Positions 1-47,476 of a stretch of DNA of 47,476 nucleotides are shown piece by piece (positions within the stretch are counted from its first letter, which is position 1; every line of letters starts with the position of its first letter). Both the position numbers and the translations under genes were made by a program. The DNA lies in NCBI GenBank assembly GCA_017463105.1, contig JAFTPU010000011.1, forward strand, positions 1-47,476, given 5' to 3'. The notes under the pieces are model-generated. The model was not told the origin of the DNA. It did no database searches and was given only the letters and a program-made list of their open reading frames with translations. Source of the stretch: Clostridia bacterium. Lineage in GTDB: Bacteria; Bacillota; Clostridia; Christensenellales; Borkfalkiaceae.

Positions 1-9
1 AGCTTGTAT

Positions 10-39
10 ATCATACCACAAACCGTTTCCTTTTGTCAA
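10..39 (-). promoter_or_regulatory. Promoter pointing left out of the window
   Basis: Read on the minus strand there is a TTGACA box (34-39), an 18-base spacer and TATGAT (10-15). It would drive a gene lying to the left of the window. Both boxes are near consensus. It is the second of two tandem left-pointing promoters in the AT-rich first 180 bases. Confidence 0.5.
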
Positions 40-145
40 GCGTTTTTTTCAAGTTTTTTAACTTTTTTTTAAAAAGTTTTTCTTTTCTTTCGCTTGACTC
101 CGCTTTACGAAGGTTTTTTGTCCCTCGCTCCGTGACAGCTTATCT

Positions 146-174
146 ATATTACCACTTTATTCTTTCTTTGTCAA
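146..174 (-). promoter_or_regulatory. Upstream tandem promoter pointing left
   Basis: On the minus strand TTGACA (169-174) is followed after 17 bases by TAATAT (146-151). The transcript would run through about 135 bases of A-rich, weakly structured leader and over the second promoter before leaving the window. The stretch 1-279 holds no ORF I can support; apart from these two promoters I see only T-rich sequence. Confidence 0.5.
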
Positions 175-279
175 CTCTTTTTTTGTACTTTTTTTGAATT
201 TTTTTGTAAATTTTCGGTAAATATGTAAACCTCGGACTTTTTATCTCCGAAAACGCCGTAACGCCGCCGCATATTTTTC

Positions 280-308
280 TTGACTTTTACGCGCGCGCGT
301 GATACAAT
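280..308 (+). promoter_or_regulatory. Promoter of the 88-residue membrane protein gene
   Basis: TTGACT (280-285), a 17-base spacer and TACAAT (303-308). The predicted start at about 315 leaves a 20-base leader carrying the AGAGG ribosome site before the ATG at 335. Confidence 0.6.
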
Positions 309-334
309 ATATAATATAAAAGAGGTTTTCGTTT

Positions 335-601
335 ATGTATTTGAAGCTGAGGGTCTTATTTACGATACTTTCCGCAATATGCGTTGCCGCCGTCGTGCCC
401 ATGGGCGCCTTTTTCGATTGGATCTGGGCTGCCCTTTGCGCGATCGCCGCTTTTTTGTTTTACGTACTCATGCGTATCTGCAAGGTAAATCAGGAAATGC
501 GGGAATCTCAGCCCACGCACGGCGACTTTCTCGCCCCGAAAAAAGAAGAAATGCCCGTAGATACAAGCACGGACTCCGACGAAAAAAGCCAAAAGGAATA
601 A
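335..601 (+). CDS. Small two-helix membrane protein, unrecognised
   Basis: This is an 88-residue protein with two hydrophobic segments (about residues 5-25 and 28-46, the second containing FDWIWAALCAIAAFLFYVLM) followed by a charged hydrophilic tail rich in Glu, Lys and Ser. The layout is that of a small membrane protein with a cytoplasmic C-terminal tail. The ATG at 335 sits about 9 bases after AGAGG. The gene has its own promoter and terminator, so it is monocistronic. I recognise no family and assign no function. The separate promoter, ribosome site and terminator make it likely to be a real gene in spite of its size. Confidence 0.75.
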   Translation: MYLKLRVLFTILSAICVAAVVPMGAFFDWIWAALCAIAAFLFYVLMRICKVNQEMRESQPTHGDFLAPKKEEMPVDTSTDSDEKSQKE

Positions 602-609
602 TTTTCCGT

Positions 610-642
610 CAAAAAACTTCGTTTCGCCGCGAAGTTTTTTGT
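610..642 (+). terminator. Rho-independent terminator after the 88-residue gene
   Basis: A stem pairing AAAAAACTTCG with CGAAGTTTTTT (611-640) ends in a T-run. It lies 10 bases after the stop codon and just before the next promoter. Confidence 0.8.
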
Positions 643-651
643 TTGCGCAGG

Positions 652-680
652 TTGACAAATCAGAAAACGCATAGTATAAT
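652..680 (+). promoter_or_regulatory. Promoter of the 76-residue membrane protein gene
   Basis: A perfect TTGACA (652-657), a 17-base spacer and a perfect TATAAT (675-680). Expression is probably strong and constitutive. Confidence 0.85.
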
Positions 681-708
681 GAGTATATAAAAAATCAGGA
701 GGTTTCTT

Positions 709-939
709 ATGGCAAAATGGTTTTATAAGCAGAGCAAACTTATCCAGATCCTTCTTCTGCTGATCCCCGGTTTGAACTGGGTAGTGGAAATTTGCATCCG
801 TTGGTCGGCATTTTTGAGCAGACCCCGCTTGTTGACGCTCGTGTTCGCGATCGTCGCGACCGTATCCTTCGGTGTATTCGGTTGGGTCGACCTCGTTTGG
901 TTGCTCCTGTTCGATCATCTGCTTTTTGCAAAAGCTTAA
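709..939 (+). CDS. Small hydrophobic membrane protein, unrecognised
   Basis: This 76-residue protein has two hydrophobic stretches (about residues 10-28 and 42-70) separated by a short basic segment (RWSAFLSRPR). The ATG at 709 follows a perfect AGGAGG (697-702) at ideal spacing. The N-terminal pattern LLLLIPGLNWVVEICIRWS resembles small hypothetical membrane proteins common in gut Clostridia, but I cannot name the family. A consensus promoter just upstream and a strong hairpin terminator just downstream make it a single-gene unit that is probably well expressed. Confidence 0.75.
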   Translation: MAKWFYKQSKLIQILLLLIPGLNWVVEICIRWSAFLSRPRLLTLVFAIVATVSFGVFGWVDLVWLLLFDHLLFAKA

Positions 940-950
940 AAGAAAATCAA

Positions 951-985
951 AAGAAAAACGCCCGTTTTCAAACGAGCGTTTTTTC
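951..985. terminator. Bidirectional terminator between convergent small genes
   Basis: AAAAACGCCCGTTT and AAACGAGCGTTTTTT form a stem with A- and T-runs on both sides. It serves the plus-strand gene ending at 939 and the minus-strand lipoprotein ending at 997. Confidence 0.8.
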
Positions 986-996
986 TTTTACATAGG

Positions 997-1200
997 TTAT
1001 TCGTTACCGGTAACGATATCAACACCTTTCTTAATACCTTCCGCAATTGCGCAAGAAGGACAAAGCTCTTGATTATCAAGCTCCTCGTAAACCTTACAGT
1101 TTTCCGTTTTCTTTTCGCAAATATCACATTTATCGTTTTCGCAACCCGCAAAACAGAAAACCGCCGCCAATGCCAATACGGCACAAAGAATCTTTTTCAT
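997..1200 (-). CDS. Small Cys-rich lipoprotein
   Basis: A 67-residue protein begins with a lipoprotein signal (MKKILCAVLALAAVFCFAGC), with the presumed lipidated Cys at residue 20. The mature part of only 47 residues holds two CxxC pairs (CDIC and CPSC) plus one further Cys, a spacing that resembles a small metal-binding knuckle or a pair of disulfides. The ATG follows GGAGG at good spacing, and a perfect promoter lies upstream. It is probably a cell-surface metal- or redox-linked lipoprotein, but that is inference; I do not recognise the family. Confidence 0.75.
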   Translation of the reverse strand: MKKILCAVLALAAVFCFAGCENDKCDICEKKTENCKVYEELDNQELCPSCAIAEGIKKGVDIVTGNE

Positions 1201-1232
1201 AATTAAAAACCTCCATAAAAATTTATGTAACG

Positions 1233-1261
1233 ATTATATCATAATTTCGGCGCGCTGTCAA
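1233..1261 (-). promoter_or_regulatory. Promoter of the small lipoprotein gene
   Basis: On the minus strand there is TTGACA (1256-1261), 17 bases and TATAAT (1233-1238). Confidence 0.85.
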
Positions 1262-1373
1262 GAGTTTTGAAAAAAATTACCCGATCGGCGCGTATTTGCA
1301 AATTTTTATAATCTCACAAAAAATGTTCAATTTGTTACAAAAAAAATTATTTGGGAAATTTTTGTTTTTTCCG

Positions 1374-1518
1374 TTTACTTTTTATTCCTTTCATGTTAAA
1401 ATATACTTGTAAATCGGTTGGGGACAGCCGAAACGAAAAATCGCTCATCATTTTCCCCCTTATCATATATTAGGTAATCGCCTTGGGTTCGCAAGAATCC
1501 AAGGCGGTTATCTTTTTC
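1374..1518 (+). ncRNA. Candidate small RNA (about 110 nt)
   Basis: A promoter-like TTTACT (1374-1379), 17 bases and TAAAAT (1397-1402) is followed by about 110 bases with no ORF. They end in a long hairpin (1475-1511, CGCCTTGG pairing with CCAAGGCG) and a T-run at 1512-1517. A short hairpin (CGGTT/AGCCG) lies near the 5' end. The terminator's T-run is on the plus side only, so it ends a plus-strand transcript, although both neighbouring genes are on the minus strand. The predicted transcript is roughly 1409-1518. The family is unknown. Apart from this unit I see nothing in 1262-1535. Confidence 0.4.
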
Positions 1519-1535
1519 GTCGTTCCGTTTATCGT

Positions 1536-1745
1536 TTACCAATCCTGTTTTTTCAGCGATTTATCCTTTACGTCGTCGTAAAAATCGAAATATCTCGTTT
1601 TGAATTCCTCCGCCGTCGCGGGGAAAGGCTCGTCGCCGCTGTCCATTCTTTCGAGAAGCTCCCGCAATTCCTCGGGCGAAAAATCGGCGAGATCGGTCTC
1701 GTCGCCATAACGTTGCAATAATTTCAAAATATCCAGCTCCGACAT
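1536..1745 (-). CDS. Small acidic protein coupled to the PHP phosphatase gene
   Basis: A 69-residue acidic protein (MSELDILKLLQRYGDETDLA at its start) is predicted to be helical, with no signal or membrane segment. A longer frame begins at a GTG at 1751 that overlaps the TGA of the upstream gene, but GGAG at 1756-1759 lies only 2 bases from that GTG and 8 from the ATG at 1745, so I prefer the ATG. The gene starts 2 bases after the stop of the PHP gene, which indicates translational coupling and perhaps a shared role. I recognise no family. Confidence 0.65.
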   Translation of the reverse strand: MSELDILKLLQRYGDETDLADFSPEELRELLERMDSGDEPFPATAEEFKTRYFDFYDDVKDKSLKKQDW

Positions 1746-1747
1746 GC

Positions 1748-2587
1748 TCACATCTCCAATTTAATATATTCGCCCTTGCACGGAACGGTGACGTGGGTAA
1801 ACCCGATCGCTTTCAGCTTTCGTACCGCCTCCTCGCGTTTTTCGGCGATCCTGTCCACGCCGTGCGCGTCCGAAGCCAACGAAACGTTCCGTCCGCCCAG
1901 CTCGAAATACCGTCTGAAAATATCTACCGTCGGCAAAAAGGTCTTATCCCTAACCGACGTATTCGCTTCGAGTATCTTATTTTTCCCGACGATCGTTTTC
2001 AATATCACGTCGAACCGCGCGGCGTACTCCTCATACGGCATCGAGGCGTCCGCATACGGCGCGTAACGGGTCACGTACCCGATATGCCCGACGATATCGT
2101 ACGGATACGAAACGAGCAAGCTTCGTTCCACCAGCCCCAAATATTCCTCGTAGACCTCTCTCTTGTCCCGCAGAACGCGATCGCCGTTTCCGCCCGTCGT
2201 ATAATAACACCCTCCGTCGTAATAATCCTCGCCGTGTAAGGTATGCACGCTGTTCACGATAAAGTCGGGGCGGTATTTTTTATACGTTTCCTCGTATGCC
2301 CTATGCGCCTTTTCGTCGTCCGCATAGCTGAACTCCGCGCCGACAAGCACGTTCATCGCTCCCTCGTAATCCCCTTGTAAACGGCGCGCGCCGTGAAAAT
2401 ACGCCTCCGCATCCGTAAGCCCGCGCGGAAGAACGGGCAGACAAAGAAGATCGTAATCGAAATGCTCCGAGACCCCGTAAAAATCGATCCCCTTTCCGTG
2501 CGCGACGGCGAGCATTTCCGCGAGTTCGCTTTGCCCGTCGAAGGAATATTTCGAATGGGTATGGATATCCGTCAAAAATTTCTTCAT
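1748..2587 (-). CDS. PHP-domain phosphatase, histidinol-phosphatase (HisJ/HisK) type
   Basis: This 279-residue protein carries the PHP metal-binding motifs in order: DIHTHSKYSFDG near the N-terminus, VSEHFDYD, an HTLHGED segment in the middle, GHIGYVTRY, and SLASDAHG near the C-terminus. PHP histidinol phosphatases hydrolyse L-histidinol phosphate in histidine synthesis using bound divalent metals; length and motif layout fit that family. No other his gene is nearby, so the substrate could be another phosphoester. The ATG at 2587 is preceded by GAGG; the frame open upstream to 2650 lies over the promoter and is not part of the protein. The small acidic gene follows directly. Confidence 0.8.
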   Translation of the reverse strand: MKKFLTDIHTHSKYSFDGQSELAEMLAVAHGKGIDFYGVSEHFDYDLLCLPVLPRGLTDAEAYFHGARRLQGDYEGAMNVLVGAEFSYADDEKAHRAYEETYKKYRPDFIVNSVHTLHGEDYYDGGCYYTTGGNGDRVLRDKREVYEEYLGLVERSLLVSYPYDIVGHIGYVTRYAPYADASMPYEEYAARFDVILKTIVGKNKILEANTSVRDKTFLPTVDIFRRYFELGGRNVSLASDAHGVDRIAEKREEAVRKLKAIGFTHVTVPCKGEYIKLEM

Positions 2588-2611
2588 ATTTTTTAACCTC
2601 TTCCGCCGTTT

Positions 2612-2640
2612 ATTATACCATAAGCCCCCGCGTTTGTAAA
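2612..2640 (-). promoter_or_regulatory. Promoter of the PHP phosphatase operon
   Basis: On the minus strand there is TTTACA (2635-2640), 17 bases and TATAAT (2612-2617). It places transcription start close upstream of the ATG at 2587. Confidence 0.75.
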
Positions 2641-2784
2641 GTCCAAGCACGGACCGCTTATGAGAAAATTTTACTTATTCGCCCGATTTTGGAAAAACGT
2701 CGATTTTTTTCGGCTTTTTTTTCCGCCTTTTTCCTTATTTTCCGTTTTACTCCTCGACAAGATATTTTTGGAAGGAAAAAGGGT

Positions 2785-2814
2785 ATTGCCTTTTTTCGCG
2801 GCTTGACGTACAAT
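2785..2814 (+). promoter_or_regulatory. Likely promoter of the NlpC/P60 lipoprotein gene
   Basis: TTGCCT (2785-2790), 18 bases and TACAAT (2809-2814). The boxes are weaker than others in the window, but the position, about 45 bases before the ATG, is suitable. Confidence 0.45.
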
Positions 2815-2860
2815 GGAACACGTGTTTTTTCGACACGACATCAAAAAACGAGGTTATTTT

Positions 2861-3871
2861 ATGGATCCTATCAAAAAGATCGTCTCTTTTCTTTTGGCAA
2901 TCAGCTTTCTGACCCCCTCCCTCGCGCTTGTCGCGTGCAAAGAAATTCCCTCCGCTTCGCTCGATAGCGACGGCTCGGAAAGTACGGAGATTCTCCCCGA
3001 ATCCCCCGAAAGCGATACGCCGTCCGAAACGCCCGACTCGGGCGGAAACAACTCGACGCCCGATACGAGCGAACCGAGCGTTCCTTCCACGCCTCCGAGT
3101 AATTCGGGAAGTACGGGAAGCTCGAACAGTTCCACGGGCAGTACGGGCAACTCAAGCAGCTCAAGCGGCTCCACGGGCAGTACGGGCAGTACGGGCAGTA
3201 CGGGTAATACGGGAAGTACGGTTACGCCGACGGTGAGCAAGCCGCAATACATACGTTGTACGGGCGACAGCGTGAATCTGCGTTCGGGCGCGGGCACGGG
3301 CTATGCGGTCGTGGGACAGGCGGAAAAGGGCGACATGTACGCCGTAGTCGGTAAAACGGGGCAATGGTACAAAACCTACTACCGCAACCAAACGGTATAT
3401 CTGTACGCTTCGTACGCCTCCGTGTTCACGTTGGAAAAGAGCGATAACGAGGACGTCGAGAACGTGATCGAGGAGGGATACAAGCTTCTCGGCACGCCGT
3501 ACGTATACGGCGCCGTACGTCTGCACGACGGCGCAGGAAAACTTCTCGGCGGTTTCTCCGTACAGAAATTCGATTGCTCGTCCCTGATACAATACGTTTT
3601 TTATAAGGGCGCGGACAAGCTGTTGGCGGTAAACACCCGCACGCAAGTGAAACAGGGGAAATACGTCAAGCCGAGCGAGCTTCAACGCGGGGATTGTATC
3701 TTCTTTACCAACGAAAACCGTCAGTACCTGACGGGCGTCGAACGTATCGGACACGTCGCGCTGTACCTCGGTAACGAATACATACTCCATACCTCCTCCG
3801 ATTACGCGCGGATAGAAAAAATGTCCGCGACCCGATGGAATTATTACGTCGAGGCGCGGCGATTCGTATAA
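2861..3871 (+). CDS. SH3 - NlpC/P60 cell-wall hydrolase lipoprotein
   Basis: A 336-residue protein with a lipoprotein signal (lipobox LVAC, Cys26), a long Ser/Gly/Thr/Pro linker (about 27-125) rich in GST repeats, a bacterial SH3 domain (about 130-195, with VNLRSGAGTGYAVVG) and an NlpC/P60 peptidase domain to the end. The catalytic Cys is in KFDCSSL (about residue 239), and the His is in RIGHVALYLG. NlpC/P60 enzymes cut peptide bonds in peptidoglycan stem peptides; the SH3 domain binds wall. A lipid anchor on a flexible stalk places it at the outer face of the membrane. The ATG at 2861 follows an AGG site; the frame open to 2813 lies over the promoter. Confidence 0.88.
   Translation: MDPIKKIVSFLLAISFLTPSLALVACKEIPSASLDSDGSESTEILPESPESDTPSETPDSGGNNSTPDTSEPSVPSTPPSNSGSTGSSNSSTGSTGNSSSSSGSTGSTGSTGSTGNTGSTVTPTVSKPQYIRCTGDSVNLRSGAGTGYAVVGQAEKGDMYAVVGKTGQWYKTYYRNQTVYLYASYASVFTLEKSDNEDVENVIEEGYKLLGTPYVYGAVRLHDGAGKLLGGFSVQKFDCSSLIQYVFYKGADKLLAVNTRTQVKQGKYVKPSELQRGDCIFFTNENRQYLTGVERIGHVALYLGNEYILHTSSDYARIEKMSATRWNYYVEARRFV
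3173..3217 (+). repeat. Tandem 9-bp repeats in the hydrolase linker
   Basis: Five consecutive 9-mers (three exact ACGGGCAGT, then two one- or two-base variants) encode STG/NTG/GST-type linker. Similar but interrupted units lie just upstream. Such arrays change length by slippage, so linker length may vary between strains. Confidence 0.85.
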
Positions 3872-3881
3872 AGTATCGTAT

Positions 3882-4640
3882 TCATTTCAGTTCGGGCAGG
3901 GAAGCGGCGACGAGGAAATACACCTCTTTCGCACCTGCGTTTAAAAGCGTCTGCGCACATTCGTTTCCCGTTGCGCCCGTGGTCATGATATCGTCCACGA
4001 GCAAGATCGTTTTCTCCTTACACGCCGTGCGCTTATGCACGTGATACGCGCCGCGCACGTTCTGCGTACGCTCGAAAAAATGCAACTGCTTTTGCGCCTT
4101 TACCTCCCGTCTTTTTACAAGTATCTCTTTATCGACGGACGCCGCAACGCCTGCGGCGTTCAACGCTTTCGCCACCGTTACGCCAAGCTCCTCCGCTTGA
4201 TTATACCCGCGTTTTGCAAGACTCTCCTCCGTCATTGGCACGGGTACGATCACTATGCTTTCACCGTTCCGTCCGATTTCGGGAAAACGGTGCAAAAACG
4301 CCGCCGCCATTTCCTCGCCGAAAAAGAGGGAAAGACGACGGTTTCCGTTTTTGATACGGTTGACGAGCGCCGCCGTGCTCCCGCGATACACGAACGGCGA
4401 AACGCCGTTTTTAAAAGTCGGCGCGTCGCTTTTGCAGTTTAGACATATCCCGTCCGCCACCGTCGACCGCCCGCACTTTTCGCATTTCTTGCCGTCGTTG
4501 AAACGCAATTTCGCGATACATTCGTCGCAAAACCGACGGCGGGGATATTCGAAAACCTCCGCGCCGCAATTGTCGCAGGTGAATCCGTAGACGGAGGTCG
4601 CTTCGCGGAGCTTTTCCGCCAAACGGTCAAGCAGCTTCAT
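3882..4640 (-). CDS. comF: ComF-family phosphoribosyltransferase-like protein
   Basis: A 252-residue protein. The N-terminal 75 residues contain four Cys pairs of a zinc-ribbon (CDNC, CDEC, CEKC, CLNC). The C-terminal half is a phosphoribosyltransferase fold with the PRPP-binding motif ILLVDDIMTTGAT. This is the ComF/ComFC layout and length; ComFC is required for DNA uptake during transformation, where it acts on incoming single-stranded DNA in the cytoplasm. No other competence gene is present here, so a competence role is inferred from family only. It overlaps the end of the DUF368 gene by 14 bases, so it is the last gene of a VanZ-DUF368-ComF operon. It converges on the hydrolase gene with only 10 bases between. 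Confidence 0.88.
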   Translation of the reverse strand: MKLLDRLAEKLREATSVYGFTCDNCGAEVFEYPRRRFCDECIAKLRFNDGKKCEKCGRSTVADGICLNCKSDAPTFKNGVSPFVYRGSTAALVNRIKNGNRRLSLFFGEEMAAAFLHRFPEIGRNGESIVIVPVPMTEESLAKRGYNQAEELGVTVAKALNAAGVAASVDKEILVKRREVKAQKQLHFFERTQNVRGAYHVHKRTACKEKTILLVDDIMTTGATGNECAQTLLNAGAKEVYFLVAASLPELK

Positions 4641-5604
4641 TTTGCTTTTGTTCTTCCGCGTTCTTTTTACGTTCGTATCTCACGAGCATATACGCTCCGA
4701 ACGCACCTGCGGCGAACAATAAAATACCGAGCGCGATATTGAGCACGGGATCGCTTCCCGTCCCCGCCGCCCAGTCGGCGTACGTTTCCACGATATCCCC
4801 GTTACAGAACATCGACAGAATAGACCCCAGCGACAGCCCCACGATCATCGAATACGCCGTGTGCCGCGCCCTGCCGAAAACGTACGTGAGCAATTTGGAA
4901 AATCCGAAAAGTCCGATCAAAAATCCGATCGCCAAGCCCCCGTACACGAAAAATACCGCGGGGTTTTGCGCCCAATAATCGGGGTCGACGCTGTCCACGA
5001 CGGCGGAAAACCAGCCCACCGCCATCAAAAACGCGCTCGCCGAAAGTCCGGGCACGATCTGCGTGATACCCACCACCGCGCCGATCGCGATACCCAACGC
5101 CACGTGCCACCATTGCACGGCGTCGAACAGACCGCCCGCGGAAGCGGTTCCCTGCAGGGTGAGAACGGCGGAGGTCGCGCCGAGCGCGACGGGAATAAAC
5201 AGCCCCGCGATAAACAGCGCCACTCTGAGTCCCGTCCGTTTCGCCCCTTTGATCTCGTCGGTGACGGCGGGGAACGCCCCGCTCATCAGCCCCGCGAACA
5301 GACAAACGATCGCGAAAGGCAAAATTTTCAAAAGCTGTTTTACGGCGACGAAGCCGAGCAATACGCCCACGATGATACCGATCCCGATCGGCAGGAGGAA
5401 CACGAAACACTTTTTGAATTTTTTAAAAAGATTTCCCAGCGCGTACAAAAACTGATCGTACAGTTTGAAAATGATCGCCACCGTCGAACCGCTTATGCCG
5501 GGCACGATCACCGCAAGCCCGATGAAAAAGCCCAACAGCGCGCTCTTGCACCACGTTTTTTTATTGTATTTTATTAATGCGATCTCCAAGCTTTCCTGCC
5601 CCAT
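4627..5604 (-). CDS. DUF368 membrane protein (undecaprenyl-phosphate translocase family)
   Basis: A 325-residue polytopic membrane protein. It has two copies of the family signature, PGISGSTVAII near residue 35 and PGLSASAFLMAVGW in the second half, consistent with an internally duplicated fold. DUF368 proteins (PopT) are reported to return undecaprenyl phosphate, the lipid carrier of wall synthesis, across the membrane. The ATG at 5604 follows AAGGAGAGG, which overlaps the stop region of the VanZ gene 11 bases upstream. Neighbouring VanZ also links to glycopeptide response, so the pair may act on the same lipid-carrier step (inference). The C-terminus is a short basic and acidic cytoplasmic tail. 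Confidence 0.85.
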   Translation of the reverse strand: MGQESLEIALIKYNKKTWCKSALLGFFIGLAVIVPGISGSTVAIIFKLYDQFLYALGNLFKKFKKCFVFLLPIGIGIIVGVLLGFVAVKQLLKILPFAIVCLFAGLMSGAFPAVTDEIKGAKRTGLRVALFIAGLFIPVALGATSAVLTLQGTASAGGLFDAVQWWHVALGIAIGAVVGITQIVPGLSASAFLMAVGWFSAVVDSVDPDYWAQNPAVFFVYGGLAIGFLIGLFGFSKLLTYVFGRARHTAYSMIVGLSLGSILSMFCNGDIVETYADWAAGTGSDPVLNIALGILLFAAGAFGAYMLVRYERKKNAEEQKQNEAA

Positions 5605-5615
5605 ATTCCTCTCCT

Positions 5616-6125
5616 TCAGACTTTTTTCTTCTTTTTGCGCCGTGAAACGGCAAAACCTATCCAAAGCGTGACGAGCGCGAATACGCATCCCGCCAAACCG
5701 CCCGCCGTATCCACCAAAAGATCGGCGACCTCCGCCGCACGCCCGCCCGTAAAGCTTTGCACCGCCTCGTCGAATATCGGCGTCAACACCACGAGCGCAA
5801 CGGGCAAAAACGCAAACGCTTTATCCCGCGTATACGAAGCGTAACACCAAGTAAGCAACGCACCGAGCAACGCGAACTCGCAGAAATGCGCCAGCGTTCT
5901 TATCGCGCTATGTAACCGATCGAAATCCTCACCCGCCGCCGTGGCGATAAAGGAATCGGGCGCGAAAACGCCCACGATCTTTTGCACCGTTTTCGTCACC
6001 GAGTGGCTTTGCGCGGAGGACTGCGCTCCCACCGTCGCCGAATTGGAAAATATCCATGCATAGACCAAAAGACACAACGCCGTGAGCAATATACGAAGAA
6101 TTGTAACGCGCTTTTTTACACTCAT
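5616..6125 (-). CDS. VanZ-family membrane protein, probably from a leaderless mRNA
   Basis: A 169-residue protein with about four membrane segments: a VanZ-like first helix ending WIFSNSATVGAQ, a middle segment with RTLAHFCEFALLGALL, and DEAVQSFTGGRAAEVADLLVDTAGG before the last helix. These are the conserved VanZ positions (the SxxxGAQ, HFxEF and DExxQ-type motifs). VanZ proteins give low-level teicoplanin resistance in some hosts; the biochemical role is not settled. The ATG at 6125 has no ribosome-binding site. Instead a consensus promoter ends 6 bases before it, which predicts a leaderless transcript. An in-frame start further upstream would lie inside the -35 box. It is first in an operon with DUF368 and comF. 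Confidence 0.82.
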   Translation of the reverse strand: MSVKKRVTILRILLTALCLLVYAWIFSNSATVGAQSSAQSHSVTKTVQKIVGVFAPDSFIATAAGEDFDRLHSAIRTLAHFCEFALLGALLTWCYASYTRDKAFAFLPVALVVLTPIFDEAVQSFTGGRAAEVADLLVDTAGGLAGCVFALVTLWIGFAVSRRKKKKKV

Positions 6126-6131
6126 GGTTCT

Positions 6132-6160
6132 ATTATACGCGAAAAACGGGCGGAGGTCAA
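6132..6160 (-). promoter_or_regulatory. Promoter giving a leaderless VanZ transcript
   Basis: On the minus strand there is TTGACC (6155-6160), 17 bases and TATAAT (6132-6137), followed by AGAACC and then the ATG at 6125. Transcription normally starts 6-7 bases after the -10 box, which is the A of this ATG. Confidence 0.75.
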
Positions 6161-6299
6161 ACACTTTACGCGCGTTTGATTATTTAAATTAAAGTAAACT
6201 TTCCCCCAAATGAGCGAAAAAATCCGTAAAACTGTCAATTTTTTCCTTTGGGAGGCATATATACTATATGTGGAAATATAAATCAAGGAACGTACGCGT

Positions 6300-7301
6300 A
6301 TGAATTATGTCAAAAAAATGTGTATTTTACGGCAAGCAAAACAGGGCTTTTCGGGCGACGGAAAAACCCTTTCGGGACTCGTAAAGGCGGAACAGTACGG
6401 CAAAAATCTTGCCGTCGAGGTCTCGATCATCAATTTCGCGCCCCTCGTTTCGGGGGAATATTACTGTCTTTTATCGGACGAAAAAGGCAGAACGGAGATC
6501 CTCGCGCTACGGGGAAAAAGTCTGTTTAATATCCTTACGGATATGGAGATCGCGGACGGCTTCTGCGCGGTGGTCTGCTTCGTGAAAAACGAGATCGTGC
6601 CGATCGCTTACGGCGTAAACGGCAACGGAAATTACGACTGGAAACGAATATTATCCTCCGCCCTTTCCCCCGCGCTGTCGAAAAAGGAAAAGCGGGAGGA
6701 AGCCCCCGCGCCCACGCCAACACCTACGCCGCCGCCCGTAGCGGAAGAGCCCGCTCCCGCAGAAGCGAGCGCGGCGTACGACGACGAAACGGTGGCGACG
6801 GAAAATTACTATCGGGAGGAGGAAAATGGACAAAACGGTGTTTCGGAAACTCGTGAAGATGCACGCGCTGAAAGCGCAGGTGAAGAACAAGACGCGGAAG
6901 CAGGGACTGACCCTGCGGAAAATGGAGATGCTGACGACGTACTCCATGCGTTTAAAACGGAATCCGACGGCTACTACCTCTCCGTTAAATCGGAGATCGA
7001 CGAGCTGATGAAAAATTATCCGCGCGACGACACGTTGAAAGGCGCGTTTTCGTGTAGCGAATGGGTGCGGGTAAAGGGCGAGGAAGGCGATCCGCAATAT
7101 CTCGTAGGCGTGGTCTACGAGGACGGCACGGCGCGCTACGTATGCTATGCGCTCGCCACGGAAAACAAGGACGACCCGCCCGAAGAGATCGGGCGCGTAA
7201 GCACCTTCGTGCCCGCCTCCCCTTTCGACGAACGCAAAGGCTTCTTCGTTATTTTCCAAAGCGCCGCCACGGGGGAATGCGTCAAACCCGTCCGCATGTA
7301 A
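6300..7301 (+). CDS. Unrecognised two-domain cytoplasmic protein with Pro/Glu-rich linker
   Basis: A 333-residue protein without signal or membrane segment. Residues 1-120 form a compact N-terminal domain (with LVKAEQYGKNLAVEVSIINF and ADGFCAVVCFVKNEIVPIAYG). Residues about 130-220 are a low-complexity linker rich in Pro, Ala, Glu and Asp, including a PTPTPTPPP run. Residues about 225-333 are a second domain containing FSCSEWVRVKGE, YLVGVVYEDGTARYVCYALA and ASPFDERKGFFVIF. The two domains look conserved and ordered and the linker looks disordered. I do not recognise a named family. The ATG at 6300 follows AAGGA at a long spacing. No terminator is obvious before the next promoter. The function is unknown. 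Confidence 0.7.
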   Translation: MNYVKKMCILRQAKQGFSGDGKTLSGLVKAEQYGKNLAVEVSIINFAPLVSGEYYCLLSDEKGRTEILALRGKSLFNILTDMEIADGFCAVVCFVKNEIVPIAYGVNGNGNYDWKRILSSALSPALSKKEKREEAPAPTPTPTPPPVAEEPAPAEASAAYDDETVATENYYREEENGQNGVSETREDARAESAGEEQDAEAGTDPAENGDADDVLHAFKTESDGYYLSVKSEIDELMKNYPRDDTLKGAFSCSEWVRVKGEEGDPQYLVGVVYEDGTARYVCYALATENKDDPPEEIGRVSTFVPASPFDERKGFFVIFQSAATGECVKPVRM

Positions 7302-7375
7302 TGCTATAAGTTTTTCGTATACCCACGTATAAGTTTTTACTATATATTTTTTTACGTTTTCCCGCTTTTAAATGC

Positions 7376-7404
7376 TTGACAAGCGAAAGGTCGCGGAGTA
7401 TACT
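7376..7404 (+). promoter_or_regulatory. Promoter of the ECF S-component gene
   Basis: TTGACA (7376-7381), 17 bases and TATACT (7399-7404). The leader is only about 28 bases, too short for a known vitamin riboswitch, so riboswitch control is unlikely. Confidence 0.8.
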
Positions 7405-7437
7405 TTATCGTAATCAATCCATTCACGGAGGCACATT

Positions 7438-8007
7438 ATGAAAAAAGCAATCTCTTTGTACGGAGTCTCCCTTGCCAAACAGTTGGCGTTCACCGCCGTT
7501 TTTGCGGCGCTTTGTTGCGTAGGCACTCTGCTGATCACGATCCCCCTGCCCGCTTCGGGCTTCTTCAATACGGGCGACGTATTCGTGTTGCTTTCGGGCT
7601 GGTTTTTGGGTCCCCTTTACGGCGCGGTAGCCGCGGCTGTGGGCAGCGCGCTCGCGGACGTGATCGCGGGTTGGGCGATCTATGCGCCCGCCACGTTCGT
7701 CGTCAAGGGCGTCGACGCGCTCCTTGCGTATACGGTTTGCGCTTTACTTAAAAAATTGATCAAAAAAGAAACGCTCGATTTCCTTCCCCGCGCTCTGTCC
7801 GCAGTGGTAGGCGAAGCGTTCATGGTGTTGGGATATTTCCTCTTCGAAACCGTTCTTTACGGCTTCGTCGGCGCCGCGCCCAACGTTGTCGGAAACGTAT
7901 TGCAGGGCGTGTGCTGTCTGCTCCTCGCGACGGTGCTCGTCTCCGCGCTCCGTCCCGTAAAAGCGGTACGACAGTTTTTCCCGCTCCTTGCCGCGGAAAA
8001 GAAATGA
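7438..8007 (+). CDS. ECF transporter S component (substrate-binding membrane subunit)
   Basis: A 189-residue protein with about six membrane helices. Early segments read LPASGFFNTGDVFVLLSGWF and GPLYGAVAAAVGSALAD, which is the pattern of the ECF-type S-component superfamily (fold of RibU/ThiT/HmpT-like proteins). S components capture a vitamin or cofactor precursor and pair with a shared energising module (EcfA1-EcfA2-EcfT) encoded elsewhere; none is in this window, as expected for a group II ECF system. The substrate cannot be read from the sequence and there is no riboswitch to hint at it. The ATG at 7438 follows GGAGG at good spacing. The gene is monocistronic, with a hairpin terminator shared with the convergent ZIP gene. 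Confidence 0.8.
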   Translation: MKKAISLYGVSLAKQLAFTAVFAALCCVGTLLITIPLPASGFFNTGDVFVLLSGWFLGPLYGAVAAAVGSALADVIAGWAIYAPATFVVKGVDALLAYTVCALLKKLIKKETLDFLPRALSAVVGEAFMVLGYFLFETVLYGFVGAAPNVVGNVLQGVCCLLLATVLVSALRPVKAVRQFFPLLAAEKK

Positions 8008-8026
8008 CGCCCTCCCGCAAAATTTT

Positions 8027-8058
8027 GCCCGAACCGTTAAGGTTCGGGCTTTTCTTTT
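8027..8058. terminator. Bidirectional terminator between ECF-S and ZIP genes
   Basis: A perfect 9-bp stem (GCCCGAACC with GGTTCGGGC) has a 5-base loop and a T-run after it. It overlaps the last codon of the convergent ZIP gene. Confidence 0.88.
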
Positions 8059-8824
8059 ATCCAAGCAATACGTCGAATACGAGCATGAGGCAAAAACCGA
8101 ATAAGAGCGCGTACGTCGCGCCGCGTTCGCTTCCGTGCGCGTGCGTTTCGGGGATCATCTCGTCGCTGATGACGTACAACATCGTTCCGCCCGCAAACGC
8201 AAGCGCGAACGGCAAAACCGCCGACGCGATGCTCACCGCGAAATAACCGATAAGCGTGCCGACCACCTCGACGAGTCCCGTAAGCGACGCGTATAAAAAG
8301 GTGCGTTTTTTGCTTACGCCCGCCGCCAGCATGGGTCCGATGATCACCATACCCTCGGGGATATTCTGAAGCGCGATACCCGCCGCGATCATCAATGCGT
8401 CGGCATTGTTGCCCGTGCCGAAGCCCACGCCCGCCGCGATACCCTCGGTTAGGTTGTGGATAGCGATCGCCATCACGAAAAGCAACACCTTATTCAGTTT
8501 TTCGTTCCCGTGGTGTTTTTCCTCCGCGCCGCCCGCCAGCTTGTGCATATGCGGCACCAGCTTGTCCATAAAATTCAAACATATCGCGCCCGCGAAAATG
8601 CCCGCCACGGCAATGAGCAGACCGATCGCCGTTCCGTATTGCGCGCCGTATTCGACGGACGGAATAATCAAACCCAGCACGGCGGCGGCAAGCATGACGC
8701 CCGCCGCAAACGCCAGCACGATATCGCTGAATTTATGCGATACGTTTTTAAACGCAAACCCGATCGCCGCGCCGAACACCGTCGCGCCGCCCACGCCGAG
8801 CGCAGTAAGAAGTACCCATTCCAT
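8057..8824 (-). CDS. ZIP-family divalent metal transporter (ZupT-like)
   Basis: A 255-residue membrane protein with eight predicted helices. The signature metal-site helices are visible: IAIHNLTEGIAAGVGFG in helix 4 and ALQNIPEGMVIIGP in helix 5. A His-containing loop (HMHKLAGGAEEKHHGNE) lies between helices 3 and 4, which is typical of ZIP proteins. ZIP/ZupT carriers import Zn2+, and often Fe2+ or Mn2+, across the cytoplasmic membrane. Length matches bacterial ZupT/GufA-type members. The ATG at 8824 follows GGAG at good spacing, downstream of a strong promoter. No metal-repressor box that I can recognise overlaps the promoter. Confidence 0.9.
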   Translation of the reverse strand: MEWVLLTALGVGGATVFGAAIGFAFKNVSHKFSDIVLAFAAGVMLAAAVLGLIIPSVEYGAQYGTAIGLLIAVAGIFAGAICLNFMDKLVPHMHKLAGGAEEKHHGNEKLNKVLLFVMAIAIHNLTEGIAAGVGFGTGNNADALMIAAGIALQNIPEGMVIIGPMLAAGVSKKRTFLYASLTGLVEVVGTLIGYFAVSIASAVLPFALAFAGGTMLYVISDEMIPETHAHGSERGATYALLFGFCLMLVFDVLLG

Positions 8825-8871
8825 AACTTATACTCCAATATTTGCAAACCTTTTCATTAAACCACGCTACT

Positions 8872-8900
8872 ATTATATCATTTCTCCCCCGCACAGTCAA
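8872..8900 (-). promoter_or_regulatory. Promoter of the ZIP transporter gene
   Basis: On the minus strand there is TTGACT (8895-8900), 17 bases and TATAAT (8872-8877). Confidence 0.8.
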
Positions 8901-8967
8901 ATCTTTCTCGAAAAATAAATTTTTTATCGCAAATCTTATCGTTTTTTTGTAATTTTTTCACTTTCCG

Positions 8968-8996
8968 TTGACACGGCGAAAGGAAAGTATTATAAT
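8968..8996 (+). promoter_or_regulatory. Promoter giving a leaderless YitT transcript
   Basis: Perfect TTGACA (8968-8973), 17 bases and perfect TATAAT (8991-8996), then six bases (GTACGT) and the ATG at 9003. The spacing is the same as for the VanZ gene at 6125. Confidence 0.85.
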
Positions 8997-9002
8997 GTAC
9001 GT

Positions 9003-9860
9003 ATGAAAAAATTGCCTTCTAAATTCGTTTCCGAATTCAAACGTTATTTCTTTATGGTGATCGGCTGTATCAGCTATTCGCTCAGTCTGTGCGTTTTCCT
9101 TATCCCCAACGCGATCGTCGGCGGGGGCGTATCGGGCGCCGCGTCACTCATCAACATCATGACGGGTCTGCCCGCCGGCGTGTTCATCGTCGTCATCAAC
9201 GTTCCGATCCTCGCGTTCGGCTTTAAAATGATGGGTTGGCAATTCATTCTGCGATGTCTCGTCACGACGGTGACGCTCGGTCTCTGCACCGAACTCCTCG
9301 CGTTCCTTCCCGCGCTCACCGACAACCCCGTTCTCGCGGCTATGTACGGCGGCATTTTACAAGGTTTCGGCATCGGTCTGTTCATTCGCTATGAAACGTC
9401 GAGCGGCGGCACCGAGCTTTTGGGTCGGCTTACCCATCACGTTCTGCCGTTCGGCAGTATCGCCACGCACGTGGCGCTCTTCGACGGACTCGTCGTCCTG
9501 CTCGGCGCGATCGTCATGAAGAATCCCGAAAACGTTCTGTATGCGCTCATTCTCATTTTCGTCAGCGCGAAGGTGAGCGACATGATCGTGCTGGGTTTGG
9601 ACAAAGCGAAGCTTTGCTATATCATCACCGACAAGGCGGAAGAGATCTCCGATTATCTCCTTTCCCACAGCCCCCGCGGCGTAACGCTTATCCAAGGCGA
9701 GGGCATGTATTCCAAAAAGCCGCACGGCGTGCTTCTCACCTGCGTGAAAAAGAATCAGATCACCGCACTGAAAGCCTCCGTAAAGCAGCTGGACGAGAAC
9801 GCGTTCGTGATCGTTTGCGAGGCGAACGAGGTCTACGGCAAAGGCTTCCACCAAATTTAA
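9003..9860 (+). CDS. YitT/DUF2179 family membrane protein, probably from a leaderless mRNA
   Basis: A 285-residue protein with five or six membrane helices: the YitT core opens with FMVIGCISYSLSLCVFLIPN and GGGVSGAASLINIMTGLPAG, and later has YETSSGGTELLGRL. It ends in a soluble DUF2179 domain (about 205-285, with RGVTLIQGEGMYSKKPHGVL and the conserved VKQLDENAFVIV). YitT proteins are widespread in Firmicutes; their transported substrate is not established. The N-terminal basic stretch and first helix need the ATG at 9003, yet no ribosome site precedes it, because the promoter occupies that space. A hairpin terminator follows. Confidence 0.88.
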   Translation: MKKLPSKFVSEFKRYFFMVIGCISYSLSLCVFLIPNAIVGGGVSGAASLINIMTGLPAGVFIVVINVPILAFGFKMMGWQFILRCLVTTVTLGLCTELLAFLPALTDNPVLAAMYGGILQGFGIGLFIRYETSSGGTELLGRLTHHVLPFGSIATHVALFDGLVVLLGAIVMKNPENVLYALILIFVSAKVSDMIVLGLDKAKLCYIITDKAEEISDYLLSHSPRGVTLIQGEGMYSKKPHGVLLTCVKKNQITALKASVKQLDENAFVIVCEANEVYGKGFHQI

Positions 9861-9877
9861 TACTTATAAATAAAACC

Positions 9878-9910
9878 GATCCCCGTCTGCATTCCCTGCA
9901 AACGGGGATC
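9878..9910. terminator. Terminator between convergent YitT and dehydratase genes
   Basis: GATCCCCGT and ACGGGGATC form a 9-bp stem around a 15-base loop. T-rich sequence follows on both strands. Confidence 0.7.
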
Positions 9911-9925
9911 TCCTTATTCTCTTTT

Positions 9926-11821
9926 TTACGCGTCCTTGGCGACTTCCTCTTGCGCCGTAGCGAGGTGCAACGCCTCCGCGATACTGTCGCGTTTATCGAT
10001 CGTATAAGTCGGCACAAGATCTTTGACGCACCGCTTCATATCGTCCGATTCGGCGTACGCATGCTCGTATAACACGTCGAGCGTATCCCAGAAATTACGC
10101 TCGTCCACCTCAATGGGTTGGGCGATGTTGATGAGACCGTTGGGCGTTTTCTGCAAGCCCTCTTCCTCCATCAACCGTTCCTCGTACAGCTTTTCGCCGG
10201 GACGAAGCCCCGTACAAACGATCTCGATGTCCTTTTCGGGCTCGTATCCCGAAAGCTTGATCAGATTGCGGGCAAGATCGTAAATGCGAACGGGCTCGCC
10301 CATATCGAGCACGAAGATCTGTCCGCCTTTGGCGTACGCGCCCGCCTGCAACACGAGCGACACCGCTTCGGGGATCGTCATAAAGTAACGGATAATGTCC
10401 TTATGCGTAACGGTAACGGGTCCGCCCTCCGCGATCTGCTTTTTAAACAGCGGGATCACCGATCCGTTCGAGCCGAGCACGTTTCCGAAGCGTACGGCGA
10501 CAAACTTCGTGTTTTTGCTGTGCCGTCCGATCGTCTGTACGATCATTTCGCAAATACGCTTGGTCGCGCCCATGATATTGGTGGGATTGACCGCCTTATC
10601 CGTAGATATCTGCACGAACGTTTCCACGCCGAATTCGTCGGCGCATTTCGCAACGTTGAGCGTGCCGAACACGTTGTTCTTCACCGCCTCGTTGGGGCTT
10701 GTCTCCATAAGCGGTACGTGCTTGTGCGCCGCCGCATGGAACACGATCTGCGGGCGGTATTTTTCAAACACGTCCCGCATTTTCTTCTTATCCCGTACGC
10801 TGGCGATCAACGTGAGAAGATGCAACTCGGGATATGCGGTCCGAAGCTCTCTTTCCAGCTCGTACACGCTGTTTTCGTAAATATCGAGTATGATCAGCGT
10901 TTCGGGATTGTGGGAGGATATCTGACGGCAAAGCTCGCTGCCGATTGATCCGCCGCCGCCCGTTACCAGCACGGTCTTGTGCTCGATATATCCCATGATC
11001 TCGTCGAGATTGACGGAAACCTGCTCCCTTCCGAGGAGGTCCTGCACGTCCACCTGACGGAGCTTAGACACCGTCACGTCGCCGCCCGCAAGCTGATAAA
11101 GTCCCGGCAATATCTTCACGGGCTTGCCGCTGCTTTGACAAAGCCCGACGATCTCGCTTATGCGCTTCTTTTCGACGGAAGGCATCGTAATGAAAATTTC
11201 CTGCACGCCGTATTCGTCGACGTATTTTCGAATCCCCTTCGTCGTTCCCACGATCGGCACGCCGCGGATAAGCTTTCCTTTCTTCACGGAATTATCGTCT
11301 ACGATACACACCGCTTTATATGTAATCTTGGGCGCGTTTTGTATCTCCTTGATCAACGTAGCGCCCGCCCAGCCGCCGCCGACGATCATCACCCGTTTCC
11401 CGTCGGAATGTTTCACGAGAAACGAACGGCGCAGATATGCGCAAAGCCGCCGCGAAAAACGGACGAACGCCGCGCACATGAGAAGCGAAAGCGCGTACAG
11501 GATCGCCGTTCCCACGCCGATATATACGCTTTTCGTGATCAGCGCGAACGCGAGATTCGCCACGCCGAGAAACGCCGCGGAAACCACAAGCTTCAAGGCT
11601 TCGGGAAATCCGATCGAAAAAAACGCGAATCTGTACAGCCCGATAAACAAAAAGACGGCGACCGCGCAAACGGCGTTGACCGCCCACCATAAGAAAACGG
11701 GCGTGGAAAGCGTAGCGTTCTGCGCGAAGCAAAAATATGCGATCGCCGCCGAAACGCTCACGGATACCACGTCCGCAAGAATCAATAAAAATCTTCTTTG
11801 CCAGCTTTTTAAGCTCGCCAT
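9926..11821 (-). CDS. Membrane-bound nucleotide-sugar 4,6-dehydratase (FlaA1/WbpM/PglF type)
   Basis: A 631-residue protein. There are four N-terminal membrane helices (about 1-125), then a CoA-binding-like Rossmann domain (MIVGGGWAGATLI), then a large extended-SDR domain with the NAD-binding VLVTGGGGSIGSELCRQI and the segments AAAHKHVPLMETSPNEAV and STDKAVNPTNIMGATKR. In this family the usual catalytic Tyr of the YxxxK motif is Met, as seen here (M-GATK). Members dehydrate UDP-GlcNAc or a related sugar as a first step toward modified sugars for capsule or protein glycans. The ATG at 11821 follows a very strong GGAGGAGGGGG site. It is monocistronic here, without a glycan cluster beside it. 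The N-terminal frame beyond MASLKSW is not needed. Confidence 0.9.
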   Translation of the reverse strand: MASLKSWQRRFLLILADVVSVSVSAAIAYFCFAQNATLSTPVFLWWAVNAVCAVAVFLFIGLYRFAFFSIGFPEALKLVVSAAFLGVANLAFALITKSVYIGVGTAILYALSLLMCAAFVRFSRRLCAYLRRSFLVKHSDGKRVMIVGGGWAGATLIKEIQNAPKITYKAVCIVDDNSVKKGKLIRGVPIVGTTKGIRKYVDEYGVQEIFITMPSVEKKRISEIVGLCQSSGKPVKILPGLYQLAGGDVTVSKLRQVDVQDLLGREQVSVNLDEIMGYIEHKTVLVTGGGGSIGSELCRQISSHNPETLIILDIYENSVYELERELRTAYPELHLLTLIASVRDKKKMRDVFEKYRPQIVFHAAAHKHVPLMETSPNEAVKNNVFGTLNVAKCADEFGVETFVQISTDKAVNPTNIMGATKRICEMIVQTIGRHSKNTKFVAVRFGNVLGSNGSVIPLFKKQIAEGGPVTVTHKDIIRYFMTIPEAVSLVLQAGAYAKGGQIFVLDMGEPVRIYDLARNLIKLSGYEPEKDIEIVCTGLRPGEKLYEERLMEEEGLQKTPNGLINIAQPIEVDERNFWDTLDVLYEHAYAESDDMKRCVKDLVPTYTIDKRDSIAEALHLATAQEEVAKDA

Positions 11822-11884
11822 TATACACCCCCTCCTCCCACTTTTTTTCGCGGTAGGATTTATCAAAAACTTATCAACTACATT

Positions 11885-11913
11885 ATTATAACAGATACGC
11901 TCGATTTTGTCAA
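11885..11913 (-). promoter_or_regulatory. Promoter of the dehydratase gene
   Basis: On the minus strand there is perfect TTGACA (11908-11913), 17 bases and perfect TATAAT (11885-11890). The leader is about 57 bases. Confidence 0.85.
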
Positions 11914-12054
11914 GTCATATTCTCCTATTTGCACCGCTTTTCCGTAATTTCTTCAAAAATCCCGCAAATTTTGTTATATCGGTCCGTTTTGGACGTCGGT
12001 CCGCTCTGTGAAAAGTAAATAATTATAATGAAAGTGAATAAGTTAGGTAGGGAT

Positions 12055-12090
12055 AAAAAAGCAATCTCCCGTGCCCAAAACACAGGAGAT
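12055..12090 (-). terminator. Terminator of the candidate RNA gene
   Basis: Read on the minus strand, ATCTCCTGTG pairs with CACGGGAGAT around a 7-base loop (12064-12090), followed shortly by a six-T run (12055-12060). Confidence 0.8.
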
Positions 12091-12455
12091 ACCTAATCTT
12101 CGTATTCAGTTTTCAGAGTGTTCGCTTTGCGCTATTCGTCCGTTTCTTTCTGAACTTAATTTCAACGCGCGGTTTCCCACGCCCTCTCTTTTACGGACTC
12201 TCGCTTATTTTACACACTCTCCGTTTTCGTAGTTCATCGGTCTACTCCTTCGCCGTATCTTCTTTGTTAAAGTAATAGGTTTTTGTGCTGTAAGGAATCA
12301 TCGCTTTTCATACCCTCCTTTAACTTGGATTTTTTCGTCGCATCCCTGCGACCCTTTGCCGATCCTTATCGACTATGCCTTATTTGTGCATCGGTTTTCC
12401 CTCTTTGTTTTTTGTGAGATAGGAACATTTTTTGTTGCTCTCTTTCTCTTTTGTA
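12055..12455 (-). ncRNA. Candidate structured RNA gene, about 400 nt, family unknown
   Basis: The stretch 11914-12549 has no substantial ORF but contains a complete minus-strand transcription unit: a promoter at 12461-12488 and an intrinsic terminator at 12055-12090. Between them several helices can be drawn. The clearest is a nested domain: AGAGTGT/ACACTCT (12214-12220 with 12115-12121) encloses GTCCGT/ACGGAC (12193-12198 with 12138-12143), which encloses a 6-bp hairpin with a GAAA tetraloop (12167-12182). The 5' half has GTCGCA/TGCGAC (12337-12352) and CGAT/ATCG (12360-12371) hairpins. Purine-rich, A-rich joining segments are typical of structured RNAs. It lacks tmRNA, RNase P, SRP and 6S hallmarks that I know. 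Two very short ORFs lie inside; see findings. Confidence 0.6.
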
Positions 12456-12460
12456 CTTAT

Positions 12461-12488
12461 ATTATAGCACAGATTTTTCATTTGTCAA
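12461..12488 (-). promoter_or_regulatory. Promoter of the candidate RNA gene
   Basis: On the minus strand there is perfect TTGACA (12483-12488), 16 bases and perfect TATAAT (12461-12466). The predicted start is at about 12454. Confidence 0.8.
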
Positions 12489-12549
12489 GGGGTTTTTCGA
12501 AAATTTTTTAAATTTTTTTAAATTTTTTTTGTTTTATTCCGATAAAAAT

Positions 12550-12584
12550 CCCGCAAACCCTTTATTTATAAGGGAATGCGGGCT
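12550..12584 (-). terminator. Terminator of the ppx-maf-mreB-like operon
   Basis: Read on the minus strand, CCCGCA and TGCGGG plus an inner CCCTT/AAGGG pair form a long stem followed by a T-run. It lies 28 bases after the mreB-like stop. Confidence 0.8.
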
Positions 12585-12611
12585 CTTCACCGTCTTAAAA
12601 ATTTTTTCAAA

Positions 12612-13619
12612 TCACTCGTTTTCCTTGGCGAAAGCGTCCAAAAGCGACTTATCGCGGATCACCGTGCCTCCGCCGAGAACGGTCGCAAACTGCGGCTCCT
12701 CGCAAACGTGGTAACGCATTTCCAGCTTCGCGCCGATATATTGCGGCAGATAGGGAAGCTTCATAACGCCCCCCGAAAGGTAAACGCCGTTTCTGTTCAC
12801 CGTCGCCGCCACTTCCGCGGGAAGCTTGCGAAGCACCGCGCCCGCGTACTCCAATACCTTATCTATATATACGCGTATACAATCGGCAAGTTCCGCCGCC
12901 TGCACCGAAGCCGCCGCGGGTCTGCTGCTCTCCACCGAGCTCCCCTCCGCAACCATGGTACCGCGCGCCGTAGGCGCAAGCGAACCGATCTCGTTTTTCA
13001 GCCGCTCCGCCGTCAACGCGCCGATACGCAGTCCGTTCGTTTTCGCCACCCGCGCCAAAATATTCGCGTCCATATTGTTTCCGCCGATATTCATCGACAC
13101 GCCCGCGATGATCCCGTCCGCCGAGACGACCGCCACGTTCGTTACCCCGCCGCCGATATCCAAACAGAACACGGGATCGGAATCGCTGAGTACCGCGCCC
13201 GCGCCCACCGCCGCCAAATACGGCTGCTCGACGAAAAATACTTTTTTAAGCCCGCACTCCTCCGCAAGGTTCGCATATTGAGAAAGTAATCTTTCGGGCG
13301 CGCCGCAGGGTACGCTCATAAGCACTTGCGCGCGCCGCAACGCGGACGCCTTGATTCCGATACGGGAGAAAAATTCCTTCAACATCGCCGCGGCAAGCCG
13401 CATATCCACGATCTCGCCTTCGTAAACGGGATAGATGATACTCGTATATTCCGCCGTTTTCCCGATCAGATTTTTCGCCTCTTTCCCGATCGCCTTTACC
13501 TCTCTGTCCTCGCCCGCGATTGCCACGCACGACGGCTCGGCAAGCACCACGCCGCTACTCGTGTCCGCGCGATAGATCTTCGTCACCGACGACCCCAGAT
13601 CGATCGAAAGTTTCCACAT
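12612..13619 (-). CDS. MreB-like actin-family shape protein
   Basis: A 335-residue actin/Hsp70-fold protein of MreB length. Phosphate-1 loop: LSIDLGSSVTKIYRAD at the very N-terminus. Phosphate-2 loop: FCLDIGGGVTNVAVVS. An MreB-like segment follows (GVSMNIGGNNMDANILARV, then LTAERLKNEIGSL), and the adenosine motif LSGGVMKLPYLPQYI is near the C-terminus. MreB filaments guide cell-wall synthesis at the inner membrane face. The first loop (DLGSSVTKIY) departs from the usual DLGTANTLVY and there is no mreC/mreD downstream, so it may be a second, specialised MreB/Mbl paralogue. The maf gene upstream repeats the maf-mreB neighbourhood known in Bacillus. The ATG at 13619 follows AAGGAGAGG. Confidence 0.82.
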   Translation of the reverse strand: MWKLSIDLGSSVTKIYRADTSSGVVLAEPSCVAIAGEDREVKAIGKEAKNLIGKTAEYTSIIYPVYEGEIVDMRLAAAMLKEFFSRIGIKASALRRAQVLMSVPCGAPERLLSQYANLAEECGLKKVFFVEQPYLAAVGAGAVLSDSDPVFCLDIGGGVTNVAVVSADGIIAGVSMNIGGNNMDANILARVAKTNGLRIGALTAERLKNEIGSLAPTARGTMVAEGSSVESSRPAAASVQAAELADCIRVYIDKVLEYAGAVLRKLPAEVAATVNRNGVYLSGGVMKLPYLPQYIGAKLEMRYHVCEEPQFATVLGGGTVIRDKSLLDAFAKENE

Positions 13620-13695
13620 ACGCCCCTCTCCTTTCTCGAATTTCGTCTCGCACATGCCCCGCCCGTTTTTTATTTTCAAGGGGGCAGGTACGCGT

Positions 13696-14268
13696 TTACG
13701 CGTTTATTTCCGCCAACATTTTCTCGCACAGCTCGACGGGCAATCCCACGACGTTGGAAAAGCTTCCCTCGATGCTTTGCACCAAGCCGCCGTCCTGTAT
13801 CCCGTACGCCCCCGCCTTATCCATCGGCGAGCCCGTCGCGATATACGCCCCGATCTCCTCCGCCGTCAATACGTTGAAACGGACTTTCGTGCAATCGGCG
13901 CGGCAGAGAATTTCCCGTCCGCCGTTTTTGTTCGTATATATTATACATACGCCCGTGTACACCTCGTGCGTGCGTCCCGACAACGCGGAAAGCATGCGCG
14001 CCGCGTCCGCCTCGTCCTTCGGCTTGCCGAGTATTTCCCCGTCCAACGCGACCACGGTGTCCGAACCGAGCACCGCCTTTCCTTGCGTCTCGGGCAGCGT
14101 CGCCACCTCGCTCGCTTTCTGTTTTGCCAACGCCTTCACTACTTCCTCTGGCGTCTTTTCGCCGTGCAAAACCTCCTCGCCTTTCGCGGGGATAATATCG
14201 AATTTTTCGATCAGCTTTCCGAGAAGCTCCCTCCGTCTCGGCGACGCGCTTGCCAATATCCACTCCAT
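13696..14268 (-). CDS. maf: Maf-family nucleoside triphosphate pyrophosphatase
   Basis: A 190-residue protein with the Maf signature at the N-terminus (LASASPRRRELL), the catalytic VLGSDTVVALDGEILGKP segment in the middle and GAYGIQDGGLVQSIEGSFSN near the C-terminus. Maf enzymes hydrolyse dTTP, UTP and modified nucleotides to monophosphates, and in Bacillus Maf is tied to septum formation. It lies between ppx and the mreB-like gene on the same strand. The ATG at 14268 is preceded by GGAG at 10 bases. Confidence 0.93.
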   Translation of the reverse strand: MEWILASASPRRRELLGKLIEKFDIIPAKGEEVLHGEKTPEEVVKALAKQKASEVATLPETQGKAVLGSDTVVALDGEILGKPKDEADAARMLSALSGRTHEVYTGVCIIYTNKNGGREILCRADCTKVRFNVLTAEEIGAYIATGSPMDKAGAYGIQDGGLVQSIEGSFSNVVGLPVELCEKMLAEINA

Positions 14269-14292
14269 GACCTTTAAAACTCCGTTGCAAAA

Positions 14293-14326
14293 GAAAACCG
14301 CCCGTCTTTCAAGAGCGGCTTTTCTT
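14293..14326 (-). terminator. Hairpin between ppx and maf (possible partial terminator)
   Basis: GAAAACCGC pairs with GCGGCTTTTC with one mismatch around a loop; on the minus strand a TTTTCTTTT run follows. It lies inside the operon just before the maf start, so it may lower maf and mreB-like expression. Confidence 0.55.
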
Positions 14327-14335
14327 TTTGCTTTT

Positions 14336-15847
14336 TTACAAAATTTCGAGATTCTTCTTGAACGCCCGCTTGAATTCGGGGTTCGCCGTAGCCGCGTCTC
14401 GGATCTCGAGAGCCGCGTCTCCCGTAAGCTCCGTTTTCATGATCACGGAATCCCCGAGCACGTCGCAATTCAAGCCCGTTACCACGCCGCATTGCGATCT
14501 GTCCAAACTCTCCGCAATCCGCAAAAGCACGCCGAGCTTCTTCACCGCGTCGAGGTCCTCCTCCAACACGAGATCTTTGTATTTCGCCCACTCCGCCGCG
14601 GGAATGTCCTCGCGGTTGTGACAGCCCGCCACGAACGCCGCCAAAACGATCTCTCTGTGCGTCGCGCCGTAAATGGACGAGTTGAGGATCATATACCAGC
14701 TATGCCGCGCATGATTGTAATACTTCACTCTTCTGCCGCAATCGTGCAAACTTGCCGCGATCTTTAATATCTTTAAGTATTGACGGGAAAATTTATGCAG
14801 AACGCGGAGCTGTTTGAACAATTGGATCGAAAGCTGCATCACGTGCTCCACGTGCTTGGGATCGCAACCATGATATTTCACCAACGTTTCGAGGCTGTAC
14901 CCGAGCACGTCGGAAATGGGCTTCTCCGTCGTAATGGGCAACGCCTGATTGAGCATCAAGCCCTCCCTCAAACCGCAACCGCAGATCGCAAACGTGTTGA
15001 CATTCATGTACGACACGAACGCCTTCACGATCGCCATCGCCGCGGGCATGATATCCGCACGGCTGGGCGAAAGTCCCTTGATCTTCTTGCGCTTGTCCAC
15101 GTCGAGTGCCTTGAGCATATCGTAAATACCCGTAAAATCCTCCGTATCGAGACGGTAGTTATGCGCTTTGTCGAGCGGATATTTGCGGACAAGTTTCGCG
15201 ATCTTGAACAGATTTCTGAACGACCCGCCCGCGCCGATCATCTGCGCCTCGGGATCGACCTCCTTGAGCCAAGCCAGCTTCTTGAGCTGTTCGGTGAAAA
15301 ACTCCTCGATATGCGCCGCCGCGGCTTCGGGCGAGGAATCGTTCGCAAACAGATCGGTGAGCGTCACCGCGCCGAACGGAAGCGTCGCGAAGTTGAGCAA
15401 ATTCCTTCTGTTATAATACACGATTTTCGTGCTGCCGCCGCCGATCTCGAGAATGAGCCCTTTGGGGATATCCATCGAATTGATGACGCCGCGATAAACG
15501 AGCACCGCTTCTTCCTCCTCCGACAACACGCGAATGGTGATGTTGCAGGAAACCTGAATCTCGTCCAAAAACGAACGCTGGTTCTTGGCGCGGCGTACCG
15601 CCGCCGTGCCCACCGCGATAATGCGTTCAACCCCGCTCGCGTCGCAAAGCCGTTTGAACATTTTAAGCGTTTTGATCGTCTCCGCGATCCGTTGGGGCTT
15701 TAAAAAACCGTCCCGATCCATATCCTGACCGAGCCGTACGCTTTCTTTCAATTCGTCCACTACCATGTAATGTCCGTCCGTAAACATTTCCGCAATGACC
15801 AATCTTGCGGTGTTCGAGCCTAAATCAATAATGCCGATTTTTTCCAC
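14336..15847 (-). CDS. ppx: Ppx/GppA exopolyphosphatase-like phosphatase with HD domain
   Basis: A 503-residue protein. The N-terminal 300 residues are the actin-fold Ppx/GppA domain: IGIIDLGSNTARLVIAEM at the start, then VGTAAVRRAKN, LSEEEEAVLVYRGV and LILEIGGGSTKIVYY. The C-terminal 180 residues are an HD-type helical domain with KILKIAASLHDCGRRV and HARHSWYMI. This is the long Ppx layout. Such enzymes release phosphate from polyphosphate and/or convert pppGpp to ppGpp; which one cannot be told here. Translation starts at GTG (15847) six bases after AGAGG. A 120-base leader with a hairpin precedes it. Confidence 0.9.
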   Translation of the reverse strand: MEKIGIIDLGSNTARLVIAEMFTDGHYMVVDELKESVRLGQDMDRDGFLKPQRIAETIKTLKMFKRLCDASGVERIIAVGTAAVRRAKNQRSFLDEIQVSCNITIRVLSEEEEAVLVYRGVINSMDIPKGLILEIGGGSTKIVYYNRRNLLNFATLPFGAVTLTDLFANDSSPEAAAAHIEEFFTEQLKKLAWLKEVDPEAQMIGAGGSFRNLFKIAKLVRKYPLDKAHNYRLDTEDFTGIYDMLKALDVDKRKKIKGLSPSRADIMPAAMAIVKAFVSYMNVNTFAICGCGLREGLMLNQALPITTEKPISDVLGYSLETLVKYHGCDPKHVEHVMQLSIQLFKQLRVLHKFSRQYLKILKIAASLHDCGRRVKYYNHARHSWYMILNSSIYGATHREIVLAAFVAGCHNREDIPAAEWAKYKDLVLEEDLDAVKKLGVLLRIAESLDRSQCGVVTGLNCDVLGDSVIMKTELTGDAALEIRDAATANPEFKRAFKKNLEIL

Positions 15848-15907
15848 TTTTTACCTCTGTCCTTTTACCGTCCGTTTTTCCGTTTCGGGCGTTTCCTTAT
15901 TTTCCGT

Positions 15908-15959
15908 CCCGAGTCATGCAAAAGGCAACGCTCTTACCTCGTTGCCCGCCTTGTCTCGG
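15908..15959 (-). promoter_or_regulatory. Structured leader of the ppx operon
   Basis: In the ppx 5' leader an outer CCGAG/CTCGG pair (15955-15959 with 15908-15912) encloses a 7-bp hairpin (GGCAACG/CGTTGCC, 15924-15946, 9-base loop) followed by TTTTG. It may be an attenuator or a small regulatory RNA fold. I match it to no known riboswitch. Confidence 0.4.
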
Positions 15960-15977
15960 CTTTAATTTTTTTCCCAT

Positions 15978-16006
15978 AGTTTACCACATAAAACGAAGTT
16001 TGTAAA
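15978..16006 (-). promoter_or_regulatory. Promoter of the ppx-maf-mreB-like operon
   Basis: On the minus strand there is TTTACA (16001-16006), 17 bases and TAAACT (15978-15983). Confidence 0.6.
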
Positions 16007-16110
16007 TACCCTTTTTGAAAATTTTTTACTTTTTTTCGAAAATTTTTCATTTTCGATATTTTCGGCGTTTTTTTTTGTGCGTTTTGCCCTTGAGTTTTTC
16101 CTTTTTTCGC

Positions 16111-16133
16111 AAAAAATCAGGGGTCGCGTCCCC
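16111..16133 (-). terminator. Terminator of the TSUP gene pair
   Basis: On the minus strand GGGG and CCCC pair around a six-base loop (16120-16133), followed by a six-T run (16111-16116). The stem is short but GC-rich and lies 22 bases after the stop. Confidence 0.5.
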
Positions 16134-16155
16134 GCGCGCCCCTTGCCGCCTCTAT

Positions 16156-16530
16156 TCAATTTCCGTTTTTCGTCTTTAAATTTTGTTGCAAAGTAACAAA
16201 AGACAATCCGATCAAAAACACGCCGAACGCTTTGCGCAAAACGTCCGACGGCAACGCCGCCGCGAGCGTTGCGCCGAGCGCGGAAAAGAGAAGCGCGGGT
16301 AAGATCACCCACAAGATTCCCCGCGTTTTCAGAAGCCCGTTTTCCGAATGGGTCTTAAGCGCGCCGACGCTCATCGGCAGAAAGGAAAAAAGGTTGGCGC
16401 ATTGCGCGATTTTTTGTTCCACGCCGCCGACCAGCACCAAAAGCGGGATCGTGACCGTCCCGCCGCCCATACCCATACCTGCGGGAATACCGCCTAAAAA
16501 ACCCAAAAAAAGATAGAGATAAAACGACAT
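16156..16530 (-). CDS. Half-size TSUP (TauE/SafE) membrane protein, second of pair
   Basis: A 124-residue protein with about four membrane helices and the TSUP N-terminal signature LGGIPAGMGMGGGTVTIPLL. Full TauE/SafE transporters (sulfite, taurine-related and organosulfur anions) are about 250 residues made of two related four-helix halves; this protein has only one half. The ATG at 16530 lacks a clear ribosome site, and a GTG at 16548 would add six residues. A complementary half-size gene lies just upstream on the same strand, separated by a dispersed inverted repeat. The likely product is one subunit of a two-gene transporter (inference). Confidence 0.72.
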   Translation of the reverse strand: MSFYLYLFLGFLGGIPAGMGMGGGTVTIPLLVLVGGVEQKIAQCANLFSFLPMSVGALKTHSENGLLKTRGILWVILPALLFSALGATLAAALPSDVLRKAFGVFLIGLSFVTLQQNLKTKNGN

Positions 16531-16562
16531 ATGTAGTGCGAGTTGCACTCGCGCTAAACGCT

Positions 16563-16646
16563 AAATGCAAAGTGCAAAATGCAAAATTACGGTAAATATT
16601 TTAATTATTCAATCATTTTGCATTCTGCATTCTGAATTTTGCATTT
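16563..16646 (+). repeat. Dispersed inverted-repeat element, copy 1
   Basis: An 84-bp AT-rich element between the two TSUP genes. The left arm begins AAATGCAAAGTGCAAAATGC and the right arm ends TCTGAATTTTGCATTT; the arms are imperfect reverse complements. The core reads GGTAAAT, then TTAATTATTC, then AATCATTTTGCATTC. At least six related copies lie in 22-41 kb. Confidence 0.85.
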
Positions 16647-16665
16647 ATCTTCACCGTTTTTTCGT

Positions 16666-17031
16666 TCACGAAAAAAACAAAAACGCTCCCGCCGCCGCCT
16701 GTAAAAGCGCGAACGTCAGGTTCACCGTTTTCGTGGGCATTTTGCCCAAAAGCTTCGCGCCCAAAAATCCGCCCGCCGTTACCCCCAAAGCCGTCGGGAT
16801 CAGCACCGAAAAATCGTAAAGTCCCCGAAAAAAATAGAGCAGAAAGGAAAAGAGCGATACGGGCAATATCACGAGTATCGCCGTGGCGTGCGCCGCCTTC
16901 TCCTCGTACCCCGTCTTGCATAAAAGCGGCACGGCAAGCATGCCCCCGCCCCCGCCGAACAGACTGTTCGCAGCGCCCACGGCAACGCCGCAGAATATCC
17001 TTTTGGTATTTTTTGTCTTTGTTTCGTCCAT
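16666..17031 (-). CDS. Half-size TSUP (TauE/SafE) membrane protein, first of pair
   Basis: A 121-residue protein with four predicted helices and the glycine-rich TSUP motif AANSLFGGGGGMLAVPLL. An acidic-to-basic N-terminal stretch precedes the first helix, and the C-terminus ends inside or just after the last helix. It is half the usual TSUP length. It is transcribed ahead of the other half-size gene, 118 bases apart (counting from its stop to GTG 16548). Two separate start codons and an intact repeat between the genes argue against a simple frameshift of one gene. The ATG at 17031 follows AGGCGG, just after a GC-rich CGCGCG hairpin at 17046-17066. Confidence 0.75.
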   Translation of the reverse strand: MDETKTKNTKRIFCGVAVGAANSLFGGGGGMLAVPLLCKTGYEEKAAHATAILVILPVSLFSFLLYFFRGLYDFSVLIPTALGVTAGGFLGAKLLGKMPTKTVNLTFALLQAAAGAFLFFS

Positions 17032-17132
17032 AATTTTTCCGCCTTACGCGCGAGCGCGCGCGCTTTCACTTATATTTTGCGTAATTTTTTTCGTTTTATC
17101 AAACTTTTTCTTCCCGCAGGCGGTAGAAACGC

Positions 17133-17161
17133 TTGCCAATAAATTGATTTTGTATTAAAAT
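17133..17161 (+). promoter_or_regulatory. Promoter of the large surface lipoprotein gene
   Basis: TTGCCA (17133-17138), 17 bases and TAAAAT (17156-17161). The leader is about 80 bases before the ATG at 17248. Confidence 0.55.
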
Positions 17162-17247
17162 AATATAGCGTGGTATTTTGAACGCTTCCAAAAGCCGAAA
17201 CGCCCCGCAAAAAAACAAGTAAAAACAAAACCGAAAAAGGTGGTTGT

Positions 17248-20200
17248 ATGAAAACGAATACCAATTCCCGCAAGAAAAAGCTTCTTGCACTGTTCTTATC
17301 GTTGTTGATGGGCACGTCCACGATGGCGGCTTTCGCTTCCTGTACGGACGACAGCTCCTCCTCGATCGACAGCTCCGATTCCTCTACGGAAGAAGAAACG
17401 GACGAAGAAGACCTCGTCATCACCAACGGCGATTTCGAAACGTTCGACGATAAAGACGGACTCAATCCCATCGTGACCTCCGTTACCGGCTGGACGCGCT
17501 CCGTAAACTCCGCGACGAGCGGCACGGCGCTTTCCTCCAAAGCCGCAAGCGGTATTATCGACACGGCGGACAAGGCTTGGAAAGACCTCACGGAAACCGA
17601 GCTTAAGGATACGAACCCCTCCGCGCTCACCGAAGAACAGGCGGAGAGTCTTTGGGATACCATGTCCACAAGGGACAAGCTCGAATATTACGCGGCGTGG
17701 AAAAAGGCGAACAGCGACGGTAAGATCGCAGAGGACCTTTCCTTCTACGAATCGTTTAATATCGACGACGAGGACCTTCCTCTCAACGTAAGCGAAGCGG
17801 GTGAAAAGACTCCTATCGCCAACCCCCGCACGCACGACTACGAAGCGGGCAAGGAGATCGTCGAGGACGAATACGGCAAAACGCATACGAAAGTGCTGAT
17901 GCTCCACAACGAGTATAGCAATTCTTCCTATTCCGATCTCGGCACCGCGCAGAAATTCAGCTCCTCCACGACCGTTACGGTCAACGCGGGCACGAGCGCG
18001 AAATTCTCCGTTTGGGTGAAAACGAGCGATCTTACTTGCACCACGACGGCGGGCGAGGTGGAAAACGATATCGTCGATAAGGGCGCGTATATCAGCATTT
18101 CGCACTCGGTCGGCGGCACCTCCCTCGATCCTCTTACCATTAAGAATATCGACACCGAAAAGCTGAACGCGACGGGCGAAAACAACGGCTGGGTACAGTA
18201 CGAATTTATGCTCAAGGGCTCGTCTTATGCGGACACCACGTTCAGCATCGTTCTGGGCTTGGGGCTCGGCGGCGGCACGGACAGATACGAATACGTGAAC
18301 GGCTACGCGTTCTTCGACGACGCTACCTGCACGATCATTCAGAACTCCGAATACAGCGAAGCGGGCGCGGAAACGGTCGTCGACTTCGACACGAAAAAAG
18401 ACGCGAAGGTGTTGAAAGCGAACGAGGTCGGCAAGAAATTCGCATTCGATTTCTCGGGCGACTTCGACGCGGCAAGCTCCTTCCTCGACGACGTGGACGA
18501 GAACAATAAATGGACGGTCGCGCCCACCACGCAGAACGGCTATTCCTCCGCGAAAGGCGCGGACAAGGTATGGCCCGCTTTGAAAGGCGGCTTCGACACG
18601 TCGGCTGACGTGGCGGCGATTGTAGACGGCGGCGTGAAAGCCGCGCTCGACGGTTCGGATAAAGCGTATGCGCAAGAATTCTACGACGAATATTACAAGA
18701 GCGAAAACAAAGTAAACGGCGTCGACCTTACGACGCAGAAATCGGTCGTACTCTACTCGGCTTGGGGCGCGGCGTACACGGCGAAATCGCCCGTGATCAC
18801 GATCCCTGCGGCGGAAAACGAGGACGAAGGCACGTATCTGGCGTACTCCTTCTACGTAAAGACCTCGGAAATGAACGGCTTTACGGGCGCGGGCGTAACG
18901 GTGATCGACAGCGCGAGCAAGACCTCGATCTCCTCTATCGATACGACGACGGCTACCCCCGTCACGATCGTGATCGACGGTAAAGAAACGGATATCCACG
19001 ACGGCTGGCAACAATGCTTCCTCTTCCTGTCCAACGAAACGGACGAGGACGTAAAAGTGCAGATCTCGCTCACGTTCGGTACGACGACGATCGAGGACAC
19101 GGACAGATCGGCGTACAGCAAGGGTTCGGCGGTATTCACGGGCTTTGCGCAAAAGAGCATGACGGAAGAAGAGTTCGGCTATGCGACGAGCGGTACCTAT
19201 TCGAAGGTGATCGACCTCGTCGGTGCGGACACGAGCGCGGCGGGCGACAGCGGTTTCGATTCGGCTACCAACCTCTCCTCCAAGAATATCGAGGACGGCT
19301 ACGCGAATCCTCAAAATTATAAGGGCGTTTACAGCGACAGCACCTACGTGACGGACGCGGGCGCAAACTTCGTTTCCAACACCTACGCAAACGCAGGTCT
19401 TTTGAACAGAGAACACGCGGAAAATTACGCGGATATCTTTACGAAGCTGGGCGCGACGGGCGACACGGCGGACGAGAAATGGGTAAGCGTATTCGGCGAC
19501 AACGCTACGAATATCGTAGCAACGCAGCCCCTCGTGATCTACAACGACGGCAGCGAAGCGCACGACAAAGCGTACGGCTTCATCGGTTCGGAAACGACGA
19601 TCTCGGCGAACACCTACAAGGCAGTGTCCGTGCGCGTGAAAACCAACGCGACCGCATACGTGTATCTCGTGGATATGAGCGGCGATTCGAACACCGACCT
19701 CCTTTCAATGGGCAGAACGCGCACCTATTGGTACGACGAGAAGGGCAACGTGCTCACCTCCTACACGAACGCAAACGGTGAAGTGCTTACCCCCGACGAC
19801 GAGGATTTCGTAACGAGACTCGGTACGGCGCTCAAATTGCAAGCGAACGGTCTGTATAAGATCAACGAAGCTTGGGCGGGTGCGGCAAGCTTAACGCAAG
19901 AGCAGAAGAATGCGCAATATGCAAACCTTGCGGCGTACGAAGAAAAGGATTTTGCGGGCGTAACGCATCTTATGATCGCGGACGGCGGCGTTTCGTACGA
20001 CTACAACGACAATTGGAAGCACGACGGTAACGATCAGATCGCTTTCTATAATTATAATAAGGAAACGAAATCGGCGTTTGCATACAGCAATAACACCACT
20101 CCCGTTTACGACTTCTCGACGATAAGCACCCTTTCGGCTCGCTTTGCGGAGATCGAGGGCGAAAACGAGAAGGATATGTTCTTCGAAGTAACGGACACGC

Positions 20201-20847
20201 ACGGCGAATGGGCGACCGTGACCTTCTATATCCACACGGGTGAAAACGCGAAAAATTACCGTCTCGAGGTTTGGAGCGGCGCAAGAAACGCTACGACCGC
20301 AAACGCGGCGAACACCTATGCGTTCTTCGACGCAAGCGGCGTTTCCGATCCCGCGGACGCGGACGCGTACAATAAACTTCTCAACTTCGACGAAAGAAAA
20401 GAAAAACTCGAAGAAGGCAAGGATTATTTCGAAGGCATCTTCTCCTTCTACGACAGCGCGAAGTATCTGCGTTACGACGCCGACCTCGACGAAAACGGCG
20501 TTGGCAACAAGTACGACGAATCGTACGTTGCCCCCACCGAAACGAGCGTAGCTTACCTCAAGGACGGCTATAAGATCTTCGCGGATTACGCAACGATCGA
20601 AACGACGGTCGACGCGGAACCCGAAGAGGACGATACGACAACGGACACCGAAGAGGAAGAAGACGGCGAGCCTACCAACGTATGGCTTTTGGCAAGCTCG
20701 ATCGCGATCGCGGCGGTGCTGGTGCTGGCAGTGATAAGCCTGATCGTTCGGAAAGCGGTGGCGAAAGCCCGCAAAAACCGCGGTGCGAAAGCGGTCGTAA
20801 AATCGGCGAAGCCCAAAAAAGAAAAGAAGGCTAAAAAGGATGAATAA
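17248..20847 (+). CDS. Large multi-module surface protein with lipobox and C-terminal membrane anchor
   Basis: A 1199-residue protein. The N-terminal signal ends in a lipobox-like FASC (Cys32), followed by a Ser/Asp/Glu-rich spacer. The body has about four beta-sandwich-like modules. The first opens VITNGDFETFDD, as in galactose-binding-like carbohydrate modules. Similar lines recur in each: FSVWVKTSDL, YSFYVKTSEMNGF, VSVRVKTNATAYVYL and VTFYIHTGENAKNYRLEV. Near the end an acidic Thr/Glu spacer leads to a single membrane helix (about 1146-1167) and a Lys/Ala-rich basic tail. There is no LPXTG. It is probably a surface glycan- or matrix-binding protein; that role is inference. The ATG follows AAGGTGG. 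A strong terminator follows, so it is monocistronic. Confidence 0.8.
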   Translation: MKTNTNSRKKKLLALFLSLLMGTSTMAAFASCTDDSSSSIDSSDSSTEEETDEEDLVITNGDFETFDDKDGLNPIVTSVTGWTRSVNSATSGTALSSKAASGIIDTADKAWKDLTETELKDTNPSALTEEQAESLWDTMSTRDKLEYYAAWKKANSDGKIAEDLSFYESFNIDDEDLPLNVSEAGEKTPIANPRTHDYEAGKEIVEDEYGKTHTKVLMLHNEYSNSSYSDLGTAQKFSSSTTVTVNAGTSAKFSVWVKTSDLTCTTTAGEVENDIVDKGAYISISHSVGGTSLDPLTIKNIDTEKLNATGENNGWVQYEFMLKGSSYADTTFSIVLGLGLGGGTDRYEYVNGYAFFDDATCTIIQNSEYSEAGAETVVDFDTKKDAKVLKANEVGKKFAFDFSGDFDAASSFLDDVDENNKWTVAPTTQNGYSSAKGADKVWPALKGGFDTSADVAAIVDGGVKAALDGSDKAYAQEFYDEYYKSENKVNGVDLTTQKSVVLYSAWGAAYTAKSPVITIPAAENEDEGTYLAYSFYVKTSEMNGFTGAGVTVIDSASKTSISSIDTTTATPVTIVIDGKETDIHDGWQQCFLFLSNETDEDVKVQISLTFGTTTIEDTDRSAYSKGSAVFTGFAQKSMTEEEFGYATSGTYSKVIDLVGADTSAAGDSGFDSATNLSSKNIEDGYANPQNYKGVYSDSTYVTDAGANFVSNTYANAGLLNREHAENYADIFTKLGATGDTADEKWVSVFGDNATNIVATQPLVIYNDGSEAHDKAYGFIGSETTISANTYKAVSVRVKTNATAYVYLVDMSGDSNTDLLSMGRTRTYWYDEKGNVLTSYTNANGEVLTPDDEDFVTRLGTALKLQANGLYKINEAWAGAASLTQEQKNAQYANLAAYEEKDFAGVTHLMIADGGVSYDYNDNWKHDGNDQIAFYNYNKETKSAFAYSNNTTPVYDFSTISTLSARFAEIEGENEKDMFFEVTDTHGEWATVTFYIHTGENAKNYRLEVWSGARNATTANAANTYAFFDASGVSDPADADAYNKLLNFDERKEKLEEGKDYFEGIFSFYDSAKYLRYDADLDENGVGNKYDESYVAPTETSVAYLKDGYKIFADYATIETTVDAEPEEDDTTTDTEEEEDGEPTNVWLLASSIAIAAVLVLAVISLIVRKAVAKARKNRGAKAVVKSAKPKKEKKAKKDE

Positions 20848-20865
20848 CGATCGGTAAACGATCAA

Positions 20866-20898
20866 ACCGCTCCGAAGCATTTCGGAGCGGTCTTTTTT
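20866..20898 (+). terminator. Terminator of the large surface protein gene
   Basis: ACCGCTCCGAA and TTCGGAGCGGT form an 11-bp stem with a four-base loop, followed by a T-run. Confidence 0.92.
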
Positions 20899-20911
20899 GA
20901 AAGTCGCAAAA

Positions 20912-20941
20912 AAGAAAGCCCGTTGACAGGCTTTCTTTTTA
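20912..20941. terminator. Second hairpin terminator, shared with the convergent methyltransferase gene
   Basis: GAAAGCC and GGCTTTC pair around an 8-base loop (20914-20935). A- and T-runs on either side make it bidirectional. It overlaps the stop codon of the minus-strand gene. Confidence 0.8.
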
Positions 20942-22240
20942 TTGCATTTTCCGAAGTCCTTTCGGAAAATGATTTTTTATCGTGCCGTTTACGGCTTTTC
21001 CCCAGCCGAGCGGATACCCCTCGGCGCAGACGGCGCACCAGCCGTTTTTTCCCTCCGCCTCGAACGTTTCTCCGCGCAGATATTTCTCCACTCGCTCGTC
21101 CGTTTGCGATAGATCGACCGCGTTTTTAAACTCTTCCTTATTTATACACACGGCGAGCGAATGATTGGGCTCGAACCGACCGTTTTTCACCTCGCCCAAC
21201 CGTATGCCGACCCGCAATACTTGCAAGCCTTTCCAATCGAACGTGCCGTCGGGCAAGGCGTACAAAACGCCGTTCGCCTCGTGCAAGGTTTTCGCCACGG
21301 CACGCACGAAAACCGATTTTTCGAATTCCCTATACGCCCGTTCCGCTTCGCGGCTTACAAACAGTTTCACCGCCCGCACGGGCAAGCTTTCGCACGCCCC
21401 CGACTTTTCGAACAACGCCGCGAAATGCCCTTCGCCCGCGATCTTATGCGGATACAATTTTTCCTGTTTTATCAAGCGCATTTCGGAATGATTTTTCAAG
21501 TAATCGCATACCTGCCCCTCGTCTTCGGCGGTTGCGAAGGTACAGGTTGAGTAGACGAGCCTTCCGCCCGCACGCAGCATTTTCGTTGCCGCGTTTAAAA
21601 TACGGGCTTGTCTTTCGGCGCAAAGCGCGACGTTTTCTTCGCTCCATTCCCCCAAAGCCTCGTCCGCGTTTTTACGAAACATTCCCTCGCCCGAACAGGG
21701 CGCGTCCACGAGAATTTTATCGAAATAGCCGACGAACCTTTCGGCAAGCTTTTCGGGCAATTCACTGCACACCACGGCGTTGGCGACGCCCATGCGCTCG
21801 ACGTTTTGCGAAAGGATCTTCGCGCGGGAGGAGACGGGCTCGTTCAAAACGATCAGTCCCTTGCCTTGCATTTTACAGGCAAGTTGAGTACCTTTTCCGC
21901 CGGGCGCGGAACAAAGATCGAGCACCCGTTCGCCCGCTTGCACGTCCAAAAGCGGCGCGGCGCACATTGCGGACGGCTCCTGCGAATAGAAGAGTCCCGC
22001 GAAATGGAAAACGTTTCCGCCGAGCTTCTCTTTTTCGGTGTAGAACCCGTTTTCCTCCCAAGGCACGGGCTTGTCCAAAAAGGGCAAAAGGGAAGCAAGC
22101 GTTTGTTTATCGCCCTTCAGGGGATTGAGCCGCACGCCCTTATACGGCTTGTTTTCGTAAACGCCAAAAAACGCCTCCCACTCGTTTTCGGGAAGCTGTT
22201 TTTTCATATTTTCGATAAATTGCGGGGGGAGTGTGTTCAT
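20939..22240 (-). CDS. RsmF/YebU-type rRNA cytosine-C5 methyltransferase
   Basis: A 433-residue NOL1/NOP2/Sun-family protein. It has the SAM-binding motif VLDLCSAPGGKGTQLA, the motif IV Cys in VDAPCSGEGMFRKN and the catalytic motif VYSTCTF. The C-terminal part (about 290-433) with WCAVCAEGYPLGWGKAVNG is the RNA-binding extension seen in RsmF-like proteins rather than RsmB. These enzymes make 5-methylcytosine in 16S rRNA using two cysteines. It is last in a serS - exonuclease - methyltransferase minus-strand series. The ATG at 22240 follows AGG. The upstream gap holds repeat copy 2. Confidence 0.9.
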   Translation of the reverse strand: MNTLPPQFIENMKKQLPENEWEAFFGVYENKPYKGVRLNPLKGDKQTLASLLPFLDKPVPWEENGFYTEKEKLGGNVFHFAGLFYSQEPSAMCAAPLLDVQAGERVLDLCSAPGGKGTQLACKMQGKGLIVLNEPVSSRAKILSQNVERMGVANAVVCSELPEKLAERFVGYFDKILVDAPCSGEGMFRKNADEALGEWSEENVALCAERQARILNAATKMLRAGGRLVYSTCTFATAEDEGQVCDYLKNHSEMRLIKQEKLYPHKIAGEGHFAALFEKSGACESLPVRAVKLFVSREAERAYREFEKSVFVRAVAKTLHEANGVLYALPDGTFDWKGLQVLRVGIRLGEVKNGRFEPNHSLAVCINKEEFKNAVDLSQTDERVEKYLRGETFEAEGKNGWCAVCAEGYPLGWGKAVNGTIKNHFPKGLRKMQ

Positions 22241-22260
22241 TTTTCCTACCTAAATATCCC

Positions 22261-22345
22261 GAATGTAAAATGCAGAATGCAAAATGAAGGTAAAATTTAA
22301 AATAATTCCACAATTTTGTATTTTGCATTTTTAATTTTGCATTTT
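22261..22345 (+). repeat. Dispersed inverted-repeat element, copy 2
   Basis: An 85-bp copy between the methyltransferase and exonuclease genes. It has GAATGTAAAATGCAGAATGC at the left, a GGTAAAATT core, and TTTTGCATTTTTAATTTTGC near the right end. It abuts the stop codon of the exonuclease gene. Confidence 0.8.
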
Positions 22346-23302
22346 TTAAACGCCCAAGTATTCCGCGAATTCCTGCGGATTGAATATCCGCGCGTTCCGT
22401 TCCCGCACCGACTTCAAACGCTGTCCGCCTTCGTCCTCGAAACAGATATACGCGTCGCACTCCTCCGCGCGGAAGGTCACCCGCGCCGCTTCCGCAAACG
22501 CCGCCGAAAGTAATTTTTTCGCCAAAGGAGTCTGCATCTCCACCGCATGCGAAAAACATACCGTCTTGTTTTTCATCTTCCCCTCTTTCGCCCGCTTGCG
22601 CTTTTCTCTGTCCGCAAAAATATGAAACTCCGCGCGCGCCTTTTCCCGCGCTTCCTTCTGCTTCTCCCGCTCCGCCTTGAACGCTTCGAACGCTTCCGAG
22701 GTGTTCTGCACGACCTCGTAATTCTCTATCCTGCCCGTTCTGATCTTGTATTTTTCCAATAAGCCCTCGAACGTCGTGCCCTCCGCCCGACACATCGCCT
22801 CCGCTACCCGCATCGTCGCGTACGCGTCGTCCACCGCGCGGTGCGGCGTAAATTCCACGCCCAATTGCTCCGCGATCGTACCCAGCCCGAACTGACGGGA
22901 AAACTCCCCGATCGTATTCATGTACAGAAACTGCGTGTCGGCAAACGAGAATCGGAACGACGGCAAGGAAAAACGCTTGCTTTCCAAATTGAGATATTTC
23001 ACGTCGTTCATGACGGCGTGCCCCACGACGAGCGTGTTTTCGTCCTGCAATAACGCGTAGATCTTCTCCGCACGCTTCAAAAAGGTGGGATACGTTTTGA
23101 AATCCTCGTATTTATACGGAAGCACGATCCCCTGTTCGCCCTTCCTGTCGGTGAGATGAAAGCCCCCCTGCGGATTGATGAGCAAGTCCTCTTTTTCGAG
23201 TATACGGAAATCCCCGTCCGTCAGGCAATAGCCGAACGCACAGATCTTCGCCACGTTTTTGAAAACGCCCGCACATTCTATATCGAAAAACAAATAGTTC
23301 AT
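22346..23302 (-). CDS. DEDDh 3'-5' exonuclease with C-terminal BRCT-like domain
   Basis: A 318-residue protein. Residues 1-175 are an epsilon-type exonuclease with all acidic positions: LFFDIECAG (Exo I, D-x-E), VGHAVMNDVKYL (Exo II Asp) and HRAVDDAYATM (Exo III, H-x4-D). A charged helical segment (about 200-245, AFKAEREKQKEAREKARAEF) follows. The last 75 residues read as a BRCT-like fold, ending RNARIFNPQEFAEYLG. The architecture suggests a DNA repair or maturation nuclease rather than the replicative proofreading subunit. The ATG at 23302 has only a weak GCGGTAA before it; that stretch resembles the core of the dispersed repeat. Confidence 0.83.
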   Translation of the reverse strand: MNYLFFDIECAGVFKNVAKICAFGYCLTDGDFRILEKEDLLINPQGGFHLTDRKGEQGIVLPYKYEDFKTYPTFLKRAEKIYALLQDENTLVVGHAVMNDVKYLNLESKRFSLPSFRFSFADTQFLYMNTIGEFSRQFGLGTIAEQLGVEFTPHRAVDDAYATMRVAEAMCRAEGTTFEGLLEKYKIRTGRIENYEVVQNTSEAFEAFKAEREKQKEAREKARAEFHIFADREKRKRAKEGKMKNKTVCFSHAVEMQTPLAKKLLSAAFAEAARVTFRAEECDAYICFEDEGGQRLKSVRERNARIFNPQEFAEYLGV

Positions 23303-23325
23303 AATTTACCGCAATTTTTACGTTA

Positions 23326-23443
23326 AAACGCGGAGATACAAGCAAGACAAGGCGCGCGAGGCTTTCCGACGGGAGTTTACTTTTGCGTAAACGAGCAAGG
23401 AAAACGCAAGCGCAACGCCGTATTGCGACGTATATCCGCGTTT
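23326..23443. repeat. 118-bp MITE-like palindromic element between exonuclease and serS
   Basis: The ends are 14-bp inverted repeats with one mismatch (AAACGCGGAGATAC and GTATATCCGCGTTT). The centre is a perfect hairpin (GTTTAC, 6-base loop, GTAAAC at 23375-23392), with TTTCC/GGAAA pairing flanking it. It fills the gap between the two genes and has no ORF. It is seen once in the window. Confidence 0.7.
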
Positions 23444-23449
23444 GGTAAT

Positions 23450-24739
23450 TTAGTTCTTAGGAAGTATAACGCTCTTGCCGCCCATGTAAGGACGAAGCAC
23501 TTCGGGGATCGTCACGCTTCCGTCGGGCTGCAAATGGTTCTCCACGAACGCGATCAGCATACGGGGCGGCGCCACCACGGTGTTGTTGAGCGTGTGCGCC
23601 AGCTTCACCTTGCCGTCGCTATCTTTATAACGGATCGCGAGTCTACGCGCTTGCGCGTCCGTCAGATTCGAGCACGAACCCACCTCGAAATATTTCTTTT
23701 GACGGGGGCTCCAAGCCTCGACGTCGCAGCTCTTGTATTTGAGGTCCGCAAGGTCGCCCGAGCAACAGCCGAGCTGTCTTACGGGAATATCCATCGAACG
23801 GAACAATTCAACGGTGTAGCTCCAAAGCTTTTCATACCATTCCGCGCTTTCCTCGGGACGGCAGACGACGATCATCTCCTGTTTTTCGAATTGGTGGATA
23901 CGGTAGATACCTCTCTCCTCGATACCGTGCGCGCCCTTTTCTTTACGGAAGCAGGGCGAATAGCTGGTGAGCGCGAGGGGCAATTTGTTGCCGTCGATGA
24001 TCTGTCCCATGAACCTGCCGATCATAGAATGTTCGGAGGTGCCGATCAGGTACAGGTCCTCGCCCTCGATCTTGTACATCATGTTTTCCATTTCGTCGAA
24101 ACTCATAACGCCCGAAACGACGTCGCCGTGGATCATGTACGGCGGGATCACGTAGGTGAAGCCCTTGTCGATCATGAAATCGCGCGCATAGGTAAGCACC
24201 GCGGAATGTAATCTTGCGATATCGCCCGTGAGATAATAGAAGCCCTGCCCGGAGGTACGGCGCGCGGAATCGACGTCGATACCGTCGAGTTTTTCCAAAA
24301 TATCGAGATGATAAGGCACTTCGAAATCGGGCACTTTCGCTTCGCCGAAGCGTTGAAGCTCTACGTTTTCGGAATCGTCTTTCCCGATAGGCACGTCGTC
24401 CGCGATGATATTGGGAATGGTCATCATCGTCTTTTTGAGCGCGGCTTCCGTTTCCTCCGCTTCCTTTTCGATCGCCACGAGGCGTTCCGCGTCCGCTTTT
24501 ACCTGCGCTTTCACCGCCTCCGCTTCGTCCTTTTTCCCCTCCTTCATCAGCATACCCACCTGCTTGGAAAGAGTGTTTCTCGCGGCGCGGAGCGCGTCGC
24601 CCTCCGCGATCAGGGCGCGGCGTTTGCTATCGAGCGCAAGCGCTTCGTCCACGAGCGGGAGCTTGCGATCCTGAAATTTTTTTCTGATATTTTCCTTTAC
24701 GAGTTCCGGATTGGTACGGATAAGGTTGATATCGATCAT
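23450..24739 (-). CDS. serS: Seryl-tRNA synthetase
   Basis: A 429-residue class II synthetase. The N-terminal 110 residues form the long antiparallel coiled-coil arm (Lys/Glu/Ala-rich) that holds the tRNA-Ser variable arm. The catalytic core carries motif 2 (FRKEKGAHGIEERGIYRIHQF) split over the ATP site and motif 3 near the C-terminus (LNNTVVAPPRMLIAFVEN). It charges tRNA-Ser, and also tRNA-Sec where present. The ATG at 24739 (MIDINLIRTNPELV) follows GAGG; the frame open to 24799 lies over the promoter. The leader is only about 28 bases and has no T-box. Confidence 0.97.
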   Translation of the reverse strand: MIDINLIRTNPELVKENIRKKFQDRKLPLVDEALALDSKRRALIAEGDALRAARNTLSKQVGMLMKEGKKDEAEAVKAQVKADAERLVAIEKEAEETEAALKKTMMTIPNIIADDVPIGKDDSENVELQRFGEAKVPDFEVPYHLDILEKLDGIDVDSARRTSGQGFYYLTGDIARLHSAVLTYARDFMIDKGFTYVIPPYMIHGDVVSGVMSFDEMENMMYKIEGEDLYLIGTSEHSMIGRFMGQIIDGNKLPLALTSYSPCFRKEKGAHGIEERGIYRIHQFEKQEMIVVCRPEESAEWYEKLWSYTVELFRSMDIPVRQLGCCSGDLADLKYKSCDVEAWSPRQKKYFEVGSCSNLTDAQARRLAIRYKDSDGKVKLAHTLNNTVVAPPRMLIAFVENHLQPDGSVTIPEVLRPYMGGKSVILPKN

Positions 24740-24770
24740 AAATAACACCTCGGTTTCTTTCGTTTTTCCT

Positions 24771-24799
24771 ATTATACAACTTTTTTCCCCGAAAAGCAA
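24771..24799 (-). promoter_or_regulatory. Promoter of serS
   Basis: On the minus strand there is TTGCTT (24794-24799), 17 bases and TATAAT (24771-24776). It is divergent from the ATPase promoter about 50 bases away. Confidence 0.65.
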
Positions 24800-24849
24800 T
24801 TAAATGTAAAGACCCGCGCGAAGTTTCCCGTAAAATTTCCCGAAAAAAC

Positions 24850-24878
24850 TTGTATTTTTTCGGTTCGTATGTTATAAT
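24850..24878 (+). promoter_or_regulatory. Promoter of the P-type ATPase gene
   Basis: TTGTAT (24850-24855), 17 bases and TATAAT (24873-24878). The leader is about 25 bases. Confidence 0.65.
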
Positions 24879-24909
24879 AAAAACAGTACATTCGTTTACG
24901 AGGCGATCT

Positions 24910-27471
24910 ATGGCTGAAAATAAAGAAGAAAAACCCGTTTCCGAAAAGACGGAAACGCGAAAAAAGGCGAAGAAAAAAACCTCTCTTCCCTTCCGTAAAA
25001 ACAAACAACCGCAGACGGAAACAGAGGTGCGGCGCTTTAACGCGGACACGAACGAGGGTCTGTCCCAAAAACAGGTCGACGAGCGTATCGCACAGGGACT
25101 CGTCAACAAAACGGGCAAGAAATATTCCAAGACTTATCGCAGTATTTTCATCGGCAATATCTGCACCTTTTTCAACCTGCTCTGTCTGATCGCGGCGTTC
25201 GCGCTCGTAATGGCGCACGCGGACGTCTCGCAATTTTTGTTCGTGGCGATCTTCCTTTGCAACATCGTCGTGAGTATCGTGCAGGAGATCCGCGCAAAGC
25301 GCAAGATCGACAAGCTCACCATTTTATCCTCCCCCACCGCGCGGGTCGTGCGGAGCGGGAAACAGCTCGATATCCCCGTCGAGGAGATTGTCGTGGACGA
25401 TATCCTTATCCTTACCACGGGTCAACAGGTCCCCGCCGACTGTATCACGCTCGAGGGTACGGCGGAGCTGAACGAATCGCTTTTGACGGGCGAATCGGTG
25501 CCCATTAAGAAAGAGGACGGCGATTTCGTATACGCGGGCTCGTTCGTGGCAAGCGGCAAGACCGCCGTGCGCGTGGATAAGATCGGCGACGAGACTTATA
25601 TCAGCAAGCTCACCGCGCGGGCGAAAAAATACAAACGCCCTAATTCCGAGATCATGAACTCGATCACGCTGTTCATCAAGATCATCGGTCTGGCGATCGT
25701 GCCCGTGGCGATCTTTATGTTCCTCAACAATTTCCACGCGATGGGCGGCGTTTGGTCGGACCTTGCCGCAACGGGCGGATTTTTCGGCACGCTCGGCGGA
25801 GAAACCTCCGACGGACTGTTGAGTCAGACGATACAAAAGACCTGTTCGGTCGTGATCGGTATGATCCCGTCGGGCTTGCTCCTTTTAACCACCGTCGCGT
25901 TGTCCGTGGGCATGATACGGCTTGCGAAATACAACACCCTCGTGCAGGACATGTATTCGCTCGAAATGCTCGCCCGCGTCAACGTTCTGTGCCTCGACAA
26001 AACGGGTACGATCACCGACGGCAGAATGAAAGTAAGCGATTGTATCCTGCTCAATAACAATACCGAATTCGGTATCGACGATATCCTCGGTTCGATGCTG
26101 GCTTCCCTCGAGGACAACAACCAAACCTCGATTGCGCTTTACGAGCGTTTCGGTCACTCGTCGGCGTTACAGCCGATCGCAACGCTCCCCTTCTCATCGG
26201 CGAGAAAGCTCTCCGCCGTCACGTTCGAGGGAGCGGGAACGTACGTAATGGGCGCGCCCGAGTTCGTCTTAAAGCCCATGCCCACCCGTATCGACAAAAT
26301 CGTAAAGCAATACGCGCAAATGGGCTTACGCGTGCTGGTAGTGGCGCACTCCGCGGGGCAGCTTCAGGGCGACAAGGTGCCTATCGGTTTGAAGGCGGCG
26401 GCGATCATCACTCTGTCGGACAATATCCGTCCCGACGCGATCGACACGATCCGTTGGTTTAAGGAAAACGACGTTGCCGTAAAGGTCATTTCGGGCGATA
26501 ACCCCGTGACCGTTTCGGAGGTGGCGCGCAGAGCGGGTATCAAGAACGCGGCGCAATTTATTTCTCTCGAAGGACTTTCCGAGCTGGAAGTGGAAAACGC
26601 GGCGAATCAATATACGGTGTTCGGACGGGTGACGCCCGAGCAGAAAGCGATACTTATCCGTTCGATCAAGAAAGCGGGCAACACGGTCGCAATGACGGGC
26701 GACGGCGTCAACGATATCCTCGCCATGAAAGAAGCGGACTGCGCTGTGAGCGTGGCTTCGGGCAGCGAGGCGGCGAGAAACGTATCCAACCTCGTATTGC
26801 AGGACAATAATTTCGGTTCGATGCCGAAGATCGTAAACGAAGGCAGACGGGTCATCAACAATATCAAAAATTCGTCCTCGCTGTACATTATGAAAACGCT
26901 GTTGACGCTGACGCTGGCGATCGTTTGTATCTCGCTGGGCACGCAATATTTCTTCACGACGAAAAATATGATCATGTACGAAATGTTCATAAGCGCGCTC
27001 CCCTCGTTCGTGTTGTCGTTACAGCCGAACACAAACCGCGTCAAGGGCAAATTTATCCCTTACGTACTGAGCCGAGCCATACCGGGCGCGTTAACGATGT
27101 CGCTCGGGATCATGACGCTGTATCTCGTAAAACGGCTTCCGATCGGGCAAGCGTTCGGATTCGTGGACGGCGGACGGGAATACGAAGCGCTCATGATGCT
27201 TGCGCTCACCTTCTGCGGACTCGTAATGCTGTATCGGATCTGTCAACCGTTCAATATCGTACGCGCGATCCTGTTCATCGTTGCGACGACGCTGTGCGTC
27301 ACGGTGATCTCGGTCCCGCTTTTGGGCGAATTGGTATTCACGGGCTGGACGGCGATCGACTTTACCCTGCCGCAGATATTATTGCTTGTCATCATCGTAC
27401 AATTGAGCTTCCCCATCTCGGGATTCTTGATCAAATTCTTCGACCTGATCAACCCCGCGGAAGAACAGTAA
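24910..27471 (+). CDS. P-type cation ATPase, CtpE-like
   Basis: An 853-residue pump. In order: a Lys-rich cytoplasmic start (1-45), a first helix pair, the actuator motif ESLLTGESVPIKKEDG, membrane helix 4 with MIPSGLLLLTTVALSVGMI, the phosphorylation site VLCLDKTGTITDG, an ATP-pocket YVMGAPEFVL (usually KGAPE) and the hinge AMTGDGVNDILAMKEAD, then six more helices. The helix-4 PSGL in place of PEGL matches the CtpE branch, whose Mycobacterium member is linked to calcium uptake. The transported ion here is inferred from that only. The ATG at 24910 follows GAGG; the frame open from 24850 covers the promoter. Confidence 0.9.
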   Translation: MAENKEEKPVSEKTETRKKAKKKTSLPFRKNKQPQTETEVRRFNADTNEGLSQKQVDERIAQGLVNKTGKKYSKTYRSIFIGNICTFFNLLCLIAAFALVMAHADVSQFLFVAIFLCNIVVSIVQEIRAKRKIDKLTILSSPTARVVRSGKQLDIPVEEIVVDDILILTTGQQVPADCITLEGTAELNESLLTGESVPIKKEDGDFVYAGSFVASGKTAVRVDKIGDETYISKLTARAKKYKRPNSEIMNSITLFIKIIGLAIVPVAIFMFLNNFHAMGGVWSDLAATGGFFGTLGGETSDGLLSQTIQKTCSVVIGMIPSGLLLLTTVALSVGMIRLAKYNTLVQDMYSLEMLARVNVLCLDKTGTITDGRMKVSDCILLNNNTEFGIDDILGSMLASLEDNNQTSIALYERFGHSSALQPIATLPFSSARKLSAVTFEGAGTYVMGAPEFVLKPMPTRIDKIVKQYAQMGLRVLVVAHSAGQLQGDKVPIGLKAAAIITLSDNIRPDAIDTIRWFKENDVAVKVISGDNPVTVSEVARRAGIKNAAQFISLEGLSELEVENAANQYTVFGRVTPEQKAILIRSIKKAGNTVAMTGDGVNDILAMKEADCAVSVASGSEAARNVSNLVLQDNNFGSMPKIVNEGRRVINNIKNSSSLYIMKTLLTLTLAIVCISLGTQYFFTTKNMIMYEMFISALPSFVLSLQPNTNRVKGKFIPYVLSRAIPGALTMSLGIMTLYLVKRLPIGQAFGFVDGGREYEALMMLALTFCGLVMLYRICQPFNIVRAILFIVATTLCVTVISVPLLGELVFTGWTAIDFTLPQILLLVIIVQLSFPISGFLIKFFDLINPAEEQ

Positions 27472-27493
27472 GCGGGGGGGGCGACCCGCTTTT

Positions 27494-27526
27494 GAATGCA
27501 AAATGCAGAATGCAGAATGCAAAATT
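27494..27526 (-). repeat. Dispersed repeat, partial copy 3 (one arm)
   Basis: A single arm, GAATGCAAAATGCAGAATGC continued by AGAATGCAAAAT, without the GGTAAAT core or the second arm. It lies between the ATPase stop and the shared terminator. Confidence 0.7.
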
Positions 27527-27551
27527 ATCGGGTCGTTTTAAATTTTAAAAT

Positions 27552-27589
27552 CAAGGAAAAGCCCTCGCGAAAGCGAGGGCTTTTCCTTG
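27552..27589. terminator. Strong bidirectional terminator between the ATPase and gyrA
   Basis: A perfect 17-bp stem (CAAGGAAAAGCCCTCGC and its complement) is closed by a GAAA tetraloop. Outer A/T runs serve both strands. Confidence 0.95.
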
Positions 27590-27601
27590 TATGCCGTTTT
27601 A

Positions 27602-30214
27602 TTATTCTTCCACGGGCGTTTCTTCCGTTTCTTCGTCCAAAACTACCGTTTCTTCCGTTTCGGGCTCCGCTTCGCCAACGAGATCCTCGGGGCTTAAATC
27701 CGCCGCCGTTTCCTCGGGCGCTTGCGTTTCCGCTTCGTCGTCGCGCTCCGTGATGTCCACCGTCGCCACCAAGCTGCCCTTCACGTTCATTACCCGCACG
27801 CCGCGCGTCGCTCTGCCGATACAGCTGATCGTATCCGCGTGCATACGAATGATCGTGCCGCCCGTCGTGATGATCATAATGTCGTTTTCGTCCGTCACGG
27901 GCTTGAAGTTGACGAGATATCCCGTCTTTTCGTTGAACACGCCCGCCTTGATACCCTTGCCGCCGCGGCTCTGCAAACGGTAATCGTCCAGCTTCGAACG
28001 CTTACCGTAACCCAGCGAGGTCAGCGTGAACAGATCCATCGTTTCGTCCACGATCAGCATATCCACGACGATATCGTCCTTCGCCAGCGTGATCGCTTTC
28101 ACGCCCTGCGTGCCTCTGCCCGTCGGACGTACGTCCTTTTCGGAGAAGCGGATACACTTGCCGCCGCGCGAAGCGATCAATATCTCGTTTTCGCCCGTCG
28201 TGAAGCGTACGGCAATCAGTCTGTCCTCTTCCTGCAGCTTGATCGCGATCTTGCCGTTCTTGGGAATACGCTTGAATTCGTCCGTCGAGGTCTTTTTGAT
28301 CAGACCCTTTTCCGTCGCCATTACGAGATATCCCGTACCGTTTTCCAAAACGGGCAACACCGTTTCGATCTTTTCGCCGGGGTCGAGCTGTACGATATTC
28401 ACTACCGCGCGCCCGCGCGCCGTTCTATTCGCTTCGGGAATTTCGTAGCCCTTGATCGAATATACTTTACCCTTCGAGGAGAACAGCAGGATCGGGTCGT
28501 GCGTACAACACACGAACATCTTCTCGACGTAGTCCTCGTCCTTGGGTCTGTGCGCCGTGATACCTCTGCCGCCTCTGCCCTGCGCCTTGTATTCCGCCAC
28601 GGGCAAACGCTTGATATAGCCCGAATGCGTGATCGAGATCACGACGTCCTCGCGATCGATCAGATCCTCGTCGTCGATATTGCCGTAATCGACGGAAATT
28701 TCCGTCTTTCTCGGCGAAGGGTATTTCTCCTTGATCTCCGTAAGGTCGCCACGGATAATTTCCATAACGCGATATTCGTTGGCAAGGATATCCTTCAAAT
28801 CCGCGATCGTTCTTTGCAAGCCTTCCAACTCGTCTTTCAGCTTCTCCACTTCCAAAGAGGTAAGTCTTTGCAAGCGCATTTCGAGGATCGCGTTCGCTTG
28901 CTTTTCGTCCAGCTCGAACGCTTCGGTGAGCGCCGTTACCGCGGCGTTCTTATCCGCCGAAGCCTTGATGATCTTGATCACTTCGTCCACGTTCGCCAGC
29001 GCAAGCACGAGACCCGCGATGATATGCGCGCGTTCCTCCGTCTTATTGAGATCGTAACGGGTCCTGCGCGTGATGACCTCTTTCTGATGATTGAGATAAT
29101 GATACAAGATCTCGCGAAGATTGAGCGTTTTCGGCTCGGTGCCGTTTTCCGTCAACGCGAGCAGAATGATACCGTCGGACACCTGCAATTTCGTCTTTTT
29201 ATACAGCGTATTCAAAACGACCTGCGCGTTCGCGTCTTTCTTCACCTCGATCACGATACGCATACCGTCGCGGTCGGATTCGTCGCGGATATCGGAAATG
29301 CCCTCGATACGTTTATCGTTGACCATGTCCGCGATCGTCTTGATAAGCTGCGCTTTGTTCACCTGATACGGGATCTCCGTTACGATGATACGGGAACGCA
29401 CGTTCGCGCCCGTGCCGTGTTCTTCGATCTCGCACTTGGAGCGGATCATGATACTGCCCTGACCCGTTCTGTACGCCTGACGGATACCGCTTCTGCCCAT
29501 GATCACGCCGCCCGTGGGGAAGTCGGGCGCGGGGATATATTCCATCAGCTCGTCCACCGTAATTTCGGGGTTGTCGATCATTGCGATCGTACCGTCGATC
29601 ACTTCCGCAAGGTTATGGGGCGGAATATTCGTCGCCATACCGACGGCGATACCGTCCGCGCCGTTTACCAAAAGGTTGGGATATCTCGCGGGCAGCACGG
29701 TGGGTTCTTCCTCGCTTCCGTCGAAGTTGGGAATGAAATCGACCGTTTCCTTATCGAGGTCGCGCAGCATTTCCGCCGCGAGCTTGGTAAGTCTCGCTTC
29801 GGTGTAACGCATAGCCGCGGCGGAGTCGCCGTCTACCGAACCGAAGTTACCGTGCCCGTCCACGAGCGGGAAACTGATCGTAAATTCCTGCGCCAATCTT
29901 ACGAGGGCGTCGTACACGGAGCTGTCGCCGTGGGGGTGGAATTTACCCATACAGTCACCGACGATACGCGCGCATTTTCTGTACGCCTTATCGTTATACA
30001 GACCCATTTCGTGCATCGAGTACAAAATTCTTCTGTGTACGGGTTTGAGACCGTCGCGCACGTCGGGGATCGCTCTCGATTTGTTTACCGCCATTGCATA
30101 GGCGATGAACGAGCGTTTGAGCTCGTCGTCCACCTCGACGTCGAGCATTTTCGTCATGGCGAGGGTCTTTTTAAATTCCTCTGTCAATTCGGGGCTTGTT
30201 TCTTTTTTAGCCAT
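27602..30214 (-). CDS. gyrA: DNA gyrase subunit A
   Basis: An 870-residue protein. The breakage-reunion domain holds the catalytic Tyr in AMRYTEARL. The C-terminal beta-pinwheel carries a GyrA box (QGRGGRGITA), which marks gyrase rather than topoisomerase IV. A Glu/Asp-rich tail of about 50 residues ends the protein. The quinolone-resistance region reads KFHPHGDSSVYDAL: the positions matching E. coli Ser83 and Asp87 are Ser and Asp, so no common resistance change is present. The ATG at 30214 (MAKKETSPEL) follows AGGAG. It is downstream of gyrB, separated by a hairpin-rich 249-bp gap. Confidence 0.97.
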   Translation of the reverse strand: MAKKETSPELTEEFKKTLAMTKMLDVEVDDELKRSFIAYAMAVNKSRAIPDVRDGLKPVHRRILYSMHEMGLYNDKAYRKCARIVGDCMGKFHPHGDSSVYDALVRLAQEFTISFPLVDGHGNFGSVDGDSAAAMRYTEARLTKLAAEMLRDLDKETVDFIPNFDGSEEEPTVLPARYPNLLVNGADGIAVGMATNIPPHNLAEVIDGTIAMIDNPEITVDELMEYIPAPDFPTGGVIMGRSGIRQAYRTGQGSIMIRSKCEIEEHGTGANVRSRIIVTEIPYQVNKAQLIKTIADMVNDKRIEGISDIRDESDRDGMRIVIEVKKDANAQVVLNTLYKKTKLQVSDGIILLALTENGTEPKTLNLREILYHYLNHQKEVITRRTRYDLNKTEERAHIIAGLVLALANVDEVIKIIKASADKNAAVTALTEAFELDEKQANAILEMRLQRLTSLEVEKLKDELEGLQRTIADLKDILANEYRVMEIIRGDLTEIKEKYPSPRKTEISVDYGNIDDEDLIDREDVVISITHSGYIKRLPVAEYKAQGRGGRGITAHRPKDEDYVEKMFVCCTHDPILLFSSKGKVYSIKGYEIPEANRTARGRAVVNIVQLDPGEKIETVLPVLENGTGYLVMATEKGLIKKTSTDEFKRIPKNGKIAIKLQEEDRLIAVRFTTGENEILIASRGGKCIRFSEKDVRPTGRGTQGVKAITLAKDDIVVDMLIVDETMDLFTLTSLGYGKRSKLDDYRLQSRGGKGIKAGVFNEKTGYLVNFKPVTDENDIMIITTGGTIIRMHADTISCIGRATRGVRVMNVKGSLVATVDITERDDEAETQAPEETAADLSPEDLVGEAEPETEETVVLDEETEETPVEE

Positions 30215-30284
30215 TTCATTTTCTCCTACGGCAATCTTGCCGTTTTGCGTTTTTATTAAAACTCTCTGCGCAAACATATCTTGC

Positions 30285-30450
30285 GTTGACCGCTACGCGG
30301 TATTGGCGCAACCTACGGTTGCTTTCTTGGAGGCTGATTATGCGAGGGCTCTGCCCTCAACCTCCCGCAAGGGACAATGCCCCTTGATTCCTCGTTGGGA
30401 ACGATACCGTTTATCCTAAACCTCGCGGAAAGATAGAAAGGCTCCGCCGC
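30285..30450. repeat. Array of short hairpins in the gyrB-gyrA gap
   Basis: The gap between the two gyrase genes contains a row of small perfect stems: ACCGC/GCGGT (30289-30301), CAACC/GGTTG (about 30309-30321), GAGGGC/GCCCTC with loop TCT (30344-30358) and CAAGGG/CCCTTG (about 30369-30386). No ORF is supported. The AGGGCTCTGCCCTC and CAAGGGACAATGCCCCTTG type resembles small palindromic units common in gut Clostridia genomes (from memory). Confidence 0.65.
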
Positions 30451-30463
30451 GGGTCGCACCCGC

Positions 30464-32471
<2,008 letters not shown>

Positions 32472-32591
32472 GCGAATGACGGCGATTTTCGAAAAAGTTT
32501 TCGCAAAAACCCCGCAAAAAGGCGTTTTACGCGCTGTACGTGCCGAAAAACGCGAAACGGGCGCACAGGCGAATAAACTCACACGCAACGA

Positions 32592-32619
32592 AAAAACGGG
32601 CGAAATTCGCCCGTTTTTA
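32592..32619 (-). terminator. Terminator after dus
   Basis: AAAAACGGGCG and CGCCCGTTTTT pair around a short loop; on the minus strand a T-run follows. It lies beyond repeat copy 4, about 70 bases after the dus stop. Confidence 0.88.
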
Positions 32620-32620
32620 T

Positions 32621-32677
32621 AAATGTAAAATGCAAAGTTGCGGTAAATTTATAAATGATTCCATCATTTTGCATTTT
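32621..32677 (+). repeat. Dispersed inverted-repeat element, copy 4 (short)
   Basis: A 57-bp copy with AAATGTAAAATGCAAAGTTG, the core GGTAAATTTATAAATGATTC, and CATCATTTTGCATTTT at the right. It lacks the outer repeats of the right arm and lies between the dus stop and its terminator. Confidence 0.8.
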
Positions 32678-32691
32678 AAAAGCGATAGCGC

Positions 32692-33630
32692 TTATCCCCA
32701 AATTTCTTTCGCTATCCCCAACACCTCGTCGGGCGTTTGCGCCGAAAACAGCCGTTCCTTGAACGCCGCCGCGCCCCGCTCGCCTTTCACGTAAAACGCC
32801 GCCATCTTCCGCATGAATACCGTCGTGAAGCGTTCGTCGCAACGTTCCCTCGTCCATGCCGTCTGTCTTTCGAACAGCTCGCGCTTGCTTATCCTTTCCC
32901 GCCCCGTCAACTCGCAGAATATCTGCGGATCGAACAGCGCCGCGCGCGCCACCATTACGCCGTCCGCGCCCGTTTCGTTCAGCAACTTTTCCGCGTCGGC
33001 AAACGAGAACACGCCGCCGTTGGCGATCACGGGAATTTTTACGGCGTTTTTCGCCGCCGCGAGCTCTTTATAATTTACCTCGCCCGCATAGATCTTGTCT
33101 TTCGTCCTGCCGTGGACGGTAATAAGGCTCGCGCCCGCCCCCTCCATGCGCTTGGCGAATTCGGCGGCGATCAGTTTTTTATCCGTGATGCCGATACGGA
33201 ATTTCACGGTTATTATCTTTCCGCTTTTTACACATTCCTTGACGATTTGTTCCGCCAAAGCGGGATTTTCGAGCAGCGCGCTCCCCTCGCCGTTTTTGTA
33301 AATCTTCGGCACGGGACAACCCATATTGATATCGACGACGGGAAAAGGCGCAAGCTTTTCATGCTCGCACGCCGCGCGCATGGTATCGGGTTCGTTCCCG
33401 AATATCTGCGCCGCCGTCAAGCCCTCGTGTTCGTCGGTATACAAAAGCTCCTGCGTGTTTTCACTGCCGTATTTCAGCCCCTTCGCGCTCACCATTTCCG
33501 TATAGCAAAGCCCCGCTCCGCTCTCCTTACACACGCGGCGGAAAGCGTAGTTCGTATACCCCGCCAGCGGCGCGAGGAATATATTGTTTTCGGTAATAAC
33601 GCTACCGATCTTTATAGAGCGTAAATACAT
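32692..33630 (-). CDS. tRNA-dihydrouridine synthase (Dus family)
   Basis: A 312-residue TIM-barrel flavoprotein. FMN and active-site motifs: LAPLAGYTNYAFRRVC at the start, DINMGCPVPKI with the catalytic Cys, VKFRIGI, ITVHGRTKDKIY and IPVIANGGVFSFADAEKLL. It reduces uridines in tRNA D-loops. It is probably DusB-like by length, but the subclass is not certain. The preferred start is the ATG at 33630 (MYLRSIKIGSVI), preceded by AGAGGG. An in-frame ATG at 33654 would add eight residues but lies within repeat copy 5 and has no ribosome site. Confidence 0.92.
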   Translation of the reverse strand: MYLRSIKIGSVITENNIFLAPLAGYTNYAFRRVCKESGAGLCYTEMVSAKGLKYGSENTQELLYTDEHEGLTAAQIFGNEPDTMRAACEHEKLAPFPVVDINMGCPVPKIYKNGEGSALLENPALAEQIVKECVKSGKIITVKFRIGITDKKLIAAEFAKRMEGAGASLITVHGRTKDKIYAGEVNYKELAAAKNAVKIPVIANGGVFSFADAEKLLNETGADGVMVARAALFDPQIFCELTGRERISKRELFERQTAWTRERCDERFTTVFMRKMAAFYVKGERGAAAFKERLFSAQTPDEVLGIAKEIWG

Positions 33631-33646
33631 AGGTCCCTCTTTCCAT

Positions 33647-33736
33647 AAATGCAAAATTCAGAATGCAGAATGCAAAATGATGGAATCATTTATAAATTTA
33701 CCGCAATTTTGCATTTTGCCCTTTGCGTTTTGCATT
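33647..33736 (-). repeat. Dispersed inverted-repeat element, copy 5
   Basis: A 90-bp full copy in the opposite orientation to copies 1, 2, 4 and 7. It has the AAATGCAAAATTCAGAATGC arm, an ATGATGGAATCATT centre, the ATTTACCGCAATTTTGCATT arm, and an extra CTTTGCGTTTTGCATT. Its right end overlaps the stop codon of the methylase-MazG gene and its left end holds the alternative ATG of dus. Confidence 0.88.
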
Positions 33737-35171
33737 AAACCAAAAGCTCTGCTTTCGCTTGCAAATAATACTCGTCCCACTCGCTCTCCGAAAGCTCGGT
33801 GACGACCTTGCCGTCCGCAAGCGCCTTTTCTTCCGCGAGCGTGAAACGTTTTGCAAAACGCTCGGCGCTTTCTTTCAGCGCTTTTTCGCAATCGCACCCC
33901 GCCTTTCTGCCCACGTTCACCGCCGCGAAAAGCACGTCGCCGAGCTCCTTTTCCGTCTGCGCCTTGTCTCCGCTTTTATACGCCTCGAAAAATTCGGCGA
34001 GTTCTTCCTTTAAACGCGCCGCCGCGTCCTCGGCGGTGGCGAAATCCATACCCGCTTTCGCCGCGCGCTTGCCTATTTTTTGCGCCCGCATCGCCGCGGG
34101 GAAGCATTTGGGGACGTCGTTTACCGCGTCCGCATAAGTAAGCTGGTGTTTTTCCGTCATTTTGTTCTTTTCCCAAACGCTCAGCGCGCCGCCCTCCGTG
34201 TCCGCCCTGTCCTTGCCGAACACGTGCGTATGGCGGGAAATGAGCTTTTGACAAATGCCCGTAAACGCGTCGGTGAGGTTGAACGCGCCCGTCTCCTCTT
34301 TAAGTACCGCGTGGAACACCGCTTGCAGCAATACGTCGCCCGTCTCCTCGAGTATCTTCTCGTCGTCCTCGCAGTCGATCGCGTCCACCAGCTCGTACGC
34401 CTCCTCCACCGCCGACATTTTAATGCTTTCGTTCGTTTGCACCCTATCCCAAGGACACCCGTTCGGCTTTCTGAGCCGCACGACGATCTCCTTTAAATCG
34501 TTCGCGCCGAAACGGGTCTTATCCAACAGCTCGATCTCCTCGATCGCCACCGCGGACGAATAGTCGTATTCCTTTTGCCGATCGAGCTCGTAAAGACGCG
34601 CCTTCACCGCCTTGCCGCCGCAAACGTATTTCACCTGCGTTTCCTCGCCGAACAGATCGCCCAAGATCAGTTTGCAATCGCTTGCCAGACCCCTATCGTC
34701 CATATCGTACACGACGAGCGGCAAAGCCAGCTCGCCCGTCTGCGCCTTTTCCGCCAATTCATAGGCGGACGCCGCCGTGAACGAACAGCCCTTAAAGCCC
34801 GCCGCGCGGGCGATCGCCGTCGTTTTCGATACGCCGTCGATGATCGAGAGCTTCCCGCGCAAACGCTTGGAAAGCGCTTTCACCGAATAATCCTCCGTCG
34901 CCGCGCCGTCGACGAGATACACCGTATCTTCGCCCAGATCCGTCACCGCTTTGGCGAGATTTTTCGCCAGCGTGGCAAAGTTGCGGCTGTTTTCGTATAC
35001 GTAATCGAGACAGACGTGCTCCACGCCCAAAGCTTTTACCGATTGATACGAGCGGGTGTTCGCCGTCCGCACCGCGATCTTCGCGCCCGCTTTCGCCGCC
35101 CGCAGGATCGCCTCCTCGCCCCGTTTCGTCAGATCTCCCGCTTCCGCGCCCAAGCCGATCACCGTTATCAT
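33735..35171 (-). CDS. YabN-like fusion: tetrapyrrole-methylase domain plus MazG pyrophosphohydrolase
   Basis: A 478-residue fusion. The N-terminal 200 residues are a SAM-dependent tetrapyrrole (corrin/porphyrin) methylase fold starting MITVIGLGAEAGDLTKRGEEA. The C-terminal 260 residues are MazG with two helical repeats: RKPNGCPWDRVQTNESIK, EEAYELVDAI and EETGDVLLQAVFHA, then EELAEFFEAY and KELGDVLFAAVNVGRKAG, whose EExxE and ExxD acids bind metal. This is the YabN architecture of Bacillus. MazG removes aberrant nucleoside triphosphates; the methylase substrate is unknown. It starts four bases after the flippase gene, and its AAGGAG lies in the end of that gene. Confidence 0.92.
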   Translation of the reverse strand: MITVIGLGAEAGDLTKRGEEAILRAAKAGAKIAVRTANTRSYQSVKALGVEHVCLDYVYENSRNFATLAKNLAKAVTDLGEDTVYLVDGAATEDYSVKALSKRLRGKLSIIDGVSKTTAIARAAGFKGCSFTAASAYELAEKAQTGELALPLVVYDMDDRGLASDCKLILGDLFGEETQVKYVCGGKAVKARLYELDRQKEYDYSSAVAIEEIELLDKTRFGANDLKEIVVRLRKPNGCPWDRVQTNESIKMSAVEEAYELVDAIDCEDDEKILEETGDVLLQAVFHAVLKEETGAFNLTDAFTGICQKLISRHTHVFGKDRADTEGGALSVWEKNKMTEKHQLTYADAVNDVPKCFPAAMRAQKIGKRAAKAGMDFATAEDAAARLKEELAEFFEAYKSGDKAQTEKELGDVLFAAVNVGRKAGCDCEKALKESAERFAKRFTLAEEKALADGKVVTELSESEWDEYYLQAKAELLV

Positions 35172-35175
35172 TTTT

Positions 35176-36522
35176 TCATTTCTCCTTTTGCTTACTCGCT
35201 ACCCTTAAATTATACAATAAGTCGAGCAAAAAAGCAACCAAATAACAGATATTGGTAGCATGCGCGAGTCCGAAAACGGAAATTTGCGGGTTTTGCAACA
35301 GCGCGACGTAGACCGCCGTTTTCACCGTCACCGCGATCGCCATCGCAAGGGCGGCGTATTGCGGCTTTCCCTGTGCCGTCAGACATGCCGACAGCGTCTG
35401 CACGCAGGACAGCGTGAGCGCGCTTACCGCGAACACCTTGATCAGTCCGATCAGCGTGGCAAGCTCGTCCCCCTCCAAATTCCGATAGACGAGCTTCGCC
35501 GTGGGCTCGGCAAAAAAATAGAGCGCAAGCGCGGCGGGCGCGGCGACGAGCACGGTCACGCCGAGCGAAAAAAAGAGTTTCCTCTTCACACCCGATTTTT
35601 TACCCTCCGTTTTTCTCGCCTTTGCGGAAGCGAGGCTTGGCACGCTTGCCGCCGCGATGCCGTAGCAAATCGACACGGGCAGGTTGATCACCGTCACCGC
35701 GCCGCCCGAAAACAGTCCGTATAAGGCGACGGGGTCGGCGGCGTATTTTCCCAAAAGCCGCACGACGAGCACGCTGTCGAGAAGTCCCGACAGCGGGAGC
35801 AGTATCGAGCTGAGCGTTACGGGCACGCTGAGCTTCAGCACCGATTTCATCGCGACCCTGCCCCCGCCGTCCGTCAATTTGCGGTGGGCAGGTACGCGTT
35901 TAAAAAGCAGAAGCATGACCAGCAGTGCGACGAGCTCGGATAAGGAAACGGCGAGAAGCAAAAACGTAACGGCGCGCACTACGTTACCGCGGAAAAGGTA
36001 AGCAAAGAGCAGACCGAAGCCTACTTTGACGACCTGTTCGACAACTTCGGAAAGGGCGGTGGGGAACATTTCGTTTTTCCCCTGAAACCAACCGCGGAAC
36101 ACGGAGATAGCGGAGACCAACACGACGGAAGGCGCAAGCGCGAAATAGCCCGCCGTGATCTCCTTGGTATTCTGCGCCGCCGACAGCAGGGGCGCAAGCC
36201 CCGCCATGAGCAGGGACCCGACCAAGCCGATGATAAGAAAAAGCTTCATCGCCGTTTTGAAAAGCGGCTTATCGCCCTCCCCCCTTTCGAGCCGCTCCGC
36301 CGTAAGCTTGGCGATCGACGAGGGTATTCCCGTCGCCGACAGCGTGAGCAACATACAATAAACGGGATAGACCATCTGATAAAGTCCCAGCCCGTGTCCG
36401 CCGATGAGATTCGTGAGCGGGATACGGTATACGGCGCCGATCGCCTTGGCGATAAAGCCTCCCGCCGCGATCGTCGCCGCGCCCTTTAAAAATCCGTTCT
36501 TTTTCTTCGTTTCTTCCGCCAT
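35176..36522 (-). CDS. SpoVB/MurJ-type polysaccharide lipid flippase
   Basis: A 448-residue MOP-superfamily membrane protein with about 12 helices. The start GFLKGAATIAAGGFIAKAIG and IPLTNLIGGHGLGLYQM are characteristic of the SpoVB/YtgP group, and FRGWFQGKNEMFPTALSEVVEQ follows. Relatives flip lipid II or other lipid-linked sugars outward; SpoVB acts in spore cortex formation, while YtgP-like members serve growing cells. At 448 residues it is shorter than usual (about 510-550), so one helix pair may be missing or the family is a compact branch. The ATG at 36522 follows AAGGAGG. The spoVB-yabN order matches Bacillus. Confidence 0.88.
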   Translation of the reverse strand: MAEETKKKNGFLKGAATIAAGGFIAKAIGAVYRIPLTNLIGGHGLGLYQMVYPVYCMLLTLSATGIPSSIAKLTAERLERGEGDKPLFKTAMKLFLIIGLVGSLLMAGLAPLLSAAQNTKEITAGYFALAPSVVLVSAISVFRGWFQGKNEMFPTALSEVVEQVVKVGFGLLFAYLFRGNVVRAVTFLLLAVSLSELVALLVMLLLFKRVPAHRKLTDGGGRVAMKSVLKLSVPVTLSSILLPLSGLLDSVLVVRLLGKYAADPVALYGLFSGGAVTVINLPVSICYGIAAASVPSLASAKARKTEGKKSGVKRKLFFSLGVTVLVAAPAALALYFFAEPTAKLVYRNLEGDELATLIGLIKVFAVSALTLSCVQTLSACLTAQGKPQYAALAMAIAVTVKTAVYVALLQNPQISVFGLAHATNICYLVAFLLDLLYNLRVASKQKEK

Positions 36523-36576
36523 GTTTTCCGCCTCCTTGAGATAGTTTGCGGAAAACGATACTTTTTATAACGAAAA

Positions 36577-36614
36577 AGAAACCCCGCACAAGTAGGAAAG
36601 AATGCGGGGTTTCT
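36577..36614 (-). terminator. Terminator after the sugar-transferase-like gene
   Basis: AGAAACCCCGCA and TGCGGGGTTTCT form a 12-bp stem around a 14-base loop. On the minus strand TTTTTC follows. Confidence 0.82.
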
Positions 36615-36678
36615 AAGGAGGTTGCATTGCCGTCCCCTTGCGGAGAACGACAAAATGCATCTGTGAGCGATACTATAT

Positions 36679-37365
36679 TTATTCGGCGACGGCTTCTTCG
36701 TAGTCCGCCTGTGTGATACGTTCTTCTTTCAGAAGATATTCGGCATAGGAACCGTTTCGGGTCTCGCCCAAAAATTCGTTTCCCTCGCCGCGGATCTTTT
36801 TCAAAAGCCAGTTAAAAAAGATTCCGATGTCCCCGAAAAAGGAAAAGTTCCACGCGTATTTTTTGTCGGACAAAAGCATTTCCTCGTAATCGGTTTCTTT
36901 ATTGCCCTTTTTCACAAGCGGGTTGATCAGCCCCGGCTTGGCGATATGCCGATCCTCCTCCGTATCGGAAAGGAACACGCAATCGCTTTCGGAAAACGGC
37001 TTGACGCCGATAATGCCGATCCTGCCGCAGAACACGTCGAACAGCCTCGGCAGGGCGTAAAATTTCGTGCTTTTCAACCATTTACAATAGCTTCCCTCGC
37101 CCGTGCAGACAAACGAGTGCAAGGAGACCGTTTTTCCTTTTTTGCCGACAACGCGGGTCTTTTCGACGATCGTTTTCAGCTCGCCGCGCGCCTTTGCGCG
37201 TCTTGCGCGAAGGTATACGAGCAGAAACAACGGCGAGGTGACGATCAGACAAACGAGCGAAACGAGAAATTCCCACACCCGTTTGAAAAACCAGCGATAG
37301 GTGATACAGATCACGAGCGTAAGCGCGAGCAGATCGAACGCGACGAACGCAAGTACCCGTACCAT
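36679..37365 (-). CDS. Divergent bacterial sugar-transferase (monotopic PGT-like) protein
   Basis: A 228-residue protein. Two N-terminal hydrophobic segments (about 3-24 and 32-52, the second with the SPLFLLVYL of the reentrant membrane helix) precede a domain that aligns by eye with the bacterial sugar transferase family: RVVGKKGKTVSLHSF, KFYALPRLFDVFCGRIGIIG, KPF and IAKPGLINPL. Active members have SLDELPQ with the catalytic Asp-Glu pair, FRSM and PRP. Here these read FYALPR, LHSF and VKP, so the catalytic acids are missing. It may be inactive, regulatory or changed in chemistry. It follows engB by 42 bases and has no clear ribosome site. Confidence 0.7.
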   Translation of the reverse strand: MVRVLAFVAFDLLALTLVICITYRWFFKRVWEFLVSLVCLIVTSPLFLLVYLRARRAKARGELKTIVEKTRVVGKKGKTVSLHSFVCTGEGSYCKWLKSTKFYALPRLFDVFCGRIGIIGVKPFSESDCVFLSDTEEDRHIAKPGLINPLVKKGNKETDYEEMLLSDKKYAWNFSFFGDIGIFFNWLLKKIRGEGNEFLGETRNGSYAEYLLKEERITQADYEEAVAE

Positions 37366-37407
37366 TGTTTTAAAAATTCGTCCATTTTCCCTTATTTCCT
37401 TTTTTCG

Positions 37408-38079
37408 TTACTCCTCTTTTTCCTCTCCGTCCTCGCCTTCCTCTTCCTCCTCGTATGCGGGCTCGGAAGCGCGGTCGATCACGAAGCGGAGCTTTTTTAA
37501 TACGTCGTCCTTGCCATAGCCCGTTTCCGCGCTGGTGGCGATGAGATTTTCGACGCCGAGATACAGATCCGCCGCGATGGCGCGGATATGTTCTTTGAGT
37601 TTCATTTTCGAAAGCTTGTCCGCCTTGGTGAGCACCACGGTGAAAGGCAGGGTATGATAGTGCAAAAACTGCATCATCTGCACGTCGTCCTCCGTGGGGT
37701 CGTGGCGGGAATCGGCGAGCATGAACACGTGCGCGATCCCGTTCTTGTTACGGAAAAACGCGTCGAGCGTTTTCGCCCATTTGTCCTTTTCCGCCTTGGA
37801 CACCCGCGCAAAGCCGTAGCCCGGTAGGTCGGCGAGGATAAATTCGCCGAAATCGAAATAGTTGACGAGACGGGTACGCCCGGGTTCGCTACTCGTTTTC
37901 GCCAGCTTTTTACGATTAGCAAGCATATTGATAAACGAGCTTTTTCCCACGTTAGATTTACCGCAAACGGCGATCACGGGTTTGTCGGGTTTGATAAATT
38001 GCTCGGCACGCGCCGCCGACGTGATAAACGTGGCGTTCTTGATAACGAGCGATTGCGTTTTTGCGTTCGTTTCGTACAT
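37408..38079 (-). CDS. engB: EngB/YsxC ribosome-assembly GTPase
   Basis: A 223-residue GTPase with G1 CGKSNVGKSSFINML, a G2 threonine in EPGRTRLVNYF, G3 ADLPGYGFARV, G4 VVLTKADKLS and a G5-like TSAETGYG. The C-terminal tail is extremely Glu-rich. EngB acts late in 50S subunit assembly and is usually essential. It lies directly after lon, as in Bacillus (lonA-ysxC). Repeat copy 6 lies between the two. No strong ribosome site precedes the ATG at 38079 (a GGGAG is visible at a fair distance). Confidence 0.94.
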   Translation of the reverse strand: MYETNAKTQSLVIKNATFITSAARAEQFIKPDKPVIAVCGKSNVGKSSFINMLANRKKLAKTSSEPGRTRLVNYFDFGEFILADLPGYGFARVSKAEKDKWAKTLDAFFRNKNGIAHVFMLADSRHDPTEDDVQMMQFLHYHTLPFTVVLTKADKLSKMKLKEHIRAIAADLYLGVENLIATSAETGYGKDDVLKKLRFVIDRASEPAYEEEEEGEDGEEKEE

Positions 38080-38097
38080 AAATAGCTCCCATGGATT

Positions 38098-38174
38098 GAA
38101 TGCAAAATTCAGAATGCAGAATGCAAAATGATGGAATAATTAAAAAATTTACCGCAATTTTGCATTTTGCATTT
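38098..38174 (-). repeat. Dispersed inverted-repeat element, copy 6
   Basis: A 77-bp copy, in the same orientation as copy 5: GAATGCAAAATTCAGAATGC, ATGATGGAATAATT, ATTTACCGCAATTTTGCATT, TTGCATTT. It fills the gap between the lon stop and the engB start. Confidence 0.88.
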
Positions 38175-38176
38175 AT

Positions 38177-40609
38177 TTATTCTCTGCACCGTACGCCGTC
38201 GCGGTGCGTCTCGTCGGGGATAACGGGCAAGTGCTTGGGGCTCGTGCGTTTTCTCGGCGTTTCCTCTTTCGCCGTTTCGCCGTCCAAAAGCGCGAGCGCA
38301 AACACCTCGTTCACTTCCGAAACGGGCACGAAACGCACGTCGTTTTTCAGCGTCTGCGGCAGTTCCTCGAGATCCTTTTCGTTGCCCTTGGGCATCAAAA
38401 CGGTGGCGATCCCCACCCGTCTCGCGGCAAGCGATTTCTCCTTCAATCCGCCGATCGGGAGCACCTTTCCGCGCAACGTGATCTCGCCCGTCATGGCGAT
38501 ATCCCCGCGCACCTTTCTGCCCGTCAGCGCCGACAGGATCGCCGTCGCCATGGTGATGCCCGCGCTCGGTCCGTCCTTGGGCGTCGCGCCTTCGGGTACG
38601 TGGATATGCAAATCGGTCGTAGCGAATTTGTCCTCGTCGATCGCGTATTCCGCCGCATGTGCGCGGATATACGACAACGCCGCTTGCGCCGATTCCTTCA
38701 TCACGTCGCCGAGATGCCCCGTCAATTTGATCTCCCCTTTGCCGTGCATCGCCGTCGCCTCCACGGTGAGCGTCGTGCCGCCGACTGCCGTCCACGCAAG
38801 CCCCGTCACCGCGCCGACCTCCGCCGTCAGGGCGTTGCTGTCGATCGAATACCGAGGCGCGCCGAGCAGCTGTTTCACCTTTTCCGACGTGATCTTTACC
38901 TTTGCCGCACGTTTCTTCTCCGCGCGTTTCACTGCGACCTTGCGACAGATACTCCCGATCGTACGCTCCAAAGTACGCACGCCCGCCTCGCGGGTGTACC
39001 CCTCGATCACCGTGCGGAACGCTTCCTCTTCAAATTCGGCGTTCTTTTCCGTAAGTCCGTTCGCCTCGAGCTGTTTGGGCACGAGATAGCGTTTCGCGAT
39101 CTCCGCCTTTTCTTCGAGCGTATAGCCCGAAAGCTCGATGATCTCCATACGGTCGCGCAAGGGCGCGGGGATCGTGTCGAGCGAATTCGCCGTCGTCAAA
39201 AACAGCACCTTCGAAAGATCGTACGGCACCTCGAGATAGCGGTCGCGGAAGGTCGAATTCTGTTCGGGATCGAGCGCCTCGAGAAGCGCCGCCGACGGAT
39301 CGCCGTGCATATCCGACGTGATCTTGTCGATCTCGTCGAGCAAAAATACGGGATTCACCGAGCCCGCGTTCTTCATGCCGTACAGAATACGCCCGGGCAT
39401 CGCGCCGATATAGGTGCGGCGGTGTCCGCGGATCTCCGCTTCGTCCTTCACGCCGCCAAGGCTCATGCGCACGAATTTTCTACCCAACGCGCGGGCGATC
39501 GATTTCGCGATACTCGTTTTCCCCACGCCGGGAGGACCGACGAAACACAAAATGGGCGACTTCCCGTTCCCCGTCAGCTTCAGAACCGCAAGGTATTCGG
39601 TGATACGCTCCTTGATCTTCTCTAACCCGTAATGGTCCTCGTCAAGCACGCGCACGCACTCGGCAAGACTTTCGGTGTCGGTCGTTTCCTCCGTCCACGG
39701 CAGGGCGAGCACCTGATCGAGATACCCCGAAATGACGGTATACTCGGGCGAAGAGGTCTGCATTTTTCCCATGCGGTCGACCTCTTTGAGACATTTCGCC
39801 TCCACGTCCTCAGGCAAACCCTTGGCTTTGATCTTTTCGCGAAACTCGTCCTCCTCCTTGCCGTCGTCGCCGAGCTCGGTATGGATCGCTTTCAACTGCT
39901 CGCGAAGGTAAAAATCCCTTTGCGATTTGTCGATATTCTGACGTACGGACGAGGCGATCTTCTTTTCGACCTTGGATATCTCCAGCTCGTCGTTGAGGCA
40001 ACGGTGGAAAAGCCGAAGCCGTGCGATCGTGTCCGCCTGTTCGAGAAGCTGTTGTTTGATATCCAGCTTCACGCGCATGGCGGAGACGGCGATATTGATA
40101 TACTCGTCGGCGGTTTTACAGCCCTCGAGCTTCAACGCCGTTTCTTTCGACAGCTTCCCGTCGACGGAAAGCACGTCTTTGACGAGCGCCTTCGCCGTGC
40201 GGAAATGCGCCTCCCGCAAGATCTCGTCCCCCTCGTCGGAAACGAGCTCGTCCGCAACGGCGTAAAAATAGCCGTTTTCGATCCCGATATCTCTTGCTTT
40301 GGCGCGGTAAAGCCCCTCGCAAAGCACGCGGATAACGCCCGCGGGGAGCTGCGCGATCTGCTTGATCTTCGCGACGCAACCGACGGTATACACGTCGGCG
40401 GGCGTCACTTCGTCCTTTTCCGTGACCTTCTGCGAGCAAATAAGCACCAGCTTGTCCGCGCTTTCGGACGCACGGTTGACCGCTTTTAAGGTCATTTCCC
40501 GTCCCACCTCGAAAGATATGTTGGTGTTGGGAAACGCCACCTTGCCCCGAAGCGGGATCACGGGAAGAATATTCGTTCTGATTATATCGTTCATCTTGTA
40601 ATTTTCCAT
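38177..40609 (-). CDS. lon: ATP-dependent Lon protease
   Basis: An 810-residue LonA. The N-terminal substrate domain starts ILPVIPLRGKVAFPNT. The AAA+ module has Walker A FVGPPGVGKTSIAKS and Walker B PVFLLDEIDKI. The protease domain has the catalytic Ser in KDGPSAGITMATAI and the Lys in GLKEKSLAARR. It degrades misfolded and regulatory proteins in the cytoplasm. A 35-residue C-terminal extension rich in Lys, Arg and Thr (ETPRKRTSPKHLPVIPDE) goes beyond the usual end. The start is either the ATG at 40609 or the ATG 15 bases on; neither has a good ribosome site. No CIRCE or CtsR box is visible upstream; repeat copy 7 lies there instead. Confidence 0.95.
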   Translation of the reverse strand: MENYKMNDIIRTNILPVIPLRGKVAFPNTNISFEVGREMTLKAVNRASESADKLVLICSQKVTEKDEVTPADVYTVGCVAKIKQIAQLPAGVIRVLCEGLYRAKARDIGIENGYFYAVADELVSDEGDEILREAHFRTAKALVKDVLSVDGKLSKETALKLEGCKTADEYINIAVSAMRVKLDIKQQLLEQADTIARLRLFHRCLNDELEISKVEKKIASSVRQNIDKSQRDFYLREQLKAIHTELGDDGKEEDEFREKIKAKGLPEDVEAKCLKEVDRMGKMQTSSPEYTVISGYLDQVLALPWTEETTDTESLAECVRVLDEDHYGLEKIKERITEYLAVLKLTGNGKSPILCFVGPPGVGKTSIAKSIARALGRKFVRMSLGGVKDEAEIRGHRRTYIGAMPGRILYGMKNAGSVNPVFLLDEIDKITSDMHGDPSAALLEALDPEQNSTFRDRYLEVPYDLSKVLFLTTANSLDTIPAPLRDRMEIIELSGYTLEEKAEIAKRYLVPKQLEANGLTEKNAEFEEEAFRTVIEGYTREAGVRTLERTIGSICRKVAVKRAEKKRAAKVKITSEKVKQLLGAPRYSIDSNALTAEVGAVTGLAWTAVGGTTLTVEATAMHGKGEIKLTGHLGDVMKESAQAALSYIRAHAAEYAIDEDKFATTDLHIHVPEGATPKDGPSAGITMATAILSALTGRKVRGDIAMTGEITLRGKVLPIGGLKEKSLAARRVGIATVLMPKGNEKDLEELPQTLKNDVRFVPVSEVNEVFALALLDGETAKEETPRKRTSPKHLPVIPDETHRDGVRCRE

Positions 40610-40645
40610 ATATTTATTATTACCCGCAAACGGGGACTTTTAAAC

Positions 40646-40736
40646 AAATGCGGAATGTGAAATGCAGAGTACGAAATGGCGGTAAAATTATAAATTATTC
40701 AATCATTTTGCATTCTGCATTCTGAATTTTGCATTT
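40646..40736 (+). repeat. Dispersed inverted-repeat element, copy 7
   Basis: A 91-bp copy between the regulator gene and lon: a degenerate left arm (AAATGCGGAATGTGAAATGC), the core GGTAAAATTATAAATTATTC and a full right arm ending TCTGAATTTTGCATTT. It ends four bases before the regulator stop. Confidence 0.86.
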
Positions 40737-40739
40737 TTA

Positions 40740-41489
40740 TCAAACTTTAATAAACTCCGTGTCGGGATATGCGGCTTTGATCTCCTCGCTGAACTCGTAA
40801 TCGCTGATAATGCCTTTCAGTTGACTGAAATCGAGCAGATATTTCCTGTCGCCTACCTCGCGATGAAACTTTTCGTGGTCCGCAAGATGATATATCTCCT
40901 TTGCGTTTTTTGCGATCACGGTATGTAACAGATAATACAATCCGCCCTCGGCGATCCGCCCGTCCGCCGATACGTAGCCCGAAGCGAAGAACATTTTGTC
41001 GACGTAATATTTCATCGCATTCTCGATCGTTTCCGTGCCGCACAGCATACACGGCGGCTCCACCACTTTCCCGCCCAGACAGATCACGTTGATCCCGTAC
41101 TGGCTCAGATGCGTTACGATCGCCACGTTGTTCGTAATTACCGTAATATCCTTTTTCTCGGTAAGAAATTCCGCCATACATTCCGTCGTCGTCGACGCGT
41201 CGATAAAGATCACGTCCCCGTCGCGGACGAACTCGGAAGCCTTTTTGCCGATCTTCAACTTTTCCGAACGCATTTTATGATAACGGAACGGCAGCGGAAC
41301 GTCCTCCTTTTTTACGATCTCCACGCCGCCGTACGTCCTGTGCACCAGCTTTTGACTCTCCAAAACGTTCAGATCGCGGTTGATCGTCGCGTTGCTGTAA
41401 TGTAACGCGCCCACCAAATATTTTACCGTCACGTACCCGTATTGCTTTACGATATCGAGTATATTGTCCAGCCGCTCTTTCTGATACAT
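40740..41489 (-). CDS. DeoR/GlpR-family transcriptional regulator
   Basis: A 249-residue protein. The N-terminal winged helix (about 1-55, MYQKERLDNILDIVKQYGYV, then SNATINRDLNVLESQKLVHR) is the DeoR-type DNA-binding domain. The C-terminal sugar-phosphate isomerase-like DeoRC domain contains VIFIDASTTTECMAEFL, VITNNVAIV and VICLGGKVV. Such regulators usually repress and are released by a phosphorylated sugar. The ATG at 41489 follows AAGGACGGGG; the frame open to 41705 covers the divergent gene. It is divergent from a MATE transporter, with TGAGAAT repeats between, so that transporter is the probable target. Confidence 0.88.
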   Translation of the reverse strand: MYQKERLDNILDIVKQYGYVTVKYLVGALHYSNATINRDLNVLESQKLVHRTYGGVEIVKKEDVPLPFRYHKMRSEKLKIGKKASEFVRDGDVIFIDASTTTECMAEFLTEKKDITVITNNVAIVTHLSQYGINVICLGGKVVEPPCMLCGTETIENAMKYYVDKMFFASGYVSADGRIAEGGLYYLLHTVIAKNAKEIYHLADHEKFHREVGDRKYLLDFSQLKGIISDYEFSEEIKAAYPDTEFIKV

Positions 41490-41503
41490 ACCCCGTCCTT
41501 CCG

Positions 41504-41582
41504 TGAGAATTTTTGAGAATTTCCAATAAATATGAACGTATATTGAGAATGTTTGACATTTTCTTACCGTATATATTATAAT
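41504..41582 (+). promoter_or_regulatory. MATE promoter with probable regulator operator sites
   Basis: TTGACA (41553-41558), 18 bases and TATAAT (41577-41582) drive the MATE gene. TGAGAAT occurs three times (41504, 41514, 41544). The last is part of an imperfect palindrome (GAGAATG, five bases, CATTTTC; 41545-41563) that overlaps the -35 box, which fits repression. The first two lie before the regulator's own start, which fits autoregulation. Confidence 0.6.
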
Positions 41583-41617
41583 CGTAATCGAAGAAAAAGT
41601 CAAGGCGGTGAAGGGCT

Positions 41618-42976
41618 TTGAAGGATTTAACCAAAGGAAATATTTACAAGACGTTTTTTCTGTTCGGGCTTCCCCTCGTGCTTTCGGGGCTGTTGTCGCA
41701 AGCATACGGGATCATCGATACGGCGATCGCGGGGAAATTCCTCGGCGATCGGGGGCTTGCCGCCATGGGTGCGACGGCGCCGCTCATCACTTTCATTTCC
41801 TCGCTGTTTTGGGGCTTGAGCTCGGGCTTTTCCGTGTACGTCGCGCGGCTGTTTTCCTCGGGAGAATATAAAAAGATCAAATCGGCGGTGTATACCATGT
41901 GGCTGATCATGTTAATCGCCTGCGTATCGGTCGCCGTTTTGTTCATCTCCCTGCACGCGCCGTTGTTCGATCTTTTAAACATCGAAGCGGGCTTGCGCGA
42001 CGCGGCGTTCCGATATTTCGCCTTTTACGTGGCGGGCTTGTTCCCGATCATTCTGACGACGAACTCGGTACATCTTCTCAACTCCTTCGGGATCGGCACG
42101 TTTCCGTTTTTCATGTCGCTGCTCTCCGCCGTACTCAACGTGTCGGGGAATATCCTTTCGATCGTCGTTTTAAACATGGGGATCGAAGGTCTTGCGATCG
42201 CGTCCGTGCTTTCCGCCACCGTCGTGGACGTCTGCTACTTTTTCAAATTCCGCGCCTGCTTTAAAGAAATGGGCGTGCCTGCGGGCAAAGTGAAGCTGGG
42301 CTTTAAATATATCAAAAACGCCATGCCCTTCTCCTTGCCGAACATGGCGCAACAGGCGGTAATGTATTTCGCCTCCCTCGCCCTTTCCCCGCTCGTCAAC
42401 GGACTCGGCGTTTCCGCTTCCGCAAGCTATTCCGTCGTTACGCGCGTATACGACCTGAATACGAGCGTATACAACAATTCCACGCGGGCGGTGTCGAATT
42501 ATTCGGCGCAGTGCGTCGGACAGAAAAAATACGACAAGATCAAAAAGGGCGTGTTCGTGGGACTGTTGCAAAGCACGGCGTTCGCAACTCCCTTCATTCT
42601 CCTGTGCGTTATCTTCCGCGAACCCGTGTGTTCGTTGTTTTTCAAATCGGACGCGGACGCCTTGACGAAAGAATACGCCTACCTCTTCGCGCGGCAATAT
42701 CTGCCCTTTATCTATCTGCAACTCGTATGCAACCTTTTCCACGGCTTGTTCCGCGGCGTGAAAGCGACGGGACATTTGTTCTCGACGACGCTGGTCGGCG
42801 CGGTGTCGAGATATCTGCTGTCGTTGCTGCTGATCCCGTCGATGGGTATGTCGGGCTTCTACTTGGGCTGGGTCCTCTCGTGGGCGGTCGAAACGGTGCT
42901 AAGCGTCGTGCTGTTCTTCCTCGACGGCTGGAACCCCGCCGCCTCCGACCCCGAATACACGGCGAAGGGATCTTAA
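41618..42976 (+). CDS. MATE-family efflux transporter
   Basis: A 452-residue protein with 12 predicted helices in two related halves. It has the MATE pattern in the first half (FFLFGLPLVLSGLLSQAYGI, IAGKFLGDRGLAAMGATAP) and in the second (ALSPLVNGLGVSASASYSVV, GLFRGVKATGHLF). MATE pumps export drugs or metabolites using Na+ or H+ gradients. Translation starts at TTG (41618) after GGTGAAGGG, an unusual start that may limit expression. The promoter carries probable operator sites for the divergent DeoR-type gene. The family links to multidrug export; the substrate cannot be told. Confidence 0.88.
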   Translation: MKDLTKGNIYKTFFLFGLPLVLSGLLSQAYGIIDTAIAGKFLGDRGLAAMGATAPLITFISSLFWGLSSGFSVYVARLFSSGEYKKIKSAVYTMWLIMLIACVSVAVLFISLHAPLFDLLNIEAGLRDAAFRYFAFYVAGLFPIILTTNSVHLLNSFGIGTFPFFMSLLSAVLNVSGNILSIVVLNMGIEGLAIASVLSATVVDVCYFFKFRACFKEMGVPAGKVKLGFKYIKNAMPFSLPNMAQQAVMYFASLALSPLVNGLGVSASASYSVVTRVYDLNTSVYNNSTRAVSNYSAQCVGQKKYDKIKKGVFVGLLQSTAFATPFILLCVIFREPVCSLFFKSDADALTKEYAYLFARQYLPFIYLQLVCNLFHGLFRGVKATGHLFSTTLVGAVSRYLLSLLLIPSMGMSGFYLGWVLSWAVETVLSVVLFFLDGWNPAASDPEYTAKGS

Positions 42977-42980
42977 ACGG

Positions 42981-43046
42981 AAAAGCGCCCTCGAAGAGGG
43001 GCACTTTTATATGAAAACGGGCGACAATACGTCGCCCGTTTTTTGT
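42981..43046 (+). terminator. Tandem terminators after the MATE gene
   Basis: The first hairpin is AAAAGCGCCCTC/GGGGCACTTTT (42981-43008). The second, stronger one is AAAACGGGCGAC/GTCGCCCGTTTT (43014-43044), closed by AATAC and followed by a T-run. Confidence 0.88.
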
Positions 43047-43050
43047 ATAG

Positions 43051-43079
43051 AAAAAACTCCGACGGGAAAACCGTCGGAG
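43051..43079 (-). terminator. Terminator of the large InlB-repeat gene
   Basis: On the minus strand CTCCGACGG pairs with CCGTCGGAG (43057-43079) and is followed by six Ts. A second A/T-rich hairpin (CTTTCAGTA/TACTGAAAAG, 43110-43136) lies between this and the stop codon. I see nothing else in 43080-43160. Confidence 0.85.
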
Positions 43080-43160
43080 CAAAAATCATAGTATTCGATT
43101 TTTCCTTGCGCTTTCAGTACCTTTATTTACTGAAAAGCACCGTTTGACCAAAATAGCTTG

Positions 43161-46100
43161 TCAATCGATCTTCGTTACGGCAACGCCGTCGATCTTCAGG
43201 TCCTTGATTTGTGCCTGATCCAGACCGGTATTCGAAGAACTATCTTTCGTATAAACAAATTCCAACGTATCGCCCGCCTGCAATTCAACCGTTATGGTTT
43301 CACTGAACGTAACCACTTTATCTTTATCGCCGCCGTCGGTATAAATTGCCGTGCCGTTTTTCTTGATTGCCAAGTAATCCCATTTATCGGGCTTTTCGGA
43401 CTCACAGAAATATTGGAACGTAACCGTTATCTTCGTTGCTGCGGTGATCTTAAACGCAGCGGACGAACTATTTACGCCCGCATTTCCACTCGTCCAAATA
43501 CCGGTCGTCTCGTCATAGGTAAATGCGTGAGACTCGCTCTTGCTCGTATCCGTAACGGTATAAGCAGCTTTTTCCAGCCACTTGCAGTAGATCGTCGTGT
43601 TCTCGGTGATCTCTCCTGCTTCATAAGGCGTTTCGAACGTGTCATCGAGATACCAGCCGTCAAACGCCTGCCCGTTCGTATACGCAGGTTCAACGGGAGC
43701 CGTCGTATCCCCTACGCCATATCCAAGCACCGCATTTTCGAGACCGTTGCCGTAAACGACCGTAAGGGTCACTTTTACGTCCCACTTCGCATACAACGTA
43801 ATCGATCCCACGGGAACGTATTCGGTTGCAACCGCAGTTTCGAACGTGCTGTCCGTATACCAGCCCCTGAAAATATAGTTCTCGTTTTCAGGCTCGGGCA
43901 AGGTGATCGCGATATTCATGTTCACCGTCTGCGCCGCCACCGTCGCGTATTCGCCCGCGTCGAACGTGATCGTCACTTCGGGTCTTACGATCGTATACGT
44001 CATATCCGTTTTGTTCAGCGTGATCTGATAATAGTTGTTATCCACGTACGCATCCATCGTGTACATAGCGTCGGAAACGAGCGTATACGTACCCGCAACG
44101 CCGTTGAGCGTTACGTTTTTAACGCCGTCCACCGTCAACGTTTCGTCGCCGTTTGCATATTCGCCCTCGTAACCGTCGAGTGCTTGCATCGTCGTGCCGT
44201 CGTAACCGAACTTCGCGATCTGATTACCGTCCTTGTCTTTTACGAACAAGGTGGTCGCGCCGTAACATTCCGCCGTCGTCAAAGCATTGCCTTCGCCGTC
44301 TACGAAGCTTACGCCGAAGTATACCTTATTGTTAAATACGAATACCGTATAGTTCTTCGTGACGTCGCCTTCCACGTAGGTATATTCGATCGTTCTCGTC
44401 TTACCCGAGTTCCAATAGGACGAATTGGTGGTAGAAGTACCGACCGAATCCGCCGACGAAACGGGCACGTAGAGCACTACCTGCGCCAACGTATCGTAAC
44501 TCGAGGCAACATAATTGAGCACCATCAAGCCCGTATCGGCGTCGAGATAACCGCGATAATCCGTCGTGCCGTCAATTTGTATAACGATCGCGCCCGTTTC
44601 TTTATCATAAGACGTAACCGCAAGATCGCCGCCGAAAGGATAGCTTGCATTGGAGCACGTACCTTCCGCGTCTATACTAATGGTAGACGTATACGTATAT
44701 TTATAGGAGCTCGCCCCGCCGTTTTCTTTCGTATCCGTATATCTCGTAGGCAAGTAGGTGTTGTAATATGCGGGTGCTACTTCCCACTTCGCATAGATCG
44801 TGGTATTCGCCGCAATTTCGCCCGCCGTCCATTCGGTGCCCTCGTTAAACGTTTCCGTCGTATACCAACCTACAAACTTAAACTTCGGCTGTTTGGGATC
44901 CGCGATCTCCACCGTGTCGCCTTCGGAATATACGAACGAACCGTTCTCCGCACCGTTGTTATATACGACGGTAAGGGTCACTTTCGTTTTCCAGAGCGCG
45001 TACAGCGTTACGTTTTCCGTAGGCACGTAGTTTAAAGGAACCGCTTCGGTGCGATCTTCGTCGAAGAACCAGCCGTTGAACACGTTCGTATCGTTCGTAG
45101 GCACAGGCAATTCGACCGCGATATTCTTGTTCTTCGACCATGCTTCCAACGTTGCATATTCGCCCGCGTCGAACGTGATCGTTACCATAGGTTTCGTGAT
45201 CACGCAGGTCTTTGCCGCCGTATCCAACGTCAATTCGTAATATTCCGTATTGTCCGCGAAATACACGTCGAATTTATCGCCCGCAAGCGCGTACGTACCC
45301 GTCTTGTCGCCGTATACGATGCCGCCCACGCCGTCGAGAACGACCGTTTCGTCGCCATAGGCGTACGTGCCGTAATACGCGTCGAGGTCCACGGTGGTGT
45401 TGTTATCGGCGAAGGAACTTCCTTCAGACGCAACCGAAACGATCACGTTGCCGTTCGCGTCCTTAACGATCACCGTCTTGGAATTTTTAACCGTCGCCGC
45501 CGTCAAAGCGTTGCCCGACGCGTCCGTTGCCGTGAAGTTGTGATAAATGTAATTATTGTAAAGGAACAATTCGATATCGCCGTTTTTCGTCGTTATATTG
45601 ACGAATTGCGCGTAATAGTTTCTGCTGCTATCCGTAGGAGATTTCGCCGCTTTTACGCCGTACGATGCGTTCGCAATGCCGTCCGCGTCGTATTTGCTGA
45701 ACAGATAATAATCGTTTCCGATATCGTTATTGTTATAAAGCCCTGCGATCACGCCGATCTCTGCATTGAAATAGAATTTATTAGAGGTGGTCGCCGTCTC
45801 GGAGGTCTTCCATTCCACTACCTGCGTTGCGGGATCATAACCGATGATAATACCCGTCTTTGTACCGGTCATCTTGCCGTTTTCGTCGATCGTAAGCGTT
45901 TTACCGCCTTTATTGCCGTAGCTTGCATTCCAGATCTCGGAGCCGTAATACGTGCCGCAATATGCGGGAAGTGCTTCCCACTTCGCGTAAATGGTGAAGC
46001 CGGAATCGGATTCGCTCACCGTCGCTTCTTCGGGCAGAGAGGTTTCGAAGGTGTCGTCGAGATACCAGCCCGTGAACTTCTGCATATTGTCAGTATCGAT

Positions 46101-47476
46101 ACCGTATTCGGGCAGATAGGCGCCGATGACGTCGCCTTCGCCGAGGAGCAGAACGTTGTTATCGCCGTCCAATACGCCCACGAGGTTGATCACGACCTTC
46201 GCTTTCCAGCTTGCATACAATACGTCATCCTGCGTAGGAACGAAATCGGAAGGAACCGCTTCGGTACAAGCCTCGTCGAAGAACCAACCCTTGAAGGTAT
46301 ATTCGTCGTTCGTAGGCTCGGGCAATTCGACCGCGATATTCTTGTTCACCGTCTGCGCCGCCACCGTCGCGTAGTCGCCCGCGTCGAACGTGAGCGTCAC
46401 CATGGGCTTGTTGACGGCATACGTCATGCCTTCTTTCGTCAGCGTGAATTCGTAATAGTTACCGTCCACGTACGCGCCGATCGTATAGTCCGCGCCGTCC
46501 GCCGCTTTCACGTACGTACCGTCTTTACCGAGGTAGGTCAACGTGCCGTAACCGGAAACGGAAACGCTTTCGTCGCCGTTCGTATACGCGCCCTCCAAGC
46601 CGTCCGCAACGACGAGCTTTTCGCCGTTATGTACGAAGCCTTCGATGAGTGCGCCCGAAGCGTCTTTCACGTATACGCTCGCCGCATTGTAGCAATCCGC
46701 CGCCGCGATCGCCTCGCCGTCTGCGCCGACGAAGGACACCCCGAAGTGAACTCTGTCTTTATAGATAAACGCGCTGTACGTCGTTCCGCCGAACGTGTAT
46801 TGGATCGCAAGCGAGCCGTCCCACGAGGATGCGGAAGTGGTTGCCGTCGCCATGCCCGCTTCAAAGGGCGTAAGAAGCAGAACGTCGTTCCATTTGCTGT
46901 TATAGGGTCTGATAATAATGCCCGAAACGGGATCCACGTAACCGACGTAGTTGGAAACGCTTTCGGGATCAAGCACGGTTTCCCCGTCGTCGTTGGTCGT
47001 CAAACCCGTCAAACGGAAGTTGATCTTACCGCTCGCGGCGTCCGTCATCGTAATGACGACCTGTCCTCTGAACGGGAATGCCGTACCGTTACCCGTCGCG
47101 TTTTCGTCCAACGTGACCGTTGCCGAAGACCAAGAACCGCCCGCGCTGACCGTGCCGTTCTTGAAAAGTAGCTCGTTATTGGGATCATTCGCGTCCGCGT
47201 CGAAGTTGATGGGCGCATACGTTTTGCTGTCGTAAGGCGCGACCAATTTCGGCGTCGACACCGTTACCGTGCCGTATTCGGAAGTATACACCTTACTGCC
47301 GCCTGCATTATAGTTCGCGGGGGTTTCCGTTACGCTCCAAACGGTGGCGTCCGTCAATACGGGCAAAGTTTTTTCCTCGACGTCCGTGCAATCGCACGTT
47401 CTCGTCGCTTTACCCTCCGTCGTTTCCGTGGGTTCGTTCACGATCGTCCATGCGCCGTAAGTATGCGTGCCCTGCG
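43161..47476 (-). CDS. Large InlB-repeat surface protein, 5' end outside the window
   Basis: The frame is open to the right edge; 1437 residues are visible and the N-terminus is missing. The first visible residues (HTYGAWTIVNEP, then TRTCDCTDVEEKTLP) match a Cys-containing surface repeat. Then come three large units, each of a 180-230-residue beta-rich domain followed by two InlB B-repeats (Listeria-Bacteroides type: ITFDAGEYATVAAQTV, FRGWYTDSTFETAV, ITLYAKWDVKV). That gives six B-repeats in three pairs. The last 140 residues form a separate beta domain with CESEKPDKWDYLAIKKNGTA. There is no LPXTG or C-terminal helix at the visible end. It is probably a secreted adhesin-like protein; the start seen at 47441 is an internal GTG, not the true start. 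Confidence 0.85.
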   Translation of the reverse strand, partial: QGTHTYGAWTIVNEPTETTEGKATRTCDCTDVEEKTLPVLTDATVWSVTETPANYNAGGSKVYTSEYGTVTVSTPKLVAPYDSKTYAPINFDADANDPNNELLFKNGTVSAGGSWSSATVTLDENATGNGTAFPFRGQVVITMTDAASGKINFRLTGLTTNDDGETVLDPESVSNYVGYVDPVSGIIIRPYNSKWNDVLLLTPFEAGMATATTSASSWDGSLAIQYTFGGTTYSAFIYKDRVHFGVSFVGADGEAIAAADCYNAASVYVKDASGALIEGFVHNGEKLVVADGLEGAYTNGDESVSVSGYGTLTYLGKDGTYVKAADGADYTIGAYVDGNYYEFTLTKEGMTYAVNKPMVTLTFDAGDYATVAAQTVNKNIAVELPEPTNDEYTFKGWFFDEACTEAVPSDFVPTQDDVLYASWKAKVVINLVGVLDGDNNVLLLGEGDVIGAYLPEYGIDTDNMQKFTGWYLDDTFETSLPEEATVSESDSGFTIYAKWEALPAYCGTYYGSEIWNASYGNKGGKTLTIDENGKMTGTKTGIIIGYDPATQVVEWKTSETATTSNKFYFNAEIGVIAGLYNNNDIGNDYYLFSKYDADGIANASYGVKAAKSPTDSSRNYYAQFVNITTKNGDIELFLYNNYIYHNFTATDASGNALTAATVKNSKTVIVKDANGNVIVSVASEGSSFADNNTTVDLDAYYGTYAYGDETVVLDGVGGIVYGDKTGTYALAGDKFDVYFADNTEYYELTLDTAAKTCVITKPMVTITFDAGEYATLEAWSKNKNIAVELPVPTNDTNVFNGWFFDEDRTEAVPLNYVPTENVTLYALWKTKVTLTVVYNNGAENGSFVYSEGDTVEIADPKQPKFKFVGWYTTETFNEGTEWTAGEIAANTTIYAKWEVAPAYYNTYLPTRYTDTKENGGASSYKYTYTSTISIDAEGTCSNASYPFGGDLAVTSYDKETGAIVIQIDGTTDYRGYLDADTGLMVLNYVASSYDTLAQVVLYVPVSSADSVGTSTTNSSYWNSGKTRTIEYTYVEGDVTKNYTVFVFNNKVYFGVSFVDGEGNALTTAECYGATTLFVKDKDGNQIAKFGYDGTTMQALDGYEGEYANGDETLTVDGVKNVTLNGVAGTYTLVSDAMYTMDAYVDNNYYQITLNKTDMTYTIVRPEVTITFDAGEYATVAAQTVNMNIAITLPEPENENYIFRGWYTDSTFETAVATEYVPVGSITLYAKWDVKVTLTVVYGNGLENAVLGYGVGDTTAPVEPAYTNGQAFDGWYLDDTFETPYEAGEITENTTIYCKWLEKAAYTVTDTSKSESHAFTYDETTGIWTSGNAGVNSSSAAFKITAATKITVTFQYFCESEKPDKWDYLAIKKNGTAIYTDGGDKDKVVTFSETITVELQAGDTLEFVYTKDSSSNTGLDQAQIKDLKIDGVAVTKID
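43924..43976 (-). repeat. 53-bp direct repeat inside the InlB-repeat gene, copy A
   Basis: This 53-bp stretch recurs at 46348-46400 with two mismatches and more loosely near 45130-45185. It encodes the same part (FDAGEYATVAAQTVN) of successive B-repeats. It shows recent duplication or gene conversion within the gene. Confidence 0.85.
46348..46400 (-). repeat. 53-bp direct repeat inside the InlB-repeat gene, copy B
   Basis: This is the partner of the stretch at 43924-43976, differing at two positions over 53 bases. Confidence 0.85.

Follow-up and report, generated by a model that had tools for sequence, protein, structure and literature searches.

A conserved RNA with tiny reading frames in a family of Clostridia, possibly gated by ribosomes

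What kind of gene fills some 400 nt between a consensus promoter and an intrinsic terminator when it appears to encode next to nothing? This question is raised by a unit on the minus strand (12488-12055) of the window, which is the whole 47,476-nt stretch of Clostridia DNA that was analysed. An earlier note on this DNA had proposed a structured RNA, perhaps of an undescribed class. Here, we find that the RNA is real, unlisted in Rfam and spread across several genera of one family. The proposal holds insofar as the RNA is conserved, covaries and has no Rfam match, but it is not simply non-coding: tiny reading frames led by SD sequences are its most conserved organising feature. This is very probably a conserved RNA gene with tiny ORFs that are selected to be translated. 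The best reading is tentatively that of a stand-alone RNA whose fold would be gated by ribosomes on minimal ORFs, to which we give a probability of roughly 0.42.

From promoter to terminator, the unit contains the following features.

12494..12533, minus strand: A/T-tract region upstream of the -35, UP-element-like, by A/T-tract count in the genus RNAs
12461..12488, minus strand: promoter TTGACA-16-TATAAT with an extended -10 TG (-35 at 12488-12483, -10 at 12466-12461)
12416..12448, minus strand: 5' hairpin around AACAAAAAAUGUU, conserved, some double-sided changes (5'-domain helices 2 and 3), with a similar segment in other genera
12380..12391, minus strand: ORF1, ATG CAC AAA TAA (MHK, stop), with its SD GAGG at 12403-12400
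12358..12373, minus strand: hairpin GUCGAUAAGGAUCGGC, double-sided changes in 4/4 counted pairs (5'-domain helix 4)
12337..12352, minus strand: hairpin with a conserved AGGGAY loop, double-sided changes in 5/5 pairs, 96.8% of cells paired (5'-domain helix 5)
12309..12321, minus strand: SD of ORF2, AAAGGAGGGU, a conserved block and a strong SD
12242..12301, minus strand: ORF2, MIPYSTKTYYFNKEDTAKE and a stop that falls within the last ORF's SD region
12205..12237, minus strand: last ORF, MNYENGECVK and stop, with the SD GAAGGAG
12214..12220, minus strand: helix Ha, 5' strand, within codons 6-8 of the last ORF, covarying with 12115-12121
12193..12198, minus strand: helix Hb, 5' strand, double-sided changes in 7/7 counted pairs (3'-domain helix 3)
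12167..12182, minus strand: hairpin Hc, 6 bp with a GAAA loop (3'-domain helix 4), its register in the window shifted against the counted columns
12150..12165, minus strand: hairpin Hd (3'-domain helix 5)
12138..12143, minus strand: helix Hb, 3' strand, partner of 12198-12193
12115..12121, minus strand: helix Ha, 3' strand, partner of 12220-12214, with covariation
12103..12113, minus strand: conserved 3' motif AAAACUGAAUA, with no or almost no variation in its columns across 50 sequences
12055..12090, minus strand: intrinsic terminator, stem 12090-12064, then a T-run

The promoter and the terminator that the earlier note described are both there, the former matching the consensus at 12 of 12 positions. 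For comparison we assembled a genus set of 50 RNAs, the window and 49 relatives, from which three loci with weak or promoter-only BLAST matches (L080, L081, L082) were omitted. Promoters were aligned from 30 genus loci, one of them truncated at a contig end; the rows from other genera for the promoter and 5' segment were chosen by promoter pattern and thus provide no independent test of the promoter. An AAAAA, TTTTT or AAATTT tract occurs in the 40 nt upstream of the -35 in all 48 genus RNAs with enough flank, and the mean AT content of these 40 nt is 87%, versus 52% for the loci. This promoter by itself suggests that the RNA may be abundant, and both transcription and translation of the RNA are predicted from sequence.

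A script finds a terminator-like hairpin after the RNA in 47/50 genus RNAs, and in these 47 the length from start to terminator is 376-868 nt (median 625). The window carries a short form, consisting of the 5' hairpin, ORF1, two hairpins, ORF2, the last ORF, the 3' domain and the terminator, and long forms have extra SD-led tiny ORFs inserted between ORF2 and the last ORF. By eye, SD-start blocks and GGAGANACNCC blocks repeat within the RNA, which gives it a modular look. In L173, L175, L179, L184 and L188 no frame of at least 200 codons starts within 1.37-2.17 kb past the promoter, so the RNA may be longer there. A further terminator-like hairpin, CCCGCA...TGCGGG with a T-run, is visible at 12582-12542 (minus strand), in the interval that separates the RNA promoter from the MreB-like gene.

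Comparison with known families gives the unit no home. The Rfam 15 covariance models at gathering have no match in the window, nor anything relevant at E up to 10. The earlier note had called for a search against all Rfam models; in 20 relatives, too, no family matches the unit, and the sole match is a separate tRNA in L282 (377-449, minus strand), which has the same orientation as the RNA and lies about 0.84 kb downstream from the RNA promoter. The note had also recognised no tmRNA, RNase P, SRP or 6S core, and the window agrees with it, having no Rfam match to any of these. ARAGORN finds no tmRNA in the window, and a tmRNA over the cut-off lies elsewhere in 46/57 genus genomes (that of G000 on contig C11). 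6S RNA (RF00013) is matched in 49/57 genus genomes, over the cut-off in 41, never on the contig of this RNA, and has no match in G000, an incomplete genome. The raiA motif or ModT (RF03072) is found neither in the window nor in any of the 57 genus genomes. It was matched in 0/14 control genomes and in 89/296 genomes of the order, which shows that the search works, and none of the matches listed falls in the window's family. That this RNA has replaced raiA in the family is only a hint, because raiA is missing from other families too.

Within the window's genus most genomes have the RNA. BLASTN with the unit matched 56 of 101 genomes, 53 of them from the genus and 3 others over 24-37 nt only, with no match in the genus genomes G002, G006, G042 and G053. 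A model of the 5' domain places the RNA in 51/57 genus genomes (without a match in G002, G006, G014, G042, G044 and G053), including 12/12 of those with a completeness of 90% or more and a contamination of 5% or less. Among 395 genomes of the order, the same model matched 33 at E <=0.1, of which 19 belong to the window's family, which we take to be Borkfalkiaceae of the Christensenellales, with Coproplasma as a member. Thirteen family loci outside the genus were judged genuine by eye. The strongest match outside the family (L090, R2 E 8.3e-5) proved false on reading, and the other order-wide matches outside the family have E from 0.012 to 0.08.

Two further searches give a similar picture of the spread. 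A DNA pattern scan of named genomes yielded 95 stretches that reduce to 80 loci, 24 of which were read by eye; amid many chance matches, it holds copies from Clostridia MAGs and from five loci of Candidatus Coproplasma (L127, L157, L175, L179, L184). A model built from the sequence of the promoter and the 5' hairpin matches strongly, and over nearly its full length, in four family genera (g1, g43, g45, g47), and its weaker matches in other genera often cover the promoter part alone. Across 391 genomes of the class, its best match outside the family (E 6.5e-7) spans model positions 1-41, the promoter part, and a few of the weaker ones span promoter and 5' hairpin. The order- and class-wide model searches, with their best matches read, hold no convincing copy outside the window's family. 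A phage or plasmid origin was considered and rejected, as blastn of phage and plasmid collections gave no match at E 0.01; 11 viral contigs that match the DNA pattern have no credible model match.

The RNA folds better than expected from its composition. Its folding energy is -100.3 kcal/mol, versus -77.3 +/- 4.95 for 100 dinucleotide shuffles, none of which is as good (z -4.65). The three helices named by the earlier note (Ha, Hb and Hc) lie on the minus strand exactly where they had been placed, and the covariation in homologues that it asked for is present in the genus alignments for Ha, Hb and the 5' helices. A pseudoknot between TTCAGA and TCTGAA, which it had raised as well, did not survive: the complementarity exists (12154-12149 with 12117-12112), but both halves occur in only 1/50 genus RNAs, the window itself.

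Helix Ha, which closes the 3' domain, has a particular position, being located inside the last ORF, whose AUG lies at a constant distance from it. In the 50 genus RNAs, Ha strands pair with their own partners at a score of 17.39 versus 11.51 when partners are swapped, a value reached by 0/20000 permutations. In 19 further rows the scores are 15.55 versus 11.26 (again 0/20000); these rows come from 22 loci beyond the main set, of which three were unparsed (L086, L094, L095), motifs related to AAAACUGAAUA served as their anchors in other genera, and two rows are flawed, L111 being wrongly anchored on ORF1 and L281 belonging to the window's genus. As the last ORF overlaps Ha, part of its conservation reflects RNA structure rather than coding.

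For the 3' domain as a whole, RNAalifold gave no structure on alignment A2, and the structure was therefore taken from single-sequence folds and counted on a plain MAFFT alignment of 50 sequences, with its columns placed using L047, L041 and the window. Paired cells amount to 70.7% versus 61.2% in shuffles (0/500 reach it), double-change cells to 157 versus 76.6 (0/500), pairs with a double change to 23 versus 19.1 (7/500) and pair types to 65 versus 58.6 (10/500), with the qualification that these shuffles leave relatedness in and that relatedness alone can exceed such shuffles. Slid along the alignment, the same structure has at most 44.3% paired cells and 92 double-change cells. The 5' domain, counted on alignment A1 with 44 of the 50 sequences (without L071, L073, L074, L076, L077 and L079), has 58 double-change cells versus 16.4 shuffled; its structure was predicted from this same alignment and is thus favoured over slid controls. 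In one other genus (L273, L282, L283) the 3' domain was not identified.

The earlier statement that the unit has no substantial ORF is correct in that the longest closed sense frame in the window has 24 codons, but it misses the conserved tiny ORFs. A CCRATG start of ORF1 is present in 49/50 genus RNAs (the exception is L078), near the 5' end, and 49/49 of these reach a stop within 2 or 3 codons. Stops are equally near for 17.8% of ATGs in mononucleotide-shuffled RNAs and for 38/337 of the other ATGs in the same RNAs. This constancy does not extend to the sequence: ORF1 takes 30 distinct forms in the genus, ending in TAA (30), TAG (14) or TGA (5), and its second codon can specify H, N, Y, K, Q, D, G or A. 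The last ORF is short, too, with its stop after 9-14 codons in 50/50 genus RNAs. SD-led ATGs number 4.84 per genus RNA versus 1.28 in dinucleotide shuffles, SD-led ORFs of 2-3 codons 0.98 versus 0.12, and those of 4-20 codons 3.44 versus 0.63. As read from the sequence, the SD of ORF2, AAAGGAGGGU, is complementary to AUUCCUU, with which the coding region of this same ORF opens. Furthermore, an SD-led ORF ends between -18 and +11 nt from the last AUG in 45/50 genus RNAs, which is the geometry of translational coupling.

Outside the 50 the pattern persists, although the peptides differ strongly between genera by eye. From 64 loci, 12 of them unparsed, removal of duplicates and genus members left 38, and 36 were counted since L091 and L116 were misparsed. 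In 32 of these 36 correctly parsed RNAs, a script finds that an ATG ORF encoding M and 1-4 further residues precedes the longer ORFs. By eye, L114 adds an ORF1 beyond the 32, and ORF1 is also seen in the unparsed L094, L095, L100, L111, L146 and L268. Among the 36, it is absent in L092, L233 (the same as L116) and L271; L270, L274 and L276 show no clear ORF1 by eye, with a middle or last ORF kept. In L131, a GTG frame lies ahead of ORF1. Some loci multiply these parts: L282 (genus g47) has three tandem units M-I-A, M-F-A and M-T-A, each with a stop and then a near-identical hairpin-like string, L131 has tandem mini-ORF modules MTFK-stop and MTYT-stop, and L182 carries a doubled pair of middle and last ORF.

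The peptide varies, whereas four things are conserved: the strong SD, the start codon, the short set distance from there to the stop, and the overlap between frames and helices. The simplest account would be that selection maintains translation rather than its product. Starting from the observed promoter, terminator, covarying helices, tiny ORFs and ORF/helix overlap, a mechanism can be sketched. The strong SD sites would recruit initiating ribosomes. At ORF1, which ends after 2-3 codons, a ribosome would be held near the 5' end, covering the 5' part and leaving at once. ORF2 would start at an SD able to pair with its own coding sequence and end at or next to the last ORF's SD, so that the latter could be translated by coupling. 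The ribosome on the last ORF would then traverse the 5' strand of Ha and stop just past it, opening the closing helix of the 3' domain. With plentiful ribosomes the RNA would be open and ribosome-coated, and with scarce initiation the 3' domain would close; either the closed or the open form could be the active or stable one. The coupling and gating we infer, and the direction and output of the gating are guesses. Precedents exist for ribosome occupancy of short ORFs that stabilises or switches an RNA, namely axe-txe, LEE1, LEE4, ycbK and the trp/erm leaders (passages of PMC8708949).

The main rival to gating is a polycistronic micropeptide mRNA, in which the folds would only regulate translation and the products would be the aromatic-basic peptides of 10-19 aa plus the last peptide of 8-14 aa. 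We consider this rather unlikely, yet the peptide residues themselves may be selected. Many middle ORFs of the genus keep R-Y-F-x-K with wobble changes, and the K codon at position 5, on which the rows were not selected, is AAA in 28, AAG in 8 and anything else in 0 of 36 rows, which favours a micropeptide. By eye, related-looking strings (LYFRK, LYFAR, FQxxxIK) occur in other genera. Those 36 of 45 rows were themselves picked by an RYF-like motif, so that the conservation of Y and F in them arises by construction, and in places the YF codons look able to pair with the SD. A micropeptide account also sits poorly with an ORF1 that adds just 1-2 residues to Met with no fixed sequence, and with the divergence of the peptides between genera.

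A second alternative is a ribosome or anti-SD sink, in which several strong SD-AUG-stop sites on a stable, highly expressed RNA would hold or recycle 30S or 70S ribosomes, or would deplete peptidyl-tRNA hydrolase by drop-off from minigenes. The number of SD-led AUGs per RNA, the strong-looking promoter with its A/T tracts and the tandem M-x-A-stop units of L282 would suit it, and minigene expression can cause peptidyl-tRNA to accumulate (PMC8012679, in the part seen). The varied second codons mean that no single tRNA would be targeted, and a conserved 3' domain would be needless for a sink, making this improbable in our view. Slightly less probable still, the tiny ORFs could shield a structured non-coding RNA from Rho or RNases, with the function residing in the fold. 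The near-5' location of ORF1 fits such shielding, and so do precedents described in the passages of PMC8708949 that we saw: the two-codon mini-ORF of axe-txe may make the mRNA more stable, and in LEE4 the mRNA is protected when the SD of a six-codon ORF is occupied. Shielding does not account for the exact course of the last ORF through Ha.

In a further reading, nothing is translated and the RNA is purely structural, its SD-AUG-stop strings being a recurring tertiary motif or a product of chance in purine-rich sequence. By eye, the motif GGAGANACNCCRAYGNAC recurs, with one copy in which ACG replaces AUG. Against this very improbable reading, the stop of ORF1 is kept in all 49 RNAs despite its changing position and identity, and shuffled sequences hold far fewer SD-led ORFs.

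Returning to translation-gated folding, how does this RNA compare with described systems? Leader minigenes are among the closest known systems: in the parts of PMC8708949 consulted, the two- to six-codon ORFs of axe-txe mg2, EHEC LEE1 and LEE4 and B. subtilis ycbK act on the RNA or the next gene. They precede an ordinary gene, whereas this RNA has none, carries several tiny ORFs in a row and has a fold conserved across genera. The odc1 motif (uORF-25-1) likewise combines a covarying structure with a short frame, of 11 aa, and a sequestered RBS (PMC8632094, in part). It controls a main ORF, and its peptide is conserved and fixed in length; the RNA described here has no main ORF, and its ORFs vary. 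In all cases of short-ORF leaders and odc1 in the portions of these two papers that we saw, a main gene is present. With trp and erm leader peptides, the RNA changes its structure when a short ORF is translated (PMC8708949, same passages), as this RNA would under gating. This RNA differs in ending in a terminator without a regulated gene, in having at least three ORFs and in having an ORF1 too short for a sensing peptide.

Among stand-alone RNAs, raiA/ModT is a structured RNA of Clostridia (PMC11706538, seen in part), and ROOL, GOLLD and OLE are ornate RNAs, large and structured, whose function is unknown or known in part (passages of PMC12286853). The unit has no Rfam match to any of them; the term 'open reading frame' occurs 0 times in the main text on ModT, and the passages of PMC12286853 describe no array of tiny ORFs. 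The dual-function sRNA VcdRP is also a regulatory RNA with a small ORF (PMC8672173, in part), but it encodes one 29-aa protein, in contrast to ORFs that are minimal, multiple and variable. Among the open-licence PMC papers listed, no title or abstract opening describes this RNA, no paper was found on RNAs of Christensenellales, Borkfalkiaceae or Coproplasma, and the RNA-discovery papers PMC6429828 and PMC8632094, in the portions seen, name no Christensenellales-type hosts. The RNA is apparently of a kind not described before.

Taken further, and at somewhat less than even odds, it may represent a novel class of stand-alone RNAs that conserve arrays of minimal ORFs (start, 1-3 codons, stop) as docking parts for ribosomes instead of as genes, and in which ribosomes that open and close the fold would let the RNA directly sense the capacity for translation initiation. 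If the tiny ORFs are translated, this would be a conserved bacterial RNA that counts two- and three-codon frames among its parts. Such frames are invisible to standard annotation and, if translated, would blur the line between mRNA and non-coding RNA. Translation would also make it a natural system in which to study what a ribosome that produces hardly any peptide offers to selection. Similar RNAs might then be recognised by a genomic signature, a stop that is kept while its position, its identity and the codons before it change.

Finally, the neighbours differ between loci, so that the unit looks like an autonomous gene. In the window, genes for Ppx/GppA, Maf and an MreB/Mbl protein lie upstream on the same strand and a CapD-like gene lies downstream. 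That the RNA is a transcription attenuator leader of this CapD-like gene is scarcely credible and, for any fixed neighbour, largely refuted by the counts: a CapD-like gene follows on the same strand, within the flanking stretch examined, in only 2/50 genus RNAs (the window and L036), a terminator follows the RNA in 47/50, and no regulated main gene was found in the same transcript. The MreB-like gene precedes the RNA on its strand in 32 of the 50 and lies on the opposite side and strand in 4, while the flanks of the other 14, some of them cut by contig ends, show none. Of the two loci tested in other genera, L091 adjoins a divergent Na/H exchanger and L095 a GerAC-type protein.

Some minor observations concern the surroundings. 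In L031, L037, L040, L042, L043 and L056, a short ORF starting with AGGGGGAAAATGATGAGC (MMS..., often T-x-L-x-I-Y-like) lies downstream of the RNA promoter, at most about 0.9 kb away; we presume that it resembles holin-like type I toxin units, and in L040 it is broken by an early stop. A second promoter with 12/12 consensus and a TG before the -10 is located at 11913-11885 (minus strand), just upstream of the CapD-like gene. A 1199-codon frame at 17248-20847 (plus strand) has, by eye, a lipoprotein-like start and a C-terminal membrane segment.
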